Shown in pieces: positions 1 to 64,000 of a stretch of 64,000 nucleotides of DNA. The translations under genes were made by a program, and so were the position numbers. The first letter of the stretch is position 1. The number at the start of each line of letters is the position of its first letter. Where the stretch lies: the NCBI RefSeq assembly GCF_002741945.1, contig NZ_MDVN01000022.1, forward strand, positions 496,001 to 560,000. The letters are read 5' to 3'. This DNA is from Gaetbulibacter sp. 4G1 (lineage in GTDB: Bacteria > Bacteroidota > Bacteroidia > Flavobacteriales > Flavobacteriaceae). The notes under the pieces were generated by a model, which saw nothing but the letters and a program-made list of their open reading frames with translations, was not told the DNA's origin and ran no database searches.

Positions 1-896
1 CTTTAATAAGTGGGTTAATTGGAACCTTTTGGATTCGAGGTATAATCACTAAAACACATTTAAAATCTGATACAGCACTAGGTTTAATTTTATCGTTATT
101 CTTTGGGTTTGGGATGTTATTACTTACTTTCATTCAAAAACAACCTAATGCCAATCAAGCAGGTTTAGACAAATATTTATTTGGTCAGGCTGCCACTTTA
201 GTAGAAAGTGACGTATGGATGATGTCAATTGTTACCGGAATTTGTTTACTGGTGCTTCTACTTTTTTGGAAAGAATTTAAAATCCTTTTATTTGATGCCG
301 ACTACACAAAAACATTAGGTTTTAACACTAAGTTTATAGATATATTAATCACATCTTTCATCGTTTTAGCTATTGTTTTAGGCTTACAAACTGTTGGTGT
401 AGTTTTAATGAGTGCAATGTTATTAGCACCTGCTGCTGCTGCAAGACAGTGGACAAACAGTTTGAGTATAATGGTTTTTCTTGCTGCTTTTTTTGGTGCC
501 TTTTCAGGGGTTTTCGGAACTGCAATTAGTGCTAGTCAAAACAATTTGTCAACAGGACCTGTTATTGTATTAGTTGCTGCCGTTTTTGTAATATTCTCAT
601 TTATATTTTCGCCAAGTCGTGGTTTGCTGTTTAAGCAAATCCGGTTTATAAAAAATAGACGCGATTTGCAACTGCATAAAACATTAGCATTTATGTATAA
701 TATTGCAGAAACTCATGATAACATTTCGCATCCACACGCTATTAAAATCTTAAATAATTTTCAAGGATATACCAAAGGGACACTTCAAAAATTAGTGAAA
801 AAAAATTATGTGAAGCTTGATGGAAATATGTGGAGTTTAACTGAAGAAGGGTTTGATACTGCTTCAAATTTATACAATCAACAAACTAATGAATAG
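1..896 (+). CDS. Metal ABC transporter permease (ABC-3 family), 5'-truncated, with C-terminal winged-helix domain
   Basis: This is the membrane subunit of a Zn/Mn/Fe-type ABC importer. The reading frame is already open at base 3 and has no start inside the window, so the N-terminus lies upstream. The visible part has several hydrophobic helices and the family segment GLQTVGVVLMSAMLLAPAAA around 390-450, typical of ZnuB/MntB permeases. After the last helix (about base 640) comes a soluble tail of roughly 80 residues, rich in Lys and His, that reads like the winged-helix domain of DtxR/MntR regulators (TKGTLQKLVKKNYVKL, then SLTEEGFDTA). The next permease starts inside this gene's 3' end (8-nt overlap), so the two are probably translated together and form a heterodimeric channel. 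The ATPase and binding protein are probably upstream, outside the window. Metal specificity cannot be read from the sequence. Confidence 0.9.
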   Translation, partial: LISGLIGTFWIRGIITKTHLKSDTALGLILSLFFGFGMLLLTFIQKQPNANQAGLDKYLFGQAATLVESDVWMMSIVTGICLLVLLLFWKEFKILLFDADYTKTLGFNTKFIDILITSFIVLAIVLGLQTVGVVLMSAMLLAPAAAARQWTNSLSIMVFLAAFFGAFSGVFGTAISASQNNLSTGPVIVLVAAVFVIFSFIFSPSRGLLFKQIRFIKNRRDLQLHKTLAFMYNIAETHDNISHPHAIKILNNFQGYTKGTLQKLVKKNYVKLDGNMWSLTEEGFDTASNLYNQQTNE

Positions 897-2049
897 CGCT
901 CAAATAGAAATACAATTAATTGCTAGTTTGGTAGCCATTGCTTGTGCTATTCCAGGTACGTTTTTAGTACTACGTAAAATGGCAATGATAAGTGATGCTA
1001 TTAGTCATTCCATTTTACCAGGAATTGTTATAGGTTTTTTTATTACACACGACCTTAACTCGCCATTGCTTATTTTATTAGCAGCGCTAACAGGAATAAT
1101 TACTGTTGTTTTAGTTGAATATATTCAAAAAACAGGCTTAGTAAAAGAAGATACAGCTATTGGATTAGTCTTTCCTGCTTTGTTTAGCATTGGTGTTATT
1201 ATGATTGCTAAAAATGCTAACGATGTACACTTAGATGTTGATGCGGTTTTATTGGGCGAATTAGCTTTTGCCCCTTTTGATAGGTTATTAATTTCTGGAG
1301 TTGATGTTGGTCCAAAATCTTTGTGGATTATAGGAAGTATTTTAATAATTACTATAATATTATTGATTGCTTTTTTCAAGGAATTAAAAGTAAGCACGTT
1401 TGACAAAGGGTTGGCTGCTTCTTTAGGCTTTTCGCCAGCAATTATGCACTACGGCCTTATGTCAGTATCCTCAGTTACAACTGTTGGCGCTTTTGATGCT
1501 GTTGGTGCCATTTTAGTAGTTGCACTTATGATTGCACCTGCTGCAACTGCATATCTTTTAACTACCAATTTAAAGAAAATGCTCGCTCTAGCTATAATAT
1601 TTGGTGTCTTTAGCGCCATTTCAGGATATTGGGTTGCACATTGGCTTGATGCTTCAATTGCTGGATCAATAACAACTATGCTAGGGCTACTATTCTTGGC
1701 AGTATACTTATTCGCTCCTAAAAAAGGAATAATAGCAGTACTTTATAGAGAAAAGCAACAACGTACAGAAGTATCGTTACTCACTTTTTTATTGCATTTA
1801 AAAAACCATAACGAAGAAGAAGAGCGCCATGTAAATCATTTAAACGAACATATTAATTGGCAAAAAGTACGCTCTAAAACAGTTTTAGAGTTGGCAACTA
1901 AAAACAATATGATTTCAATTGAAAATAATATTGTGTCTTTAACCGAAAAAGGCAACGATTTTACCTCTCAAGCTATTGATTATATCATAACCAACGAAGA
2001 CGCACAAATAGAGCATATGAAAGACGATTTCTTTTTGTTTAGAGGGTAA
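889..2049 (+). CDS. Metal ABC transporter permease (ABC-3 family), second subunit, with C-terminal winged-helix domain
   Basis: Paralogue of the preceding permease, 386 residues from the chosen ATG at 889. An in-frame ATG at 853 would overlap the upstream gene by 44 nt and add 12 residues that do not look like a family N-terminus. The 889 start gives MNSAQIEIQLIASLVA, a normal first helix, and an ATGA-like coupling to the upstream stop. Eight or so membrane helices run to about residue 280, including the conserved SDAISHSILPG and VGAILVVALMIAPAATA segments. The last 90 or so residues are soluble and resemble a DtxR-like winged helix (TKNNMISIENNIVSLTEKG). Known family role: import of Zn, Mn or Fe across the inner membrane. 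Inferred: the cytosolic tail may sense metal or gate transport; no function is proven. Confidence 0.9.
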   Translation: MNSAQIEIQLIASLVAIACAIPGTFLVLRKMAMISDAISHSILPGIVIGFFITHDLNSPLLILLAALTGIITVVLVEYIQKTGLVKEDTAIGLVFPALFSIGVIMIAKNANDVHLDVDAVLLGELAFAPFDRLLISGVDVGPKSLWIIGSILIITIILLIAFFKELKVSTFDKGLAASLGFSPAIMHYGLMSVSSVTTVGAFDAVGAILVVALMIAPAATAYLLTTNLKKMLALAIIFGVFSAISGYWVAHWLDASIAGSITTMLGLLFLAVYLFAPKKGIIAVLYREKQQRTEVSLLTFLLHLKNHNEEEERHVNHLNEHINWQKVRSKTVLELATKNNMISIENNIVSLTEKGNDFTSQAIDYIITNEDAQIEHMKDDFFLFRG

Positions 2050-2125
2050 TATTTAACCTAAAAACTAAAAAAACAAGATTCTTCAATCATATTTTTCCTT
2101 CATAAGGGAAAAACATTAAACAAAT

Positions 2126-2485
2126 ATGGCACAACATAACGAACTTGGAAAAAAAGGCGAACAATTGGCTGTCGACTTTCTATTAAAAAACGGATATAAT
2201 ATCCTTGAGAGAAATTATCGGTTTGATAAAGCTGAAGTTGATATCATAGCAAGGCAAAATAATACGCTTGCCGTTATTGAAGTTAAAACAAGGTCGTCTA
2301 CCGATTTTGGAAACCCTCAAGATTTTGTAAAACCTAAACAAATACAACGTTTAGTTAAAGCAGTTGATGAATATGTTAATGAAAACAGCTTAGATGTTGA
2401 GGTCCGATTTGATATTATTGCTATTGTAAGAGAAGGCAAATCCTTTAATATTGAGCATTTAGAAAATGCTTTCTATCATTTTTGA
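2126..2485 (+). CDS. YraN/UPF0102 family putative endonuclease
   Basis: A 119-residue protein of the usual UPF0102 length. It starts with the family hallmark ELGKKGEQLAVDFLLKNGY and continues with a restriction-endonuclease-like core: Asp in AEVDIIARQ and the ExK pair in IEVKTRSS. The fold belongs to the PD-(D/E)xK nuclease superfamily. Members are cytosolic and found in most bacteria, but the physiological substrate is not established. It is 76 bp downstream of the metal permeases and may share their transcript. A short T-rich/A-rich dyad at about 2092-2113 lies just before the start. The gene ends at a decayed intergenic repeat. Confidence 0.88.
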   Translation: MAQHNELGKKGEQLAVDFLLKNGYNILERNYRFDKAEVDIIARQNNTLAVIEVKTRSSTDFGNPQDFVKPKQIQRLVKAVDEYVNENSLDVEVRFDIIAIVREGKSFNIEHLENAFYHF

Positions 2486-2566
2486 CATTTTTGTCATCCT
2501 GAATTCGTTTCAGGATCTCATCACAATTAAAAAGATAACCACGTCGTTTTACTCCTCGTTATGACG
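2486..2566. repeat. Decayed REP-like intergenic element
   Basis: The gap holds GTCATCCTGAATTCGTTTCA followed by GGATCTCATCAC and later CTCCTCGTTATGACG. CCTGAA...TTCAGG forms a short hairpin, and the flanking GTCAT and ATGAC words are inverted. The same vocabulary (GGAATGACG, GCTTTAGCAAGAATGACAG) recurs at 16549-16710 and about 52814-52835. It looks like remnants of one dispersed intergenic repeat class. No gene was seen in it. Confidence 0.45.
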
Positions 2567-2571
2567 TTTAT

Positions 2572-3903
2572 CTATTCTTCTTTTTTAAAAATAGATTTTA
2601 AACGTTCAAAGCTTTCTGGTTTTGCAATAATTTCTTTATCCTTATTTAAAACAAAATAGGTAGGTGTTGCGGTTACACCGTAATTATTACCAATTTCATT
2701 ATCCCACTTCCCTTCGCCATATACGTGAATAAAATCAGGATAATCATAAGTTAAACCTTTCCACTTATAAGGCTCTTCTTCTAACCCGATAGCGATAACT
2801 TTTATTTTATTTTCTTCTTGGACTTTTACAAAGTCTCTTAATTGTGGTATTTCATCCAAACAATGTGAACAGGTACTACTCCAAAACACTACAATATAAT
2901 TTTCGGCTAAATCTACGTCACTTAATTGTTTTACAGTTGTTTTTTCTTTTTCTATAATTTCAAAAGAAAAATCTGGAGCTTTATTTCCTATAGAAATGTT
3001 TTTAAATAACATTAAACCGTTAACTAACTCCTCATCATTTAATTTTTTAGCAACTTTTATTAAATGATTTTCAGAAATATAGTTTGCTACATTTTCAAAT
3101 CCTAAATCAGCCATTTGTTGCCATAGGTCTACCAATAATACTCTTTTTGTTTCGTCTGGAGCATTTTCCATAGCTTTGCAAAAAACATCAATGTTATTTT
3201 TATAGTTTGTGACTTCATCTTCATCATTTGACGACATACCAAAAACATAATTTAACATTCGCTCTTCAAAGAAATTAGAGCTTTGTAGTGTTTCATTATT
3301 AAAATCTACATAATCAAAATAGTGTTTTTTTAAATTACCCACATAAGTTTTTACATCTTCAAATGTTTCTGGAATATATGGTTTGTTCGCCTTAATAAAT
3401 TGTAACGCTATGGTTTCCTTTGCTAAAGTTTCAAAACTAGATTGTGCTTCGCGTTGTGTATTAAAAATAGACTTTAAGGCTATGGTATCTTTACTTTCTT
3501 CTCTAAAAAAATTACCAATACTATGTGTTATCATAGACATACTATTGGTGTAGGAGGCTAATAATTTATTTTCTGATGAGGATTTAAAATCTACTCCTGT
3601 TTCAGAGTTAAATGTAAGCGATATGTCTTCTTTACCATTGTAAATAACATCAAAATTATAATCCTCTTGCGGAATTGCATAAACAACTCGATATATGCCT
3701 TTTGTTACTGTAGAATCTAGTTTAAGTTCAAGGATTCCATCTTTTATTTCAGCATTTGTAACATATTCTGAAACGGTTGGTGTTACTTTATATAACAGCG
3801 CTACATTATAATCTTCAGCTGGAGAGAATGTGCCTTTAATAGTGTGTTGCCCAAAAAAGATATTTGGAAGTAAAACTACTAGAGCAACAATTTGTTTTAA
3901 CAT
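2572..3903 (-). CDS. Exported TlpA/ResA-like thioredoxin-fold protein
   Basis: A 443-residue protein with an N-terminal signal sequence (LKQIVALVVLLPNIFFGQ). The first 100 or so residues form a beta-rich domain like the DUF4369 type often fused to periplasmic thioredoxins in Bacteroidota. A helical middle region follows. The C-terminal 140 residues are an AhpC/TSA-thioredoxin fold: APDFSFEI, then FWSSTCSHCLDEIPQL with the redox pair C345 and C348, and the cis-proline region VTATPTYFVLNKD. Expected role: thiol-disulfide exchange in the periplasm, for example reduction of cytochrome c or cell-envelope proteins. The partner is unknown. It starts 32 bp downstream of mfd on the same strand, so read-through from mfd is possible. 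Confidence 0.85.
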   Translation of the reverse strand: MLKQIVALVVLLPNIFFGQHTIKGTFSPAEDYNVALLYKVTPTVSEYVTNAEIKDGILELKLDSTVTKGIYRVVYAIPQEDYNFDVIYNGKEDISLTFNSETGVDFKSSSENKLLASYTNSMSMITHSIGNFFREESKDTIALKSIFNTQREAQSSFETLAKETIALQFIKANKPYIPETFEDVKTYVGNLKKHYFDYVDFNNETLQSSNFFEERMLNYVFGMSSNDEDEVTNYKNNIDVFCKAMENAPDETKRVLLVDLWQQMADLGFENVANYISENHLIKVAKKLNDEELVNGLMLFKNISIGNKAPDFSFEIIEKEKTTVKQLSDVDLAENYIVVFWSSTCSHCLDEIPQLRDFVKVQEENKIKVIAIGLEEEPYKWKGLTYDYPDFIHVYGEGKWDNEIGNNYGVTATPTYFVLNKDKEIIAKPESFERLKSIFKKEE

Positions 3904-3935
3904 GAGTACTAATTTAATTTTTAAGAAAACAATAA

Positions 3936-6900
3936 TTAAGCCATAATAGGTTTTAATACTGCGAGAGCTTGTTTTACAGATTTAATAGATTCAAAAGTAA
4001 GTAATAATCGTAAACCATTACGTGTTTGCTTCTCTTTCATTTTACACGCTTGCGGATTTTTTTGAACAAATTGTAACACTTTAGTAAAGTTACTACTTTG
4101 ATAAAAGCGACTTTGTTGATCGTTTATAAAATATCCAATAAATTTACCTTGTTTCATTATTATTTTTTCGAATCCTAATTTAGTGGCTATCCACTTTATT
4201 TGGACACTATTTAATAAATCGGTCACTTGTATTGGTAATTCTCCAAAACGGTCTATTAATTCGGTTTCAAACTTTTGTAATTCGCCTTCGGTTTTTAAAC
4301 TATTTAGTTGAGTATATAGACTTAATCGTTCAGCAATATTATTTATATAATCATCTGGAAAAAGCAATTCAAAATCAGTATCAATCGTTACGTCTTTTAC
4401 ATAAACTTTATCAGCTTCATTTTCACTATATAAATCTTTAAACTCATTTTCTTTGAGTTCTTCTATTGCTTCATTTAATATTTTTTGATAGGTATCAAAG
4501 CCTATTTCATTTATAAATCCACTTTGTTCTCCACCTAATAGATCACCTGCACCTCTTATTTCTAAATCTTTCATTGCAATATTAAAACCACTCCCTAGTT
4601 CCGTAAATTGCTCTAAGGCGGTAATACGTTTTCTGGCATCATCGGTCATAGCAGAATACTCTGGCGTTATAAAATAACAGAATGCTTTTTTGTTACTGCG
4701 CCCAACACGACCGCGCATTTGGTGTAAATCGCTTAATCCAAAATTATTGGCATTATTTATAAAAATAGTGTTGGCGTTTGGTACATCTAATCCGCTTTCA
4801 ACAATTGTTGTACTCACTAAAACATCAAAAGCTCCATCCATAAACGATAACATAAGTTGTTCTAATTTTTTACCATCCATTTGTCCATGACCAATACCAA
4901 TTTTAGCATCGGGAACTAAGCGTTGCAACATGCCAGCTACTTCTTTAATATTTTCTATGCGATTATGAATGAAAAATATTTGTCCTCCACGTTGAATCTC
5001 ATAACTCACAGCATCACGAATAGTTTCTTCGCTAAAACGAATAACATGACTTTCAATAGGATAACGATTGGGTGGAGGTGTTGTAATAACCGATAAATCT
5101 CGTGCTGCCATTAAACTAAATTGAAGTGTACGTGGAATTGGAGTTGCTGTTAATGTTAGTACATCTACATTTTCCTTTAATGTCTTTAGTTTTTCTTTTA
5201 CGGCTACACCAAACTTTTGTTCTTCGTCAACTATTAAAAGGCCTAAATCTTTAAACTTTACATTTTTGTTAACCAATTGATGCGTACCAATTATAATATC
5301 TACACTTCCCTTTTCTAAACCTTCTAAAGTTTCACGTTTTTCTTTGGTTGTTCTAAAACGATTTACATAATCAACCGTTACAGGAAAATCTTTTAAGCGC
5401 TCCTTAAAGGTTCTTGAGTGCTGATAAGCCAAAATAGTTGTTGGCACCAAAACAGCTACTTGTTTTCCATTATCAACTGCTTTAAAAGCAGCTCGAATAG
5501 CGACCTCTGTTTTTCCAAAACCAACATCACCGCAAACCAAACGATCCATTGGGCGTTCGCTTTCCATATCTGCTTTAATATCTGCTGTAGCTGTACTTTG
5601 ATCTGGTGTGTCTTCATAAATAAACGAAGCTTCCAATTCGTGTTGCATATAACTATCAGGATTGTACTGATAGCCTTTTTCGGTTTTTCGCTTAGCGTAA
5701 AGTTTTATAAGGTTGAAAGCAACATGTTTTACACGTGCTTTTGTTTTTTGCTTTAAAGTTTTCCATGCATTACTTCCTAACTTATAAATTTTAGGAGGTT
5801 TACCATCTTTACCATTAAACTTGGTGATTTTATGTAACGAATGAATACTTAAATACAGTACATCGCGCTCTCCATAAACCAATTTAATGGCTTCTTGTTT
5901 TTTGCCTTCAACGTCAATTTTTTGAAGTCCGCCAAAACGACCAATACCATGATCAATATGAGTTACATAATCGCCAATATCTAAGTTTGTCAACTCTTTT
6001 AGAGTGATAGCTTGCTTTTTTGCATAGCCATTTTTAAGATGAAATTTATGATAGCGTTCAAAAATTTCATGATCGGTATAGCAAACCATTTTGTTGTCGT
6101 GGTCAACAAACCCTTGATGTAATGATAAAATAATGGTTTGATATTCCTTAACATCGAGGTTTGAGTCATCAAAAATATCTTGAAATCGTTTTGCCTGTTG
6201 CTCACTTATGCAAGCAATATAATTGGTGTAACCGTTTTCATTATTTGTATTTAAATCTTCTATTAAAAGATTAAATTGTTTATTGAAAGAGGGTTGCGGT
6301 GTCGTGTTGAAGTTAATACTATTATCCGCTGAATTATTAAAAACTGAAGTTGTTCCAAATTCAATAATTGAAAAATCTAATAATTGCTTTTTTAGTAGAG
6401 TAGAGTTAGAAAACAATTCATTTGGTTCGGCATGTTTTATTTCTGAAGAAAGTGTTTTAAAAGCGTCTTCTGCTTTTGTATAAAAATCATCTATTCGAGA
6501 AAAAAACAAATCTGCATTTTTAAAGCAAACCACTGTTTTTTGAGCAATGTATTTTAAGAAACTTTGTCTCTTTTCTTCTAAAAACTTATTCGCTACATTA
6601 GGAATAATGTTAATTTTTTTAATTTGTTCTACCGAGAGCTGTGTTTCTACATCAAAGGTTCTAATACTATCCACTTCGTCACCAAAAAACTCAATGCGGT
6701 AAGGTTCATCGTGCGAAAATGAAAACACATCCACAATACCACCACGTACAGAAAACTCACCCGGTTCGGTAACAAAGTCTACGCGTTTAAACTGATATTC
6801 AAACAACACTTCATTAACAAAGTCGATTGATACTTTGTCATTTGTAGATACTTTTAAGGTGTTTCGTTCTAACTCTTTTCTGGTTACTACTTTCTCGAAA

Positions 6901-7283
6901 AGTGCGTCAGGATAAGTAACAATTATCGCTGGTTTTTTTTGTGAATTAATGCGGTTTAAAACCTCAGCACGAAGAAGCACATTAGCATTATCGGTTTCTT
7001 CAATCTGATAAGGCCTGCGATAACTGCCAGGGTAAAACAATACATCTTTTTCATTACATAACTGTTCTAAATCATTTAAATAATGTGCCGCTTCTTCTTT
7101 ATCATTAAAAACAATTAAAAAAGGTTTTTCAGCATGCTTAAAAACACTTGAAATGACAAAAGAAAATGACGAGCCAACAAGTCCTTTTAAATGTGTTTTT
7201 GTTTCGGTTTGAGCAATAGTGTTTTGCAGATTTTGCGTTTGCAAAGTCTGTGCATAGGTTTGCGAGATAGTAGATTTACTCAC
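3936..7283 (-). CDS. mfd: Transcription-repair coupling factor Mfd
   Basis: A cytosolic ATP-dependent DNA translocase of 1115 residues, full length for the family. It removes RNA polymerase stalled at lesions and recruits UvrA. The order of domains is visible: UvrB-like N-terminal region with PYQIEETDNAN near residue 90; CarD-like polymerase-interaction domain (DIGDYVTHIDHGIGRFGG, near 434); helicase motor with Walker A GDVGFGKTE (near 586), DEEQ box VDEEQKFGV (near 686), TLTATPIPRTL, and QMRGRVGRS; then the C-terminal TRCF domain (about 970-1080). On its strand the upstream sequence has a good -7 box, TATATTTG, at 7307-7314. No missing motif was noticed. Confidence 0.98.
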   Translation of the reverse strand: MSKSTISQTYAQTLQTQNLQNTIAQTETKTHLKGLVGSSFSFVISSVFKHAEKPFLIVFNDKEEAAHYLNDLEQLCNEKDVLFYPGSYRRPYQIEETDNANVLLRAEVLNRINSQKKPAIIVTYPDALFEKVVTRKELERNTLKVSTNDKVSIDFVNEVLFEYQFKRVDFVTEPGEFSVRGGIVDVFSFSHDEPYRIEFFGDEVDSIRTFDVETQLSVEQIKKINIIPNVANKFLEEKRQSFLKYIAQKTVVCFKNADLFFSRIDDFYTKAEDAFKTLSSEIKHAEPNELFSNSTLLKKQLLDFSIIEFGTTSVFNNSADNSINFNTTPQPSFNKQFNLLIEDLNTNNENGYTNYIACISEQQAKRFQDIFDDSNLDVKEYQTIILSLHQGFVDHDNKMVCYTDHEIFERYHKFHLKNGYAKKQAITLKELTNLDIGDYVTHIDHGIGRFGGLQKIDVEGKKQEAIKLVYGERDVLYLSIHSLHKITKFNGKDGKPPKIYKLGSNAWKTLKQKTKARVKHVAFNLIKLYAKRKTEKGYQYNPDSYMQHELEASFIYEDTPDQSTATADIKADMESERPMDRLVCGDVGFGKTEVAIRAAFKAVDNGKQVAVLVPTTILAYQHSRTFKERLKDFPVTVDYVNRFRTTKEKRETLEGLEKGSVDIIIGTHQLVNKNVKFKDLGLLIVDEEQKFGVAVKEKLKTLKENVDVLTLTATPIPRTLQFSLMAARDLSVITTPPPNRYPIESHVIRFSEETIRDAVSYEIQRGGQIFFIHNRIENIKEVAGMLQRLVPDAKIGIGHGQMDGKKLEQLMLSFMDGAFDVLVSTTIVESGLDVPNANTIFINNANNFGLSDLHQMRGRVGRSNKKAFCYFITPEYSAMTDDARKRITALEQFTELGSGFNIAMKDLEIRGAGDLLGGEQSGFINEIGFDTYQKILNEAIEELKENEFKDLYSENEADKVYVKDVTIDTDFELLFPDDYINNIAERLSLYTQLNSLKTEGELQKFETELIDRFGELPIQVTDLLNSVQIKWIATKLGFEKIIMKQGKFIGYFINDQQSRFYQSSNFTKVLQFVQKNPQACKMKEKQTRNGLRLLLTFESIKSVKQALAVLKPIMA

Positions 7284-7306
7284 CTAATTATTAGATTTTA
7301 AGATTG

Positions 7307-7314
7307 CAAATATA
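7307..7314 (-). promoter_or_regulatory. Candidate -7 box for mfd
   Basis: The minus strand reads TATATTTGC here, a perfect match to the Bacteroidota -7 consensus TAnnTTTG, 24 bp before the mfd start codon. No TTG at the expected -33 spacing was found, so only this half is supported. Confidence 0.5.
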
Positions 7315-7382
7315 CGGTTTAGAATTATTTTTATGAGTGTTTAACTCAAATTCAAAAACATTTGTTGTTTTAATTTTGTATT

Positions 7383-7496
7383 AGCGTTTGTAGTTCCTCG
7401 GTTTTGCTCATTATAAAACGCTTAATTTTAATAATGCACTGTTTAGGAAAGCGCACATTTTGTTATTGCTGAACGAAGTGCAAGTGCAACAAAATG
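7383..7496. repeat. Two intergenic hairpins between mfd and terB-like gene
   Basis: The 291-bp gap from 7284 to 7574 has no gene. It holds two inverted repeats: AGCGTTT (7383-7389) with AAACGCT (7416-7422), and CATTTTGTT (7456-7464) with AACAAAATG (7488-7496). The second encloses TGCTGAACGAAGTGCAAG, a word typical of decayed dispersed repeats. Neither is followed by a clean T-run, so they do not look like terminators. Confidence 0.4.
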
Positions 7497-7546
7497 GAAT
7501 GCTCAAAAAAAGCTGATTTTTAATTTAAAAAGGGTTGAAGTTTATT

Positions 7547-7554
7547 TATATTTG
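7547..7554 (+). promoter_or_regulatory. Candidate -7 box for the TerB-family gene
   Basis: TATATTTG matches TAnnTTTG and lies 20 bp before the ATG at 7575. The only nearby TTG (7535-7537) is closer than the usual 17-23 bp, so the -33 element is unclear. Confidence 0.5.
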
Positions 7555-7574
7555 CAGCACAAAAACAAAAATAT

Positions 7575-8006
7575 ATGTCGTTTTCAGATTTATTTGATAG
7601 TGGGTTTAAAAAGCGTAATGAAGATCATTTTGCTTCTATAGTTCGTGTTGCCATGGATGATGGTATTATTACCTCAGAAGAGCAAGCTTTTTTAGATAGA
7701 TTAGCGCGTAATTTAAGTATTAGTGAAGCTGATTATAAAATAATTTTAAAAGACTATAAATCGCACCCAATAAATCCGCCAATGTCTTACGATAGACGGT
7801 TAGAGCGTTTATATGATTTAGTGCGTATGGTATATGTTGATCAAATTAATGGTGATCCTGAGCATAAACTCTTAAATAAAATTGGTGTTGGGCTTGGGTT
7901 TCATGCTATAAACGTAAAATATATAGTTGATAAAGCTTTAACGTTAGTGCGTAATGGTGTAGATTTAGACACCTTTATGGATCAAATAAAAAACATGAAT
8001 AAATAA
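7575..8006 (+). CDS. TerB-family protein
   Basis: A 143-residue, cytosolic, helical protein. Residues about 20-135 match the tellurite-resistance TerB fold: FASIVRVAMDDGIITSEEQAFLDRLARNL is the conserved acidic helix-loop-helix start, with the Asp/Glu residues thought to bind metal. TerB proteins are tied to stress and membrane-associated complexes, but stand-alone ones such as this have no settled function. It is a single-gene unit: its own -7 box lies upstream and a strong bidirectional terminator at 8029-8060 separates it from tex. A second TerB domain occurs in the DnaJ-type protein at 20858-21640. No ter operon surrounds it, so tellurite resistance should not be assumed. Confidence 0.8.
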   Translation: MSFSDLFDSGFKKRNEDHFASIVRVAMDDGIITSEEQAFLDRLARNLSISEADYKIILKDYKSHPINPPMSYDRRLERLYDLVRMVYVDQINGDPEHKLLNKIGVGLGFHAINVKYIVDKALTLVRNGVDLDTFMDQIKNMNK

Positions 8007-8028
8007 TATTTATACAATTTATAGATAT

Positions 8029-8060
8029 AAAAAATGCGAACTTAAAAGTTCGCATTTTTT
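8029..8060. terminator. Bidirectional terminator between terB-like gene and tex
   Basis: Near-perfect hairpin with 15-bp arms (AAAAAATGCGAACTT at 8029-8043 and AAGTTCGCATTTTTT at 8046-8060). A-run on the left and T-run on the right allow termination in both directions for the two convergent genes. Confidence 0.9.
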
Positions 8061-10186
8061 TATTTATGTAGTTTTAATTGTATTCGCTTTCGCGGAATAT
8101 CAACCTCCAATACTTTTACAATAACTTGTTGGTGTAAACTAACATGCTCGTTTACATCTTTTACAAAACTGTCTGATAGATTGGATACGTGAATAAGTCC
8201 ACTTTCTTTAATACCAACATCTACAAAAGCACCAAAATTGGTGATGTTATTTACAATACCAGGAAGCAATTGCCCTTCACGTAAATCGCTAATTGTTTTT
8301 ATGTTTTGATTAAAAGTGAATACTTTAACTTGCTCTCTAATATCTAATCCTGGTTTTTCAAGTTCTTTAATAATATCTTGAAGCGTTGGCAAGCCAACTG
8401 AGCTTGTACAATATTTTTTTAAATCTATTTTTTTAAGCAACTCTTTATTAGCTATTAAATCTGAAACATTTCTACCCAAATCTTTAGTCATTTTTACAAC
8501 AATTTTATAGCTTTCAGGATGCACAGCAGAATCATCTAATGGGTTTTCGGCATTCTTAATTCTTAAAAACGCAGCACCTTGCTCAAAAGCTTTATCACCT
8601 AAACGTGGAACTTTTTTTATCTCTTTTCTTGAAGAGAATAGGCCATTTTCCTTTCGGTAATTAAAAATGTTCTCAGCAAGTTTTGGCCCAATACCAGACA
8701 CATAGCTTAATAAGCTCTTACTCGCCGTATTTATATTTACTCCAACTGCATTTACGCAATTCCCAACTACAGCATCTAGCGATTTTTGTAGTTTTGTTTG
8801 ATCAACATCATGTTGATATTGTCCTACGCCAATTGACTTAGCATCAATTTTTACTAACTCTGCTAGCGGATCTTGTAAACGACGACCTATAGAAACACTA
8901 CCGCGAACTGTTACATCATAATCAGGAAATTCTTCACGAGCAATTTTAGATGCCGAATATATACTTGCTCCTGCTTCACTAACCACAAATACCTGAATGT
9001 CATTTTTAAAATGAATCTTTCTAATTAAGGCTTCGGTTTCGCGAGATGCGGTTCCGTTACCAATAGCAATAGCTTCAATTTTATAAGCATCGGTAAGTGA
9101 GCTAATTTTTTTCATCGCACCAACACTATCGCTTTTTGGTGGATGTGGGTAAATAGTTTCGTTATATTTTAACTGCCCTTGTGCATCTAAACAAACCACT
9201 TTACAGCCTGTTCTAAACCCAGGATCGATGGCTAACACACGCTTTTCGCCCAAAGGAGATCCTAATAATAATTGTTTTAAGTTTTTTGCAAATACACTTA
9301 TGGCAGACTCATCAGCTTTGTCTTTTGCCTTTTGCATAGCTTCGTTACTTAACGATGGTAATAATAATCGTTTGTAAGCATCCTTTATAGCAAGCTTTAT
9401 TTGTTCAGCACAAACGTTATTAGATCGAATAATTTTATCTTCAATTTTTGAAAGAGCTCTATCATTATCTATTTCAATTTTCATCCGAATATAGCCTTCG
9501 TTTTCTGCTCTTAAAATAGCTAATAATCGGTGTGAAGGAATTCGGTTTAAAGATTCTTCCCAATCAAAATAATCTCTAAATTTTTGAGCTTTCTCATCAT
9601 CAGCTTTTGTTTTTACTACTTTAGTTGAAATCATTGCAAAACGCTCCAATTGATAGCGAATATTATTCCGAATATCTACACGTTCGTTAATCCATTCAGC
9701 AATAATATGTCGTGCCCCTTCTAAGACACCGTCAACCGATGTTACCTCGTTTTTTATATATTTAAAAGCTATGGATTCAACATCATTTGCATTTTGAGAC
9801 ATGATGATTTTTGCTAGTGGCTCCAATCCGTTTTGTCGTGCTTTTTCAGCTTTTGTTTTCCTACTTTTTTTATAGGGTAAGTATAAATCTTCAAGCACTG
9901 TTAAATTTTGAGTTGATTCTATTTTTTGTTTTAATTCCGATGTTAAAACTGATTGTTCTTCTAAAGCTTTTAAAATGGCCCCTTTACGTTTTTCTAAAGT
10001 TTCAAATTGCTCTTTAAATTTTACGATATCACTTATTTGAACCTCATCTAAATTACCTGTACGTTCTTTTCGGTACCTAGAAATAAACGGAACGGTACAA
10101 TCTTCATTTAATAATTCAACCGTATTTTTTACTGACTGCTCAGAGAGTTTAGTATTGGATATTATGAATTCTATTAGTTTAACCAT
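8060..10186 (-). CDS. tex: Tex family S1 RNA-binding transcription accessory protein
   Basis: A 708-residue cytosolic nucleic-acid-binding protein, full length for Tex. Visible parts in order: N-terminal helical Tex region (FISRYRKERTGNLDE near residue 35), YqgF/RNase-H-like fold (LAIDPGFRTGCKVVCLDAQG near 320), helix-hairpin-helix segments (LSYVSGIGPKLAENIFNYR near 500, then VPRLGDKAFEQ), and a C-terminal S1 domain (LPGIVNNITNFGAFVDVGIK near 640) that runs to the end. Tex-like proteins bind RNA and affect transcription and RNA turnover. The gene is transcribed alone, towards the shared terminator at 8029-8060. Confidence 0.95.
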   Translation of the reverse strand: MVKLIEFIISNTKLSEQSVKNTVELLNEDCTVPFISRYRKERTGNLDEVQISDIVKFKEQFETLEKRKGAILKALEEQSVLTSELKQKIESTQNLTVLEDLYLPYKKSRKTKAEKARQNGLEPLAKIIMSQNANDVESIAFKYIKNEVTSVDGVLEGARHIIAEWINERVDIRNNIRYQLERFAMISTKVVKTKADDEKAQKFRDYFDWEESLNRIPSHRLLAILRAENEGYIRMKIEIDNDRALSKIEDKIIRSNNVCAEQIKLAIKDAYKRLLLPSLSNEAMQKAKDKADESAISVFAKNLKQLLLGSPLGEKRVLAIDPGFRTGCKVVCLDAQGQLKYNETIYPHPPKSDSVGAMKKISSLTDAYKIEAIAIGNGTASRETEALIRKIHFKNDIQVFVVSEAGASIYSASKIAREEFPDYDVTVRGSVSIGRRLQDPLAELVKIDAKSIGVGQYQHDVDQTKLQKSLDAVVGNCVNAVGVNINTASKSLLSYVSGIGPKLAENIFNYRKENGLFSSRKEIKKVPRLGDKAFEQGAAFLRIKNAENPLDDSAVHPESYKIVVKMTKDLGRNVSDLIANKELLKKIDLKKYCTSSVGLPTLQDIIKELEKPGLDIREQVKVFTFNQNIKTISDLREGQLLPGIVNNITNFGAFVDVGIKESGLIHVSNLSDSFVKDVNEHVSLHQQVIVKVLEVDIPRKRIQLKLHK

Positions 10187-10329
10187 TTACTATATAATTA
10201 TGAAAAAACGAATGTAATTAACTTCAGATACTTTTTGTAAACTAATTCACTTTTTATTTAGACGTATAATTAACCGTTTTAAATCCCGTTAACATTAAAC
10301 CCACTTTCTCTCATTGCAAAACTATTAGT

Positions 10330-10692
10330 ATGAAAAATATACGCTTTACTTTTTTAGCTTTATTAATTTGCAATCTTTCTTTTTCTCAAGAAAAGAGAAC
10401 CGATTCAATCAAAAAAAGCAACATAAAAAAGGTTGATACAACTTCTACCATACTCAAAACAAGTTTATTTAAAATGCACCCTAATCCTGCAAAAGACAAA
10501 TTATTTATTTTAGGAACAAATAGAATTAAAAGTATTGAATTAATCAATATTTTAGGAAAGCAAGTAGCAACCTATCATTTTAATAAAAGTATTATAAAAA
10601 TTGATGTTTCTGAACTTAAAAAGGACATTTATATTATAAAAGTAATTGATGAAAACGACAAGGTGGAAACTAAAAGATTAGTTATTGAGTAA
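10330..10692 (+). CDS. Small secreted protein consisting mainly of a T9SS type A sorting domain
   Basis: A 120-residue protein with an N-terminal signal peptide (FTFLALLICNLSFSQ), a short Lys/Ser/Thr-rich linker, and then a C-terminal type A sorting domain. The hallmark is visible: MHPNPAKDKLFI (PNPA motif), IKSIELINILGKQV, and the last strand YIIKVIDENDKVETKRLVIE. Such domains direct proteins through the type IX secretion system to the outer surface. Here almost no cargo precedes the signal. It may be a minimal secreted peptide, a remnant of a larger protein, or an adaptor. It stands alone, divergent from tex and convergent with the large gene at 10728-13148. Confidence 0.8.
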   Translation: MKNIRFTFLALLICNLSFSQEKRTDSIKKSNIKKVDTTSTILKTSLFKMHPNPAKDKLFILGTNRIKSIELINILGKQVATYHFNKSIIKIDVSELKKDIYIIKVIDENDKVETKRLVIE

Positions 10693-10727
10693 AATTAGAC
10701 TAAAACATATGTTAGGACAATTAAACC

Positions 10728-13148
10728 CTAACCTTTATTGAATAGTATTGTTTTGGTTTCGGATAGAAATTTACCATCTCCTGTTACTCCTTCAATAAAC
10801 AGTTTAATGTTATTATTATAAGGATTATATATGGTAAAATTTAAATTATTGCTTGTGTCAATTGTACAATTTGGAATCCAATCTATAACACCGTATTCCT
10901 TAAAAAAATCATCAGTATAAGTATTATACTTAGGTACATAGAATTTTCTTTTTTTTGAAAACGATAAAGGAAAACTATATTCTCTAAATGATTTTCCTTC
11001 TTTCGTACTAGAAAAGGTATTTGAAGTGTATATCCTTATTGCTCCAGAGTAACCTGCTCTCATACCCTCTCCAAATCCATGCCTGTTAACTGCTATATAA
11101 TCTACTGTGCTCATATCAAAATTTATTAAAAATTCATAACTTGATAATCTCATATCGTTTAAATATACTATTGGTCCGCTAGATGCTACACCTAATTTAG
11201 AGCTACTATTAGATGCTCTTATTATAAAATTCCCTCCTTGATCTATAGCAAAATAACCTGGTATGTATGTACTTATATAATTTGCTAATGACAAATTCAT
11301 TGCCCTTATTTTATCATCGAAAAGGTAAACCCTGTTAAATGAGCTTCCTTTAAGCATATCTATTTTAGTTTGTCTTAAATCCGTTTTTACTACTACCTCA
11401 TTTAACTGTTGTGTTTCATCAAGATTAATAGCAAAGGGGGTTGTTGCTGTATATTTGGTAAAAGACAGCCCTTTTGGTTTAAGTGTTCTTTCATACTTAT
11501 TAAACTCTGGTATTGCAGAAGGGTAGAACTGCATATACAAATTTGGCTTAACCATTCTTCCTTTTCTATTTAATATACCAAGACTCAAAGTTTCATCCTC
11601 ATTAGGATAAAAACCGCTTTTAAAAAAACTATCTTCATTGTTAGGAAGATCTACTAAAAACCCTTCATTATTTTCTAATGGATATATTATAAAATGGTTT
11701 TGATTACTACTATTTCTGTTTGCCTTTATTGCTATACCATCTTCAAAAGCAAAACTATTAGTAGGTTTATTATTAAAAATATTATTCCAATTGTAACTAC
11801 TCCAACCTTGAGTGATTAACAAATTATCTAAGTCATACTTTTTTTTGCGATCAATCTTAGTAAAATAGTATGTTGCATTTTCTATATATCCATTAACATA
11901 AGGTTGTAGATAAGTATACGATATAATATTATGATGCCTTTGGTAAGATTTTGTTTCGTTTGTAAGCACAGATATACTTAAGTTAGGCTTGCTTTCAGCC
12001 AATTTTAAGTTATTTAAAGGGATTTTAATTGTTAAAGAGTCTTTTAATTTGGTTAAACTTGGCTTTCCTAACTGAATGAAATGAATGCCTTCATAGTTGA
12101 AAAATAAGCGCTCTAGTATTGGTGCATTATTTTCATCAAAAAGTGTGAAAATATTAATTCCAGAAAACAGCTCATCATTATTGATGGCCTTAATTAGGCT
12201 TTCCGAATTGAATTTAACGTCTATTACTTTAATAATTTTTCCGTTATGAATAACTAATTTAAAAGGTTTCCCTTTAATATCTTTTAGAGTTTTTTTATTT
12301 GTGTCAAATTCTACAACTAATTTCCCTTTTAAATCGTTAACAGTAATCGAAACTCCCTTAGGTTTAATATCATCAATTATAAATGTAAATTTCTTATTTA
12401 AATAATTAAGCTCTACCGTATATTGCTGGTTTAAAATTGGGGTAAATAAAAAACGTCCTATTCCTAATGCGTTTGTTTTAAATGTAGTTATTGTCTGTTT
12501 ATTATTATCTAAAATAACACCTTCCAAATTTGAAGCTCCAAAGCCTTCAGCATTTTTTACTATAACACCTACATTTGTTTTAACTTCGTTTACAAAATAA
12601 CCACCTTCTGGTAAAAATTGTGCGTCTAAATTATTTTCAACAACTTTACCTCTAACTGTTAATTCAACTTCTGGATCTATAACTTTAAAAGTTTCAACAA
12701 AAGTGTTACGCTCGTCAAAGTTTCTCATCCAATTTGTGTAGGCCTTAAATGTATAATTACCAGACGTAAAAAGGCTATCTATATTAAACACATTGTTAGC
12801 AAATCCATCTTTTACTTTAATCAATTTACTTTTAACAACTTTATTTGTACTATCTGTAATTACACAATATAAATTCTTTGTTAGTAAGGAAGGCTTCTTT
12901 AAATCTTTATTAAAAACATAACCACTAAACCCTAACATTTCACCTTTTATGTAAGTGCTTTTATTTAAATGACAATAAGCAATTTCTCTATAAGCTGTAG
13001 AATAATCTTGAAATGCATTTATAGCTTTATCAAAGCTTTTTTCTTGAGCTTTTAAATTGGTTTGAAATGATAAAAAAACGAATACAGTAAATACAAATTT
13101 CAAGGTATAACTTAACGTTTTTGAATTAAATAGGTAGTTTAATCTCAT
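10728..13148 (-). CDS. Exported MG2/plug-like surface protein of unknown function
   Basis: An 806-residue protein with a signal peptide (VFTVFVFLSFQTNLKAQ, residues about 18-35). The N-terminal third resembles the macroglobulin-like strand domains of Bacteroidota envelope proteins: residues about 60-75 read HLNKSTYIKGEMLGFSGYVF and then come repeated beta domains (LPEGGYFVNEVKTNVGVIV). Near residue 657 a stretch resembles a TonB-receptor plug: GPIVYLNDMRL, then MSTVDYIAVNRHGFGEGMRA and GAIRIYTSN. No 22-strand barrel follows, so it is not a normal TonB receptor. Related proteins are common and uncharacterised in this family of bacteria. It may sit at the outer membrane and interact with another complex; that is inference. 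Confidence 0.75.
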   Translation of the reverse strand: MRLNYLFNSKTLSYTLKFVFTVFVFLSFQTNLKAQEKSFDKAINAFQDYSTAYREIAYCHLNKSTYIKGEMLGFSGYVFNKDLKKPSLLTKNLYCVITDSTNKVVKSKLIKVKDGFANNVFNIDSLFTSGNYTFKAYTNWMRNFDERNTFVETFKVIDPEVELTVRGKVVENNLDAQFLPEGGYFVNEVKTNVGVIVKNAEGFGASNLEGVILDNNKQTITTFKTNALGIGRFLFTPILNQQYTVELNYLNKKFTFIIDDIKPKGVSITVNDLKGKLVVEFDTNKKTLKDIKGKPFKLVIHNGKIIKVIDVKFNSESLIKAINNDELFSGINIFTLFDENNAPILERLFFNYEGIHFIQLGKPSLTKLKDSLTIKIPLNNLKLAESKPNLSISVLTNETKSYQRHHNIISYTYLQPYVNGYIENATYYFTKIDRKKKYDLDNLLITQGWSSYNWNNIFNNKPTNSFAFEDGIAIKANRNSSNQNHFIIYPLENNEGFLVDLPNNEDSFFKSGFYPNEDETLSLGILNRKGRMVKPNLYMQFYPSAIPEFNKYERTLKPKGLSFTKYTATTPFAINLDETQQLNEVVVKTDLRQTKIDMLKGSSFNRVYLFDDKIRAMNLSLANYISTYIPGYFAIDQGGNFIIRASNSSSKLGVASSGPIVYLNDMRLSSYEFLINFDMSTVDYIAVNRHGFGEGMRAGYSGAIRIYTSNTFSSTKEGKSFREYSFPLSFSKKRKFYVPKYNTYTDDFFKEYGVIDWIPNCTIDTSNNLNFTIYNPYNNNIKLFIEGVTGDGKFLSETKTILFNKG

Positions 13149-13281
13149 ACTTTATGGGTTAGCTTTTGTAATACAAAACGCCCAAAAATAATGCCAGAAA
13201 TTAGCACATAATTAGTCTTTTCATTTCTCCAGAATATTAAATTTATTACTTGGACAAAAACTTATGCTATCTTTTTATTAT

Positions 13282-13443
13282 TTAGGCAACTTTTTGAAGT
13301 AAATCAAAGCAAGGACATTTTTTGCATCGCTTACTTTCTCCCTTTTTAAACTTTTTACAGCAACTTGTTTTTACTTTTTTAGGATTCTCTATTCCTAATT
13401 TTTGTAATTTCTTTATTGTCTTTTTTTTCTTCTTTTTGCCCAA
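13282..13443 (-). CDS. Small Cys/Lys-rich protein (53 aa), TTG start
   Basis: An open frame of 53 codons with a possible TTG start at 13443. The product begins MGKKKKKKTIKKLQKLGI, and its second half reads KTSCCKKFKKGESKRCKKCP followed by CFDLL. Five cysteines in the CC...CxxCPC pattern with many Lys suggest a metal-binding or nucleic-acid-contacting mini-protein. No stop interrupts the frame, and an in-frame TGA lies five codons upstream of the start, so the ORF is bounded. The opposite strand gives only a hydrophobic low-complexity frame here. It lies 74 bp downstream of the ferritin gene on the same strand. The start is uncertain because no ATG or GTG is available. Reality as a gene is likely from its composition but not proven. 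Confidence 0.55.
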   Translation of the reverse strand: MGKKKKKKTIKKLQKLGIENPKKVKTSCCKKFKKGESKRCKKCPCFDLLQKVA

Positions 13444-13517
13444 AACAGAGTATAAAAATCAATTCTTGAGCAAAAATACATTATTTTTATTAAATCTAAA
13501 TAAGAATAACTACAAAA

Positions 13518-14036
13518 TTATTGTGGATTATCCATTGATGCAGAAGTAACCGTTAGGTTTTCAATATCTCTATCAAATAAATATAGTCCTCCTTTATCAT
13601 CGCCAATAAGATTTATTTTGTCTAATATAGTACGAGCAACAGCCTCTTCCTCTATTTGTTCAGACACATACCATTGTAAAAAATTATGCGTAGCATAGTC
13701 TTTTTCTTGAAGACTAATGTGTACTAACTCATTTATACTTTCAGAAACAAATACTTCATGTTCAAATAATTTTTCGAACATTTCTTTAAACGATTTAAAA
13801 GTAACATTTGGAGCTTTTAATTGAGATATTTTTGCATGCCCGCCACGTTCATTAACAAATTTTATAAGCTTTAACATGTGTTCGCGCTCCTCATCAGATT
13901 GAGCGTACATAAAATTAGATACACCTTCCAATCCTTTTACCTCAGCCCAACATGCCATAGCTAAATATATTTGAGAAGATTCTGCTTCAATTCTTATTTG
14001 ATTATTTAATGCCTTTTCTATGGTTTTTGATAACAT
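13518..14036 (-). CDS. Ferritin (non-haem, FtnA-like)
   Basis: A 172-residue four-helix-bundle protein that stores iron as ferric mineral in the cytosol. The di-iron ferroxidase ligands are in place: Glu in the first helix (NNQIRIEAESSQIYLAMACW), the EEREHMLKL motif of the second, Glu in FEHEVFVSE, and the Gln/Glu run YVSEQIEEEAVA. Length and motifs are those of prokaryotic FtnA, not bacterioferritin: there is no haem-binding Met pattern. The gene is followed on the same strand by a Cys/Lys-rich mini-protein. A run of small same-strand genes (124-aa membrane protein, metG) lies upstream, with 30 bp to the 124-aa gene. Confidence 0.95.
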   Translation of the reverse strand: MLSKTIEKALNNQIRIEAESSQIYLAMACWAEVKGLEGVSNFMYAQSDEEREHMLKLIKFVNERGGHAKISQLKAPNVTFKSFKEMFEKLFEHEVFVSESINELVHISLQEKDYATHNFLQWYVSEQIEEEAVARTILDKINLIGDDKGGLYLFDRDIENLTVTSASMDNPQ

Positions 14037-14066
14037 GATTTCCTTTTTTGTAAAGTTATAATAATT

Positions 14067-14441
14067 TTAATTCGCAAAGTAATTCTTAAGCATAAACTCA
14101 GCTGAAGCATAACTTCCACGTATGTCTCTTATTTCACTTAAATACTTCTGTGCCATTCTTCTTTCATTATAAAGAGCAATTCCCCCTGAAAAAGAACTAA
14201 ATATAATAAGAATTAAAGTAATTACATTCCATTTATTTTCTGACTTTTTAATATTCAAATCGGGAATTTTTCTAACATAGCTTAAAACAAAATCATCATC
14301 AATGTTTGCAATTAAGAAAGATTTAATTTCTCTATTATATTTAGCAAACAACTCAATTTCAATCATATCTGCCTTTGTTTTTATTAAACGTTCAGCTTGT
14401 GCTTGAATATCGACTATTTGTCTAATAATATTTTTGCTCAT
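14067..14441 (-). CDS. Small single-pass membrane protein, unknown function
   Basis: A 124-residue protein that I do not recognise. Residues 1-65 are charged and helical (IVDIQAQAERLIKTKADMIE), and a single membrane segment follows at about 71-90 (WNVITLILIIFSSFSGGIAL). The short C-terminal part is again polar. Its ATG (14439-14441) directly abuts the stop of metG (14442-14444), so it is almost certainly in the metG transcript and translated by coupling. Ferritin follows 30 bp on. The position gives no hint of function. Similar small proteins of unknown role behind metG could be checked across flavobacteria. Confidence 0.65.
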   Translation of the reverse strand: MSKNIIRQIVDIQAQAERLIKTKADMIEIELFAKYNREIKSFLIANIDDDFVLSYVRKIPDLNIKKSENKWNVITLILIIFSSFSGGIALYNERRMAQKYLSEIRDIRGSYASAEFMLKNYFAN

Positions 14442-16526
14442 CTAACTTATCTGTAGTCCATTACTAGTATTGGCATTATCTGGATTTACAAATACTAATT
14501 TTCCATCAGGAGTTTCGGTCATTAAAATCATGCCTTCACTCTCCACTCCTCGTAAAGCTCGTGGTGCTAAATTTACAAGAACTGTTACTTTTTTACCAAT
14601 AACTTCTTCAGCGGTAAAACTCTCTGCAATACCCGAAACAATCGTTCTAATATCAATACCAGTATCTACTTTAAGCTTTAAAAGTTTTTTAGTTTTTGGC
14701 ATTTTTTCGGCTTCTAAAATAGTGCCTACACGAATATCTAGTTTAGTAAAATCTTCAAAAGTAATAGTGTCTTTTTGAGGTTCAACAACGGCATTAGCAA
14801 TTTCGTTTGCTTTTTTACTAGCTTCTAATTTATCTAATTGCGCTTGAATTGTAGCATCTTCAATTTTAGAAAAAAGCAATTCTGCTTTTCCTATTTGGTG
14901 ACCTGCTGGAATCAGAATGTCTTTTGATTTGATATCGTTCCAAGAGTTCTCGATACTATTCTCTTGTACCGAATCACTCGAGCCTATATTAAGAATGTTT
15001 TTTAATTTATTAGATGTAAACGGTAAAAATGGTTCGCTTAATGTTGTTAAAGCTGATGCTATTTGTAATGCAACATACATAATGGTTTTGGTTCGATCTT
15101 CATCAACTTTAATAACTTTCCAAGGCTCTTCATCGGCTAAATATTTATTACCTAATCTAGCCAAATTCATAAGCTCTTGTCCAGCTTCTCTAAAACGGTA
15201 ACGTTCAATGGAGCTAGTAATCACATCTGGATATGCTTTTACAGCAGCTAAGGTGTCTTCGTCTACTTGAGATAGCTCATATACATTAGGCACAACACCT
15301 CCATAATACTTGTTAGTCAATACCACCACACGATTAATAAAATTGCCAAAAATGGCAACTAACTCGTTGTTATTTCTTGCTTGAAAGTCTTTCCAAGTAA
15401 AATCGTTATCCTTTGTTTCTGGGGCATTAGCTGTTAAAGCATAACGCAATACATCTTGCTGGTTTGGGAAATTTTGCAAATATTCTGGTAACCAAACCGC
15501 CCAATTTTTAGAGGTTGACAGTTTATTCCCTTCTAAATTTAAAAACTCATTGGCTGGTACATTTTCAGGTAAAACATAAGAACCTTCACTTTTTAACATA
15601 GCGGGGAAAATAATACAGTGAAATACAATATTATCTTTTCCTATAAAGTGTACCAATTTGGTGTCTTTGTCTTTCCAATAAGGCTCCCAATTTTTACCTT
15701 CTCTAGCCGCCCATTCTTTAGTTGAAGATATGTAACCTATTGGCGCATCAAACCAAACATAAAGTACCTTACCTTCTCCTCCTTCTGCTGGCACTGGAAT
15801 TCCCCAGTCTAAATCTCGAGTAACCGCTCGTGGCCTCAACCCATCATCAATCCAAGATTTACATTGACCATATACATTAGGTTTCCAATCTTTTTTATGC
15901 CCTTTTAAAATCCATTCTTTTAAAAATGCTTCGTGTTTATCTAAAGGTAAAAACCAATGTTTTGTTTGTTTTAAAGAAGGAGCGTTACCTGTTATAGCCG
16001 ATTTAGGGTTTATTAAATCGGTTGCATTATGACTTGTTCCACAATTTTCACATTGATCGCCATAACTCTCTTCATTTCCGCATTTAGGGCAAGTTCCTAT
16101 TACAAAACGATCTGCTAAAAACTGATTAGCTTCTTCATCGTATAATTGCTCTGTTGTCTCTTCTACAAATTCACCTTTGTCATTTAAAATTGTAAAGAAT
16201 TCTGAAGCTGTATCATGATGAATCTTGGCTGATGTACGCGAATAATTATCGAAAGTAATTCCAAATTCTTCAAAAGAGTTTTTAATTATTGTATGATATT
16301 TATCCACAATATCCTGCGGAGAAACGCCTTCGTTTTTTGCTTTGATAGTAATGGGTACACCATGTTCGTCACTCCCACAAACAAAAAGCACATCTTCTCC
16401 TGTTAAACGTAAATAGCGTGCATAAATATCAGCTGGCACATAAACCCCTGCTAAATGACCTATATGAATTGGTCCATTAGTATAAGGAAGTGCAGCTGTA
16501 ATTGTATATCGTTTTGGTTTGTTCAT
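14442..16526 (-). CDS. metG: Methionyl-tRNA synthetase
   Basis: A 694-residue cytosolic enzyme that charges tRNA-Met. Class I signatures are visible: the HIGH motif as [13 protein letters not shown] at residues about 14-26; the zinc-binding insertion CPKCG...CENCG (near 145-165); and the KMSKS site in the variant form [13 protein letters not shown] (near 335). The C-terminal 110 residues form the tRNA-binding (EMAP/Trbp111-like) domain, [20 protein letters not shown], used for dimerisation. Length and domain order are normal for Bacteroidota MetRS. The gene is the first of a probable run metG, 124-aa protein, ferritin. The leader region carries a REP-like inverted repeat at 16549-16594. Confidence 0.97.
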
Positions 16527-16548
16527 CTTTTTATAAACTGTTGTCAGG

Positions 16549-16594
16549 TCGAGCGCAGTCGAGACCTAAATAAAAACCTCTCGACTGCGCTCGA
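16549..16594. repeat. REP-like inverted repeat (16-bp arms)
   Basis: Perfect arms TCGAGCGCAGTCGAGA (16549-16564) and TCTCGACTGCGCTCGA (16579-16594) with a 14-nt loop. GC-rich against an AT-rich background. Further decayed words follow to about 16710: GTCATTGCTAGGAGTAAAGT and CCACGCTTCGCTCGGAATGA. The 16527-16745 gap therefore holds a cluster of dispersed repeat units and no gene. Confidence 0.75.
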
Positions 16595-16760
16595 GGAGAC
16601 AAATTATACGTCATTGCTAGGAGTAAAGTGATGAAGTAATTTTAAAATTAAAATTCCAAACAAACAGATTCCCACGCTTCGCTCGGAATGACGAGTTATT
16701 TTGAAGCCGTAAAAGTACGCATTTTGACTCCGATTTAGAAAAAAAATGTACATTTACATT

Positions 16761-17777
16761 ATGTCAAAAATCTCACTAATTACTATCTTGTGTTGTATTC
16801 TTCTTTTCTTTGGAAAAGAAACTATTTTGGCACAAGAATCATTGTCTAAAAAAACAACTACATTGATACAACCACCGTATTTAAAAGCTGGAGATACCGT
16901 TGCTATTGTTGCGCCTTCTGGCGTTTTAAAAAATAGAACTAAGGAAGTTGAACAAGCTAAATCTCTTTTAAAAAGCTGGGGACTTCATCCTGTTGTTGGA
17001 AAGCATGTTTTTAGCACCGCTAATCATTTTGCAGGAACCGACGATGAACGTTGTGAGGATTTTCAAAATGCTTTAGACGACCCAAAAATTTCTGCTGTTT
17101 GGTGTGCTCGTGGCGGCTACGGAACCGTTAGAATTTTAGATAAATTAGATTATACTAAGTTCAAAAAAAAACCTAAATGGTTGATTGGGTACAGCGATAT
17201 TACAGCATTACATAATCAGTTTCATAATCAAGGTTTTGAAAGTATTCATGCTTTAATGTGTACCAGTTTACAAGATGATTTAAGCACTATTCAAGAAACT
17301 GTCTCCACTTTTAAAGATGCTGTTTTTGGGAAACCTATAAGTTACACTTTAAAAGGTTCTAAATATAATAAGGCAGGGGAAGGCTCTGGGCAACTTGTTG
17401 GTGGTAATTTAACCATGTTACACACTATGTTGGGTTCTAAAACGAGCATAGATACGTCTGAAAAAATATTGTTTATTGAAGAAATTGGTGAATACAAATA
17501 CCATATAGACCGTATGCTACAAAGCTTAAAACGTGCAGGATATTTTGAAAACTGTAAAGGTGTTATTGTTGGGGGAATGAGTAAAATGCGAAAAAATACA
17601 ACTCTTTGGGGAACATCTGTTGAGCAACTTATTTTAGATGCATTAGCTGATTACGATTTCCCTATTGCATTTAACATGCCTGCTGGACACGAAAAGGATA
17701 ATCGTGCTTTAATTTTAGGAAGAACTATAAAGCTGGAAGTAAAGAGCGATAAGTCTACTGTTGTTTTTGAGGATTAA
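16761..17777 (+). CDS. Exported S66-family LD-carboxypeptidase-like protein
   Basis: A serine peptidase of the MEROPS S66 type (LdcA/MccF fold), which cleaves L,D bonds of murein tetrapeptides. Motifs: the oxyanion/nucleophile region WLIGYSDITALHNQ with the catalytic Ser in GYSD, and PPYLKAGDTVAIVAPSG at the fold start. FIEEIGEYKYHIDRMLQSL carries the catalytic Glu and NMPAGHEKDNRALI the catalytic His. Unlike cytosolic LdcA it has an N-terminal signal sequence (MSKISLITILCCILLFF), which argues for a periplasmic place. An ATG at 16746 adds five residues (MYIYI); I prefer 16761 because it gives a normal signal peptide. The gene is convergent with the WD40 gene, sharing a TTAA at 17774-17777. 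Confidence 0.88.
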   Translation: MSKISLITILCCILLFFGKETILAQESLSKKTTTLIQPPYLKAGDTVAIVAPSGVLKNRTKEVEQAKSLLKSWGLHPVVGKHVFSTANHFAGTDDERCEDFQNALDDPKISAVWCARGGYGTVRILDKLDYTKFKKKPKWLIGYSDITALHNQFHNQGFESIHALMCTSLQDDLSTIQETVSTFKDAVFGKPISYTLKGSKYNKAGEGSGQLVGGNLTMLHTMLGSKTSIDTSEKILFIEEIGEYKYHIDRMLQSLKRAGYFENCKGVIVGGMSKMRKNTTLWGTSVEQLILDALADYDFPIAFNMPAGHEKDNRALILGRTIKLEVKSDKSTVVFED

Positions 17778-18730
17778 TACTCCAATTCTGCAATCTTATT
17801 GGCTTTTTTATTCCAAATTGTAATAACTCCTTTTCGACTTGATGTAATAATATATTTGCCATCTGGACTCCAATCTATTCCCCACAAATAATCATTTGTA
17901 GATTTAGATTCAAATAATAATTTACCTTTTTTAGACCAAATTCTTAAAGCATCACTTGCTGTTGCTAATTTTGTTCCTTTTTTATTCCATCTAAGGTTTC
18001 TGTACTCAGCAATGCTTCCTTTAATTTCTTTTATTTTTTCTCCTTCAATATTCCAAAACTGCACCAATTTATTCTTTGCTTTTTCCAAATCGCCATAATC
18101 TCCAACAGCAAAAAACTTACCAGATCTGTGCCACTCAACACAAAGTAAAAAAGGTTCTTTTTTTCTTGTTTCAAATATTTTTAAAGTGTCCCCTAAATAA
18201 TTAAAAAACCCAACTTTAGTACCTACAGTAACTAACGTGTTGTTTTTAGGATGCCAATCTAATCCTGCAACTCCCTTTTCATCTGCTCTAAATCTGCTTA
18301 CGCGAGTACCATCAATATTATATATTGAAACAAAACTTTCAAGCTCGGAAACGGCTAAAAGCTCACCTGTATAATTCCATCCTAATGCTCTAAAGCTATT
18401 CTTCAGCCCTCTTAAACCAGTCCAAGAATCATTGTCAAGATCAAGGATTTTTGCCTTAAATGTTCTACCCTGTGTTATAACGGCAAGTTTGTTTTTTGTA
18501 GGATGCCATTTTAACCTACTTAGTTGCACGTCTTTAACAGGATAAGTTTTAATCAACTTATAAGTATTTCCATCAAACAATTTTAATTCATCTTGATTAC
18601 CTCCAGAAGCAATATATTTTCCGTTAGGACTCCAGGCAACAGTCCACACCGTTTTATTATACTCGTTTTGTTGGCAAAAAACATTAAATGCCAAAAACAT
18701 GAAAAAAAAGATGTGTACTGTTCTTAACAT
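17774..18730 (-). CDS. Exported WD40-repeat protein
   Basis: A 318-residue protein with a signal peptide (VHIFFFMFLAFNVFCQQ). The rest is a series of WD40-like blades: VWTVAWSPNGKYIASGGNQD, LKWHPTKNKLAVIT, LDWHPKNNTLVTVG, VEWHRSGKFFAVGD, RWNKKGTKLATASD, IDWSPDGKYIITSS. That makes about seven units, enough for one propeller closed by IWNKKANK near the end. It probably works outside the cytoplasm as a scaffold or binding surface; no catalytic motif was seen. The start codon overlaps the stop of the YceI gene by 7 nt (18724-18730), so the two are translationally coupled. Confidence 0.8.
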   Translation of the reverse strand: MLRTVHIFFFMFLAFNVFCQQNEYNKTVWTVAWSPNGKYIASGGNQDELKLFDGNTYKLIKTYPVKDVQLSRLKWHPTKNKLAVITQGRTFKAKILDLDNDSWTGLRGLKNSFRALGWNYTGELLAVSELESFVSIYNIDGTRVSRFRADEKGVAGLDWHPKNNTLVTVGTKVGFFNYLGDTLKIFETRKKEPFLLCVEWHRSGKFFAVGDYGDLEKAKNKLVQFWNIEGEKIKEIKGSIAEYRNLRWNKKGTKLATASDALRIWSKKGKLLFESKSTNDYLWGIDWSPDGKYIITSSRKGVITIWNKKANKIAELEY

Positions 18731-19299
18731 TTATCTTCCCCAAAAAACACAATAACATCAAACTCAATAGCATCAGAAATCGCATAATCTTTTACTTTAA
18801 CTACTCCTTTAGCTCCATAAAGAATATTCCAATCTGTTCTATCTATCTTAAATTTAGCTTCTAGTTTTGTGCTATCTGAATTTAACTTAGCTTCAAACAA
18901 AACAGGTTTCGTAATTCCTTTTATACTAAGGTTTGCATGCATTTTTAATTGACCATTATTCTGATACTCAACCCGAGTTATTACCAATTTTGATGTTGGA
19001 TATTTTTTAACATTAAAAAAATCTTCGTCTTTTAAGTGTTTTACCAAATCTTCACTATAATCGCCATCTGTATTAATTAGTGAAGTCATATCTACAGTAA
19101 AATTTCCTCCTGTAATTTTATCATTTGTTTTAATAATTTTACCGTCTTTAAAATTAACCGTACCATGATGCCCGCCAAAACTAAAAAGCATTGATCCTTT
19201 CCAATTTACAATACTCGCCTTGGTGTTGATTAATACTTCTTGCTGACTAAAACTAACTATTGAACAAAATAGAAATAATAAAGTTGTTGCTTTTTTCAT
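18724..19299 (-). CDS. YceI-family periplasmic lipid-binding protein
   Basis: A 191-residue protein from the ATG at 19299, which gives a normal signal peptide (MKKATTLLFLFCSIVSFSQQ). The frame extends 49 codons upstream, but that part has no signal and looks untranslated. The YceI lipocalin-like barrel is visible: SIVNWKGSMLFSFGGHHGTV, GGNFTVDMTSLINTDGD, HLKDEDFFNVKKYPTSKLVI, LSIKGITKPVLFEAKL and FKIDRTDWNILYGAKG. Family members bind isoprenoid or other long amphiphilic chains. It is the first gene of a pair with the WD40 gene and diverges from a membrane-bound winged-helix regulator (19468), which is a candidate controller. Confidence 0.88.
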   Translation of the reverse strand: MKKATTLLFLFCSIVSFSQQEVLINTKASIVNWKGSMLFSFGGHHGTVNFKDGKIIKTNDKITGGNFTVDMTSLINTDGDYSEDLVKHLKDEDFFNVKKYPTSKLVITRVEYQNNGQLKMHANLSIKGITKPVLFEAKLNSDSTKLEAKFKIDRTDWNILYGAKGVVKVKDYAISDAIEFDVIVFFGEDKC

Positions 19300-19467
19300 C
19301 TGTTTATATTTTCCTGTAAAACTAGATTCATTACATTCCTTTTTTGTAAAAAAAATGTGAAAGAAGTGTGAAACAGGTGCAAAAAGTTGAAAATTTTCAT
19401 CTGTTTGTTTTATTGTTTTTAAATTGCCAGATGTAATTTTATACAATTAACTGTTTTTAACGTCTCT

Positions 19468-20325
19468 ATGAAAAAATCTCTTTTTCTTTTATTTACAGTA
19501 TTATTTTTCACATTGACTGGCTGTACAGATAATGTACCTCAGAATCATTTTTCTGAAACGGTAAAAGTCGCTTTAAGAGATGTTGGTAATAAATTAATGT
19601 TAGCTAGTAACGATTCTACATCTTTAATACTTCCTATTATTAAAACCAGCGATAACCTCTACGAAATTTCTTTTCAAAACACCTTATCAATTGCTCCAGA
19701 TAGTCTAGTAGCCTTTACTAAGCAAAGTTTAAATGCTGCTAAATTACCTAAGCGCTATATTGTTGAAGTTATTAATTGTGAAAATGAAGAAGTATCATAT
19801 AGTTATCAAATTACTGGCTTAACTGAGAATGATATTATTCCGTGTTTAGAAAGGAAGCTCCCTAACGATTGTTACACTATTAAAGTGCTTTTTCTAGAAA
19901 ACAAAACATTTTCAATTTTTAAAAACCCTCTTTTCATTTTTCTATTATTACTTGTTATTCTTGGAGGATTTTGGTGGTTAAATAGAATAAAATCTTTTAA
20001 TAAGACAGATACCTCTATCAACAATTTACCTTATTCAAAAATTGGTCATTATCGATTTTATAAAGACCAAAATAAACTAACAAAAGAAAGTGTTGAAATA
20101 AAACTATCAGTTAAAGAATGTGAATTAATGACTATACTTAGCGCGAATCAAAATCAAGTTGTGAAACGCGAAGTTCTAGTAAAAGAAATCTGGGAAGATA
20201 ATGGGGTTTTTGTAGATAGAAGTTTAGACACTTTTATATCTAAACTTAGAAAAAAATTTAAAGATGATACTACCATAAACATCATTAATATTCATGGTGT
20301 TGGATATAAATTAGAGGTTAGTTAA
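19468..20325 (+). CDS. Membrane-anchored OmpR-type winged-helix regulator with lipoprotein signal
   Basis: A 285-residue one-component regulator with inverted ToxR topology. Residues 1-19 are a lipoprotein-type signal ending in LTGC (C19). About 130 residues follow that would face the periplasm. A membrane segment lies at about 154-171 (PLFIFLLLLVILGGFWWL). The C-terminal 95 residues are an OmpR/PhoB DNA-binding domain: SVKECELMTILSANQNQVVK, REVLVKEIWEDNGV, RSLDTFISKLRKKF, and INIHGVGYKLEV. No receiver or kinase domain is present. It is divergent from yceI and may regulate it in response to a periplasmic signal. Lipidation of C19 would be odd with a cytosolic DNA-binding end, so the lipobox may instead be only a cleavage site. 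Confidence 0.82.
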   Translation: MKKSLFLLFTVLFFTLTGCTDNVPQNHFSETVKVALRDVGNKLMLASNDSTSLILPIIKTSDNLYEISFQNTLSIAPDSLVAFTKQSLNAAKLPKRYIVEVINCENEEVSYSYQITGLTENDIIPCLERKLPNDCYTIKVLFLENKTFSIFKNPLFIFLLLLVILGGFWWLNRIKSFNKTDTSINNLPYSKIGHYRFYKDQNKLTKESVEIKLSVKECELMTILSANQNQVVKREVLVKEIWEDNGVFVDRSLDTFISKLRKKFKDDTTINIINIHGVGYKLEVS

Positions 20326-20534
20326 AGATAGTATCATAACCTTCGCCTTTATACTGAACTACTAAAAACACTCCAAACAACATCTTTTTATGGCAATTTT
20401 ATCGAAGATATAATGTGCTTTATAGATTGTACACATTTTTAACGGAAAATATGGGCAATCAACCAATATTTTTAAACATTGTTAATGGGTAATATACATT
20501 TGCTCCTTAATAATAATCTTAAAAATACCCCTAA

Positions 20535-20777
20535 ATGATGAAAAAATTACAATTATTGATCGTGGTTGCGATACTTTTTGTTTCTATTGACATGAGAGCG
20601 GATGATATTATCATGAATTCAAACCTAAACTTATACAACCCAGACGTTCGTAAATGTTTATTGGATGCTTCTAAAAAAGAAGGCTGGGAATTAAAATCGG
20701 TTTACCTTAATTCTAAAAAAGAATTAGTAATGATTTTTGATAAAGGTGATACAAAAAAAGTATACAAGACTAAGTAA
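20535..20777 (+). CDS. Small exported protein (80 aa), unknown function
   Basis: An 80-residue protein with a signal peptide (KKLQLLIVVAILFVSIDMRA). The mature part is about 58 residues, with DVRKCLLDASKKEGWELKSV and a Lys-rich end (FDKGDTKKVYKTK). It has only one Cys and no motif I recognise. The gap 20326-20534 upstream holds AT-rich DNA and no other gene. A Rho-independent terminator follows at 20798-20833, so this is a single-gene unit. Probably real on the strength of signal peptide and terminator. Confidence 0.7.
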   Translation: MMKKLQLLIVVAILFVSIDMRADDIIMNSNLNLYNPDVRKCLLDASKKEGWELKSVYLNSKKELVMIFDKGDTKKVYKTK

Positions 20778-20797
20778 TTACGATCATTTAAAAAGTT

Positions 20798-20833
20798 AAA
20801 AGCCAGCGAATTCAATATTCGTTGGTTTTTTTT
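20798..20833 (+). terminator. Terminator of the small exported protein gene
   Basis: Arms AAAGCCAGCGAAT and ATTCGTTGGTTT with a short loop, then TTTTTTT. One G-U pair. It lies 21 bp after the stop at 20777. Confidence 0.85.
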
Positions 20834-20857
20834 GATTCCTTTTCTATATTTTATCGT

Positions 20858-21640
20858 TTAAAATCTGCGTTCTTTCTGTAACTGCTCATAAGCTGCCTGA
20901 ACCTGCCTGAATTTTTCTTCGGCGCCTTTTTGATGTTCCTTACCTAAGTGAATCACTTTATCTGGATGGTATTTTTTTGCCATTTTTCGATAGGCTTTTT
21001 TAATCTCGTCGTTTGTAGCGCTTTTATCAATTTCTAAAATTTTATACGCATTTTCCTGGCTGTTATAAAACATAGCTTTTATACTCTCGTAATCTTTCGA
21101 GCTAATACCTAAATAACCAGCTATGGTATAAATTTGTTTTACCTCATCGTCAGTCACAAAACCGTCGGCTTTAGCTATACCAAAAAGAAAGTGCATGAGC
21201 TGCAAGCGTGATGGATGGTCCATCATTTGCTTGATTTGTAAACACACTTGACGTGTAGAAATATTATTTTGCTTGTTTATATTTTTAAATAGTTTAAAGG
21301 CATGGTTTGCACGTACTTTACCATACATATTCAAAAATTGTTGGCGTACAAAATCTAATTCGCGTTGGTCTTGTTTGCCATCGGCCTTTATAACAATAGA
21401 TGCTAGGATAAGTAAACTTACCTCAAAATCGCCTGATTGTGTTTGAGGGCGTTGCCTTGGTTGTGTTCTGTAAGTGGTTCTTCTTTGTCTGCGTTGTGGA
21501 TTACCTTGATTTAAAAAAGGGCTATTCTTACCATCTGCCATAGCATCAACTATACTACCTAGTGCTAAACCTATTATAGCGCCAATAGGGCCACCAAACG
21601 ACCAACCTAATGAGGCTCCTATCCATTTTGAAAAACTCAT
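20858..21640 (-). CDS. TerB/DnaJ-domain protein (DjlA-like)
   Basis: A 260-residue protein from the ATG at 21640 ([20 protein letters not shown]); an ATG nine codons earlier (21667) is less likely. The N-terminus holds a glycine-zipper hydrophobic stretch that may insert in or hug the membrane. A TerB-like helical domain follows ([20 protein letters not shown], then [20 protein letters not shown]). The C-terminus is a J domain, with the HPD motif in KKYHPDKVI and the preceding [11 protein letters not shown]. This is the architecture of DjlA, a co-chaperone that stimulates DnaK at the membrane. Upstream lies a structured repeat at 21716-21819. Confidence 0.9.
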
Positions 21641-21715
21641 GCAATTATTAATTTTATTTATCGTCAAATATACTATTGTTAGTTGAGTTTTGCATGATTT
21701 TGTTACAGTTGTACT

Positions 21716-21819
21716 GCGTTAAGGATAAAACGGTATGTTTGAGCTCTTTTTGTTTTTTCAAAAAAGCGAGTAGTGATAGCCTGCCCTTATAACGCCATAA
21801 GCGTTTTAAGGGAACGCCC
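21716..21819. repeat. Structured intergenic element, copy 1 (three-way-junction-like)
   Basis: Ends pair: GCGTT (21716-21720) with AACGC (21813-21817). Inside are GCGTTAAGGAT at the 5' end, a hairpin at 21744-21770, the word AGCCTG, and a hairpin with 12-bp arms at 21784-21795 and 21801-21812 (one mismatch). A second copy with the same order of parts but different hairpin sequences is at 29159-29248. Both copies have the same orientation. It lies 75 bp upstream of the DnaJ-type gene (minus strand) and before the promoter of the bacilliredoxin gene. The rest of the 244-bp gap has no gene. Confidence 0.7.
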
Positions 21820-21844
21820 TAATAATTATTGCATGATTTTTGAT

Positions 21845-21852
21845 TAACTTTG
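21845..21852 (+). promoter_or_regulatory. Candidate -7 box for bacilliredoxin gene
   Basis: TAACTTTG matches TAnnTTTG and lies 33 bp before the ATG at 21886. TTG triplets upstream are nearer than the usual spacing, so the -33 element is unclear. Confidence 0.55.
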
Positions 21853-21885
21853 CACAGTATTAATTATAAAATAAAAATTTAAGAT

Positions 21886-22296
21886 ATGTATCCAGCAGAA
21901 TTAGTAAAACCAATGCGCGAAGATTTAACCAATGTTGGTTTTGAAGAGTTACAAACTGCCGAGGCTGTTGATGCTGCTTTAGCAAAAGAAGGAACGACTT
22001 TAGTTGTTGTAAATTCGGTATGTGGTTGTGCAGCAGCAAATGCGCGTCCTGGTGCTAGAATGAGTTTACAAAATGCCAAACGTCCTGATAATATAACAAC
22101 TGTTTTTGCAGGTGTAGATAAAGAGGCTGTGGATAAAGCGAGAGAATACATGATTCCGTTTCCTCCAAGTTCTCCTTGTATGGCTTTGTTTAAAGATGGT
22201 GAATTAGTGCACATGTTAGAGCGCCACCACATTGAAGGTAGACCAGCAGAATTAATTGCAGAAAACTTAGTTGACGCATATAATGATCATTGCTAA
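21886..22296 (+). CDS. BrxA/BrxB-family bacilliredoxin-like protein
   Basis: A 136-residue thioredoxin-fold protein (YphP/YqiW family). The active site is the CGC motif in VNSVCGCAAANARPGARMSL, with C46 and C48. In Firmicutes these proteins remove bacillithiol from oxidised proteins; several Bacteroidota also make bacillithiol, but its presence here is not shown by this window. The start MYPAELVKPMREDLTNVGF is the conserved family N-terminus, so ATG 21886 is firm. It has its own promoter-like TAACTTTG and a bidirectional terminator at 22369-22396. No redox partner gene is adjacent. Confidence 0.93.
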   Translation: MYPAELVKPMREDLTNVGFEELQTAEAVDAALAKEGTTLVVVNSVCGCAAANARPGARMSLQNAKRPDNITTVFAGVDKEAVDKAREYMIPFPPSSPCMALFKDGELVHMLERHHIEGRPAELIAENLVDAYNDHC

Positions 22297-22368
22297 GAAA
22301 GTATAGTTTATCGTAATAGAAACTAAATGATAAACAGTTTCTCACGTTTTACTCAAAATAAAAATTAG

Positions 22369-22396
22369 AAAAGCCAACTTTTTAAGTTGGCTTTTT
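22369..22396. terminator. Bidirectional terminator
   Basis: Perfect 12-bp arms AAAAGCCAACTT and AAGTTGGCTTTT with a TTT loop. It serves the convergent bacilliredoxin and BON-LysM genes. Confidence 0.9.
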
Positions 22397-22419
22397 ACAT
22401 ATAAAGTAGGTGCTTTTAA

Positions 22420-22905
22420 CTAGTCTAAAGCTGGTATACGTAATACCTGCCCTGGGTAGATTTTATCTGGATCTGTAAGCATTGGCTTATTTGCTTCAAA
22501 AATTACTGGGTATTTCATTGCATTACCATAATAATTTTTAGCTATTTTACCTAAAGTGTCTCCACTAGCTACAGTATGAAATTGAGCTTCAGGTTCTACA
22601 TGTTCAACAGTCATTTGATCATCTACAGTTGCAATTCCGTTAGAGTTACCTACTACTAAAACTACTTTTTCTTTTGTAGCTTGATCGTAAGCCATTCCTG
22701 TAATTGTTGCAACATCATCATCTATATGAACATTTAAGCCTTCAACTTGTAATTGTAAATCGTTAATTGTTTCTTCTAGTTTTCTTGCAGCAGCTTCTTC
22801 TAATTTAAGCTCTGCAGCAGCAGCTTCAGCAGCTTCTTCTGCATCTGTTTTTCCTATTCCAAATACTTTAGCTCCTGCGTTTTTAATGAATGAAAATAAT
22901 CCCAT
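22420..22905 (-). CDS. BON-LysM domain protein (Kbp/YgaU-like)
   Basis: A 161-residue protein with the same two-domain order as E. coli Kbp (YgaU), a cytosolic potassium-binding protein. Residues 1-20 match the family start MGLFSFIKNAGAKVFGIGK. An Ala/Glu-rich helix follows, then a BON domain (about 45-100: LQLQVEGLNVHIDDDVATIT) and a LysM domain (about 107-159: HTVASGDTLGKIAKNYYGNA, KIYPGQVLRIP). No signal peptide is seen, which fits a cytosolic role and not peptidoglycan binding. It is a single gene ending at the shared terminator. Confidence 0.92.
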   Translation of the reverse strand: MGLFSFIKNAGAKVFGIGKTDAEEAAEAAAAELKLEEAAARKLEETINDLQLQVEGLNVHIDDDVATITGMAYDQATKEKVVLVVGNSNGIATVDDQMTVEHVEPEAQFHTVASGDTLGKIAKNYYGNAMKYPVIFEANKPMLTDPDKIYPGQVLRIPALD

Positions 22906-23044
22906 CTTTGTTTTGTTTTTTAAGTGTTACTAAATTAATTTTTGTAAGGGTTTAAATAAGTTATTTAATCGATACATGGTTTTAGACACAAGAATAATTG
23001 ATTAGTCACATTTTTATATATGATAAGACAAATTAATACAAAAA

Positions 23045-23081
23045 AGAAACTGCCTAAAGCATATTGCTTTAGACAGTTTCT
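23045..23081 (-). terminator. Terminator of the lipoprotein gene at 23108-24049
   Basis: 17-bp arms with one mismatch (AGAAACTGCCTAAAGCA and TGCTTTAGACAGTTTCT) and a 3-nt loop. On the minus strand a T-rich tail (TTTTTTGTATT) follows, fitting termination of the minus-strand gene that ends at 23108. Confidence 0.8.
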
Positions 23082-23107
23082 AAACTAAATAACCAACCAA
23101 ATTTTTG

Positions 23108-24049
23108 TTAAACCCTAGTGTTTTCTCTTGGGTTGTCTACTTTATTTTTTCTATGCTTACGCGTTTCGTTTCTTTTAACTGATTCTTTCTTTTTTGCGTC
23201 ACCATTTTTTAAGTATTGAATGTATCCTCTACCTTCAAATTCATATACTGTCTCAGATGTTGGGTGATACAATTCTATTGTTCCATCATCTATAACGCTC
23301 AATTCGAAATGTTCATTGTCAAAGAAATCATAATCTAATGTTAAAGTTTTAAGCTTTGCATCACCTGTAATATTCCCTACTCCATAAACACCTGTGTAAT
23401 CCCAAACAAGATTGTTTACACTTGTTCCTGTTTCGTCTTGCGAGCTTCTAAAAGTATCATCATTCCCGCCTGCTAAAAACTGCAAATAGTTTTCGTTATC
23501 AAACTCATTTATCGCTCCAAACTCACTAGTATATGTTTTTTCCCAAGCTTCATATTCTTGTAAGAAATAATGTATATTATCATAGAACACAAAATCATAA
23601 TCGAAATTACTACGTTGGTAACCATCTAAAAAGTAAGATGTATCGTTGTTTGGGTTGTAAAGCTCTATAGTATTATTATCTATTTGAAAAACATCAAAAG
23701 TTTCAAAACCATCTGCATCGTGTGTTACATCTAAAATCATATTATATGCATCGTAATCTGCTACTGCAATACCATAACCATTGCCACTACTACCAATACC
23801 AACTAGGTTATTATTGGCATACATAACGCCATTTCTAAACGAAATAGTAAAGGCTTTTTGCAAAAATGGTGTTTCACCAAATCCACTTGTACTATTAATA
23901 TCAACATACCACAACTCGTAAGAGCTTAGCAATTGGTTTATCGAGATTGTTGGCTCATCATCAATTATATTTGTTTCTACATAACAAGAAGCAAGCAATG
24001 TTGTAGTTAGAGCAAAGCTTAAGAGTAATTTTACAGTCTTCATAATCAA
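23108..24049 (-). CDS. Lipoprotein with two related beta domains and a basic tail, unknown function
   Basis: A 313-residue protein with a lipobox (SFALTTTLLASCYVET). The mature part is Asp/Asn/Tyr-rich with two similar units: NTIELYNPNNDTSYFLDGYQ (near residue 125) and GTIELYHPTSETVYEFEGRG (near 260), each preceded by a strand ending in an aromatic/acidic turn. This looks like an internal duplication. The last 30 residues switch to a strongly basic stretch (KKKESVKRNETRKHRKNKV), unlike the acidic body. I cannot name the family. It probably sits on the outer membrane. ATG 24049 or 24043 are both possible. A terminator follows at 23045-23081. Confidence 0.75.
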   Translation of the reverse strand: MIMKTVKLLLSFALTTTLLASCYVETNIIDDEPTISINQLLSSYELWYVDINSTSGFGETPFLQKAFTISFRNGVMYANNNLVGIGSSGNGYGIAVADYDAYNMILDVTHDADGFETFDVFQIDNNTIELYNPNNDTSYFLDGYQRSNFDYDFVFYDNIHYFLQEYEAWEKTYTSEFGAINEFDNENYLQFLAGGNDDTFRSSQDETGTSVNNLVWDYTGVYGVGNITGDAKLKTLTLDYDFFDNEHFELSVIDDGTIELYHPTSETVYEFEGRGYIQYLKNGDAKKKESVKRNETRKHRKNKVDNPRENTRV

Positions 24050-24143
24050 ACATTTTTAGGGTTTCTTTTTATACAGATTCAAAACGCGTGCCAAAAAAGA
24101 TTTCTTAATGTTTTGTTGACTTAACATTGATTAATATTTTACG

Positions 24144-24151
24144 TATTTTTG
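24144..24151 (+). promoter_or_regulatory. Candidate -7 box for gpsA
   Basis: TATTTTTG matches TAnnTTTG and lies 15-24 bp before the two candidate starts. A TTGAC at 24116 is 25 bp upstream, slightly farther than the usual -33 spacing. Confidence 0.4.
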
Positions 24152-24166
24152 AAACTCAAATAATTT

Positions 24167-25177
24167 ATGTTTTTTATGGACAAGCCTTTAAAATATGCGG
24201 TTTTTGGAGCAGGAAGTTGGGCAACAGCTATTGTAAAAATGCTTTGCGAAAATTTAGATGAAGTGGGGTGGTATATGCGAAGTGTTTACACTAAAGAGCA
24301 TTTATTAAAAGAAAAACATAATCCAAATTATTTAAGCTCTGTTGAATTTCATTTAGAGCAGCTAAAAATAAGTAATAACATTAATGAAATTGCTGATTAT
24401 GCTGATATTTTAATTTTTGTAATTCCTTCGGCTTTTATACACTCAGAATTAGAAAAATTAACTACTAATATTGAAAACAAAACCATTGTATCTGCTGTAA
24501 AAGGGATTATACCAGAAACAGGATTGCTTGTTGGAGAACATTTTCATGATGCTTATAAAATTCCTTTTGATAACATTGCTGTAATTGCTGGCCCTTGCCA
24601 CGCTGAAGAGGTTGCTTTAGAGCGCTTATCTTACTTAACTATTTCTTGTGCCGATGCTAAAAAAGCACAACACATTGCAGATGCTTTATCAAGTCGTTAT
24701 ATAAAAACTAAAATTAGCGATGATATTATTGGTACTGAATATGCCGTTATGCTTAAAAACATTTATGCTATTGCGGCAGGAATTGCACATGGTTTAGGTT
24801 ATGGAGACAACTTCCAAAGTGTACTGATGAGCAATGCCATTCGTGAAATGAAACGCTTTATTAAGAAAATGCATAAAATGAAACGTAATATTAATAATTC
24901 GGCTTACTTAGGCGATTTATTAGTTACTGGCTATTCGGTTTTTTCTAGAAATCGTATGTTTGGGAATATGATAGGTAAAGGCTATACTGTAAAATCTGCC
25001 CAAATGGAAATGAACATGGTTGCAGAAGGTTATTACGCCACTAAAAGTGCCTTTTTACTTAACGAAAAAAACATAAAAAAGACGCGTTTACCAATTATAA
25101 ATGCTGTTTACGCCATTCTATACGAGAATAAAAACCCTAAAAAAGTGTTTAAAAAATTAACTGATAAGTTAGATTAA
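24167..25177 (+). CDS. gpsA: Glycerol-3-phosphate dehydrogenase [NAD(P)+]
   Basis: A 336-residue cytosolic enzyme that reduces dihydroxyacetone phosphate to sn-glycerol-3-phosphate for phospholipid synthesis. Motifs: the Rossmann start YAVFGAGSWATAIVKML, substrate region VIAGPCHAEEVALERLSY, and the catalytic Lys region YAVMLKNIYAIAAGIAHGLG. The N-terminus has two close ATGs (24167 and 24176); the second gives MDKPLKYAVFGAG and is the more likely family start. Full length. It is divergent from the lipoprotein gene. The next gene is on the opposite strand, so it is transcribed alone. Confidence 0.95.
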   Translation: MFFMDKPLKYAVFGAGSWATAIVKMLCENLDEVGWYMRSVYTKEHLLKEKHNPNYLSSVEFHLEQLKISNNINEIADYADILIFVIPSAFIHSELEKLTTNIENKTIVSAVKGIIPETGLLVGEHFHDAYKIPFDNIAVIAGPCHAEEVALERLSYLTISCADAKKAQHIADALSSRYIKTKISDDIIGTEYAVMLKNIYAIAAGIAHGLGYGDNFQSVLMSNAIREMKRFIKKMHKMKRNINNSAYLGDLLVTGYSVFSRNRMFGNMIGKGYTVKSAQMEMNMVAEGYYATKSAFLLNEKNIKKTRLPIINAVYAILYENKNPKKVFKKLTDKLD

Positions 25178-25203
25178 CAATTCCTTTAAAAACAAGGAAT
25201 ACA

Positions 25204-25599
25204 TTACTTCACTAAAACGCCTTTTGTTTCCATTAATGGAAGCTGTTGCATTGCTTTTACATTAATAGTATTTTCTCTAAATAAATACGTTTTATCAAAC
25301 ATCGTATTCCCTTCAAAAAAAGACACCTTAAATGTATTGTTTAATGCAAATAATGGTTCTTGCATCAATTCAATCTTAGCATAACTCTTTTTAGGAAGCT
25401 TATCTAGTTTTTTTCTGAAAATAGATGTGGTTTTTTCTTTTGAATACCCACTAGTTACTATAATAACCATATCTAAATCAACTTCCTTATCATTGATTAT
25501 ATAAGCATTCCAATCTTGAGTTTTGTAAATATCATTATACTCATTTACAATAGCTATGTAAACGCCTTCTACTTTAGGTATTTGGATATCTTTTTTCAT
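25204..25599 (-). CDS. Uncharacterised 131-aa protein
   Basis: A cytosolic, mixed alpha/beta protein without signal peptide or membrane segment. It starts MKKDIQIPKVEGVYIAIVNE and has the segment DLDMVIIVTSGYSKEKTTSI in the middle. Codon use and composition match its neighbours, and the start is well placed between gpsA (convergent, 26 bp) and the S9 peptidase (divergent, 72 bp). I do not recognise a family with a known function. It looks like a conserved flavobacterial protein. Confidence 0.65.
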   Translation of the reverse strand: MKKDIQIPKVEGVYIAIVNEYNDIYKTQDWNAYIINDKEVDLDMVIIVTSGYSKEKTTSIFRKKLDKLPKKSYAKIELMQEPLFALNNTFKVSFFEGNTMFDKTYLFRENTINVKAMQQLPLMETKGVLVK

Positions 25600-25671
25600 T
25601 TCGTACTTATGTTGAAAAGCTCTAAATTAGATGCAAAAATAAATCATTTGCGCTTTCAAAAACAAATTTAG

Positions 25672-28032
25672 ATGAAACAATCAATTTTATGGGTACTATG
25701 CTTAGCAGCTTCATTAGGTATTGCCCAAACTAACAATCAATCGCAACTTACTATTGACCAGATTATGCAGGGTGTGGGTTTTGTAGGCTACTTACCAACC
25801 AACATTAATTGGTCAGAAAACAGTAAAGACATTTATTTTAGTTGGAACCCCAATAATGATACGATTCGGTCTACATATAAAGTAAACATCAATTCGAAAA
25901 AGATTAGCAAACCTTCTTTTAATGAACTTAAAAAAAGATCTAATAATGGAGATTATTCCGAAGATTTTAAGTGGAAAGTATATGATAAAGGAGGCGATTT
26001 ATTTTTAATGAATACTACAAACTATTCTACTAAACGTATTACAAATACTATTACTAGAGAATCAAACCCTCAATTTTCTGGTGATGAAAAATCCATCATT
26101 TATCAACAAGAGAATAATTTCTATAAGTGGGATATTGAAAGCGGAACTACTAAACAGCTTACCAATTTTAAAAGTGGGAATAAAAAGTCTGAACCCAAGG
26201 TTAGTAATCAAGAACAATGGTTAATTGATGATCAATTAAAGTACTTTAACATTCTAGAAAAACGTAAAAATGAAGATGAAGCTCAAAAGTACAGACAAAA
26301 GCAATTGGAATTTGAGCGCCCTAAAACAATTTATTATAATGATAAACAATTTTTCGGAGGAAGCATTTCTCCTGATTTAAACTATGTAGTATATCGTCTA
26401 TTTACTCCTCCAAATAGCAAAAACACTATTGTTCCAGACTATACTACCGAGAGTGGTTACACAACAGATTTAAACGCAAGATCAAAAGTAGGAAGCCAAC
26501 AATACTCATCTGAATCTTGGATTTTGAATTTAAAAACTGGAGACACCTATCAAATTAAAACAGATTCTATTGAAGGTGTTTTTGATAAACCTAAATTTTT
26601 AAAAGAGTATGCCGAAAATCAATCAGAATATAATGACACTTATAATACCGCAAGACCTGTAAGTGTTGGTGCTCCAATATTTTCAAATGATGGTAAAGCA
26701 GTTGTAAACATAACCTCTACTGACTATAAAGACAGATGGATTATGACTGTAAATCTCTCAGATGGAAGTTTAAAACTAATAGATAGGCAACATGATGATG
26801 CTTGGATTGGTGGTTCTGGAATAGGTTGGTTTTCAAGAGGTGCGATTGGATGGCTAGACGATAATAATATTTGGTTTAAATCTGAAAAAACAGGATATGC
26901 CCATTTGTATACTGCCAATGTTAACACTGGTAAAATTAAAGCCTTAACCAAAGGTAATTTTGAAATATTAGACACAAGTTTATCAAGGGATAAAAAAAAG
27001 TTTTACCTAACCAGTAACAAAGTGAGCCCTCATGAACAGCATTTCTATCATTTACCTGCCATGGGTGGAAAATTGACTAAAATCACGTCTTTAAAAGGAG
27101 GCCATCAGGTAACTATTTCTCCTGATGAAAAGCAGCTTGCCGTTAGATATTCTTATACCAATAAACCATGGGAGTTATATACCATGCCCAACAAAGCTGA
27201 GGCAAACCTAGTACAACTAACAACATCTACTACCGAAGCTTTTAAAGCTTATAAGTGGATGGATTCTGAAATAATAAACTTTACAGCAAGAGATGGTGCT
27301 AATGTTCCCGCTACACTATATAAACCAGCCTCTGAAAAGAAAAACGGGGCAGCAGTTGTATTTGTTCATGGCGCTGGGTATTTACAAAATGTACATCGCT
27401 GGTGGCCATCATATTTTCGTGAATACATGTTTCACAATTTTTTAGTTGATAATGGCTATACTGTTTTGGCAATAGACTTTAGAGCTAGTGCTGGTTACGG
27501 ACGTGATTGGCGAACCGCTATATACAGGCATATGGGCGGAAAAGATTTGAATGACCAAATAGATGGAGCGAAATACTTAATTGAAAACCATAATATAGAT
27601 AAAGACAGACTTGGTATTTATGGCGGCTCTTATGGTGGCTTTATTACGCTAATGGCTATGTTTAAATCTCCCGACACTTTTAAAAGCGGTGCAGCGTTAC
27701 GATCTGTAACAGATTGGGCTCATTACAATCATGGTTATACTGCCAATATTTTAAATACACCTTTTGAAGACCCAAAAGCATACAAACAAAGTTCTCCTAT
27801 ATATTTTGCTGAAGGATTAAAAGGGCATTTACTTATGTTACACGGAATGATAGATACTAATGTCCATTTTCAGGACGTAGTACGTTTGTCTCAGCGCTTA
27901 ATTGAACTTAAAAAAGAAAACTGGGAGCTTGCTGTATTCCCGTTAGAAGGTCATGGCTTTGTTGAAAGCTCAAGTTGGTCTGATGAATATAGACGTATTT
28001 ACAAATTGTTTGAAGAGACGCTCAAAGACTAA
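25672..28032 (+). CDS. S9-family serine peptidase (prolyl oligopeptidase/DPP IV-like)
   Basis: A 786-residue secreted peptidase. An N-terminal signal peptide (MKQSILWVLCLAASLGIAQ) is followed by a beta-propeller region with repeated strand motifs (DEKSIIYQQENNFYKWDIES, LSRDKKKFYLTS, SPDEKQLAVRY), then an alpha/beta-hydrolase domain from about residue 540. The catalytic triad can be placed: Ser653 in GGSYGG, Asp728 in GMIDTN and His761 in EGHGF. HGAGYLQN carries the oxyanion region. Such enzymes cleave dipeptides or after Pro from peptides in the periplasm. Full length, no defect seen. A terminator follows at 28041-28077. Confidence 0.93.
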   Translation: MKQSILWVLCLAASLGIAQTNNQSQLTIDQIMQGVGFVGYLPTNINWSENSKDIYFSWNPNNDTIRSTYKVNINSKKISKPSFNELKKRSNNGDYSEDFKWKVYDKGGDLFLMNTTNYSTKRITNTITRESNPQFSGDEKSIIYQQENNFYKWDIESGTTKQLTNFKSGNKKSEPKVSNQEQWLIDDQLKYFNILEKRKNEDEAQKYRQKQLEFERPKTIYYNDKQFFGGSISPDLNYVVYRLFTPPNSKNTIVPDYTTESGYTTDLNARSKVGSQQYSSESWILNLKTGDTYQIKTDSIEGVFDKPKFLKEYAENQSEYNDTYNTARPVSVGAPIFSNDGKAVVNITSTDYKDRWIMTVNLSDGSLKLIDRQHDDAWIGGSGIGWFSRGAIGWLDDNNIWFKSEKTGYAHLYTANVNTGKIKALTKGNFEILDTSLSRDKKKFYLTSNKVSPHEQHFYHLPAMGGKLTKITSLKGGHQVTISPDEKQLAVRYSYTNKPWELYTMPNKAEANLVQLTTSTTEAFKAYKWMDSEIINFTARDGANVPATLYKPASEKKNGAAVVFVHGAGYLQNVHRWWPSYFREYMFHNFLVDNGYTVLAIDFRASAGYGRDWRTAIYRHMGGKDLNDQIDGAKYLIENHNIDKDRLGIYGGSYGGFITLMAMFKSPDTFKSGAALRSVTDWAHYNHGYTANILNTPFEDPKAYKQSSPIYFAEGLKGHLLMLHGMIDTNVHFQDVVRLSQRLIELKKENWELAVFPLEGHGFVESSSWSDEYRRIYKLFEETLKD

Positions 28033-28040
28033 TTCTAGTG

Positions 28041-28077
28041 AAAAAAAAGCGTTATTCAAAAAATAACGCTTTTTTTT
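28041..28077. terminator. Bidirectional terminator between S9 peptidase gene and pheS
   Basis: Arms AAAAAAAAGCGTTATT and AATAACGCTTTTTTTT are perfect and the loop is 5 nt. A-run and T-run serve both strands. Confidence 0.92.
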
Positions 28078-28090
28078 ATGATTTTATGAT

Positions 28091-29110
28091 TTACAGCGCA
28101 CTTTTAAACTGCTCTAAAAAGCGCACGTCGTTTTCGCTTAACAAACGAATATCACCTATTTGATGTAACAACATGGCAATTCGGTCTATTCCCATACCAA
28201 ATGCAAAACCTGAGTATTCTTTAGAATCAATACCACAGTTTTCTAATACATTTGGATCTACCATACCACAACCCATAATTTCTAACCAACCAGTACCTTT
28301 GGTAATGCGATAATCTACCTCTGTTTCTAAGCCCCAATAAACATCAACCTCTGCACTTGGTTCTGTAAACGGGAAGTATGATGGGCGTAAACGTATTTTA
28401 CTTTTTCCAAACATTTCGGTTGTAAAATATTGTAGCGTTTGCTTTAAGTCAGCAAAACTTACATCCTTATCTATATACAAGCCTTCAACTTGATGGAAAA
28501 AACAGTGCGAACGTGCCGAAATAGCTTCGTTACGATATACACGTCCTGGTGAAATTGTACGAATTGGCGGTTTGTTGTTTTCCATATAACGTACTTGCAC
28601 AGAACTTGTATGGGTGCGCAGTAAAATATCTGGGTCAGTTTGAATAAAAAAAGTATCCTGCATATCGCGTGCCGGATGATATTCTGGCAAGTTTAAAGCG
28701 GTAAAATTATGCCAGTCATCTTCTATTTCTGGGCCTTCGCTTACATTAAAACCAATGCCTGAAAAAATATCTATAATCTGATTTTTTACTATTGAAATAG
28801 GATGGCGTGCTCCAATTTGGATAGGCTCGCCTGGGCGCGATAAATCTCCAAAAACACCTTTATCTTCTTCGTTGCTTTCTAACTCTTCCTTTAAAGTGTT
28901 TACTTTATCTTCGGCTGTTTTTTTAAGCTTATTTATGGTTTGACCAAATTCTTTTTTCTGATCGTTTGCTACATTTTTAAGTTCGCCGTAAAATTCCCTT
29001 AATAATCCTTTTGAACCTAGATACTTTATACGAAAAGCTTCTACTTCGTCTTTTGTTTGTGCTTTAAAAGTTTCTGCTTCAGCTATAAGTTCTTTTATCT
29101 TATCTATCAT
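28091..29110 (-). CDS. pheS: Phenylalanyl-tRNA synthetase alpha subunit
   Basis: A 339-residue class II synthetase subunit of the usual size. Motifs: N-terminal coiled-coil (IKELIAEAETFKAQTKDEVE), FRIKYLGSKGLLREFYGELK, GARHPISIV, motif 2 RVYRNEAISARSHCFFHQVE, and motif 3 GFAFGMGIDRIAMLLHQI. It pairs with PheT, which is not in this window. Its leader (minus strand) contains the structured element at 29159-29248, about 49 bp before the ATG. Whether this acts as an attenuator or is only a dispersed repeat is unknown. Confidence 0.97.
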   Translation of the reverse strand: MIDKIKELIAEAETFKAQTKDEVEAFRIKYLGSKGLLREFYGELKNVANDQKKEFGQTINKLKKTAEDKVNTLKEELESNEEDKGVFGDLSRPGEPIQIGARHPISIVKNQIIDIFSGIGFNVSEGPEIEDDWHNFTALNLPEYHPARDMQDTFFIQTDPDILLRTHTSSVQVRYMENNKPPIRTISPGRVYRNEAISARSHCFFHQVEGLYIDKDVSFADLKQTLQYFTTEMFGKSKIRLRPSYFPFTEPSAEVDVYWGLETEVDYRITKGTGWLEIMGCGMVDPNVLENCGIDSKEYSGFAFGMGIDRIAMLLHQIGDIRLLSENDVRFLEQFKSAL

Positions 29111-29158
29111 AACGTCATTTAAAAAATGAATGCAAATTTAATCAATTTATCGGGATTT

Positions 29159-29248
29159 GCGTTAAGGATTGTAGTGGCATCCTTTTGCTTTTTTGTAAAA
29201 GATATAACGGAAAGCCTGACTTTTTGTTTTTATCAAAAAGTAACGCCC
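29159..29248. repeat. Structured intergenic element, copy 2 (three-way-junction-like)
   Basis: Ends pair: GCGTT (29159-29163) with AACGC (29242-29246). The order matches copy 1: GCGTTAAGGAT, a hairpin (29179-29203, ATCCTTTT with AAAAGAT), AAAGCCTG, a hairpin with perfect 8-bp arms (ACTTTTTG at 29219-29226 and CAAAAAGT at 29234-29241), then AACGCCC. It lies between the 118-aa gene and pheS, both on the minus strand. Copy 1 is at 21716-21819. Confidence 0.7.
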
Positions 29249-29255
29249 AAATTAT

Positions 29256-29612
29256 TTACACTATAAACTCGGTTTCTATAAAATAGTTTACAATGGCTTC
29301 TTTCATTAAAACACTCTGTTCTCCTGCCTTTAGATGTGGTAAAGTTTCTAATGCTTTATAGTGTGGCCAACCTTCATCATCTACAAAATCGAGCTCGTAA
29401 TACCCATAAGGAATAAGCAGTTTGCATATGGCAATGTGCATTAAATCTAGTTTTTGGTCTTTTTTATAGGTTCTGTTTAATTGTCCTAGTTCTTGAACAC
29501 CTATAAGATAAATAATAGCGTCGAGGTCTAAATTGTCTCCATCGGCAAATTGATTTGATAGTTTTTTTACGACCAAATCCCATCTTTCTTTTAATTGTTC
29601 GTCTCTTGACAT
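29256..29612 (-). CDS. Uncharacterised 118-aa protein
   Basis: A cytosolic helical protein without signal or membrane segment. Distinct segments are LDLDAIIYLIGVQELGQLNR and YGYYELDFVDDEGWPHYKAL. No family with known function is recognised, but the balanced composition and good N-terminus argue for a real gene. The stop is 7 bp from the structured element that precedes pheS. It is divergent from cvpA with 73 bp between starts. Confidence 0.65.
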   Translation of the reverse strand: MSRDEQLKERWDLVVKKLSNQFADGDNLDLDAIIYLIGVQELGQLNRTYKKDQKLDLMHIAICKLLIPYGYYELDFVDDEGWPHYKALETLPHLKAGEQSVLMKEAIVNYFIETEFIV

Positions 29613-29685
29613 AATAATTTTAAAGTTGCAAAGTTAATAAACCTAAGTGTGACTATTATTTTATATTTGTTTAAATTGTTTAGTT

Positions 29686-30204
29686 ATGAGTGTTATAGAT
29701 ATTGTTTTAGGTGCTTTAATTTTATTTGGACTTGTTCGAGGGTTTATGAAAGGTCTTTTTGTTGAAGTAGCTTCTTTAGTTGCTTTAGTTGCTGGTGTTT
29801 ATGGTGCTATACACTTTAGTAATTTTGCTTCAGATTTTTTGCAAAGTAAAGTGGACTGGAATGAGAAAACTATTAATATTACAGCCTTTGCTATTACTTT
29901 TGTAATTATTGTTTTAGCTATTGCTCTTGCTGGAAAAGCATTAACCAAGCTTGCTAATTTTGCTGCACTTGGCATTATAAATAAGTTTTTAGGAGGTGTT
30001 TTTGGTGCTTTAAAAATTGCTCTTATCTTAAGTGTTGTTTTAAATATTTTTGACAAACTAAACAGCACGATTACGTTTGTTGATGAAGAGAATATAGATG
30101 ATACTGTACTTTATAAGCCTGTAAAATCTTTAGTCCCTACAATTTTTCCAAATATATTAGCTCCTAAGGAAGAAAGCACCACCTCTGAAAACAATGATAC
30201 TTAA
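29686..30204 (+). CDS. CvpA-family inner membrane protein
   Basis: A 172-residue protein with four membrane helices: IDIVLGALILFGLVRGFMKG, VASLVALVAGVYGAIHF, ITAFAITFVIIVLAIALAGK and LGGVFGALKIALILSVVLNIF. The pattern FVEVASLVALVAGVYGAI is the family signature. CvpA proteins are linked to colicin V production in E. coli and, more broadly, to envelope homeostasis; exact function is unsettled. The gene is convergent with the 118-aa protein at 30201-30557, sharing TTAA at 30201-30204. Confidence 0.88.
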   Translation: MSVIDIVLGALILFGLVRGFMKGLFVEVASLVALVAGVYGAIHFSNFASDFLQSKVDWNEKTINITAFAITFVIIVLAIALAGKALTKLANFAALGIINKFLGGVFGALKIALILSVVLNIFDKLNSTITFVDEENIDDTVLYKPVKSLVPTIFPNILAPKEESTTSENNDT

Positions 30205-30557
30205 GAAGTAATAAGCTTTTCTAGCAGTTCATTTAAATTAAGCTGAAAACATGTTCCGCTAACTAAATCGTCCATTTCTTTTAATTCGCTATAATTCATT
30301 GCAAAGCTTGTTTGCGTATTTGGGGCTTCTAACAATATAGATTTACACGAATTTTGATTGCTGCATTCATCACATTTTAAAGATTGATTTAATGACTTTT
30401 TTATGTTTTTAGAAAACTGAATTAATTCATTTGGGGTTAAGAACAATCCAGTATTTCTAAAAACAAGTTGGATTTTTTTTAAATCTTTAACAGCACATCT
30501 TTTCCATTGAAAAGCTATCCCAAAACTGTTATAATAAATGGTATATATATCTTCCAT
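30201..30557 (-). CDS. Uncharacterised Cys-containing 118-aa protein
   Basis: A cytosolic protein with a central cysteine cluster, KCDECSNQNSCKSILLEAP, that may bind metal. Other distinct segments are FQWKRCAVKDLKKIQLVF and FLTPNELIQFSKNIKKSL. No known family is recognised with certainty. It sits next to a probable haem-uptake locus (30592-34821), 35 bp downstream of the 296-aa exported protein on the same strand. The two may be co-transcribed and respond to iron; that is inference from context only. Confidence 0.65.
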   Translation of the reverse strand: MEDIYTIYYNSFGIAFQWKRCAVKDLKKIQLVFRNTGLFLTPNELIQFSKNIKKSLNQSLKCDECSNQNSCKSILLEAPNTQTSFAMNYSELKEMDDLVSGTCFQLNLNELLEKLITS

Positions 30558-30591
30558 AATTTAAAAATATGCTGTTATAAGATTAATTAAA

Positions 30592-31482
30592 CTAATTCAA
30601 AAATTTATTGATAATTGCTCTAATGTCTTTGCTACCGGACTTATTGCTTAAAGCAAACAAATGCTGATACAATCTTTTCCCATCTACTTTTTCTTTAAGT
30701 TTTACTTCTTTGTTTTCAGCAAAAACTTTATCCCATTCCTTTCTAATTTTTTTCCAAACTTTATCATTTTCTCTCCACCAATCTTTAGCAAGTTTACATT
30801 TTTCGTCTGCTACTTTTTTATAAATATTATATCCCTTTTCTTGTACTAAAAGCTCATCTTTTTTGCCAGTTTCTCTTATGATTTTATCATTGTCCTGCTC
30901 ATGTAACCATCCGTAATCTGTAAGCTTTACTGTATTCCCTCTCGACATAATATTATAATCGCTTCTTTTTGAATATTCTCTTCTAGGTAGTGGTGCATCT
31001 GTTTTATTTTCCCAAGAATGTTTCCCATCTACATGAACCCAGGTTGCAGAGCCTGAATACCGTGGACTATCGTCTACTTGATATACTTTTTGTGCCCATT
31101 GACCTCTTACTTTTTCTTCAGGAAGCTCATTCACACTCCATGTGTTTTTTGCTTCGTAGTTAAAAATATTTTGGTTTTGAAACTCCCAATCTTGTCTCCA
31201 ATGCTTAATAACCATTGTATCGTTAACTACTAGTAAATGCTGAATAGTTATTTTATCATCTTTATCTGTTACTAATTCTGCCCATTCTAAAGCAGAAGCC
31301 CTGTAATCATAAGCTTTTTCATAGGCTATATCTGGAGAAAATGTTTCAGCATATTTAAACTTAATTTCATAACAGCCACACATATCTTTTATGGCATTTT
31401 GATCTTGTTTTTTCTTGTTTTGAGCATTTCCTATAACTGAAAATGTTAAAATTAATAATGGCAAAAGTGTTAATCGTTTCAT
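30592..31482 (-). CDS. Exported protein of unknown function, DUF6607-like, next to haem receptor
   Basis: A 296-residue protein with a signal peptide (KRLTLLPLLILTFSVIGNAQ). The mature part is rich in Trp, Tyr and Lys. Recognisable segments are MCGCYEIKFKYAETFSPDIA, HWRQDWEFQNQNIFNYEAKN, WVHVDGKHSWENKTDAPLPR and KLTDYGWLHEQDNDKI. I believe this belongs to the family called DUF6607, known next to TonB-dependent haem receptors; this assignment is from memory and unchecked. It is divergent from the receptor (105 bp) with a shared AT-rich control region that holds a Fur-like dyad. Confidence 0.72.
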   Translation of the reverse strand: MKRLTLLPLLILTFSVIGNAQNKKKQDQNAIKDMCGCYEIKFKYAETFSPDIAYEKAYDYRASALEWAELVTDKDDKITIQHLLVVNDTMVIKHWRQDWEFQNQNIFNYEAKNTWSVNELPEEKVRGQWAQKVYQVDDSPRYSGSATWVHVDGKHSWENKTDAPLPRREYSKRSDYNIMSRGNTVKLTDYGWLHEQDNDKIIRETGKKDELLVQEKGYNIYKKVADEKCKLAKDWWRENDKVWKKIRKEWDKVFAENKEVKLKEKVDGKRLYQHLFALSNKSGSKDIRAIINKFLN

Positions 31483-31527
31483 TTTTAAAGGTTTGTTGTT
31501 CGTGATTAAAAAAAATTAAGAAATTTA

Positions 31528-31556
31528 TTATTCTTATTTAGACTGAATTAAAATAA
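31528..31556. promoter_or_regulatory. Candidate iron-regulator (Fur-like) operator
   Basis: A 29-bp imperfect palindrome, TTATTCTTATTTAGA-CTGAATTAAAATAA, with 22-23 of 29 positions self-complementary to its reverse complement. It lies 31 bp before the receptor start and 46 bp before the divergent 296-aa gene. Position fits an operator that covers the -33 to -10 region of the receptor promoter. The protein that binds it is not shown. Confidence 0.35.
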
Positions 31557-31560
31557 CTTA

Positions 31561-31568
31561 TATATTTG
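31561..31568 (+). promoter_or_regulatory. Candidate -7 box for the haem-receptor operon
   Basis: TATATTTG matches TAnnTTTG, 18 bp before the ATG at 31587. No TTG at -33 was found; the Fur-like dyad covers this region. Confidence 0.5.
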
Positions 31569-31586
31569 CGACAAATTTAATTAAGA

Positions 31587-33671
31587 ATGATTCTAAATAA
31601 AAAATATTTCAGCATTTATTTTTCACTTTTTTTTGTTAGCCATTCATTTTCACAAGAAACTAAAGTGGTGGCAACGGATTCGAGCAAAACAGAAAATTTA
31701 AATGAGGTAATTATTACAGCAACTAGAACCATAAGGCAATTATCATCTTTACCATTACCCGCTCAAATTATATCTAAAAAGGATATTGAACGCTCAAATT
31801 CAATTAGGTTAAACGATATTCTTAATGAACAAACTGGGTTAATTACTATACCCGATTTTGGTGGCGGAGAAGGCATTCAATTGCAAGGATTCGATTCACA
31901 ATACACCTTAATTCTTATAGATGGTGTTCCTCTTGTTGGTCGTTCGGCTGGGACTTTAGACATTAGTAGAATAACTGTTGGAAACATTAAACAAATTGAA
32001 GTCGTTAAAGGAGCTTCTTCAAGTCTATACGGTAGTGAAGCGCTTGGTGGTGTTATAAATATTATTACAGAAACACCAAAATATGGTTTTAATGGAAACA
32101 CAAATTTTAGAATAGGAGCATTCTATACATCAGATTTAAGCACTACTATTAATTATAAAAAGAAAAAACTGGGGGTTACTACTTTTTTGAATAGGTATAG
32201 TAGTGATGGGTATGATTTAAATAAAGCCGATGACTTAAAAACAGTTGACCCTTTTAGTAATTATACCTTTAATACAAAAGTTGTTTATAATTTTTCTGAA
32301 GCAACACAGCTCTTTGCTTCAGGGAAATATTACACTCAAAATCAAGATTATATTGCTTCATCAACTTTAAAAGGTGAAAGCACTATTAATGAATGGAATT
32401 CCCATTTAAAGTTGAGTCATAAATATTCTGAAAAATGGAGTAGTTATTTTGAGTTTTATGCCACTAAATATAAAGCAAAGGATTATTTAGATGATGAAAA
32501 TAATTCTCGATTTAGCAATAGTTATTATAATCAATTATTGATTCGCCCAGAAATTCGAGCAACTTATAATCCTGATGATAAAAGTGCCTTTATTGGAGGG
32601 CTAGGGTTTAACCATGAAACTTTAGATAGAACAGATTTTACTATTCAACCAGAGTTTAATTCGCCTTACCTCTATCTTCAATATGATGGAAATCTAGCAG
32701 AAAAACTTAATGTAATTATTGGAGCACGTTTTGATAGCCATAATAAGTATAAATCTCAGTTTAGCCCAAAAGCAGCTATTCGGTATAAATTGAATGATAA
32801 CCTTAATATAAAAAGCTCTGTGGGCTATGGTTTTAAAGCACCCGATTTTAGACAGTTATATTTCGATTTTACAAATGCTACAGTTGGTTATACAGTTTTA
32901 GGATATAATGCAGTTTCTACAGCTATTCCAGAGTTAGAAGCACAAGGGCAGATAGCGAATATTATTATTCCAGTATCAGAGTTTCAACAGGAATTAAACC
33001 CAGAAAATTCTATTAGTATCAATATTGGGTTTGATTATAAATTTTCATCTGTTTTAAAACTAGATTTAAACCTCTTTAGAAATAATATTAGAGATTTAAT
33101 CGACACCAGAATTGTGGCTAACAAAACCAATGGTCAAAACGTATTTAGCTATTATAATGTCAATAAAGTTTATACACAAGGGTTAGAATTTAATACTATT
33201 TGGAAACCTATAAATCAACTTAAAATATCTGGTGGTTATCAACTATTATTTGCAAAAGATGCAACTGCAGAAAATGCTTTTGAAAATGGAGATGTGTTTG
33301 CAAGAGAAAACCCAAGCTCTCCTTCGTTTCAACTGAAAAAAGAAGATTATTTCGGCTTGTTTAATAGGTCTCGTCACATGGCAAACCTAAAGTTATTCTA
33401 TACCATTCCTAAGTGGGATATGGATACAAATATTAGAGGGACATATCGAAGTAAATATGGCTTATTAGATAGTAACGGAAATAATTATTTAGATACTTAT
33501 GATGACTTTGTTGATGGCTATACTATTATTGATTTTGCCATTAATAAAACCTTTTATAAAAATTATCTATTAAGCTTCGGGGTTGACAACCTATTCAATT
33601 TTACTGACTCACAAAACATTAGCAATATCGCTGGTCGAATTATATACGGAAAACTTAACATTCAATTTTAA
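31587..33671 (+). CDS. TonB-dependent outer membrane receptor (haem/iron type)
   Basis: A 694-residue outer membrane receptor. A signal peptide (YFSIYFSLFFVSHSFSQ) is followed by the plug domain (about 35-150): LNEVIITATRTIRQLSSLPL, LNDILNEQTGLITIPDFGGG, EGIQLQGFDSQYTLILIDGV and GGVINIITETP. The rest is a beta-barrel with alternating aromatic strands, ending in a terminal Phe (IYGKLNIQF). Next to an HmuY-like lipoprotein it resembles HmuR haem receptors. It is the first gene of a run receptor, hmuY-like, doxX-like. Substrate is inferred from context. Confidence 0.92.
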   Translation: MILNKKYFSIYFSLFFVSHSFSQETKVVATDSSKTENLNEVIITATRTIRQLSSLPLPAQIISKKDIERSNSIRLNDILNEQTGLITIPDFGGGEGIQLQGFDSQYTLILIDGVPLVGRSAGTLDISRITVGNIKQIEVVKGASSSLYGSEALGGVINIITETPKYGFNGNTNFRIGAFYTSDLSTTINYKKKKLGVTTFLNRYSSDGYDLNKADDLKTVDPFSNYTFNTKVVYNFSEATQLFASGKYYTQNQDYIASSTLKGESTINEWNSHLKLSHKYSEKWSSYFEFYATKYKAKDYLDDENNSRFSNSYYNQLLIRPEIRATYNPDDKSAFIGGLGFNHETLDRTDFTIQPEFNSPYLYLQYDGNLAEKLNVIIGARFDSHNKYKSQFSPKAAIRYKLNDNLNIKSSVGYGFKAPDFRQLYFDFTNATVGYTVLGYNAVSTAIPELEAQGQIANIIIPVSEFQQELNPENSISINIGFDYKFSSVLKLDLNLFRNNIRDLIDTRIVANKTNGQNVFSYYNVNKVYTQGLEFNTIWKPINQLKISGGYQLLFAKDATAENAFENGDVFARENPSSPSFQLKKEDYFGLFNRSRHMANLKLFYTIPKWDMDTNIRGTYRSKYGLLDSNGNNYLDTYDDFVDGYTIIDFAINKTFYKNYLLSFGVDNLFNFTDSQNISNIAGRIIYGKLNIQF

Positions 33672-33728
33672 TAAATAAACAAAATGAAATCACAGATTCA
33701 CGTAAACAAATTAAAAACAATTAACAAA

Positions 33729-34370
33729 ATGAGTAAAACAATCAAAACAATTCAATTATTAGCCATAGTAGCACTATTTATAGGTTTTACTTCTTGTAGT
33801 AGTGATGATGATAATTCAGCACCTCTATTGGAGGTAGCTTCTGAAACAGTATCAAACCTACATGCGCCACAAACTGGTGGTCAAGGTCAACCCGTTTCTG
33901 GACAATTTGCAAAGTTTAATTTTGAAACTGGCAAAACAACAACAAGTGATACAGACTGGGATATTGCTTTTAGAGGAACATCAATTATTGTGAATGGTGG
34001 AACCACATTAGGGACAACTGATGAACCTAATCGAACAGGGGAATCAGCTGTTTATATTGCAAACGGAACTATGGCATCTGTAACAAATGTTAATACCTCA
34101 TTATTCACACAAGATTCTGACACGGGGTACGCAATTCCTACTGGAAGTGGAAACGGATGGTATAACTATGCGGGTCCACCAACCCATTTAATTACACCAA
34201 TACCTGGTAAAGTATTTGTATTTAAAACACGAAATGGGCTTTATGCAAAACTTGAAATTTTAAGCTACTACGAAAACGCGCCTGCAAATCCTGATGCTTT
34301 TACTGATGCAACCCCATACTATACATTTAACTACGTTTATCAACCTAATACAGGTGTAACAACTTTTTAA
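33729..34370 (+). CDS. HmuY-family haem-binding-type lipoprotein
   Basis: A 213-residue lipoprotein from the ATG at 33729 (MSKTIKTIQLLAIVALFIGF, lipobox TSCS). The frame also has an ATG at 33684, 15 codons earlier; I chose 33729 because it gives a proper signal. The mature part shows HmuY features: VSGQFAKFNFETGKTTTSDT, DWDIAFRGTSIIVNGG, AVYIANGTM, and FKTRNGLYAKLEILSYYENA. HmuY proteins scavenge haem at the cell surface and pass it to the HmuR receptor, encoded 57 bp upstream. A DoxX-like membrane protein follows after one base. Confidence 0.85.
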   Translation: MSKTIKTIQLLAIVALFIGFTSCSSDDDNSAPLLEVASETVSNLHAPQTGGQGQPVSGQFAKFNFETGKTTTSDTDWDIAFRGTSIIVNGGTTLGTTDEPNRTGESAVYIANGTMASVTNVNTSLFTQDSDTGYAIPTGSGNGWYNYAGPPTHLITPIPGKVFVFKTRNGLYAKLEILSYYENAPANPDAFTDATPYYTFNYVYQPNTGVTTF

Positions 34371-34371
34371 T

Positions 34372-34821
34372 ATGAGTAAGTCTATTAGCGTATTATTTAT
34401 CATATTTCGTCTTGCTTTGGGAGGGTTTATGATTTATGGAGGCATTCAGAAATTTCAAAAACCAATTCCTGAGCCTATAGAAGTAGTAGAAAAAGCTCAA
34501 AAATTTACTTCTCCTGATAAAGAAAACACATTACAAAAGATACTTTATATAAGTGGTACTAAACAGACAGGCTATTTTTGGCAAGTGTTGGGAGTTTGCG
34601 AGTTATTATTTGGGCTACTCTTAATTATACAAGGAACGGGCTTTATTGGTGCTATATTTTTATTACCAATAACATTACATATTTTCTTATTTCATCTCTT
34701 TTTAGAAACTGATGAAATTGCAGAACTCATACAAACCGGAGGCTTATTTGTCATAAATATTGCCTTGGTATTACGCGAACAAGAAAAATGGAAGCATTTA
34801 GTTTGGATTAAACCTATTTAG
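34372..34821 (+). CDS. DoxX-like inner membrane protein
   Basis: A 149-residue protein with four predicted membrane helices. The family signature is visible: RLALGGFMIYGGIQKFQKP near the start, then YFWQVLGVCELLFGLLLIIQ and FIGAIFLLPITLHIFLFHLF. DoxX-type proteins are membrane proteins of varied or unknown role, some in redox or iron contexts. It starts one base after the stop of the HmuY gene, so it shares the haem operon. A bidirectional terminator follows at 34834-34859. Confidence 0.8.
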   Translation: MSKSISVLFIIFRLALGGFMIYGGIQKFQKPIPEPIEVVEKAQKFTSPDKENTLQKILYISGTKQTGYFWQVLGVCELLFGLLLIIQGTGFIGAIFLLPITLHIFLFHLFLETDEIAELIQTGGLFVINIALVLREQEKWKHLVWIKPI

Positions 34822-34833
34822 GTTTTAAAATAA

Positions 34834-34859
34834 AAAAACCACTCATATGAGTGGTTTTT
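34834..34859. terminator. Bidirectional terminator between haem operon and carbonic anhydrase gene
   Basis: Perfect palindrome AAAAACCACTCAT-ATGAGTGGTTTTT followed by T-rich DNA and preceded by an A-run. Serves both convergent transcripts. Confidence 0.9.
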
Positions 34860-34882
34860 ATTTTTATTATAATACTACTTTG

Positions 34883-35512
34883 TTAAAGCATTTCTACTTT
34901 TCCAGTATGTAAATTATAAACACCTCCAACAATTGCTATTTCACCATTATCTTCCATTTCTGTTAAGATTTGACTTTTCTCGCGAATACGCTTAATTGTT
35001 AGCTTTACATTATTTTCTACTGTTTTAGCAACAAATGTTTTATTAGATGAGTTTAATTCTCCATCAACTTCATCAGCACTTTGCTTTACTGCTGGTAAAA
35101 TGTTTTCTAACATTGCAGTAATATTTCCTAGTTCAACACCATCGCAAGCTGCTTTTACTGCACCGCAAGCTTCATGGCCTAAGACAAGAATTAACTTACT
35201 TCCTGCTACATTACATGAGTATTCTAAGCTTCCTAAAATATCTACGTTCTCAAAATTCCCCGCTACTCGAGCAACAAAAACATCGCCAATAGCTTGATCT
35301 AAAACAGTCTCAACAGGAACTCTCGAATCAATACAAGATAAAACTACGGCTTTAGGAAATTGTCCTCCTGTAGTCTGGTTTACTAATGCGCTATTATCAA
35401 CGGATTGTGTAGTATTATTTACAAATCTATTGTTTCCTTCTAACAAATCTTCTAAAACACTATTTGGAGTTAATGCCATTTGTGCTTCTTTATTTAATGC
35501 TATATTTTTCAT
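34883..35512 (-). CDS. Beta-class carbonic anhydrase
   Basis: A 209-residue zinc enzyme that interconverts CO2 and bicarbonate. Zinc ligands and dyad are in place: C60, D62 and R64 in SCIDSRVPVE, and H113 and C116 in GHEACGAVKAA. A third typical segment is FVARVAGNFENVDILGSLEY. No signal peptide is seen, so it is cytosolic. It is the last gene of a four-gene run with two SulP transporters, which suggests work on imported bicarbonate. Length is in the normal range. Confidence 0.95.
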   Translation of the reverse strand: MKNIALNKEAQMALTPNSVLEDLLEGNNRFVNNTTQSVDNSALVNQTTGGQFPKAVVLSCIDSRVPVETVLDQAIGDVFVARVAGNFENVDILGSLEYSCNVAGSKLILVLGHEACGAVKAACDGVELGNITAMLENILPAVKQSADEVDGELNSSNKTFVAKTVENNVKLTIKRIREKSQILTEMEDNGEIAIVGGVYNLHTGKVEML

Positions 35513-35555
35513 CTTTTTATTTTTTAAATTCTACTTATTTTTAAACAATTGATAA

Positions 35556-37418
35556 TTACTTATCTCCATTTATATTATGCTTTATCCAAGCTAAACATTC
35601 TTTAAAGTTATCAAATATATGCTCTTTTGGAATTAAATCTGGTACAATATCAATACGTTCCATCATATACCTAGGCTGTTTTAATAAACCAACAAAAAGA
35701 ACTTCAATGTTTTTCTTTCCTAATTCCTGCAGGATATCTTCCATAGCGTATAGCCCAGATTGATCCATGTATTGCATTCTTCCTAGTCTAATAATTACAG
35801 TATTGGCTGTATCTGGAATTTGTTGAGATAGCGCTTGAAAATCACTAGTTGAACCAAAAAACAAAGGTCCTTTTATATGTTTAATAAACACTTTTTCTTT
35901 TAAGTTATCTGGGAAGTCAACCTCATCAGCCCAAGCCTTTTCTTTTAATGATTCAACATCGCTTCGTTCTGCAGTTAAGTCACCTATTTTTTTCATGAAC
36001 ATTAACGACGCTATTACCAAACCAATTCCTACGGCATAAATTAAATCCCAGAACGTAGATAATAATAATACAATAAGCATTATTAATACTTCTGAACTTA
36101 ATTTAAATGGCCCTAATTTTATATCTCTTGGTAAACTTGGAATTGCTTTTAATCCTTTATAATCCATAACTCCAATACCAACTGTAATCAATATCCCAGC
36201 TAAAACTGCTGCAGGAATTTGTGACGCAACTGGACCTAAAGCCAATAATATGATTAATAAAAGAACACCAGCTATCATTCCTGATAATTTAGTTTTACCA
36301 CCTGATGTAATGTTTACTACAGTTCTGATGGTTGCTCCTGCACCAGGTATTCCACCAAAGACAGCAGCTATACTATTACCAATACCTTGACCGACCAATT
36401 CTTTATTTGGTTTGTGTTTGGTTTTTGTCATATTATCTGCCACTACACTTGTTAATAATGAATCTATTGCACCTAGTAAAGATAATGTGAGTGCTGTAAA
36501 AATATAAGGCGTTATACTACTTAAAGAAAACTGTGTAAAAATCTCGAGATTAGGTATTGGTAACCCACTTGGTATTTCTTCAATAGGTCTATAGTCTAAA
36601 CCAAAACCTACGGCAATACCAGACATTACTATTAATGCTACTAGAGTACTCGGAACTGCTTTGGTAATACGTTTAAAGCCATAGATTATAAAAATGGTTC
36701 CTAGTGCTAATATAAGTTCTAACCAATTTATGTTTTGGATAGCTCTTGAAAAGACTTTAACTGCTCCTAAAGCACCTGATGCTTCTTTGGCTGCTAAAGT
36801 TTGAGATTCTTTTAAAATAGCTTCTTGTGAAATTTCTCCTGCCCTAGAAATAGTTTCTCTAAAATCTTCAAGAACCAAAATACCTTCACCTGCTTCGTCT
36901 TTTAGGATGTTTTCTAAAATAACTTCTTCTGCTTGAGGTTTAAATTGGTTTACATATTCCATATCCTCTTTTGGATAATACCCTAAAGACGGAAGAATTT
37001 GGGTTAATAAAATAATAACCCCAATAGCCGTCATAAAACCAGAAACTACTGGGTAAGGAATGTACCTTATATACTTTCCTAAGCCTAAAGCCCCCAAGCC
37101 TATTTGCATTAATCCTGCCAATAAAAACACCGTTAAGATTATTGGTAACGCTTTTGTAACATCTCCATCGTTAGCTGCAATAATTCCAGCAATTACAACC
37201 ATACTAACGGCTGTCATAGGTGCGGTTGGTCCAGAAATTTGTGTGTTTGTGCCTCCAAAAAGAGCTGCAAAAAAGCTAATAAAAATAGCCCCATATAATC
37301 CTGCCGTTGGCCCTAAACCAGAGGAAACTCCAAAGGCTAATGCTAATGGTAGTGCCACAATTCCTGCGGTAATCCCACCAAAAGCATCTCCTTTTATGTT
37401 CGAAAATAGATTCTTCAT
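35556..37418 (-). CDS. SulP-family anion transporter with STAS domain
   Basis: A 620-residue inner membrane transporter. The SulP start is clear: GGITAGIVALPLALAFGVSS, then TQISGPTAPMTAVSMVV and the signature ADNMTKTKHKPNKELVGQGI. About 10-12 helices are present, and the C-terminal cytosolic STAS domain runs from about residue 510 (KGPLFFGSTSDFQALSQQIP, MQYMDQSGLYAMEDILQEL). A hydrophilic insertion of about 80 residues (about 150-235; ENILKDEAGEGILVLEDFRE) breaks the membrane part and is unusual. The next gene is carbonic anhydrase, 44 bp on. SulP proteins carry sulfate, bicarbonate or other anions; bicarbonate is inferred from that neighbour. Confidence 0.92.
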   Translation of the reverse strand: MKNLFSNIKGDAFGGITAGIVALPLALAFGVSSGLGPTAGLYGAIFISFFAALFGGTNTQISGPTAPMTAVSMVVIAGIIAANDGDVTKALPIILTVFLLAGLMQIGLGALGLGKYIRYIPYPVVSGFMTAIGVIILLTQILPSLGYYPKEDMEYVNQFKPQAEEVILENILKDEAGEGILVLEDFRETISRAGEISQEAILKESQTLAAKEASGALGAVKVFSRAIQNINWLELILALGTIFIIYGFKRITKAVPSTLVALIVMSGIAVGFGLDYRPIEEIPSGLPIPNLEIFTQFSLSSITPYIFTALTLSLLGAIDSLLTSVVADNMTKTKHKPNKELVGQGIGNSIAAVFGGIPGAGATIRTVVNITSGGKTKLSGMIAGVLLLIILLALGPVASQIPAAVLAGILITVGIGVMDYKGLKAIPSLPRDIKLGPFKLSSEVLIMLIVLLLSTFWDLIYAVGIGLVIASLMFMKKIGDLTAERSDVESLKEKAWADEVDFPDNLKEKVFIKHIKGPLFFGSTSDFQALSQQIPDTANTVIIRLGRMQYMDQSGLYAMEDILQELGKKNIEVLFVGLLKQPRYMMERIDIVPDLIPKEHIFDNFKECLAWIKHNINGDK

Positions 37419-37451
37419 TATTTTGAAATTTTAGTTAAACTTTGTTTTTTC

Positions 37452-38120
37452 TTAAAAAGTAAAAAACGTAATTATATTAAATTGATCTCTACTTGATGTT
37501 TCGAAAAACTGATTCATATAACCCGCTTCTAATCTTAATTTATTACTTATATTATATCCAACACCAGCATAAACCCTATTTCTATCAAAAATAGATGTTT
37601 TAGTGTTTAAAAAGATCTCATTATAGGCAGAAAGGTAATATTTACTTAATTCTTTTCCTTTCTTATTTAATGGAATGTTTAATCCTAAAAAATACCTGAA
37701 ACGCATTTTAAAATCTGATTCTACAAATCGCTGTTCAAACCTATATCGATGACTAAGTTTAACCGAGCCTACTTTTTGTTTTGATGTAAACTGTTGAAAA
37801 ATTCTGTGTTCGTTAACCGAAACTTTATTGTCCGAATTACCAACATAGTTTTCAGATAGAATATAACCATATCCTAGTAATATGTTGTTTTTGTTTTCGT
37901 TAAAGGTATAGCCTAAGCCTGTTCTTAATAAAAGTTGCTCCAAATCGCCAATAACATTGTAATTTCTATACTGAATTTCATTATGGATATTCCACTTATT
38001 ATTTAATTTTTTATTACCTATATAAATAAGCCAATTACCAAAATCGCTATCCTGACTTTCAGCAAGCTTAGGCAGCATTAATGCAATAATTAATGCTGCG
38101 AAAGCTATTCTTTTTTTCAT
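37452..38120 (-). CDS. DUF2490-type outer membrane protein
   Basis: A 222-residue protein from ATG 38120 (MKKRIAFAALIIALMLPKLA), preferred to the ATG five codons earlier (38135). After the signal peptide the chain is made of amphipathic beta strands: GNWLIYIGNKKLNNKWNIHN, NIHNEIQYRNYNVIGDLEQL, RYFLGLNIPL and KLRLEAGYMNQFF. It ends in Phe. This fits a small outer-membrane barrel of the DUF2490 family. It lies between the two SulP transporters, 17 bp after the first and 33 bp before the second, so all are one operon. It may form an outer membrane pore for the same anion; that is inference. Confidence 0.82.
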   Translation of the reverse strand: MKKRIAFAALIIALMLPKLAESQDSDFGNWLIYIGNKKLNNKWNIHNEIQYRNYNVIGDLEQLLLRTGLGYTFNENKNNILLGYGYILSENYVGNSDNKVSVNEHRIFQQFTSKQKVGSVKLSHRYRFEQRFVESDFKMRFRYFLGLNIPLNKKGKELSKYYLSAYNEIFLNTKTSIFDRNRVYAGVGYNISNKLRLEAGYMNQFFETSSRDQFNIITFFTF

Positions 38121-38136
38121 ATTAATTTCTCTCATT

Positions 38137-39705
38137 TTATGCCGTTTTTGGTCTTAGTTTAAAAAACTCAATATAACTATCTGGGTTTTCAACAATACCA
38201 CGTTCAGAAATCAGTTTTATATCAATATGCCTTGTTTTTGCTTTATGGGCAAAATCTTCAAGAATTTCAACAATATCATTATCTAAAAACCTCGTTTTTC
38301 TAACATCTAGCTCTAAAAATGAGTTTTCAGGAAGTCTATCTAATTCCTTTAAAATAGCTCCTTTGTTAAAAAAAGTCACCTCTTCTGCTAAGGTCATTTT
38401 TAACTTTTGCTTGCCATTGCTTTTATCTTCAATATGTAAAAAGTGTGAATTTTGGTAACTTTTAATAAGAATAACTATAATACCTACTGCAAGCCCTAAA
38501 CCGATACCATACAATAAATCGATAAAAACAATTCCAAAAACAGTAACATTAAAGGGTATCCACTGTTTCCATCCCATTTGATACATTTTTTTAAACAGCT
38601 TAGGTTTTGCCAATTTGTAACCTACAATTAATAAAATAGCGGCTAAAACAGATAGTGGAATCATATTTAATAGCCTAGGTATTAGTACTACAGAAATTAT
38701 CAATAAAAACCCGTGAATGATTGCTGATAGCTTACTTTTTCCGCCAGATTGAATGTTTGCAGAACTACGAACAATAACTTGTGTTATTGGCAAACCACCA
38801 ATTAAACCAGATATAATGTTACCTGTTCCTTGGGCAAACAATTCCCTGTTTGTTGGTGTAACATTTTTATTTGGGTCTAATTTGTCTGTAGCTTCCACGC
38901 ACAAAAGGGTTTCTAAGCTTGCTACCAAAGCAATCGTAAATGCTACAATCCAAATATCAGGATTAGATATAGCACCAAAATTGGGAAAACTAAATTGTGC
39001 AAAAAACGTTGATAAATCATCTGGAATTGGCACATTAACTAAATGTGATTCTGAAATGTTTAACGATGTATAGGGTTGTGTTATAACATAAAAAATAATT
39101 CCAACAGCAACAGCAACCAAAGGTCCTTGAACTATCTGAAATATTTTGCTTTTTTTTGATAGTACTTTATCCCAAAGTAATAAAATAGCTAACCCCAAAA
39201 AGCCTATAATAGTTGACCCTACTTGAATATGATCGAAAATATTGAATATCTGTGTTAGAGTGGTTTCTCCATTCACTTTAAATAATGTGAATGCTTTGTC
39301 ATAACCAAAAAAGTGTGGTATCTGTTTTAAAATAATAATAATTCCAATACCAGTTAGCATCCCTTTAATTACCGATGACGGGAAATAATACCCAATAATT
39401 CCTGCTTTAAGGGCTCCAAATAAAATTTGAATAATGCCACCTATAACAACAGCTAGTAAAAAGTTTTCATACCCTCCCAAAGTTCCTATAGCGGTTAATA
39501 CTATAGCTGCTAATCCAGCTGCGGGGCCGCTCACCCCAATTTTAGAGCCACTTAATAACCCTACAACAATACCTCCAATAATTCCTGCAATTAATCCTGA
39601 AAAAAGTGGTGCCCCACTTGCTAAAGCAATACCTAAACATAATGGTAGTGCTACAAAAAATACGACTATACTTGCTGGCAAGTCATTTTTAATAGTTTTA
39701 AACAT
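38137..39705 (-). CDS. SulP-family anion transporter, shorter paralogue
   Basis: A 522-residue inner membrane transporter. It starts DLPASIVVFFVALPLCLGIA and has LSGSKIGVSGPAAGLAAIVL, then CVEATDKLDPNKNVTPTNRE and GTGNIISGLIGGLPITQVIV, the region with the same signature as the larger paralogue. The C-terminus is a short, partly degenerate STAS-like domain (LEDFAHKAKTRHIDIKLISE). It is the first gene of the SulP, DUF2490, SulP, carbonic anhydrase run. Similar SulP proteins next to carbonic anhydrase are proposed to move bicarbonate. Confidence 0.92.
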   Translation of the reverse strand: MFKTIKNDLPASIVVFFVALPLCLGIALASGAPLFSGLIAGIIGGIVVGLLSGSKIGVSGPAAGLAAIVLTAIGTLGGYENFLLAVVIGGIIQILFGALKAGIIGYYFPSSVIKGMLTGIGIIIILKQIPHFFGYDKAFTLFKVNGETTLTQIFNIFDHIQVGSTIIGFLGLAILLLWDKVLSKKSKIFQIVQGPLVAVAVGIIFYVITQPYTSLNISESHLVNVPIPDDLSTFFAQFSFPNFGAISNPDIWIVAFTIALVASLETLLCVEATDKLDPNKNVTPTNRELFAQGTGNIISGLIGGLPITQVIVRSSANIQSGGKSKLSAIIHGFLLIISVVLIPRLLNMIPLSVLAAILLIVGYKLAKPKLFKKMYQMGWKQWIPFNVTVFGIVFIDLLYGIGLGLAVGIIVILIKSYQNSHFLHIEDKSNGKQKLKMTLAEEVTFFNKGAILKELDRLPENSFLELDVRKTRFLDNDIVEILEDFAHKAKTRHIDIKLISERGIVENPDSYIEFFKLRPKTA

Positions 39706-39803
39706 ATTCTAAATTAAAAGTTGCTTTTAGTTTTGCTTAAATTTTAAACTAAAAGTTTTTGACTAATTAAATTACCTTTTTAAAAAGGTTAAAACTTGAA
39801 ATA

Positions 39804-40106
39804 TTATAATATGTGTAATTCTGGAGGGGGAGAGATAAGGTTTAAATGCGTTTTAGGGTATTTTTTGTAACAATACCCTAAATTATTATTGGTCTTTTTT
39901 GAATCAAAAACAAAATCATTGTCAATACTTTCTGAAAATAAAACTTCTGTGTCTTTGTTTTTTTCATGCCCTTTTTCTTCCTCTTCAGAAGAAGAATAAA
40001 ACACAGAAACATCAATAGAATCATCAACCATATTAATAATAGTTGGAGCTACTGTAAACAGTAAAAAGACTACTGAAAAAAAAATAGAAGCTATGTTTTT
40101 TAGCAT
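39804..40106 (-). CDS. Small membrane-anchored protein ending SPPPEL, unknown function
   Basis: A 100-residue protein with an N-terminal hydrophobic segment (NIASIFFSVVFLLFTVAPTI), an acidic stretch (FYSSSEEEEKGHEKNKDTEV), and a short C-terminus with Tyr and Pro ending LISPPPELHIL. No family is named with confidence, but the Pro-Pro-Pro-Glu ending recurs in my memory of flavobacterial proteins next to transporters. It precedes the SulP run on the same strand by 98 bp and may belong to that transcript. Alternatively it is a separate gene. Confidence 0.6.
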   Translation of the reverse strand: MLKNIASIFFSVVFLLFTVAPTIINMVDDSIDVSVFYSSSEEEEKGHEKNKDTEVLFSESIDNDFVFDSKKTNNNLGYCYKKYPKTHLNLISPPPELHIL

Positions 40107-40157
40107 ATAATTTTGAATTTTACCAATTGTAAATATAGTATTTAAAATTTATTTTGT

Positions 40158-40919
40158 TTAATAAAAATTGCTTAACATTTTAATATCTTCAGAATTCACC
40201 CAACCTGTTTTCCCATCTGATAGCTTTATTTTTTTCCAATTGTTCACAGTGTCTAAAACTTGAACCTTGGTACCTTCATGTAACCTAAAAGACTCATCGC
40301 TTCTTGAGTTTGGTTCACTCTTTACTTTACTTTCTTGTACGAAAACAATAGCAGGCTTATTATTTTTATCAATATTAAATTTGTGAAATGCTAGGCTTAG
40401 TGAAATACACAATAACAATAAACTTGTTACACTACCTATAAAAGCAAGACGTTTATTGATTGTAGAATAGGCAAAATAATAGATTAAAAATAATATAACG
40501 AAGCACAATACAAAAACAACAGATGTTTTTGACCAAGCATCAAAACTCATCATGTTAGTTATATTTTTAGTAAGCTTAGTAAAGCCTGTTTCTGGAATAA
40601 CATCAATAGCATCTATAGTCATGTTTTTTGCAAATGCCATGTTGTTTTTTATGTCATCATCATTTGGTGATAATTGTAATGCTTTTTCATAAAAGTAAAT
40701 ACTTGGTGCAATGTTATTTAATTTATAATGCGCATTTGCTAAATTAAAATACAAATCTGCCGAATGTACTTTAGTTTCTATAATAAGGTTGTATTTATCT
40801 ATGGCTTCAGCATATTTCCCTTCATTATATAATGCATTTGCTTGCTCGAAAATAGCCTCATTTTGAGAAAAAGCAGTAATGCTATATAAGAATGTTAAAA
40901 TGTATACTATTTGTTTCAT
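40158..40919 (-). CDS. batE: BatE-like TPR and SH3-domain membrane protein
   Basis: A 253-residue protein, last of the bat operon. A signal peptide (YILTFLYSITAFSQ) is followed by TPR repeats (FEQANALYNEGKYAEAIDKY, SIYFYEKALQLSPNDDDIKN), two membrane helices near residues 130-170 (VVFVLCFVILFLIYYFAYS) and a C-terminal SH3-like domain (VQVLDTVNNWKKIKLSDGKT). The start codon follows directly after the stop of batD (40919/40920), so translation is coupled. Known role: Bat proteins aid aerotolerance and stress resistance; mechanism is not settled. Confidence 0.9.
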   Translation of the reverse strand: MKQIVYILTFLYSITAFSQNEAIFEQANALYNEGKYAEAIDKYNLIIETKVHSADLYFNLANAHYKLNNIAPSIYFYEKALQLSPNDDDIKNNMAFAKNMTIDAIDVIPETGFTKLTKNITNMMSFDAWSKTSVVFVLCFVILFLIYYFAYSTINKRLAFIGSVTSLLLLCISLSLAFHKFNIDKNNKPAIVFVQESKVKSEPNSRSDESFRLHEGTKVQVLDTVNNWKKIKLSDGKTGWVNSEDIKMLSNFY

Positions 40920-42695
40920 TTAACGTGCTTGTTTATCTATTAACGAAATAGTTTTAGCTGCCTTCTCATAATCTTGTTGCATTTCTACATTTGTAATAGG
41001 TGTATAACGTGCTAATTCACAATTTTTAATAATACTTACAAAATCTGTAATAGCTGTATCATCAACCTTTTTATCTTTAAGCAAGCTAATTATTTTGTCT
41101 TTACTTAAGTCGCTTATTTCTATATGCAATTTGGCTTTTAAATAATTGTGTAATGCTTTTTCTAGAGCTATATAAAAGGCCTCTTTTTTACCTAATGCTT
41201 TTTTAGCATTACCTAAATATTTCTTAGCTAATTTATCTGCTTTTCTAATTTTATTACCATAAACATCAGCATCTCTAGTTGCTTTCTTCTTTCTAATAAC
41301 AATAGCTAATGGAATGGCTAAAAAGGGTAATAATAATGCACTCCAAAACAATGGAGTCTTAAAAAAATATGTTGGCTTTGTAGATGTAAAATTCGTTTTC
41401 GTTTTTATAAATGCAAATTGATCATTGTTTAAAACTACACGCTGTTTTCCTGAATTTGCAGTAGTTACATTTGAATTTGAATCATTATTATTAAGAGGCC
41501 CATCTAAAACATCGATTACAATCTCATCTGACGACAACCTTTTATAACTTTCTGTTTCTAAATCAAAATAAGAAAAAGTAATATTTGGTATTGGGTACTT
41601 GCCTTTATACTGAGGTACAACGGTATAGCTATCTGAAATACTTCCTTGCATGCCCGCCAAATTTGTTTTAACATTTTCGGTATGCTCTGGTTCATACACC
41701 TCTAAAGAGCTTGGTAATGAAATTTTAGGTAATTTAAATAATTTTAAATTGCCTTTTCCACTTACATTTACTTTTACTTGAAGGGATTCTGAGGCATCTA
41801 ATTCTGTTTTTGATGTTGATACATTAAACTTAAAGCTACCAACAGCCCCTGTAAAATCAATTGGTTTTCCTGCTTCTGGCAAAGCTTTAACATTAATAGT
41901 TTTATTCCCTGCCGAAACAGTTTTATGAACACGAGTCATTAAACGACTACCAAAAATGTCTCGCCTATTTGTTGGTACTTGTACTGTTATATCTAAACTT
42001 AAAGGTTCTATATTTAGTTTTCCTGTTTTTTGAGGATATAATACAGTTTTACGTAAAACTAAAAATCTATAATCCTCTCCTTTATATGTTCCGTTTTGGA
42101 CCTTTTGCCCCTTCATATCTATGTTCTGACTCCAAAAATCGTTATATCTTGGACTGTCAATCTCGCGCCAATTATCAACCCCTGTATTTGGTGACACGTA
42201 TAGTTTGTATACCACAGTAATAGCTTCATTTAAATACGGATTAGATTTTGAAACTTCAGCAATTAAATGAATGTTTTCTGATGCTATATAATTTGGGTCA
42301 TTAGGGTCTTTGGGTTTATCGACAGCAGCTGTAACCACAATTTTTGTTGGTAATGTTTTATAGGTTTCACCTTCAATAGTAATTGTTGCCTGCTTAATAG
42401 TAAAGTTTCCTTGTTTTTTTGGTGCTAAAAAATAACTATATGTTTTTTTATAAGTTCGAACACCATTAATCCATGAATTACTTACCGATTGATTTGGTCC
42501 GCCAATAATTGTAAAACCTGTAAAGCTTGGTGGATTAAAATTATCCCCATCTTGATTCATTTCAAAATCAACTCGTAAACGTTCATTTACACCTAATTTC
42601 TTTTTACTAACCTTGGCTTCAAATTTTACCTGAGAAAAGGCAAAACTAGTTCCTAACATTAGTACTAAAATTAATATGTGGGTTTTTAATTTCAT
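40920..42695 (-). CDS. batD: BatD-like protein
   Basis: A 591-residue envelope protein. A signal peptide (HILILVLMLGTSFAFSQ) is followed by repeated immunoglobulin-like beta domains (VNERLRVDFEMNQDGDNFNP, KQGNFTIKQATITIEGETYK, VKVNVSGKGNLKLFKL), a single membrane segment near residue 450 (LFWSALLLPFLAIPLAIVI) and a cytosolic helical tail. The order matches BatD from other Bacteroidota. It sits between batC and batE in the same transcript, with 22 bp to batC. Confidence 0.93.
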   Translation of the reverse strand: MKLKTHILILVLMLGTSFAFSQVKFEAKVSKKKLGVNERLRVDFEMNQDGDNFNPPSFTGFTIIGGPNQSVSNSWINGVRTYKKTYSYFLAPKKQGNFTIKQATITIEGETYKTLPTKIVVTAAVDKPKDPNDPNYIASENIHLIAEVSKSNPYLNEAITVVYKLYVSPNTGVDNWREIDSPRYNDFWSQNIDMKGQKVQNGTYKGEDYRFLVLRKTVLYPQKTGKLNIEPLSLDITVQVPTNRRDIFGSRLMTRVHKTVSAGNKTINVKALPEAGKPIDFTGAVGSFKFNVSTSKTELDASESLQVKVNVSGKGNLKLFKLPKISLPSSLEVYEPEHTENVKTNLAGMQGSISDSYTVVPQYKGKYPIPNITFSYFDLETESYKRLSSDEIVIDVLDGPLNNNDSNSNVTTANSGKQRVVLNNDQFAFIKTKTNFTSTKPTYFFKTPLFWSALLLPFLAIPLAIVIRKKKATRDADVYGNKIRKADKLAKKYLGNAKKALGKKEAFYIALEKALHNYLKAKLHIEISDLSKDKIISLLKDKKVDDTAITDFVSIIKNCELARYTPITNVEMQQDYEKAAKTISLIDKQAR

Positions 42696-42717
42696 TTTTA
42701 TTTACAACAACTAAGTT

Positions 42718-43539
42718 TTACCAGTCTTTTTCTGTTTTTATTTTTACGCCTTTTTGCTTTTCAGCATTCATTTTCTCTTGAACCTTTTTTTCTTGGTTAT
42801 TCATAGCTTCTAATAAACTCTTTATTTGCTGAGGCGATAATTGACCTGGTTGAGGCTTAGGTTTTTGTTGCTCTTTTTTCTTATCATCTTCTCCTTTTCC
42901 TTTATCTTCTTTTTCATCTTTAGGCTTGCCTTCGTCATCTTTTTTATCTTCTCCTTCTTTTTTATCCTTATCGCCTTCGTCTTTCTTATCGTCTTTGTTT
43001 TCGCCTTCTTTATCTTTTTTATCCTCGTTTTCTTTCTTCTCTTGATCTTCTTTGTTTTCGTCGTCTTTATTTTGGTCTTGCTGATCTTTTTGTTGTTCGG
43101 CACAAACTTTAGCTAAACCAAGGTTATAACGTGTTTCATCATCAGAAGGGTCATTCCTTAAAGCACTTTTATAAGCTTCAACAGCTTCCTTACACTTTTT
43201 ATTTTGCATTAATATATTGCCAATATTATGAAATGCTTTATGCTTTTCGGTTTTTGACACAGCACTTTTTACAGCTTGTTGGTGGCGATATAAAGCCTCT
43301 TCGTAATTCCCTTTTTTGTAATACGAATTTCCTAAATTATAAACTCCAGCTACGCTTGTTGGTTGTTCTGATATGGCCTTTCTATATGCCATTTCTGCTG
43401 AAACAAAGTCGTCTTCATTTACTAAAGAATTTCCTTCATGCACATAGTTATTGGCTTTTTTTAATGCTAATAACTCCTCTTTTTCTTGTGCAAAAGAAAT
43501 GCTCGATATTAAAATAAATATGAATAATAAATGTTTCAT
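42718..43539 (-). CDS. batC: BatC-like TPR protein with charged tail
   Basis: A 273-residue protein from ATG 43539 (MKHLLFIFILISSISFAQ), preferred to 43602, which would overlap the upstream gene by 52 nt. TPR units cover residues about 25-150 (AVEAYKSALRNDPSDDETRY). A long tail of Lys, Asp, Glu and Gln follows (about 160-235), then a short conserved end (PGQLSPQQIKSLLEAMNNQE). The charged low-complexity tail is normal for BatC. A hydrophobic frame on the opposite strand of this region is only its mirror. Confidence 0.9.
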   Translation of the reverse strand: MKHLLFIFILISSISFAQEKEELLALKKANNYVHEGNSLVNEDDFVSAEMAYRKAISEQPTSVAGVYNLGNSYYKKGNYEEALYRHQQAVKSAVSKTEKHKAFHNIGNILMQNKKCKEAVEAYKSALRNDPSDDETRYNLGLAKVCAEQQKDQQDQNKDDENKEDQEKKENEDKKDKEGENKDDKKDEGDKDKKEGEDKKDDEGKPKDEKEDKGKGEDDKKKEQQKPKPQPGQLSPQQIKSLLEAMNNQEKKVQEKMNAEKQKGVKIKTEKDW

Positions 43540-43550
43540 GTTTTTAATTA

Positions 43551-44054
43551 TTACTCTTTGGTTTGTCTTACAAATTGAGTGCTTAAATAAACTTGTTTCC
43601 ACACCCCTTTTTCATAAGTCCCTACTTTAAAATTATAGGTATTGTCATTAACATATTCCCACATATCTGTAACTACAGATGTTCCATACTGATATTGATA
43701 AATAATATTTTTTCCTTCTGCAAGTACCGTACCTTCTGTTACTCCGCCAAAAACATCAAATTCCCAAAACTTTATGGTTTTAGAAGCTGCATCAAATTTT
43801 CTAATTCCCATATTTCTATCACCTATTTGAGTTTGCTCTTTATCAATAAATCCTTTTGAATCTGCTATAATAATGGTTTTCTCTAGGTCATATTTAAAAG
43901 TGATTTCTTGAATAAATTTACTCCCATCTCCCCAATTGCCATCAGCTTTCCATGTTTTATCAATTAAATTTTCAAATATAGAAAGCTCTGCACTTTGACC
44001 CATAGTTACTATTGGCACAAAAACTATTAGAAATATGACTACTATTCTTTTCAT
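43551..44054 (-). CDS. Exported 167-aa protein inserted in the bat operon
   Basis: A protein with a signal peptide (MKRIVVIFLIVFVPIVTMGQ) and a beta-rich mature part: WKADGNWGDGSKFIQEITFK, GFIDKEQTQIGDRNMGIRKF, TIKFWEFDVFGGVTEGTVLA. It looks like a small lipocalin-like or DUF1579-type fold, but I cannot assign it. It sits between batB (54 bp) and batC (11 bp) on the same strand, so it is transcribed with them. I do not recall such a gene at this place in standard bat operons. Confidence 0.75.
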   Translation of the reverse strand: MKRIVVIFLIVFVPIVTMGQSAELSIFENLIDKTWKADGNWGDGSKFIQEITFKYDLEKTIIIADSKGFIDKEQTQIGDRNMGIRKFDAASKTIKFWEFDVFGGVTEGTVLAEGKNIIYQYQYGTSVVTDMWEYVNDNTYNFKVGTYEKGVWKQVYLSTQFVRQTKE

Positions 44055-44108
44055 CTTATTTTATTATCCTAAGGTATTAAACCTTTCAATTTATGTTCGT
44101 TAAAAAAT

Positions 44109-45143
44109 TTATAAATTCTCGTTAAACAAATTCAGCTTTTTTAACCATGCTGTTTTTCGTTCTAAAAGAAAAACATCCAACAATAAAAAGAAAATACCAA
44201 ACCCTAAAAACCATTGAAACTGATCTTTATATTCTGCAAATTGCTTTGCTTCAAATTCGGTTTTATCCATCTTATTTAATATCTCTCTAATACTCTCAAC
44301 TACATTACTGGTGCTTTTTCCATTTATATATGCTCCATTTGCTTCTTCAGCAATGCTTTTAAGTGTTTCCTCGTTTAACCTTGTAATTACTGTTTCGCCT
44401 TGTCTGTCCTTCTTATAATTTAAAACTATACCATTTCGCTTTTCTGGTATAGGTCCTCCTTTAACATCTCCAACACCAATAGTAAAAATTCGGATACCTT
44501 CTTCATTTGCTTCCTCTGCAAGAGTTACTGCTTCTTCACTATGGTCTTCACCATCTGAAATAATAATAAGCACCCGATTTGTTTGCTCTTCATCATCAAA
44601 ATAGGTTTTAGCTAATTTAATGGCCTCATTAATTGCTGTTCCTTGCGACGATAGCATATCTGTATTCATACTACTCAAAAACATTTTAGCTGAACCGTAA
44701 TCTGTTGTTATTGGTAACTGCGGAAAAGCTTTACCTGCATAAGCAATTATACCCACACGGTCACTTGCAAGGTTATTAATGATTTGAGTTACTAGTTGTT
44801 TTGCTTTTTCTAATCTATTTGGTGCAATATCTTCGGCAAGCATACTTTTAGAAACATCTACAGCAAAAACAATATCAACGCCTTCGCGTTTAACAGTTTC
44901 TAATTTAGTCCCAATTTTTGGGTTTACTAGTGCAATTGCTAAACATGCAAAAGCCAAACTTAAAACAACTACTTTTAAAATAGATTTGAATAATGATCTA
45001 TTCGGGCTTAATCTTTTAAGCAACTTTTTATCCGCAAACTTATTCTGCGCTTTATGTTTCCATATTTGAAGTACTAAAAAGAATAGGATTATTACTGGAA
45101 TAATTCCCAGTGCCCAAAACCATATTTTTTCTTCTAACTGCAT
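44109..45143 (-). CDS. batB: BatB-like von Willebrand A-domain protein
   Basis: A 344-residue membrane protein. Two N-terminal membrane helices (about 8-27 and 55-73), then a vWA domain with an intact MIDAS: D96, S98 and S100 in FAVDVSKSM, and ISDGEDHSEEAVTLAEEANE further on. A C-terminal membrane helix (FLGFGIFFLLLDVFLLERK) closes the protein. It pairs with BatA in aerotolerance complexes. It lies 48 bp downstream of batA in the same transcript. Confidence 0.95.
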   Translation of the reverse strand: MQLEEKIWFWALGIIPVIILFFLVLQIWKHKAQNKFADKKLLKRLSPNRSLFKSILKVVVLSLAFACLAIALVNPKIGTKLETVKREGVDIVFAVDVSKSMLAEDIAPNRLEKAKQLVTQIINNLASDRVGIIAYAGKAFPQLPITTDYGSAKMFLSSMNTDMLSSQGTAINEAIKLAKTYFDDEEQTNRVLIIISDGEDHSEEAVTLAEEANEEGIRIFTIGVGDVKGGPIPEKRNGIVLNYKKDRQGETVITRLNEETLKSIAEEANGAYINGKSTSNVVESIREILNKMDKTEFEAKQFAEYKDQFQWFLGFGIFFLLLDVFLLERKTAWLKKLNLFNENL

Positions 45144-45191
45144 TTATTTTTTATTTGTTTCTGCAACGAATTCACTAACTATCTTGTTTTT

Positions 45192-46196
45192 CTAAACAAA
45201 ACTTCTAAAGAAAGTAAAACGTAATAATAGCTCTAACAGCAATAATGCTCCAGCTAAAAGCACTAAAAATCGATACTTTTCTTCGTAGTTATAAAATTTG
45301 AATTCTTCAATTTCAGTTTTTTCAAGCTTATTTATTTCGCTATAAATTTCTTCTAGTTTTTTGTTATTAGTTGCTCTAAAATATTTTCCGCCAGTAACTT
45401 CGGCAATTTCTTTAAGCAATTCTTGATCAATTTCCACCTGTGCTCGCGCATATTGAAAATCACCATTTGACATTACTCTTACAGGGGTAAGAGCCATTCC
45501 ATTGGTACCAATACCTATTGTATAAGTTTTTATTTCGTATTCTAAAGCTAGTTCGCTGGCAATTTTAGGGTCAATAAATCCCGAATTGTTTACACCATCT
45601 GTTAATAAAATAATAACTTTACTGTTTGCTTTACTACCCTTTAATCGATTCACAGCAGTTGCTAAACCCATACCAATTGCAGTTCCTCCTTCTATAACAG
45701 TATTATATTTTATATCCCTTAAAGATCTCAATACAATAGATTTATCACTAGTAATTGGCGTTTTGGTATAAGCCTCACCAGCATATTCTACCAAACCAAT
45801 TCTATCATTTGGTCTACCCTTAATAAATTCTGCTGCTACCTTTTTTAAGGCTTCTAATCTATTTGGCGATAAATCTTTAGCCAGCATACTTGCAGAAACA
45901 TCAATTGCCATAACAATATCTATCCCTTTAGTTGTTTTAGTTTTTGTAGATACATCAACTGTTTGTGGTCTAGCAATTGCAGTTATTAACACTCCTAAAG
46001 CTATTATCCTTAAACAAAACAATACATGCTTCATTTTTGGCAACCATGAATTTGTTATTTTAAAGCCTTTTAAACTCGAGATATTAAGTTCCGCTGTTTG
46101 TTTTTTATGCTTAAATATATACCACAAAATGACTAATGGCAATAGTAGCAACAGCCAAAACAACTCTTTATTTAAAAATTGAATCCCTTCAAACAT
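45192..46196 (-). CDS. batA: BatA-like von Willebrand A-domain protein
   Basis: A 334-residue membrane protein with two N-terminal helices (FWLLLLLPLVILWYIF and FCLRIIALGVLITAIA), a vWA domain with MIDAS D99, S101 and S103 in MAIDVSASM, LLTDGVNNSGFIDPKIASEL, and a C-terminal helix (FLVLLAGALLLLELLLRF). Its start overlaps the stop of the 571-aa gene at 46196, so expression is coupled. Paralogue of BatB, 48 bp upstream of it. Confidence 0.95.
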   Translation of the reverse strand: MFEGIQFLNKELFWLLLLLPLVILWYIFKHKKQTAELNISSLKGFKITNSWLPKMKHVLFCLRIIALGVLITAIARPQTVDVSTKTKTTKGIDIVMAIDVSASMLAKDLSPNRLEALKKVAAEFIKGRPNDRIGLVEYAGEAYTKTPITSDKSIVLRSLRDIKYNTVIEGGTAIGMGLATAVNRLKGSKANSKVIILLTDGVNNSGFIDPKIASELALEYEIKTYTIGIGTNGMALTPVRVMSNGDFQYARAQVEIDQELLKEIAEVTGGKYFRATNNKKLEEIYSEINKLEKTEIEEFKFYNYEEKYRFLVLLAGALLLLELLLRFTFFRSFV

Positions 46197-47911
46197 TATT
46201 CTTCTGCTTCTTTAAGTTCAACTGAATTTAAAATACGTTCTACCATTTGATCTGCATACGTATCATCTTCTGGGCTTGTTATTATAATTTGTTGCATTAC
46301 ATTTTCAGATGCAAACTGTAGCAAAACATAATGTGCGCTTCTTAACTCTTTTGAAGCTATTCCTGGTATTTTCATAGTACCTGAAGTTTTTAAGCCTTCA
46401 GCTCCATTTGGTGTTGTAAATTTATCTCGAAGCACAACAATGTCTTTAGCTCCTACTGCTTCCATTGATTTTATACTGCCTTCTGATGCCTTTTCCAAAT
46501 CAATTTTGTTTTCTCCTAAGTTTTTATAGGTTGACGTATTAACCGTAACACTAAAAAGATCTAACAAGGTGCCATAGACAAAAGATGTCATATCAACCTG
46601 TGCCTTCACTTCATCTGGGATAGGTAAATCTGTTCGCTTTAAAACTTTTGGTGTATTAATAGTTACTGGTGGGAATCCGTAAGCACTAGTAACCCAATCA
46701 CCTTCTAAAAGAGCTTTACTTTCGTGCCCAATAATGGTGTCTTTAACATAACCGAAACCGTGTTTAATACCAAAACCAACAAAGGTAGCTATTAGTAAAA
46801 ACACTCCTATAGCAACAGTAATAATAACCTTTTTGCGTTTCTTTTTTCGCTCTTGCTCTTCTTTATATTTTAAATCTAAAAGTTTCTCTTCTTCAGTTGG
46901 CTCTGGTAATGCTTCTTTTACATGGTCTATTTCAATATCAATAGTATTTCTATCTAATTTTGCTAACTCAATATCTGGTGCAGATTTTGCAAATTTTACT
47001 AAATCGGCACGTTTTAAAATGCTTTCAAGGTTATTAATATCTTCTTTACTAATATCTACTTGATTTCCTTCTTTAAGTAAAGTTAGCCTATTTATAAGTT
47101 CGTCTGTTGTACTTTCTAAAGCGCGATTATAGACTTTCTCGTCTAAATATTTTCTAATAATAAATGTAAGATCTGAGTAATAATCCTTTAGATTTTGGTT
47201 TTCTAAATAAGGGCTTTCATCTAGCTTTATTAAAGCCAATTTTGCTCTGTCATATGGTGGTAATAATGCAATTTGCTCTTCTTCAGAGAGTGGCTTTTTT
47301 CTCCAGATAAACCAATAGATTAAAAATGCAATTACACCTACAATTAATAATGTTAGTAACAAATATTTCCACCAATTGCTGCCACTTTTATTTACTTCTA
47401 TAATGGGTTTAATATCATAAAGACCTTGTTTAGTAGTATCTACAACAATATTATTAACCTCAACTTTTAATGAGTCTGTAAAAAAGGTTTTGCTACCAAT
47501 TATAACTTTCTGCCTAGGAATAGTATATACTCCAGAATCAAATTGCGTTAAACCATATTTTTTAATAAGGTTGTATTTATCATTATTTTTTAAGGTATCA
47601 ACTTTATATGATTCAATCATTTCTAAAGGCGAAAATGTTTGTCCTTCAGGAAACACTACCAAACTTGTGCTATCGTTTTCAACTTGAATATGATAGGTGA
47701 TTTGTTCACCTATTTTTATAGTGGTTGAATCTATTGCTGAAGTAACTTGTGCATTTGACAAAAGAGAAAAAAGAAAAAAGAACAACGAAAGAATGACCAA
47801 AGACTGAAAATCAAAGCCTGAAGTCTTCTTACTTATATTCTTTATATTTATCTTAATTCTGTTTTCCATATTTAATGCCTTCATACTTCTAACTTCGCAC
47901 TCTGTGCTCAT
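46196..47911 (-). CDS. Bat-operon membrane protein of unknown function (571 aa)
   Basis: A membrane protein between the DUF58 gene and batA. The start at 47911 shares its A with the upstream TAA stop, giving coupled translation, but a later ATG at 47869 would also leave a signal-like helix (SLVILSLFFFLFSLLSNAQ). Periplasmic beta domain first (TTIKIGEQITYHIQVENDST), then a membrane helix near residue 185 (WKYLLLTLLIVGVIAFLIYW). A cytosolic helical part (LLPPYDRAKLALIKLDESPY) comes next, then a second helix near 365 (VIITVAIGVFLLIATFVGF) and a soluble C-terminal domain of 185 residues (VTSAYGFPPVTINTPKVLKR). The first half is like the short protein usually between DUF58 and batA; the extra C-terminal domain is unusual. 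Confidence 0.85.
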   Translation of the reverse strand: MSTECEVRSMKALNMENRIKINIKNISKKTSGFDFQSLVILSLFFFLFSLLSNAQVTSAIDSTTIKIGEQITYHIQVENDSTSLVVFPEGQTFSPLEMIESYKVDTLKNNDKYNLIKKYGLTQFDSGVYTIPRQKVIIGSKTFFTDSLKVEVNNIVVDTTKQGLYDIKPIIEVNKSGSNWWKYLLLTLLIVGVIAFLIYWFIWRKKPLSEEEQIALLPPYDRAKLALIKLDESPYLENQNLKDYYSDLTFIIRKYLDEKVYNRALESTTDELINRLTLLKEGNQVDISKEDINNLESILKRADLVKFAKSAPDIELAKLDRNTIDIEIDHVKEALPEPTEEEKLLDLKYKEEQERKKKRKKVIITVAIGVFLLIATFVGFGIKHGFGYVKDTIIGHESKALLEGDWVTSAYGFPPVTINTPKVLKRTDLPIPDEVKAQVDMTSFVYGTLLDLFSVTVNTSTYKNLGENKIDLEKASEGSIKSMEAVGAKDIVVLRDKFTTPNGAEGLKTSGTMKIPGIASKELRSAHYVLLQFASENVMQQIIITSPEDDTYADQMVERILNSVELKEAEE

Positions 47912-48777
47912 TATCCTCTTCTTTTAAAATAGCCCAACAATTTTTTTACATAACTTTCATCTACTCGACAATCAATTTTTCCCGCTCCAGATTTGGTAAA
48001 TGCATCCTTATAGTAATCTACTTTTTCTTGATAGAATTTCCCATAATTACGTCTTACTTTTTTAGATGATGTATTAACCAACATAAGCTCTCCTGTTTCT
48101 TCATCTTGCATCTGTACCATCCCTAAATTTGGAATTTGTTCTTCGCGTTTATCATATACACGAATACCCGTAACATCGTGTTTTCCAGATACAATCTTCA
48201 TAGTTTGATGATAATCATCGGCTATAAAATCAGACAAAACAAATACAATGGCTTTCTTTTTCATCACATTCGATAAAAACTTTAAAGCTTCGGCTAAATT
48301 GGTTTGTTTACTTTCTGGATTAAATTCAATTAACTCACGAATAATCCTTAATACATGTGAGCGTCCTTTTTTAGGCGGAATAAACAATTCTACTTTATCA
48401 GAAAATAAAATAAGTCCTATTTTATCGTTGTTTTGAGTTGCTGAAAAGGCTAAAGTTGCAGCAATTTCGGTAACCACTTCGTTTTTAAATTGTTCTTGAG
48501 TTCCAAATAACTCTGAACCTGAAACATCAACCATAAGCATCATGGTAAGTTCACGCTCTTCTTCAAAAACTTTAACAAAAGGTTCATTATAACGTGCAGT
48601 TACATTCCAATCGATACTTCTTACATCATCTCCAAATTGATACTGACGCACTTCAGAAAAAGTCATACCACGCCCTTTGAAAGTCGAATGGTATTCGCCT
48701 CCAAAAATGTGATCAGACAAACGGCGTGTCTTAATCTCAATTTTTCGTACTTTTTTTAGTAATTCTTTAGTATCCAT
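47911..48777 (-). CDS. DUF58-domain protein of the MoxR/Bat operon
   Basis: A 288-residue cytosolic protein. DUF58 signature: GRGMTFSEVRQYQFGDDVRS, IDWNVTARYNEPFVKVFEEE, MLMVDVSGSELFGTQEQFKN. DUF58 proteins work with MoxR AAA+ ATPases in assembly of vWA-type complexes. It follows moxR by 45 bp on the same strand and overlaps the 571-aa gene by one base. Confidence 0.95.
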   Translation of the reverse strand: MDTKELLKKVRKIEIKTRRLSDHIFGGEYHSTFKGRGMTFSEVRQYQFGDDVRSIDWNVTARYNEPFVKVFEEERELTMMLMVDVSGSELFGTQEQFKNEVVTEIAATLAFSATQNNDKIGLILFSDKVELFIPPKKGRSHVLRIIRELIEFNPESKQTNLAEALKFLSNVMKKKAIVFVLSDFIADDYHQTMKIVSGKHDVTGIRVYDKREEQIPNLGMVQMQDEETGELMLVNTSSKKVRRNYGKFYQEKVDYYKDAFTKSGAGKIDCRVDESYVKKLLGYFKRRG

Positions 48778-48822
48778 TTTTCAATCATCATTTATAAACA
48801 AGAGCTATACTCAAAAAAACTA

Positions 48823-49824
48823 CTATGGTACTTCTATTTCATTTACAATTTTATTGATAATATCCTCTGAAGTTACATTTTCGGCTTCAGCTTCGTAAGT
48901 AATTCCAATTCTATGTCTTAAAACATCTTGAACCACAGCACGAACATCTTCAGGAATAACATATCCGCGGCGTTTAATAAATGCGTAACATTTTGCTGCA
49001 TTAGCTAAGTTAATACTTCCACGAGGCGACGCTCCAAATGAGATTAATGGTTTTAAATCGGCTAGTTTATATTTTTCTGGGTAACGTGTTGCAAAAATAA
49101 TATCGAGAATATATTTTTCAATTTTCTCATCCATATAAACCTCACGAACTACCTCTTGTGCTTTTAATATTTGAGATACAGAAACTACAGGATTTACCTT
49201 ATCCCAAGCTCCTTTTAAATTAGCACGCATTATAAGTTGTTCTTCATCTAATTTAGGGTAATCAATAACCGTTTTCAACATAAAACGGTCTACTTGTGCT
49301 TCTGGTAACGGGTAAGTCCCTTCTTGTTCAACAGGATTTTGTGTTGCCATTACTAAGAATGGTTTATCTAAAACAAAAGTTTCATCCCCTATTGTAACTT
49401 GCTTTTCCTGCATGGCCTCAAGTAAAGCTGATTGTACTTTTGCAGGAGCTCTATTAATCTCATCTGCCAAAACAAAATTTGCAAATATTGGCCCTTTCTT
49501 AATAGAAAAATCATTAACCTTCATATTATAAATTAATGTTCCTGTAACATCTGCCGGCAATAAATCTGGTGTAAATTGTATTCTGCTAAAACTTCCGTCA
49601 ACCGCTTGAGCCAAAGTATTAATAGCCAGGGTTTTTGCCAAACCAGGAACACCTTCTAGTAAAATATGTCCTTGGCCTAATAAGCCAATAAGCAAACGTT
49701 CAACCATGTGTTTTTGACCTACTATTACCTTGTTCATTTCTAGCATCAGTAAATCAACAAAAGCGCTTTCCTTTTCAATCTTCTCGTTAATTGTCTTAAT
49801 ATCAATTGTCCCTGTCTCTTCCAT
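48823..49824 (-). CDS. MoxR-family AAA+ ATPase
   Basis: A 333-residue chaperone-type ATPase from ATG 49824 (MEETGTIDIKTINEKIEKES). The frame extends 18 codons further upstream, but that part looks untranslated. Walker A GVPGLAKT at residues 58-65, then Walker B FVLADEINRAPAKVQSALLE, AMQEKQVTIGDETFVLDKPF, and the C-terminal lid (KPLISFGASPRGSINLANAA). First gene of the operon moxR, DUF58, 571-aa, batA, batB, 167-aa, batC, batD, batE. Its 5' side is interrupted by the 1.1 kb island at 49878-51043. Confidence 0.95.
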   Translation of the reverse strand: MEETGTIDIKTINEKIEKESAFVDLLMLEMNKVIVGQKHMVERLLIGLLGQGHILLEGVPGLAKTLAINTLAQAVDGSFSRIQFTPDLLPADVTGTLIYNMKVNDFSIKKGPIFANFVLADEINRAPAKVQSALLEAMQEKQVTIGDETFVLDKPFLVMATQNPVEQEGTYPLPEAQVDRFMLKTVIDYPKLDEEQLIMRANLKGAWDKVNPVVSVSQILKAQEVVREVYMDEKIEKYILDIIFATRYPEKYKLADLKPLISFGASPRGSINLANAAKCYAFIKRRGYVIPEDVRAVVQDVLRHRIGITYEAEAENVTSEDIINKIVNEIEVP

Positions 49825-49877
49825 TATATTTTTAATTTTTAAAGTCCCGAATATACAGTCCTTATTTGAGCATTGCA

Positions 49878-49922
49878 AATTGTTAAAATTTTTATTGTAA
49901 TGCTGTTAACAATTGGTTAAAA
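49878..49922. repeat. Direct repeat A (45 bp), left end of the peptide island
   Basis: 45 bp starting AATTGTTAAAATTTTTATTG and ending AATTGGTTAAAA. It is identical in 44 of 45 positions to 50999-51043 (one C/A difference at 49910). It lies 54 bp before the moxR start. Confidence 0.9.
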
Positions 49923-49925
49923 AAT

Positions 49926-49955
49926 AAAGGGTAACATAAATTTATGTTACCCTTT
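49926..49955. terminator. Perfect 30-bp palindrome, minus-strand terminator-like
   Basis: Arms AAAGGGTAACATAAA (49926-49940) and TTTATGTTACCCTTT (49941-49955), no loop. On the minus strand TTTATTTTTTAACC follows, so it could stop transcription coming from the island toward moxR. Confidence 0.7.
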
Positions 49956-50107
49956 AAGAAATATTCATTTATAAAAAATTATTTCATAATTTAGGTTAGT
50001 AATTGTTTACTAATAATTTCCTTCTAATAAATCTACCCTATTACTTTGGTTATTGAGCTACTGCGAAAGATGTATTATTTCTTGAAAATCGATACAATAT
50101 AAACACA
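49956..50107. other. AT-rich gap inside the island, no gene seen
   Basis: About 150 bp between two perfect palindromes. Both strands were checked for ATG-started frames; only short ones end quickly. Together with the palindromes this makes up the moxR-proximal 270 bp without a gene. Confidence 0.6.
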
Positions 50108-50139
50108 AAACCAGTATAGAGAATTCTCTATACTGGTTT
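50108..50139 (-). terminator. Perfect 32-bp palindrome after the peptide gene
   Basis: Arms AAACCAGTATAGAGAA (50108-50123) and TTCTCTATACTGGTTT (50124-50139). On the minus strand it lies 6 bp after the peptide stop and is followed by TTTTGTGTTTATATT, typical of a Rho-independent terminator. Confidence 0.8.
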
Positions 50140-50145
50140 AAACAA

Positions 50146-50355
50146 CTAATTAAGTATACAAGTTCCAGATGTTCCTTGATTATCATCATATTTACAAATG
50201 CATTGTGACGAACATAAATTTGAGCTAGAACAACTATTTCCTTTGCAACTTGATCCGTAACCCCCTACATAACCTCCAAAGATAGTTCTTAATTGATTTC
50301 GTTGGAGCATATCATTAGCTTCAAGTTTTAGACTTTTTAAACTTAATTTTTTCAT
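50146..50355 (-). CDS. Double-glycine leader, Cys/Ser-rich peptide precursor (bacteriocin/RiPP-like)
   Basis: A 69-residue precursor from ATG 50355, with the leader MKKLSLKSLKLEANDMLQRN and then QLRTIFGG (GG at residues 27-28). The frame runs 16 codons further up, but the MKKLSLKSLK start is the usual form for Bacteroidota peptide leaders of this type. The core of about 41 residues reads YVGGYGSSCKGNSCSSSNLC and ends with a tail carrying three more cysteines: six Cys and many Ser in all. Such peptides are cut at GG by a C39-peptidase ABC exporter and may be crosslinked by disulfides or lanthionines. No transporter, peptidase or modification enzyme is in this window. It lies between 45-bp direct repeats, in an island with palindromes. 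Confidence 0.75.
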   Translation of the reverse strand: MKKLSLKSLKLEANDMLQRNQLRTIFGGYVGGYGSSCKGNSCSSSNLCSSQCICKYDDNQGTSGTCILN

Positions 50356-50444
50356 TTTAATAAGGTTTAAATAATTATTTTTGCCTTGAACAGTTAAAGA
50401 CACTCAAGGTTTGTGTCTGCCCTCCGCGAAAGGATATTGTTCTT

Positions 50445-50474
50445 GCCTAAAGCATATGCTTTAGGCTTTTTTGT
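50445..50474 (+). terminator. Plus-strand terminator without an upstream gene
   Basis: Perfect 22-bp palindrome GCCTAAAGCAT-ATGCTTTAGGC (50445-50466) followed by TTTTTTG. No plus-strand CDS lies upstream within the island, so it may end a small RNA running antisense to the peptide leader. Confidence 0.75.
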
Positions 50475-50998
50475 TTTTATTACAATATTTCTCTTAAATT
50501 TCTACATTAAACTCTCTAGGCCACTCATAGTCATTTATAAAAATGCCTGAAAATGAGCAATACTTTCTACGTTGTATTATTTTCACATTACCACTATCTG
50601 TTCTTTTTTGTTATTCTAATTCTCCATTCATCGGGTATTTAATAATTTCACCTTATACAATAGATAACATTCTATCTCTTTGTGATTATTTCAATTTATT
50701 ACCAATTTTCGATACTTTGAATAAATTTCACATTGAAACACTGGTCGTATATATTGATTTCGAAAACTTGAAGAGATAGAATGCTATCTATTGTATATTT
50801 TGAAGTCGACTCAATGCTTAGTGATAATAGTCGCCGTTGAGTTGTGAATAGACAATAATCCATTATAACAGGTTAAATATTATAATTAAACAATTATTTT
50901 CAATAAAAAGATTATTGAAAATAAAATGTCCTAACTAGATTTGTGAGAATCCAAATGTAGGAAATTTTCTGTACAAAAAACATAGTGCTTTCTAAATT
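50475..50998. other. Non-coding part of the island with inverted repeats
   Basis: About 520 bp. It holds a 26-bp inverted repeat with one mismatch (50655-50680 and 50771-50796, loop 90 nt) and a perfect 11-bp dyad (TTATTTTCAAT at 50894-50904 and ATTGAAAATAA at 50914-50924). A 78-codon frame at 50543-50779 crosses the first inverted repeat and shows no recognisable protein. I see no convincing gene. Confidence 0.6.
50655..50796. repeat. 26-bp inverted repeat with 90-nt loop
   Basis: Left arm 50655-50680 begins ATACAATAGATAACATTC; right arm 50771-50796 reads as its reverse complement with one mismatch. Pairing extends by one base outward (T50654 with A50797). Could be ends of a small mobile element or a long stem. 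Confidence 0.8.
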
Positions 50999-51043
50999 AA
51001 TTGTTAAAATTTTTATTGTAATGCTGTTAAAAATTGGTTAAAA
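50999..51043. repeat. Direct repeat B (45 bp), right end of the peptide island
   Basis: Matches 49878-49922 at 44 of 45 positions, same orientation, 1121 bp apart. It lies 65 bp before the aldo/keto reductase start. Confidence 0.9.
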
Positions 51044-51108
51044 GTTGCAGTATTTAAAAGACTTAATACATTTTTAATTTAGTATTTTTAAGCTTCAAAA
51101 ATTAAACT

Positions 51109-51981
51109 ATGACCAATAATAACTTTTCTCGAATTATTGCAGGCACAATGACTTGGGGAAAATGGGGCAAGCAACTCTCTAAAAAAGAGATGGTTACCCT
51201 TATATCCAACTGTTTAGAAAACAATATTACAACCTTTGACCATGCAGATATTTACGGCGCTTATACAACTGAAAATGAATTTGGTAATGCTTACGCTGAT
51301 AGTGGTATTTCAAGAGAAAAAATTCAATTAATCAGTAAATGTGGTATTCAATACTTAACTGAAAACAGAAACAATAATGTAAAACACTATAATTATAGTA
51401 AAGAATATATTATTTGGTCTGTTGAAACATCTCTAAAGCATTTAAAAACTGAGTATTTAGACTTGTTACTATTACACAGACCAAGTCCTTTAATGCAACC
51501 TGAAATTATAGCAGAAGCTGTTTCTAAATTAAAACGACAAGGCAAAATAAAAAGCTTTGGCGTCTCTAATTTTATACCATCGCAAGTAGATTTAATTTCT
51601 AAGGATACTAGTATTTTGGTTAATCAAATACAGTTTTCATTAACACATCACGATGCTATGCATGATGGAACTCTAGACCAAATGATGCTTAAAAATATTA
51701 TTCCAATGGCTTGGTCTCCTTTAGGCCTTGTTTTTAAAGAAGATACTGAGCAAACAAGGAGAATACATAAGCAATTGGGTAAACTAATGGATAAATACAA
51801 CGCAACCGAAGATCAGCTTTTATTGGCTTGGTTATTAAAGCATCCAGCAAAAATTCATCCAGTGGTTGGTTCAACAAATAAAGAACGATTAAAAAATGCT
51901 GTTAAAGCAACTGAAATAGATTTAGAACTTGAAGACTGGTTTTTAATTTTAGTTGCTTGCCAAGGGCACAAAGTACCTTAA
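51109..51981 (+). CDS. Aldo/keto reductase
   Basis: A 290-residue cytosolic NADP(H)-dependent oxidoreductase with a TIM-barrel fold. It has the AKR start RIIAGTMTWGKWGKQLSKKE, catalytic Asp and Tyr in TTFDHADIYGAY, Lys in IQLISKCGIQ, and His in YLDLLLLHRPSPLM; the cofactor part is VGSTNKERLKNAVKATE. It resembles the YdhF-like group of AKRs. The substrate is unknown. Its upstream region was probably once joined to that of moxR before the island at 49878-51043 came in. Confidence 0.92.
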   Translation: MTNNNFSRIIAGTMTWGKWGKQLSKKEMVTLISNCLENNITTFDHADIYGAYTTENEFGNAYADSGISREKIQLISKCGIQYLTENRNNNVKHYNYSKEYIIWSVETSLKHLKTEYLDLLLLHRPSPLMQPEIIAEAVSKLKRQGKIKSFGVSNFIPSQVDLISKDTSILVNQIQFSLTHHDAMHDGTLDQMMLKNIIPMAWSPLGLVFKEDTEQTRRIHKQLGKLMDKYNATEDQLLLAWLLKHPAKIHPVVGSTNKERLKNAVKATEIDLELEDWFLILVACQGHKVP

Positions 51982-52050
51982 AACTAATCTGCAGTCTTCA
52001 GTCTCAAAAAAGACTTTTATTAAATTATTTGTTTAAATGAATATATAAGA

Positions 52051-52806
52051 ATGAAAAATAAAACAGCCTTAATAACAGGAGCAACAAGTGGTATAGGAGA
52101 AGCTACCGCTTACGAGTTTGCAAAACATGGTATTAATTTAGTGCTTTGCGGAAGGCGATTAAAACGCTTAAATACTATAAAAAAAGCTTTAGAGCGTTTA
52201 ACCAATGTACACATATTAAATTTTGATGTGCGTAATAAAGATGAAACTTTAAAAGCCATTGAATCGCTTCCAAAAGATTTTAAAAATATTGATATTCTTA
52301 TTAATAATGCCGGAAATGCTCATGGATTAGACCCCATACATAGCGGAAATACTGACGATTGGGACGCCATGATGGATATAAATGTAAAAGGATTACTTTA
52401 TGTGAGTAAGGCTATTATTCCGCAAATGACTGAAAGACAATCTGGGCATATTATAAACATTGGTTCTTCAGCAGGGAAAGAAGTTTACCCTAAAGGAAAT
52501 GTTTACTGTGCTAGTAAACATGCTGTTTTAGCAATTACAGAAGGGATGCGTATTGATTTAAATCCGTTTGGTGTAAAAGTAGGTTCTATAAACCCCGGAT
52601 TGGTTGAAACCGAGTTTTCACAAGTACGTTTTAAAGGTGATGCGATAGCCGATAACGTTTATAAAGGCTTTAAAGCGTTACAAGCTAAAGATATAGCAGA
52701 AATTATTTATTTTGCTATATCGCGTCCACCACACGTAAATATTGCCGATTTATTAGTATTTCCTACAGCCCAGGCTAGCTCAACAATTGTAAAAAAAGAA
52801 TTTTAA
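52051..52806 (+). CDS. Short-chain dehydrogenase/reductase (SDR), YdfG-like
   Basis: A 251-residue classical SDR. Cofactor motif ALITGATSGIGEATAYEFAK near the start with CGRRLKRL after strand 2, which favours NADP. LINNAGNA follows, then catalytic Ser in INIGSSAGKEVYPKGN and the YxxxK site as YCASKHAVLA. The NPG motif is in VGSINPGLVETEFSQV. Full length. Substrate unknown; relatives act on 3-hydroxy acids such as serine. It follows the aldo/keto reductase by 69 bp on the same strand. Confidence 0.92.
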   Translation: MKNKTALITGATSGIGEATAYEFAKHGINLVLCGRRLKRLNTIKKALERLTNVHILNFDVRNKDETLKAIESLPKDFKNIDILINNAGNAHGLDPIHSGNTDDWDAMMDINVKGLLYVSKAIIPQMTERQSGHIINIGSSAGKEVYPKGNVYCASKHAVLAITEGMRIDLNPFGVKVGSINPGLVETEFSQVRFKGDAIADNVYKGFKALQAKDIAEIIYFAISRPPHVNIADLLVFPTAQASSTIVKKEF

Positions 52807-52832
52807 ACCATAAGGTTTCTGCTTTAGCAAGA

Positions 52833-53975
52833 ATGACAGATATGATTAACAAACGCCTACTTATAAAACACCTTTTGGCTCACAACGATGAGAATAGTTT
52901 TTATGATAAAAAGCGTAAAATAGATATTAGTCATAAAGAAGGTAAAGCTAAATTTTTAAAGCACATTTGCGCCCTTTCAAACAGTAATCCAAAAAACAAT
53001 TCGTATATAGTAATAGGAGTTGAAGATGAAGACAATAATATTATTGGTGTCGATTTTTTTGACGATAGTAAAATTCAAAACCTCATAAATGCCTATTTAA
53101 GCCACCCTCCAATAGTGCAATACGAAAACATTCCGTTTCCACATTTACCAGACGATAAAGTAGTAGGGTTGGTAACTATAAGGCCAACGGGTAAAATAAC
53201 ATCGTTACGAAAAAACATTTGGAAATATTATGGTGGCTCAGTGTTTTTTAGAGATGGCAGCATGAGTATGCCTAAGGTGTTTGATATAGAAATAAAAGAC
53301 ATTAATTCTAAAATTGTTGAGGCTATTGAAAACCATGCCCAAAACAATATTGAACACACACTTGATTCTGTTTTTCATTTCATGAATACGCGTAAAGACT
53401 ATAATGCAAAATACAAAGTTTTTAAAGAATACTTTGTGGTATGTTGGTCTGGGCAAAAAAAAATAGTAAAAGATGAAACCTTTTTCTCTAGAGTAGATAT
53501 CGAGCTTATTAATGAACAAGTTCGTTTGTTTTTTTCAGCTTTAGATGAAGTTTCTATTTCCATTAATGCTGATAGCTTTAAAATTATTGAATATGTGAAT
53601 CTTGGGCTACAAAATACCAATAAGTATTATCCGCTTGAAGAAACTATTATTCATTTTGAAAACAATGCTAATTATAATATTGAGACCCAGTTGTTATTTA
53701 AACCACCTCAGTTTGATAAAAAAGTGTTACATCATATTTATAATTCTAATAATGCAATTTTAGAAAAACTAAAAAAAGGAGTTTCTTTTACAAAAACTGA
53801 AGAGCAAGATTTAAAAAATTTACCTGCAACCTATTTAATTTGCCACCTCAACCTTTTTGATGATGCTATTGATAAGCTTAACGAAGCAAAGCCCTATTTA
53901 AAAAATTATAGTAAAGAATTGTATAGTCTATACAAAGAGTCGTTGAGGATTTTAAGAAAAGTGAAATACAGTTAA
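52833..53975 (+). CDS. AlbA_2/Schlafen-type putative DNA-binding protein
   Basis: A 380-residue cytosolic protein. The N-terminal 150 residues match the AlbA_2 (Schlafen AAA-4) domain: KAKFLKHICALSNSNPKNNS, YIVIGVEDEDNNIIGVDFFD, and GLVTIRPTGKITSLRKNIWK. The C-terminal 230 residues are helical with no known motif. The start is either 52833 or 52842; 52833 lies in a repeat-like stretch (GCTTTAGCAAGAATGACAG), so 52842 (MINKRLLIKHLL) may be the true start. Usual roles of the domain are transcription control or nucleic-acid processing. It is 26 bp after the SDR gene and ends before a terminator at 54075-54123. Confidence 0.8.
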   Translation: MTDMINKRLLIKHLLAHNDENSFYDKKRKIDISHKEGKAKFLKHICALSNSNPKNNSYIVIGVEDEDNNIIGVDFFDDSKIQNLINAYLSHPPIVQYENIPFPHLPDDKVVGLVTIRPTGKITSLRKNIWKYYGGSVFFRDGSMSMPKVFDIEIKDINSKIVEAIENHAQNNIEHTLDSVFHFMNTRKDYNAKYKVFKEYFVVCWSGQKKIVKDETFFSRVDIELINEQVRLFFSALDEVSISINADSFKIIEYVNLGLQNTNKYYPLEETIIHFENNANYNIETQLLFKPPQFDKKVLHHIYNSNNAILEKLKKGVSFTKTEEQDLKNLPATYLICHLNLFDDAIDKLNEAKPYLKNYSKELYSLYKESLRILRKVKYS

Positions 53976-54074
53976 TTTCCTGTTGATAAAATTAATATTA
54001 ATTTAACTTTCAACTATTGTGTAACACATTAATTATAAACACTTTTGTACTGCTATTAATCTTTAATTAGATAT

Positions 54075-54123
54075 AAACCTTGTTTCTACCAGTATATTCT
54101 GGAATCTGAGACAAGGTTTTTTC
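54075..54123 (+). terminator. Terminator after the AlbA_2 gene
   Basis: Outer arms AAACCTTGT (54075-54083) and ACAAGGTTT (54111-54119), with an inner CCAG/CTGG stem, and a T-run. It separates the AlbA_2 gene from the sigma-factor operon. The rest of the 53976-54183 gap shows no gene. Confidence 0.8.
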
Positions 54124-54183
54124 ATGTAAAATGAAACCTTTCTTTTTTTTCTTCGTTTTTAATAGTATAACCGTCAAGATTAA

Positions 54184-54735
54184 ATGTCTAAAAAAATAAG
54201 TGTATTAATTAAAAAGTGTATCAAAGGCGACCAAAAAGCCCAAATGCATTTATACGATTCATACTGTGAAGCTATGTTTTATATAGCATGTAGGTATTTA
54301 AAAAATGAAGACGAAGCAAAAGATGCTATGCAAGAAGGGTTTTTAAAAGCGTTTTTTAAACTAAGCACTTATAAAGACGATCTTAGTTTTGGAGCTTGGT
54401 TAAAAAAAATAATTATAAATCAATGTATTGATGTTTTAAAGAAGAAAAAACTTGAAACAGTTTCTATAGAAAGTCAAACATTCGAAATTATTGATAATGA
54501 GACTTCTTGGGAGTTTGATTCAGGATTATCTAAGGTGATTATTGAAAACACTATTAATACACTACCAGAAAAATACAAGCTTGTATTACAATTGTATTTA
54601 ATTGAAGGTTACGATCACTCTGAAATTTCAGAGATTCTAAACATTCCCATTAAAACTTCAAGAACACATTTAAGTAGGGGTAAAATGTTACTTAGAAACT
54701 TTTTAAAAAAACAAAATTATGAAGCACGATATTAG
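54184..54735 (+). CDS. ECF-type RNA polymerase sigma factor
   Basis: A 183-residue sigma-70 family protein without region 1 or 3. Region 2: CEAMFYIACRYLKNEDEAKD, MQEGFLKAFFKLSTYKDDLS, FGAWLKKIIINQCIDVLKKK. Region 4: NTLPEKYKLVLQLYLIEGYD, HSEISEILNIPIKTSRTHLS, RGKMLLRNFLKK. First gene of a three-gene overlap cluster. The next start codon (54719) lies 17 nt inside this gene, so its product is made by coupled translation. It probably transcribes its own operon and others upon an envelope signal. Confidence 0.93.
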   Translation: MSKKISVLIKKCIKGDQKAQMHLYDSYCEAMFYIACRYLKNEDEAKDAMQEGFLKAFFKLSTYKDDLSFGAWLKKIIINQCIDVLKKKKLETVSIESQTFEIIDNETSWEFDSGLSKVIIENTINTLPEKYKLVLQLYLIEGYDHSEISEILNIPIKTSRTHLSRGKMLLRNFLKKQNYEARY

Positions 54736-55243
54736 AACTCTTTTCAAAGGAGATTCGTTTCCTAAAAGGGAGTTGCCAGACTCTCATAGAAGCGAGTTTT
54801 TAGAGAAACTTCAATCTTCAAAAAAAGAGAAAAAGTATATTAATATTAGTATTTTATACAAATACGTTGCCTTATTTATTGTCTTATTATCTATTGGAAT
54901 AATAGTTACTAATCCATTTTCAAAAGAAAACAGTTTAGCCGATACCGCTCTAGAAATACAATTAAAAGAGATTGAAAAAACCTATTTAGAAAATATTGAC
55001 AAGGAATGGCAAAGTTTTATTGTATTAACAAAAGATAAAAAGCTTATAAAGCGCTATGAGAATAAACTGAGCGAATTAAATGATGGCTATCAAGAAATTT
55101 CGAATCAATACAAAATAGACAAAAACAATATGATTGTAATTGAAGCTCTAATCGAAAATTTAAAAACCAGATTACAACTATTAAAAGATATTCAACAACA
55201 CATTAACTTATTAAATAAAGAACATGAGAACATTACAATTTAA
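54719..55243 (+). CDS. Putative anti-sigma factor, single-pass membrane protein
   Basis: A 174-residue protein with a cytosolic N-terminal part of about 45 residues (RTLFKGDSFPKRELPDSHRS), one membrane helix (YKYVALFIVLLSIGIIVT, near 47-65) and a periplasmic coiled-coil-like tail rich in Lys and Glu (EIQLKEIEKTYLENIDKEWQ). No zinc-binding HxxxCxxC motif is seen, so it is not a ZAS-type anti-sigma. Its overlap with the sigma gene (17 nt) and with the next gene (20 nt) argues for a tight sigma/anti-sigma cassette. Confidence 0.75.
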   Translation: MKHDIRTLFKGDSFPKRELPDSHRSEFLEKLQSSKKEKKYINISILYKYVALFIVLLSIGIIVTNPFSKENSLADTALEIQLKEIEKTYLENIDKEWQSFIVLTKDKKLIKRYENKLSELNDGYQEISNQYKIDKNNMIVIEALIENLKTRLQLLKDIQQHINLLNKEHENITI

Positions 55244-56360
55244 ATTATGGCTTTTAATGTTTCTTTCATCAGCCACTCTATTGGCACAAAAAGAAAATAT
55301 TTATTCAAAAAACTTTAAAACAGATAAAAATACTACAGCTCTGTTAAAATTAAAAGGTGGTACAGTTAAAATAGAATCATCTCCTGATGAAAACTTTTAT
55401 GTAGAGTATAACGTAGTGTTTGATAATTATCCTAAAAGAAAAAAGAAAGGAATAATTGAAAAAATTGAAATCGAAGCTCAAATGAGTGACAATCATATTA
55501 CATTAGTTGATAAATCTAAAATTTACTTTAATGCAAGATTAAATGCTATGCTAGGAAACTTGTATAAAAAAGATACATCTAAAGTCAAAAACTATAATAA
55601 AAAGTCTAAACAAGATTTAATAGAAGAAATAAAAGAAATTAGAACCCCTGTTTCCTTTTACGAAGAGTTAATTAAAAACTCTAGTAGATACAGTGCAAAA
55701 GAAAAAGAAGAGTTAATTAACAAATTTAATAGCCGAAAAAAAAGAAGCTATAACAAAAGTTTTATTATTAAAATTCCAACGAATATTGAGCTCACAATTG
55801 ATGCAAAAAACACAATAATTAGATTAGCAAATAATTTAGAAAACAAACTTTCCGTTAGGCTTGACGGAGGAAAATTTATTGCAAAATCTCTTAGTAATAA
55901 TAGCAATGTGATAAAAGTTAAAGACGCATTGTTTTTAACTGAAAATATTAATGGTGGCGAGTTTGCCCTTAACAATATTAAAAAAGGCTTAATTGGAAGC
56001 ATTAATAACATTAACTTATTGGCAGAATTTTCTAATTTAGAAATAGGTGAAGTTCAACAAAACAATAATTTTAAAGGTTTTAGCAACGATATATTGATAC
56101 ATAATTTCTCAAATAACTTTAACCAATTTGATTTGTTTTTAGAGTATTCAAAAATTCATTTTTTTAAACTAAGTCATGATTATGAATTGAATGCCATCGG
56201 TTACAACACTCTTGTTAATATAGGCAATATAATAGGGAAAGTGGCTCCTCAAAAAAGTGACAAAAAAGAAAAGTTTTTTGTTAAAGAGCGCTCTGGAAAA
56301 GGGCTGTTTTCTGGAATCATGAATTTTGATCTAACTCATAGTTTTATAAATATCCATTAA
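55224..56360 (+). CDS. Exported effector-like protein of the sigma cassette, unknown function
   Basis: A 378-residue protein with a signal peptide (WLLMFLSSATLLAQ). The N-terminal part carries a DUF4097-like beta strand pattern (LKLKGGTVKIESSPDENFYV), a Lys-rich helix near 105-170, and a second beta part with repeated turns (KIPTNIELTIDAKNTIIRLA, LLAEFSNLEIGEVQQ, FDLFLEYSKIHFF) like a beta-helix adhesin of the DUF4097 type. Translation is coupled to the anti-sigma gene by a 20-nt overlap. A terminator ends the cassette at 56371-56404. Confidence 0.75.
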   Translation: MRTLQFKLWLLMFLSSATLLAQKENIYSKNFKTDKNTTALLKLKGGTVKIESSPDENFYVEYNVVFDNYPKRKKKGIIEKIEIEAQMSDNHITLVDKSKIYFNARLNAMLGNLYKKDTSKVKNYNKKSKQDLIEEIKEIRTPVSFYEELIKNSSRYSAKEKEELINKFNSRKKRSYNKSFIIKIPTNIELTIDAKNTIIRLANNLENKLSVRLDGGKFIAKSLSNNSNVIKVKDALFLTENINGGEFALNNIKKGLIGSINNINLLAEFSNLEIGEVQQNNNFKGFSNDILIHNFSNNFNQFDLFLEYSKIHFFKLSHDYELNAIGYNTLVNIGNIIGKVAPQKSDKKEKFFVKERSGKGLFSGIMNFDLTHSFINIH

Positions 56361-56370
56361 TGTTTTAAGA

Positions 56371-56404
56371 AAAAAAAGCCACATCTTTCGATGTGGCTTT
56401 TTTT
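56371..56404. terminator. Bidirectional terminator between the sigma cassette and ALDH gene
   Basis: Perfect arms AAAAAAAGCCACATC and GATGTGGCTTTTTTT with loop TTTC. Confidence 0.92.
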
Positions 56405-56421
56405 ATTTAGTGTTCTTTTTT

Positions 56422-57975
56422 TTAAAGATCAAACTTAATCCCTTGAGCTAATGGTAACTCATCAGAATAATTAATAGTGTTTGTTTGACGTCTCATGTAT
56501 ACTTTCCAAGCATCAGATCCAGACTCGCGTCCGCCACCCGTTTCTTTTTCACCACCAAAAGCACCACCAATTTCTGCCCCAGATGTCCCAATATTTACAT
56601 TGGCAATACCACAATCTGAACCAGCGTATGATAAGAATTTCTCTGCTTCTTTCATTTCGTTAGTCATAATTGCAGATGATAAGCCTTGAGCAACACCATT
56701 TTGCTTATCAATAGCATTTTCTACTTCTCCTGAATATTTCATTAAATATAAAATTGGAGCAAAGGTTTCGTGTTGTACAATTTCAAAATGATTTTCAGCT
56801 TCAATAATTGCTGGTTTTACGTAGCATCCGCTTTCGTAACCTTCGCCTTCTAAAACACCGCCTTCAACTAGTACGTTTCCACCTTCTGCTTTTGCCTTTT
56901 CAATAGCAGATAAATAAGTATTTACAGCATCTTTGTCAATTAAAGGACCTATATGATTTTTTTCATCTAATGGGTTTCCAATAGTTAATTGGCCATAAGC
57001 ACCAACTATTGCGTCTCTTACTTTATCATAAACAGATTCGTGAATAATTAATCGTCGAGTAGATGTACAGCGTTGTCCGCAGGTTCCAACAGCTCCAAAT
57101 ACTGCACCAGGAACAACTACTTTTAAATCTGCAGAAGGTGTAATAATTATAGCATTGTTTCCTCCTAATTCTAATAAAGATTTCCCAAAACGCTCAGCTA
57201 CTGTTGCACCAACAATTCTTCCCATTCTAGTTGAACCTGTTGCAGAAACTAAAGGAATTCTAGGATCTGTAGTCATCATTTCACCAACTTTGTAATCACC
57301 ATTAATAATACAAGAAATGCCTTCTGGCAAGTTGTTTTCTTTTAAAATTCCTGCTATAATGTTTTGACAAGCAACAGAGCATAATGGAGCTTTTTCTGAA
57401 GCTTTCCATACACATACATCACCGCAAATCCATGCTAAAGCTGTGTTCCAAGCCCAAACTGCAACTGGAAAGTTAAAAGCAGAGATAATCCCAACAACAC
57501 CAATTGGGTGCCATTGCTCTCTCATAACATGTCCAGGACGTTCCGATGGAATGGTTTGCCCGTTTAATTGTCTTGATAATCCAACAGCAAAATCACAGAT
57601 GTCAATCATTTCTTGAACCTCTCCGTATCCTTCTTGTAAAGACTTACCCATCTCGTATGAAACTAATTTTCCTAATGGTTCTTTTAAGTCTCTTAATTTG
57701 TTTCCAAATTGACGCACAATTTCTCCACGTTGTGGAGCTGGCATATCTCTGAAAGATAAAAAGGCTGTTGTTGCAGCATTCATTACCCTTTCGTAATCTG
57801 CTTTTGTTGTCGTTTTTACTTTTCCAATTAATTTTCCATCAACAGGAGAATATGATTCAATAATTTCTCCATTAGAAAAATTATTTGAACCTGTTGAAGT
57901 TCCTTCATTAATTGCACTTAACCCCAACTCATTCAAGGCTTCTTTTATTCCGAAATCAGTAGTTACTGCTTCCAT
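56422..57975 (-). CDS. Aldehyde dehydrogenase, ALDH7-like (aminoadipate semialdehyde type)
   Basis: A 517-residue NAD(P)-dependent enzyme. Start FGIKEALNELGLSAINEGTS is typical for ALDH7 (antiquitin-like) proteins. Catalytic residues: Cys303 in FGAVGTCGQRCTSTRRL and Glu in LLELGGNNAIIIT, with the Asn in SAFNFPVAVWAWNTALAW. The likely substrate is alpha-aminoadipate semialdehyde from lysine breakdown, but this rests on motif recognition; betaine or succinate semialdehydes cannot be ruled out. Divergent from the asparaginase-type gene. Confidence 0.9.
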   Translation of the reverse strand: MEAVTTDFGIKEALNELGLSAINEGTSTGSNNFSNGEIIESYSPVDGKLIGKVKTTTKADYERVMNAATTAFLSFRDMPAPQRGEIVRQFGNKLRDLKEPLGKLVSYEMGKSLQEGYGEVQEMIDICDFAVGLSRQLNGQTIPSERPGHVMREQWHPIGVVGIISAFNFPVAVWAWNTALAWICGDVCVWKASEKAPLCSVACQNIIAGILKENNLPEGISCIINGDYKVGEMMTTDPRIPLVSATGSTRMGRIVGATVAERFGKSLLELGGNNAIIITPSADLKVVVPGAVFGAVGTCGQRCTSTRRLIIHESVYDKVRDAIVGAYGQLTIGNPLDEKNHIGPLIDKDAVNTYLSAIEKAKAEGGNVLVEGGVLEGEGYESGCYVKPAIIEAENHFEIVQHETFAPILYLMKYSGEVENAIDKQNGVAQGLSSAIMTNEMKEAEKFLSYAGSDCGIANVNIGTSGAEIGGAFGGEKETGGGRESGSDAWKVYMRRQTNTINYSDELPLAQGIKFDL

Positions 57976-58098
57976 ATATTTTCGTTTTATTATTATTACT
58001 AAATTTTGTTGCGAATATACTAATTTATAGTGTTTATCTTTCTCAATTTTATATTAAAAATACTATCTTTAAAAGCCATTTAGCAGACTCTATTTATT

Positions 58099-59148
58099 AT
58101 GAAAAAAATCATCTTTTTACTTTCTACTTTATTCATTTTTAGTGCTTGTAAAAATGCTGAAAACAATACTGAAGTAACAACAGGCAACCCTAGACAAGAA
58201 TTCTCTATTATTATTCATGGAGGTGCCGGCACTATTTTAAAAAAGAATATGTCTCCAGAGATGGAAACCGCTTATAAACAGAAATTAGAAGAGGCTATTA
58301 GAGTAGGTTATGAAATTTTAAAAAACGGGGGGACTAGTATAGATGCTGTAACAAAAACTATAAATGTTATGGAAGACTCACCTTTATTTAATGCAGGAAA
58401 AGGCGCTGTTTTTACTCATGAAGAAACTAACGAGCATGATGCTTCTATTATGGACGGAAAAACTTTAAACGCAGGAGCTTCAGCTGGAACAACAACCGTT
58501 AAAAACCCTATTGATTTAGCCAAGGCTGTTATGGAAAAATCGCCTCATGTAATGCTGTCTGGAAAAGGGGCAGACACTTTTGCAAAAAAACAAGGCTTAC
58601 AAATTGTTGAGCCAAATTATTTTTATACTGAAAGGCGCTATAAATCACTTCAAAACATAAAAGAAAAAGAACAAACAGAACTAGATCATGATACTAAAGT
58701 TTCGTTTTATGATGGCGATATTAAAGATTCAAAATTTGGAACTGTGGGTTGTGCTGCCTTAGACAAAAACGGCAACTTAGCTGCTGGAACCTCAACAGGT
58801 GGAATGACCAATAAACGCTGGGGGCGCATAGGAGATTCTCCAATTATTGGCGCTGGTACATATGCTAATAATAATACTTGTGCCGTGTCAAGTACAGGTT
58901 GGGGCGAATATTTTATGCGTGGAATGGTCGCTTATGATATTTCTGCTTTAATGGAATATAAAAACTTGAGCTTAAAAGAAGCCGCTCAAGAAGTCATTCA
59001 AAATAAATTAACCCGTCTTGGTGGTACAGGAGGTATTGTTGCCATTGATAAAAACGGAAATATGATAGCCGAGTTTAATACTGCTGGCATGTACAGAGCT
59101 ACCATAAACGATAAAGGCGAATTATCTATTGGGATTTATAAAGATTAA
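58099..59148 (+). CDS. Isoaspartyl peptidase/L-asparaginase (Ntn-hydrolase), lipoprotein
   Basis: A 349-residue plant-type asparaginase. A lipobox (LSTLFIFSACKN) is at the start, then the alpha subunit (FSIIIHGGAGTILKKNMSPE, GKGAVFTHEETNEHDASIMD) and the autocleavage Thr215 in SKFGTVGCAALDKNGNLAAG, followed by GTSTGGMTNKRWGRIGDSPI. It cleaves itself to form the active Thr and hydrolyses beta-aspartyl peptides or asparagine in the periplasm. The stop TAA overlaps the stop of the convergent CAP gene (TTAA at 59145-59148). Confidence 0.93.
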   Translation: MKKIIFLLSTLFIFSACKNAENNTEVTTGNPRQEFSIIIHGGAGTILKKNMSPEMETAYKQKLEEAIRVGYEILKNGGTSIDAVTKTINVMEDSPLFNAGKGAVFTHEETNEHDASIMDGKTLNAGASAGTTTVKNPIDLAKAVMEKSPHVMLSGKGADTFAKKQGLQIVEPNYFYTERRYKSLQNIKEKEQTELDHDTKVSFYDGDIKDSKFGTVGCAALDKNGNLAAGTSTGGMTNKRWGRIGDSPIIGAGTYANNNTCAVSSTGWGEYFMRGMVAYDISALMEYKNLSLKEAAQEVIQNKLTRLGGTGGIVAIDKNGNMIAEFNTAGMYRATINDKGELSIGIYKD

Positions 59149-59651
59149 GTATTATTTGGCTCTGGCTTTTTCTTTAGGAAAATCTGTGTAAAATAATATA
59201 CTCCAGAACTGTTTTTTACAACACTAATACCAATATGTGTAAAATCACCTTCTATATTTGCTCGATGCCCACTGCTATCTATCCAAGCGTCCATAACATC
59301 TTTAGCAGATTGTTGACCATAAGCAACATTTTCTCCAGTTCTAGAAGCTTTTTCTTCATTAAATAATCGATCGGACCTTTCGTCAAAATAATCATGACTT
59401 ATATCCTTTTGCGCAATCATATAATGGGTATGCTCTTCTGCTAATTCTGTCGCTAAATCGTTTATGACTAGAGGCTCTTTACCAATACTCACTCTATGTA
59501 AGTTTACTAGTTGAAATATTTCTTCTTCAATAGAGAGTGTTTCTAACTTTTCTATATCTTCAAGCGAATCATCTTTTGAACATGAAACAGTACACGTTAA
59601 TACTGCAAAACATGACAAAATTAACCAAGTTTTAAAATAGTAGGTTTTCAT
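59145..59651 (-). CDS. CAP-domain lipoprotein
   Basis: A 168-residue lipoprotein (lipobox LTCTVSCSKD, Cys24). The CAP (SCP/PR1-like) domain is visible: FQLVNLHRVSIGKEPLVIND, LAEEHTHYMIAQKDISHDYF, NVAYGQQSAKDVMDAWIDSS and GHRANIEGDFTHIGISVVKN, with His residues of the cavity in ELAEEHTHY and SSGHRAN. CAP proteins of bacteria are extracytoplasmic with mostly unknown functions. It is divergent from the alpha-2-macroglobulin gene (351 bp) and may belong to the same envelope-defence group; no proof. Confidence 0.88.
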   Translation of the reverse strand: MKTYYFKTWLILSCFAVLTCTVSCSKDDSLEDIEKLETLSIEEEIFQLVNLHRVSIGKEPLVINDLATELAEEHTHYMIAQKDISHDYFDERSDRLFNEEKASRTGENVAYGQQSAKDVMDAWIDSSGHRANIEGDFTHIGISVVKNSSGVYYFTQIFLKKKPEPNNT

Positions 59652-60002
59652 AAGTATTTAATTTGGGGTATTCGAATATACGCTAGTTTTTGATTTATAG
59701 ATCCATAGACACAAAAATTCTAGTATTTATATTCTAAAAAAGGACGTTCATCGAGTTTTTTAATTAATTTTAAAAAAATGAACATTTAAAACGTTAAGAC
59801 TTATTTAACGTTTTAAAAAAATCTAAACATCAAAATTTGAACGTAACTTTATTAACAAGAAACATCGTATGTAAAAAATATCTTTCTCCTACAAAAGTTA
59901 TTTCGATGTTACATTTGACAGATAAAATCAATAAAAATCTACAAATGAAACTGCCTACGCTTTCTTTTCACCAGTTCATTTTCACTTAAATCCATCAATC
60001 CT
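59652..60002. other. Intergenic region between CAP and alpha-2-macroglobulin genes
   Basis: 351 bp without a gene. It holds a perfect dyad at 59785-59817 and AT-rich promoter-like sequence (TAACTTTA near 59840). Both strands were read for frames and none was convincing. Confidence 0.6.
59785..59817. promoter_or_regulatory. Perfect 13-bp dyad, operator-like
   Basis: TTTAAAACGTTAA (59785-59797) and TTAACGTTTTAAA (59805-59817) around a 7-nt spacer. It sits between divergent genes and 185 bp before the alpha-2-macroglobulin start. Size and spacing fit a dimeric regulator site; hairpin termination is less likely on the plus strand, which has no T-run. Confidence 0.5.
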
Positions 60003-63000
60003 ATGTCATTAAAAAAACTTTTTGCTTTCGTATTGATTCTTACGTTAGTTATATCCTGTAAAAAGAAAGTGGTAGAAACCGATAATCTTTTCAAATTCAG
60101 AGATTACATTAGTTACACAACATCTGGAATTACATCAGTTGCTAGTCCTATTCAAATTAGTTTAGCTAACGATGTTGAAGGTTGGGAAATGGGTATGGAA
60201 ATCACTGATAAAATCGTAAGTATAAAACCTCATGTTGAGGGCAAATTAACTGCTTCCAATAAGCATACTTTACTTTTTATACCGGACGAATATTTAAAAC
60301 CTGCAACAGAATACACTATTACAGTAAAACTTGGTAGCATTTATGAGAACATGCCCAAAGGCTTTAAAGGTTATACCTTTCAGTTTAAAACCATCACTCC
60401 AAATTTCAATGTAGTTACAAATCATTTACAATCTTATAGCAAAGAATGGCAATATCTTGAAGGTACTATAAAATCTGCCGATATTATATCAATTAACAAT
60501 GCCAAAGGTTTAGTTGAAGCTTCTCAAAACAGTAAAAATTTATCTATTGTTTTTAATGAAACAAATGCGAGTTCTAAGTTTTTCGAATTTAAAATTGATA
60601 GCATTAATCGACAAGTTGAAGACAGCAAAATTCTTGTAAAGTGGGACGGAAAAAACATAAAAGCATCAAACAAAGGTGAAAATACAATCAATATTCCTGG
60701 AAAAAATAACTTTACAATTGTTGATGTAGATGTTATTCAATCGCCAGAACAACATTTGTCTATCAATTTTTCAGACCCTTTAAAAAAACAGCAAAATTTT
60801 GATGGATTAGTTACTATTCAAAAAGTTAAAAACCCAAAATATGTTGTTGATGGCAATGTGCTAAAAGTATATCCAGACAGCAAATTAGTTGGCAATATTC
60901 AGGTTGATGTTTTTCAAGGCATTAAAAATACCGAGAGTTACAAATTAAAGAAACCATTCTCTGAAATTATTGCTTTTGAAGAATTAAAGCCTCAAGTGCG
61001 TTTAATTAGCAATGGTACTATTTTACCTAATTCTGAAGAATTAAAATTCAATTTTGAGGCCGTTAATTTAAGCGCTGTTGACGTTAGAGTTATTAAAATT
61101 TTTGAAGACAATATCCTTCAATTTCTACAAGACAATAATTTAAATAGCAATAACACTTATGATATTAAAAAAGTAGGTCGTCGTATTGCAAAACAAACTA
61201 TTCAGCTTCAAACTCCAACAGAAAATACTGGAAAGTGGAAAGCTTATAGTATTGATTTGTCTAAGTTCTTTAAAGCTGATACTGGCGCTATTTATCGTAT
61301 AGAATTAAGTTATAACAGAAATTATTCGTTATATGATTGCGAGGCAAATTCTAATATTACTAATGCTGAAAATGATGAATATGACGAGTATTACGAAGAG
61401 GACTATTATGAAGATGGCTTAAATGAAATCTCTACGAAAGATGAAGATTTAAAAGAAGAAGCATATTGGGATAATTTAGTATATCGATATAAAAATTACA
61501 GCTACAATTGGCGTGAAGAACAAAATCCATGTCATGATGCTTATTATAATGAACGCAAAATAGTGTCTCAAAACTTACTAGCTTCAAACCTTGGTGTAAT
61601 TGCAAAACGAGGCTCAAATAACTCATATTATTTTGCAGTAACTAATATTTTAAGCACCAACCCAGAAGCGGGTGCAAAGGTTACTCTTTATAATTTTCAG
61701 CAACAAAACATAGCTAGTAGAACCACTGACGACCAAGGTTTAATTACAATCGATTCTGAAAAGCATGCTAATTTCGCTATTGTTTCTAAAGGGCAAAACA
61801 CAACGTATGTAAAACTATATGACGGAAATTCGCTATCGCTAAGTAAATTTGATGTTTCTGGAAACCGTTTACAACGCGGACTTAAAGGTTACATTTATGG
61901 AGAACGTGGGGTTTGGCGACCTGGAGACTCACTCCATTTGACCTTTATGCTAAACGACACCCATAATAAGCTTCCAAAAGGGCATCCTGTTAAAATGGAA
62001 ATTACTAATCCTAATGGGAAATTGGTCTATAAAAAAGTAACCACTAATAATCTTAATAATTTTTACAAATTCACAGTTCCAACGTCTCAAGAAGATAAAA
62101 CTGGTAATTATAATGCCAAAGTTTCTGTTGGTGGCGCAACGTTTTATAAAGGTTTAAAAATTGAAACCGTTAAACCAAATCGTTTAAAAATTAAAGTGAA
62201 TTTTGAGAATGACATCTTAACTAGTAAAGCTCCATTAAAAGGAACATTAGATGTTAAATGGCTTCATGGTGCTCCAGGGAAAAACCTAAAGACAGAAATT
62301 AAAGCAAAGTTTACACCATTGTATACAAGTTTTAAAAATTATAAAAACTACGTCTTTAATGATCCTACGCGTAAATTTCAAACTGAAGAATTCAATATTT
62401 TTGAGGGTAATGTTAATGCTGAAGGCTTAGCAAAAATTAATAATAAACTAAATGTTGGCAAAAACGCTCCAGGGATGTTAAATGCTCAATTTTTAGTAAG
62501 AGCCTTTGAAAACGGTGGCGATTTCTCCATGGATGCATTTACAAAAAAATATGCCCCTTACGAGTCATTTGTTGGTTTGCGTTCTCCAAAAGGAAATACT
62601 TACGGTTCGTTTTTTACAGATGAAAACCAAGCCTTTGATGTTGTAGTTGTTGATGCTCACGGAAAACCCATAAAACGAAATAACCTTGAAGTAAAAGTAT
62701 ATAAAATTGAATGGCGCTGGTGGTGGAACTCATCTTACGATAATCTATCAAGCTATGTTTCAAGTAGCTACCACAGACCTTATTTAAGTTCTAAAATAAA
62801 TACGGATGCTAACGGAAAAAGTACATTAAACATAAACATTCCAGACCAAGACAGAGGCCGTTATCTTATCAGAATTATTGATCCAATAAGCGGTCATGCT
62901 ACAGGAAGAACAGCTTATTTTTATAAAAACTGGTGGAGCAACTCTACATCTGGAGATAAAGAAGCTGCAAAAATGCTTGTGTTTTCTGCAGATAAAGAAA

Positions 63001-64000
63001 AGTACAACGTTGGTGAAACCGCAAAAATAACGTTTCAATCTGGTAGCGAAGGTCGTGCTTTAGTAAGTATTGAAAATGGCACCGAAGTTCTAGATTTTAA
63101 ATGGGTAAAAACGCAACCAGGGGAAACTACGGTTAATATTCCTGTATCACCAGAAATGGCACCAAATGTATTTGTAAATATTTCGCTTTTGCAACCGCAT
63201 GCCATTTCAGAAAACGATTTGCCTATTCGGTTATTTGGTGTCATTCCTTTAATGGTTGAAGACCCAAACACCAAATTAGAACCTCAACTAAAAATGCCTA
63301 ATGTTTTACGTCCAAAAGAAACATTTAAGGTTACTGTTTCAGAAAAAAGCAACAAAGCTATGACCTATACAATAGCCATGGTTGAAGAAGGCTTACTAGA
63401 TTTAACACGATTTAAAACGCCTAATGCCTGGAACGAGTTTTATAAGCGAGAAGCTTTAGGTGTTAAGACTTGGGATGTCTTTGATGCTATTATTGGTGCA
63501 TATTCTGGTAGTATAGATCAAGTTTTTGCTATTGGTGGTGATGGCAATGCTACTGGCGGAAAAAACAAAAAAGCCAATCGTTTTAAGCCTGTAGTTACTT
63601 ATTTAGGCCCTTTTTCTTTAAATACTGGTGAACAAAAAACGCATACCATAAAATTACCAAACTACATTGGCGCTGTACGCACCATGGTTATTGCTGGTGA
63701 TAATAAAAATGAAGCTTATGGAAGCACCGATAAATCTGTTGAAGTTAAAAAACCTTTAATGGTTTTAGCAACACTTCCGCGGAAATTAAGTCCAGGGGAA
63801 AAAGTAACACTTCCTGTAACGGTTTTTGCAATGGAGCCCAAAGTTAAAAATGTAAACATTAGTTTAAAATTAAGCAATGGAATTACTGTAGCTGGCAGCG
63901 CTAAAAAATCACTAAGTTTTGCTAAACCCGATGAGCAAATGACGTATTTTGAACTTGATGTTAGTAAAGCAAAAGGCATTAATACAGTTGAAGTTATTGC
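60003..64000 (+). CDS. Alpha-2-macroglobulin family lipoprotein, 3'-truncated by the window end
   Basis: An open frame of 1332 codons to the window end. It starts MSLKKLFAFVLILTLVISCK with a lipobox (VISC, C19). MG-type domains follow: FKFRDYISYTTSGITSVASP near the start, an acidic stretch (EYDEYYEEDYYEDGLNEIST, near residue 460) and the MG2 hallmark GLKGYIYGERGVWRPGDSLH (near 630). Further on come NIPDQDRGRYLIRIIDPISG, EEGLLDLTRFKTPNAWNEFY, and the A2M segment YIGAVRTMVIAGDNKNEAYG (near 1220). The family traps proteases in the periplasm and is usually paired with penicillin-binding protein 1C. The thioester CxEQ motif would lie beyond the end, so thioester status cannot be told. Confidence 0.93.
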   Translation, partial: MSLKKLFAFVLILTLVISCKKKVVETDNLFKFRDYISYTTSGITSVASPIQISLANDVEGWEMGMEITDKIVSIKPHVEGKLTASNKHTLLFIPDEYLKPATEYTITVKLGSIYENMPKGFKGYTFQFKTITPNFNVVTNHLQSYSKEWQYLEGTIKSADIISINNAKGLVEASQNSKNLSIVFNETNASSKFFEFKIDSINRQVEDSKILVKWDGKNIKASNKGENTINIPGKNNFTIVDVDVIQSPEQHLSINFSDPLKKQQNFDGLVTIQKVKNPKYVVDGNVLKVYPDSKLVGNIQVDVFQGIKNTESYKLKKPFSEIIAFEELKPQVRLISNGTILPNSEELKFNFEAVNLSAVDVRVIKIFEDNILQFLQDNNLNSNNTYDIKKVGRRIAKQTIQLQTPTENTGKWKAYSIDLSKFFKADTGAIYRIELSYNRNYSLYDCEANSNITNAENDEYDEYYEEDYYEDGLNEISTKDEDLKEEAYWDNLVYRYKNYSYNWREEQNPCHDAYYNERKIVSQNLLASNLGVIAKRGSNNSYYFAVTNILSTNPEAGAKVTLYNFQQQNIASRTTDDQGLITIDSEKHANFAIVSKGQNTTYVKLYDGNSLSLSKFDVSGNRLQRGLKGYIYGERGVWRPGDSLHLTFMLNDTHNKLPKGHPVKMEITNPNGKLVYKKVTTNNLNNFYKFTVPTSQEDKTGNYNAKVSVGGATFYKGLKIETVKPNRLKIKVNFENDILTSKAPLKGTLDVKWLHGAPGKNLKTEIKAKFTPLYTSFKNYKNYVFNDPTRKFQTEEFNIFEGNVNAEGLAKINNKLNVGKNAPGMLNAQFLVRAFENGGDFSMDAFTKKYAPYESFVGLRSPKGNTYGSFFTDENQAFDVVVVDAHGKPIKRNNLEVKVYKIEWRWWWNSSYDNLSSYVSSSYHRPYLSSKINTDANGKSTLNINIPDQDRGRYLIRIIDPISGHATGRTAYFYKNWWSNSTSGDKEAAKMLVFSADKEKYNVGETAKITFQSGSEGRALVSIENGTEVLDFKWVKTQPGETTVNIPVSPEMAPNVFVNISLLQPHAISENDLPIRLFGVIPLMVEDPNTKLEPQLKMPNVLRPKETFKVTVSEKSNKAMTYTIAMVEEGLLDLTRFKTPNAWNEFYKREALGVKTWDVFDAIIGAYSGSIDQVFAIGGDGNATGGKNKKANRFKPVVTYLGPFSLNTGEQKTHTIKLPNYIGAVRTMVIAGDNKNEAYGSTDKSVEVKKPLMVLATLPRKLSPGEKVTLPVTVFAMEPKVKNVNISLKLSNGITVAGSAKKSLSFAKPDEQMTYFELDVSKAKGINTVEVI

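Follow-up and report, generated by a model that had tools for sequence, protein, structure and literature searches.

The divergent region between moxR and a reductase gene in Gaetbulibacter sp. 4G1 holds an island of about 1.1 kb between two 45-bp direct repeats, and the question is how such a DNA fragment entered a promoter region and what it encodes. The window analysed here, to which all positions refer, is the whole 64,000-nucleotide stretch from contig NZ_MDVN01000022.1. The following features were assigned, with the basis of each assignment in parentheses.

49844-49877, minus strand: moxR 5′UTR stretch of other-genus type, a putatively imported tract (differences to congeners and other genera).
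49878-49922, minus strand: left 45-bp copy, upstream of moxR (repeat comparison, relatives, and genome scan).
49925-49956, minus strand: perfect 32-bp hairpin followed by TTTATTTTTT, terminator-like (sequence and other-genus counterparts).
50108-50139, minus strand: perfect 32-bp hairpin right after the peptide gene, terminator-like (sequence).
50146-50355, minus strand: intact gene for a cysteine-rich precursor peptide of 69 aa with a GG leader (ORF and leader homology).
50375-50444, minus strand: structured RNA of about 70 nt (covariation and covariance model).
50434-50420 (P3), 50418-50413 with 50403-50398 (P2), and 50409-50404 with 50389-50384 (P1, pseudoknot), minus strand: helices of the RNA.
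50449-50470, minus strand: perfect 22-bp palindrome directly 5′ of the RNA (comparable hairpins precede many other RNA copies).
50500-50640, minus strand: C39-VKOR-thioredoxin remnant, residues about 478-524 (piecewise alignment).
50648-50776, plus strand: inverted C39-VKOR-thioredoxin remnant, residues about 24-66 (piecewise alignment).
50774-50872, minus strand: C39-VKOR-thioredoxin remnant, residues about 1-33 (piecewise alignment).
50873-50998, minus strand: upstream region of the old operon, with a dyad (50894-50924) and a TACATTTG box (50952-50959) conserved in Flaviramulus operons (alignment).
50999-51043, plus strand: right 45-bp copy, without a difference from the one copy in G003, the closest of three congeners (comparison with G003 and relatives).

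The two repeats were identical at 44 of 45 positions in the same orientation, as the original prediction had stated, and a genome-wide scan allowing up to 3 mismatches detected no further copy in the 3.9-Mb genome (reversed-sequence control, 0 genome matches). Removal of the insert and one repeat from the window left 163 bp between the start codons of moxR and the reductase gene. In G003, with which the window clustered in a tree of the moxR operon, the two genes were directly divergent across a 164-bp spacer carrying a single 45-bp copy and no island. Comparison of the spacer in close relatives, which the prediction had proposed, thus yielded the empty site, in line with the suggested ancestral spacer of about 165 bp. 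The other two congeners (G001 and G002) carried one block each and no island. The predicted gain of the island therefore stands insofar as the site is empty in the closest relative; site-specific integration, named as its route, does not, because no recombinase was found and the block is conserved, normally once, upstream of moxR. As a separate observation, the reductase gene between moxR and an SDR gene was absent in G002, G001, and G019 (loci L043, L044, and L045), and the divergent moxR region is variable in this sense, since that gene is gone from two congeners and G019.

One copy of the block was located just upstream of the moxR 5′UTR in nearly all moxR loci of the family inspected, with few mismatches in most, and 249 of 397 family genomes matched a query composed of the moxR 5′UTR and the block. 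The family-wide conserved block (window 49878-49922 and relatives) also carries the motifs TTTTAACAATT and TTTTAACCAATTNTTAACA. On its moxR side a TTG is followed about 20 bp on by TATATTCG, and its reductase side starts with GTTGCAG; the flavobacterial −7 consensus is TAnnTTTG (PMC9723704). From these readings the block appears to be situated between two putative divergent promoters, those of moxR and the reductase gene, and after the insertion both genes would retain one complete block next to their own promoter-like boxes. The suggestion that the insert alters the two promoters was not upheld, as damage was not evident; the case illustrates how duplication of a control block allows a divergent promoter to take up an insert, with neither gene evidently harmed.

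On the minus strand, between the two genes, the island preserves the remains of a small operon for a secreted, bacteriocin-like peptide. In the direction of transcription it comprises a promoter region, a shattered C39-VKOR-thioredoxin pseudogene, a hairpin, the structured RNA, the intact peptide gene, and terminators, and it could be aligned piecewise, upstream region included, to an operon of the same genome (L039, C21:1002-1010 kb) and to Flaviramulus contigs L217 and L228. The TACATTT box and the dyad in 50873-50998 are common to the related operons. The long inverted repeat 50647-50680/50771-50804 consists of the same pseudogene codons present twice, head to head, and the alignment shows that the large C39-VKOR-thioredoxin gene was broken by deletion and inversion. 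The peptide gene noticed earlier was confirmed; the three palindromes and two more dyads described with it were present, one of them measuring 32 bp and not the 30 bp given. About 150 bp between the two terminator-like hairpins (49957-50107) had no identified relative. By itself, such a remnant of a bacteriocin-type operon is nothing unusual.

The island was likely acquired horizontally, as a GG-leader peptide (bacteriocin-type) operon, now decayed, with an RNA leader, and came with the donor's own 45-bp block. That the donor DNA brought its own copy of the block is probable because the left flank is a mosaic, the moxR 5′UTR being like that of other genera while the right copy equals that of G003. 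The 34 bp of moxR 5′UTR beside the left repeat differed at 7 positions from each of the three congeners and at 1 from G019 and G186, which belong to other genera; the outer flank of the right repeat was of the G003 type. In the simplest reading, a flavobacterial donor DNA would have carried the moxR 5′UTR, its own block, and the island; one exchange may have joined it within the AT-rich moxR 5′UTR, and the other may have joined the upstream region of the operon to the recipient's native block at a short homology, which would leave the operon flanked by two blocks. The short-homology joint is plausible because two Flaviramulus operons read TAAAAACTTTAACATTT and TTAAAACTTTAACATTT at the right junction, where the window block reads TAAAAATTTTAACAATT. 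Among the family genomes and related loci searched, none carried this operon next to moxR as a donor would, and the island had no match in plasmids or phages.

Recombination between direct repeats gives exactly the arrangement of G003, so the island might instead predate the split from G003 and have been lost there, leaving a single copy. The perfect hairpin just inside the left repeat, which has counterparts of the same position and form upstream of moxR in other genera, agrees with such an age, but we consider it unlikely, since G001 and G002 likewise have one block and no island, a covariance-model search found the RNA element in none of the three congeners, and the mosaic 5′UTR is specific to the window. 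There is little probability that a recombinase encoded elsewhere uses the 45 bp as its attachment site. Although the insert is flanked by direct repeats, of which the left has an inner dyad (AATTGTTAA/TTAACAATT), no recombinase ORF lies within the island, in most of the family the block precedes moxR with no insert, the right end of the island is simply the upstream region of an operon, and its left part resembles ordinary moxR-upstream sequence. Target duplication by a transposon or MITE, which the direct repeats and a 34-nt inverted repeat might recall, is hardly credible, because the island has no transposase, the inverted repeat is internal and consists of duplicated VKOR coding sequence instead of being terminal, and 45 bp exceeds the length of ordinary target duplications.

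The precursor encoded in the acquired operon consists of MKKLSLKSLKLEANDMLQRNQLRTIFGG, a double-glycine leader, and a short core of 41 aa with 6 Cys. The leader is homologous to those of other GG-leader genes; among about 20,000 short ORFs of related loci the core had no relative, and the leader alone matched. An MKK...GG leader is shared with TIGR04149 (rSAM-modified RiPP) and PCAT-exported class II bacteriocins, and a C39 exporter is encoded in related loci, but the window peptide scored 10.5 bits against TIGR04149, below the curated cut-off of 25, and belonged to no Pfam family. A PADLOC search gave no match. No PCAT exporter (C39 peptidase-ABC) is present near the peptide gene in the island. 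The L039 locus is a complete paralogous operon with C39-VKOR-thioredoxin, peptide, PCAT exporter, and HlyD genes, and the precursor of this exporter locus has a leader closely similar to that of the island peptide; this peptide might use the intact PCAT/HlyD exporter at C21:1006 kb in trans. A third locus with RNA and peptide (C21:174.6 kb) includes a VKOR-type gene of its own; no exporter is encoded in the 9 kb read there. By its sequence, the window peptide is an orphan GG-leader precursor of putative bacteriocin type. At the third locus (L040 4402-4587, G000) and at L050 (G020), in different genera, the peptides had a near-identical 39-residue core and clearly different leaders, which suggests either a strong constraint on the core or exchange of cores.

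The structured RNA ahead of the peptide gene has a much wider occurrence than the island. As shown by covariation, it folds into a hairpin (P3) plus an H-type pseudoknot in which P1 crosses P2, a fold first derived from 37 copies. The covariance model was built on P3 and P2 only, with P1 left out. In 143 distinct sequences, 19 of the 20 pairs were changed on both sides, and P1, outside the model, was 95.6% paired with 6 of 6 pairs covarying. None of 500 shuffled controls reached any of five measures, and pairing dropped to 27-58% in slid controls. Minimum-free-energy folding of the 70 nt alone was not significant (z −0.6), so that the support comes from covariation. A further helix closing the element (P0) was weak, at 67.6% paired, and is not claimed. 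The RNA is read on the strand of the peptide gene because cells of P1 and P2 held 82 G-U against 19 C-A combinations. A search of all 4227 Rfam families with the window region and seven other loci gave nothing credible, including no match to Flavo-1, likewise a conserved RNA motif widespread in Flavobacteriaceae (PMC9723704). The open-access literature searched yielded no account of an RNA of this kind, though this does not prove that none exists. We propose it as a candidate new family, with both crossing helices supported by the aligned copies.

With the covariance model, 49 of 397 sampled family genomes proved to carry the RNA, at about 150 copies in total and as many as 12 in one genome; in a phylum-wide sample, 9 of 395 genomes had it, 8 of which were also Flavobacteriaceae. 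When 84,980 species genomes were scanned with a pattern of the RNA, 67 stretches were found, almost all of them in Flavobacteriaceae (among others Tenacibaculum, Aquimarina, Dokdonia, Polaribacter, Winogradskyella, and Lutibacter), and the pattern had no match in viral contigs. A GG-leader ORF (33-120 aa, ATG) began 10-25 nt downstream of 122 of 141 copies, compared with 9 of 3000 random positions; in the window the RNA ends 28 nt before the start codon of the peptide gene. Both marks of a structured cis-regulatory RNA were thus found: its helices covary, and its placement and strand are constant with respect to one class of genes. Conversely, 96 of 151 leader-type genes in RNA loci had the element, which is not obligatory, since 55 of the 151 had no detected copy. 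In 65 loci of at least 7 kb, the neighbours included a C39-VKOR homologue in 33 and a PCAT in 25. The RNA is tightly tied to one gene class; it offers a way into the control of peptide weapons or signals in marine flavobacteria and can serve well as a marker for short GG-leader peptide genes, which often go unannotated.

In 35 of 120 cases the stop of the nearest upstream ORF coincided with the start of the element or fell among its first nucleotides. A canonical promoter (TAnnTTTG) preceded the RNA in only 4 of 143 copies and varied in position. As the element often begins at the stop codon of an upstream operon gene, it probably controls peptide expression post-transcriptionally or stabilises the peptide cistron, a role to which its frequent intergenic position within one transcript, near the peptide start, also points. 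Most likely the RNA adjusts how well the peptide message is translated or how stable it is, independently of the upstream operon genes, and it may do so by binding a ligand, binding a protein, or stabilising a processed 5′ end. More tentatively, the pseudoknot RNA might be a new class of cis-acting regulator dedicated to secreted GG-leader peptides, one that responds to a ligand, to a protein, or to ribosomes terminating at the stop codon upstream, setting the amount of peptide independently of the exporter genes of the same operon. The SAM-II and preQ1-II riboswitches are likewise compact H-type pseudoknots near a start codon, where translation control is plausible. This likeness is a lead only, as the present RNA, unlike them, has no Rfam match, often lies between operon genes, and occurs in a phylum not reliant on Shine-Dalgarno initiation, and its response to a ligand is only hypothetical.

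Some copies combine a TAnnTTTG-like antisense box with a hairpin able to terminate antisense transcription (co-occurrence, Fisher p = 0.0007), as would be expected if the conserved element were an antisense small RNA or a DNA control site and not the leader of a peptide mRNA. Many copies, however, lack both box and hairpin, covariation of the helices is that of an RNA, an upstream stop codon often marks the start of the element, and G-U exceeds C-A on the peptide strand; by this wobble test an antisense small RNA would rank second to a leader, and the alternative as a whole is rather improbable.

The leader RNA also separates these loci from the nearest described peptide systems. Bacteroidetocins, described from Bacteroidales, are short cysteine-containing peptides cut at a double glycine, and their loci encode an ABC transporter/peptidase, mostly a thiol oxidoreductase, and a multi-TM protein (PMC6671954). 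The island-type operon is alike in GG leader, ABC transporter/peptidase, and thiol oxidoreductase; in contrast to the present loci, no leader RNA is mentioned for bacteroidetocins (PMC6671954). The cores of the peptides found here are unrelated to theirs as far as tested, and the island peptide, an orphan with a broken oxidoreductase gene, is not established as a member. Among the other copies, one (L051 2989-3058, G047) preceded a 175-aa lipoprotein-like ORF and not a short GG-leader peptide gene, and at the loci L226, L231, L199, L239, and L203, several of them Tenacibaculum contigs, GG-leader genes formed long tandem arrays in which only some members were preceded by the RNA.

Follow-up and report, generated by a model that had tools for sequence, protein, structure and literature searches.

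A six-cysteine double-glycine-leader peptide gene distant from its probable exporter, and the conserved 5′-untranslated RNA element that precedes such genes in Flavobacteriaceae and Cyclobacteriaceae

Introduction

The bacteroidetocins are class II bacteriocins of the Bacteroidetes, and disulfides in them have been indicated by gel shift (Coyne et al. 2019, PMC6671954). Neither a riboswitch nor an untranslated region is mentioned in that paper (PMC6671954). A second family of precursors with leaders ending in Gly-Gly (GG) in these bacteria, TIGR04149, comprises ribosomally made peptides (RiPPs) said to be rSAM-modified. Among regulatory RNAs, preQ1 and SAM-II are small translational riboswitches with pseudoknots. 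The peptide bacteriocins and signals of the Bacteroidota are hard to find, because the precursors are very small, show little conservation, and in many cases lie far from their exporters. The gene described here, from Gaetbulibacter sp. 4G1, lies far from the exporter that probably serves it and directly downstream of a structured RNA element that precedes many other genes of the same kind.

The precursor gene and its surroundings

Positions are those of the window, the whole stretch of 64,000 nucleotides that was analysed. On its minus strand, at 50146-50355, lies a gene for a precursor of 69 residues, translated as MKKLSLKSLKLEANDMLQRNQLRTIFGG followed directly by YVGGYGSSCKGNSCSSSNLCSSQCICKYDDNQGTSGTCILN and a stop codon. 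The leader (28 residues; 50272-50355, minus strand) terminates in FGG, and the core (41 residues; 50149-50271, minus strand) is rich in Ser and Gly and contains six Cys. Translation thus confirms the frame, with a GG leader and six Cys, that an earlier note on this DNA had described. The perfect terminator that the note gave to the gene is likewise present 3′ of it at 50108-50139 (minus strand), as a perfect terminator-like inverted repeat with 16-nt arms and a T-rich tail; terminator-like sites in the region number three, against 0.2 expected.

The genome, at 3.89 Mb and 99.96% complete, contains one paralogous leader, 65% identical to that of the orphan over residues 1-40 (E 4e-8), and among 397 genomes of the family, 22 contain homologues of the leader, so that the frame is not a chance open reading frame. 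No homologue of the core was found. A C39-processed double-glycine peptide is characterized by a short precursor whose conserved leader terminates in GG, and the orphan has this form. Its neighbours, named from their translations, are a moxR and von Willebrand-type operon to the left and an aldo-keto reductase to the right. Since no exporter is found among the genes around it, the statement that no transporter is near is true locally. The designation “orphan,” kept here as a convenience, is likewise correct for the neighbourhood but fails for the genome as a whole, where a matching exporter is encoded elsewhere, and an RNA element lies directly upstream of the gene.

The export operon and maturation in trans

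The paralogous leader belongs to an operon that lies 460 kb from the orphan on the same contig. This operon encodes a C39-like/VKOR/thioredoxin fusion protein (529 aa), the paralogous GG peptide (64 aa, six Cys), a C39 ABC exporter (736 aa; C39 domain E 1e-33), an HlyD protein (433 aa), a protein of 323 aa whose LanC-like match is below threshold, and a glycosyltransferase of TIGR04157-like type. The exporter retains the C39 motif QPDSKDCGPTCL, and the genome thus possesses a cognate C39-peptidase ABC exporter adjoining a peptide of the same leader type. The paralogous leader and the C39-peptidase transporter that had been proposed as a check, to be sought elsewhere in the genome, are therefore both present; their proximity supports the view of the orphan as a precursor of the C39-exported kind, and the operon provides candidate machinery for the maturation in trans that the earlier note had foreseen.

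The C39-like domain of the fusion proteins can be aligned to its profile from position 21 onward only and has neither the catalytic Cys nor the catalytic His; the WCxxC motif of VKOR and the CGxC motif of thioredoxin are retained. As these two motifs are kept, the machinery encoded beside the cognate leader is of a disulfide-forming type, which makes disulfide formation in trans, rather than lanthionine formation, the likely maturation of the orphan. The gene probably encodes a secreted class II bacteriocin-like peptide, likely disulfide-bonded.

A lanthipeptide-like product, also envisaged in the earlier note, is not supported, as the enzyme of the cognate operon is the VKOR/thioredoxin fusion, and the LANC_like match in the operon scores below the Pfam cut-off. 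Moreover, the gene clusters examined contained no recognisable lanthionine synthetase. The broader proposal that the orphan is a lanthipeptide or some other enzyme-modified RiPP (TIGR04149-type, rSAM- or LanC-modified, or glycosylated) draws on a weak TIGR04149 match of its leader (10.5 bits; operon paralogue 17.2) and on the LanC-like protein and glycosyltransferase of the operon, but all of these matches fall under curated cut-offs (25 bits for TIGR04149), and the best candidate in the genome for the TIGR04148 maturase reaches 20.9 bits against a cut-off of 300. The accessory genes are also scarce at the 79 fusion loci, with LanC-like genes in three and a glycosyltransferase gene in one, compared with an exporter in 59 and HlyD in 47, and enzymatic modification of this sort is judged quite improbable. 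A match of the peptide to the conotoxin-like Pfam family Toxin_11 (14.8 bits against 25) was rejected as a coincidence of Cys spacing.

A second VKOR fusion gene is located at C21:174-176 kb. It adjoins the third GG peptide of the genome (L012 4402-4587, MKKSILNFGRVLTKAEQKSINGG...), which has another leader and the same RNA element. Several units composed of fusion gene, element, and peptide (L198, L203, L207, and L211) are likewise without an exporter in the fetched flank, some flanks stopping at a contig edge, so that reliance on machinery in trans may not be exceptional. At L028 5854-6201 (G063), a GG peptide of the same leader type is found near a shortened C39 peptidase domain of 115 aa, apparently the remnant of an exporter.

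Origin of the gene

The orphan lies within an inserted segment of 1,076 bp (49923-50998) that is missing from the intergenic region between moxR and the aldo-keto reductase in a second genome of the same genus (G003) and in other genera. Direct repeats of 45 bp flank the segment, the left copy (49878-49922, plus strand) having one mismatch and the right copy (50999-51043, plus strand) being identical to the single copy of G003, so that the two match at 44 of 45 positions. The site in G003 is empty, with 92% and 90% identity on either side of that single copy; genomes of other genera likewise have one copy, and no further occurrence of the repeat was found in the Gaetbulibacter sp. 4G1 genome.

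Comparison of the insert with the operon yields 275 bp at 80% identity and a further 33 bp at 91%, collinear in both. Upstream of the RNA element, at 50487-50644 (minus strand), is a decayed relic of the 3′ end of a C39-like/VKOR/thioredoxin fusion gene, matching at 113 of 143 aligned bases, with gaps and a broken frame. The RNA element of the orphan is identical to the operon copy at 63 of 66 positions and its leader at 62 of 84, and the core is unrelated. From this pattern, in which relic, untranslated region, and leader match but the core does not, we infer that the orphan arose by dispersed duplication from the operon 460 kb away, the copied part running from fusion-gene end through 5′-untranslated region (5′UTR) to leader, with the core replaced by a new one.

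Such a duplicate might also be functionless and simply not yet decayed, a pseudogene in waiting, as could be argued from its occurrence in one genome only, from the decay of the adjoining fusion relic, and from the fact that no promoter was identified for it. Yet the frame, the leader, the six Cys, the RNA element (95% identical), and the terminator have all been kept where the adjoining relic is broken, and changes in the leader are commonest at third codon positions (10 versus 8 and 4), although with dS saturated this is not a strict test. Loss of function therefore seems unlikely.

A phage or viral origin was rejected, with no PHROG match and no IMG/VR relative, as was a plasmid origin, with no plasmid match for the insert. 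The part of the insert unexplained by the operon copy contains a 34-nt inverted repeat (50647-50680/50771-50804), 88% complementary with 90 nt between its arms, which has no second copy in the genome. A second perfect palindrome with 16-nt arms, terminator-like on the minus strand, occupies 49925-49956 and starts 2 bp in from the left boundary of the insertion.

Structure of the RNA element

The element, a structured RNA of about 80 nt in the 5′UTR of the orphan (50370-50449, minus strand; model match 97.9 bits), has a structure derived from 21 copies. It consists of a weak helix P1 (50438-50442/50388-50392), a helix P2 (50430-50434/50420-50424) closed by a UCGCG loop, a helix P3 (50413-50418/50398-50403), and a pseudoknot (50404-50409/50384-50389) that joins the loop CCUUGA of P3 to the downstream tail UCAAGG and ends 28 nt from the ATG, all on the minus strand. 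Directly 5′ of the element is a perfect 9-bp hairpin (50445-50466, minus strand) with no U-run on that strand; the operon copy and several relatives have a similar hairpin, and many others have none.

Across 73 copies, 95.6% of the pairs of P2, P3, and the pseudoknot are formed, and 15 of these 17 pairs show changes on both sides. All five measures exceeded those of 500 of 500 shuffles and of every slid version of the structure. The pseudoknot is especially well formed (97.4% of pairs), all six of its pairs having changed on both sides and one varying over five types (GC, UA, UG, CG, and AU). Because this helix is not paired in the search model, the search involved no selection for its pairing. 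With loop and tail positions taken from alignment columns, 119 of 124 copies could pair their own loop and tail over at least 5 bp; with shuffled tails, the proportion averaged 50% and never exceeded 58%. P1 is formed in 78% of cells and has two bases in common with the last two pairs of the pseudoknot. Its existence as a full 5-bp helix is doubtful, and the overlap as modelled would allow a switch.

No Rfam 15 family matches the element above its gathering score; a weak match to the L10-leader lies on the opposite strand and far under the cut-off. The open-access papers searched yielded no RNA element preceding bacteriocin genes in these bacteria. Within Rfam 15 and those papers, the element thus appears to be undescribed.

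Distribution of the RNA element

All three GG-peptide genes of the genome are preceded by the element, the third having a different leader, and the same stretch of 5′UTR is also found before GG-peptide genes of relatives. A model search of 397 genomes of the family located it in 51, with up to eleven copies per genome. Among 40 matches fetched from outside the loci already given by peptide similarity, the first ATG opens a short GG-leader frame in 33, the control figure for randomly chosen starts in that DNA being 1.6%. The distance from the end of the model to this ATG is 11-16 nt (median 13) in all 33 but one, where it is 5 nt. The cores that follow contain 4-8 Cys, with a median of six, and the leaders vary widely (for example, MKNLxxLGKxLxKxEQKxINGG). 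At L132 1-1180 (G047:C13:144483), the clearest exception, the element stands before a 175-aa lipoprotein-like frame with no GG peptide, and L166 is an RNA match without a GG frame.

C39 domains occur in 44 of the 51 genomes with the element versus 83 of the 346 without it (odds ratio 20; Fisher p 7e-18, a value that ignores phylogeny). The element is found at most 200 nt after the fusion gene at 35 of 44 loci in two families, in 20 of 21 loci from named genomes of Flavobacteriaceae and 15 of 23 of Cyclobacteriaceae as grouped by organism names. The fusion loci of Chitinophagaceae, Sphingobacteriaceae, and Bacteroidales yielded no copy of it.

At L142, L150, L153, L154, L161, and L167, GG-peptide genes form tandem arrays, several of the genes each having its own element, and two genomes (G061 and G380) have up to eleven elements. 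Such arrays of element plus peptide, together with the presence of the stray copy within an insertion, could be taken to mean that the element works not as RNA but in the form of single-stranded DNA, perhaps as a site of recombination by which peptide cassettes are shuffled. This is considered highly improbable, as the sampled matches lie on the sense strand near the ATG, and the insertion is bounded by the 45-bp host repeat and not by the element. Covarying structure at a fixed sense-strand site before genes of one function is typical of a cis-regulatory RNA, and the element has these properties.

A proposed role for the element and its implications

The explanation that we regard as reasonably probable is that the orphan is an operon-derived, disulfide-bonded, bacteriocin-like peptide, served in trans and placed under a conserved 5′UTR RNA that controls translation. 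It builds on the comparisons, all at the level of sequence, that reveal the paralogue and its exporter, the duplication, and an RNA structure linked to GG peptides. The C39 ABC exporter of the operon would cut the precursor after FGG and export the core, whose six Cys would be oxidised by the VKOR-thioredoxin fusion, and the C39-like domain of that fusion, without its catalytic Cys and His, may bind the leader. The structured 5′UTR of the operon would have come along with the copy, and the stray gene would thereby stay under the control of the operon. Action of the RNA on translation is suggested by its fixed distance to the start codon and by the lack of a terminator between element and gene, so that control over the initiation of translation of C39-exported precursors is the most likely function of the element.

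How the element might do so is less certain. It may represent a new class of ligand- or protein-responsive switch gating the translation of C39-exported peptides in at least two families of Bacteroidota, a proposal made tentatively and at somewhat less than probable strength. Alternatively, it could be a constitutive aid to translation (a ribosome standby site or enhancer) or a stabiliser of the mRNA that travels with peptides needing high expression and does no switching. Fixed spacing to the ATG would suit such an aid, as would gene neighbourhoods that suggest no ligand and the general lack of Shine-Dalgarno sites in most Bacteroidota. We nevertheless hold it to be somewhat unlikely, because many positions outside the pairs, among them the UCGCG loop, AGACA, and UUUAA, are conserved across two families beyond the needs of a generic structure, and the overlapping P1 and pseudoknot could be mutually exclusive, as in a switch.

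Should the element be a switch, a whole class of bacteriocin-like peptides would share one form of RNA control. Secreted disulfide peptides would then make up a regulon at the RNA level, with stray genes that have no exporter drawn into it as well, and the switch would account for a dispersed precursor remaining co-regulated with its exporter. The element is also a marker independent of peptide sequence, as its sampled matches led to Cys-rich genes whose GG leaders are of many kinds.

Comparison with known systems

Several described systems share single features with this locus. The SAM-V type riboswitch (PMC6061858) has a short 5′UTR pseudoknot near the start codon, as does the element. The small pseudoknot riboswitches differ from it in topology, genes, and taxa, and no Rfam model matched. 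The leader of the NF047798 “bacteriocin-like protein” of Chryseobacterium is also a short GG leader; the operon paralogue and the third peptide match that model at 12-13 bits against a cut-off of 23.5, and the orphan is unmatched. With TIGR04149 the orphan has a leader pattern in common (MKKLSLxxLxLxxxxxLxxxxLxxxxGG), but it falls under the cut-off of that family, and its genome is without the cognate TIGR04148 maturase.

The bacteroidetocins have more in common with the present system, since both comprise a GG-leader precursor with several Cys, and since the set of C39 ABC transporter, thiol oxidoreductase, and further membrane protein in their clusters has an analogue here. Their leaders are 15-16 aa long and their peptides have four Cys, whereas the orphan has a leader of 28 aa and six Cys, and the likeness is one of logic rather than of established sequence similarity. 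Here, the corresponding cluster lies 460 kb from the orphan, and its oxidoreductase is the C39-like/VKOR/thioredoxin fusion. Thus, although by leader length the peptide is not a member of the bacteroidetocins, it is, judged from these gene and leader comparisons, nearest to them in logic.
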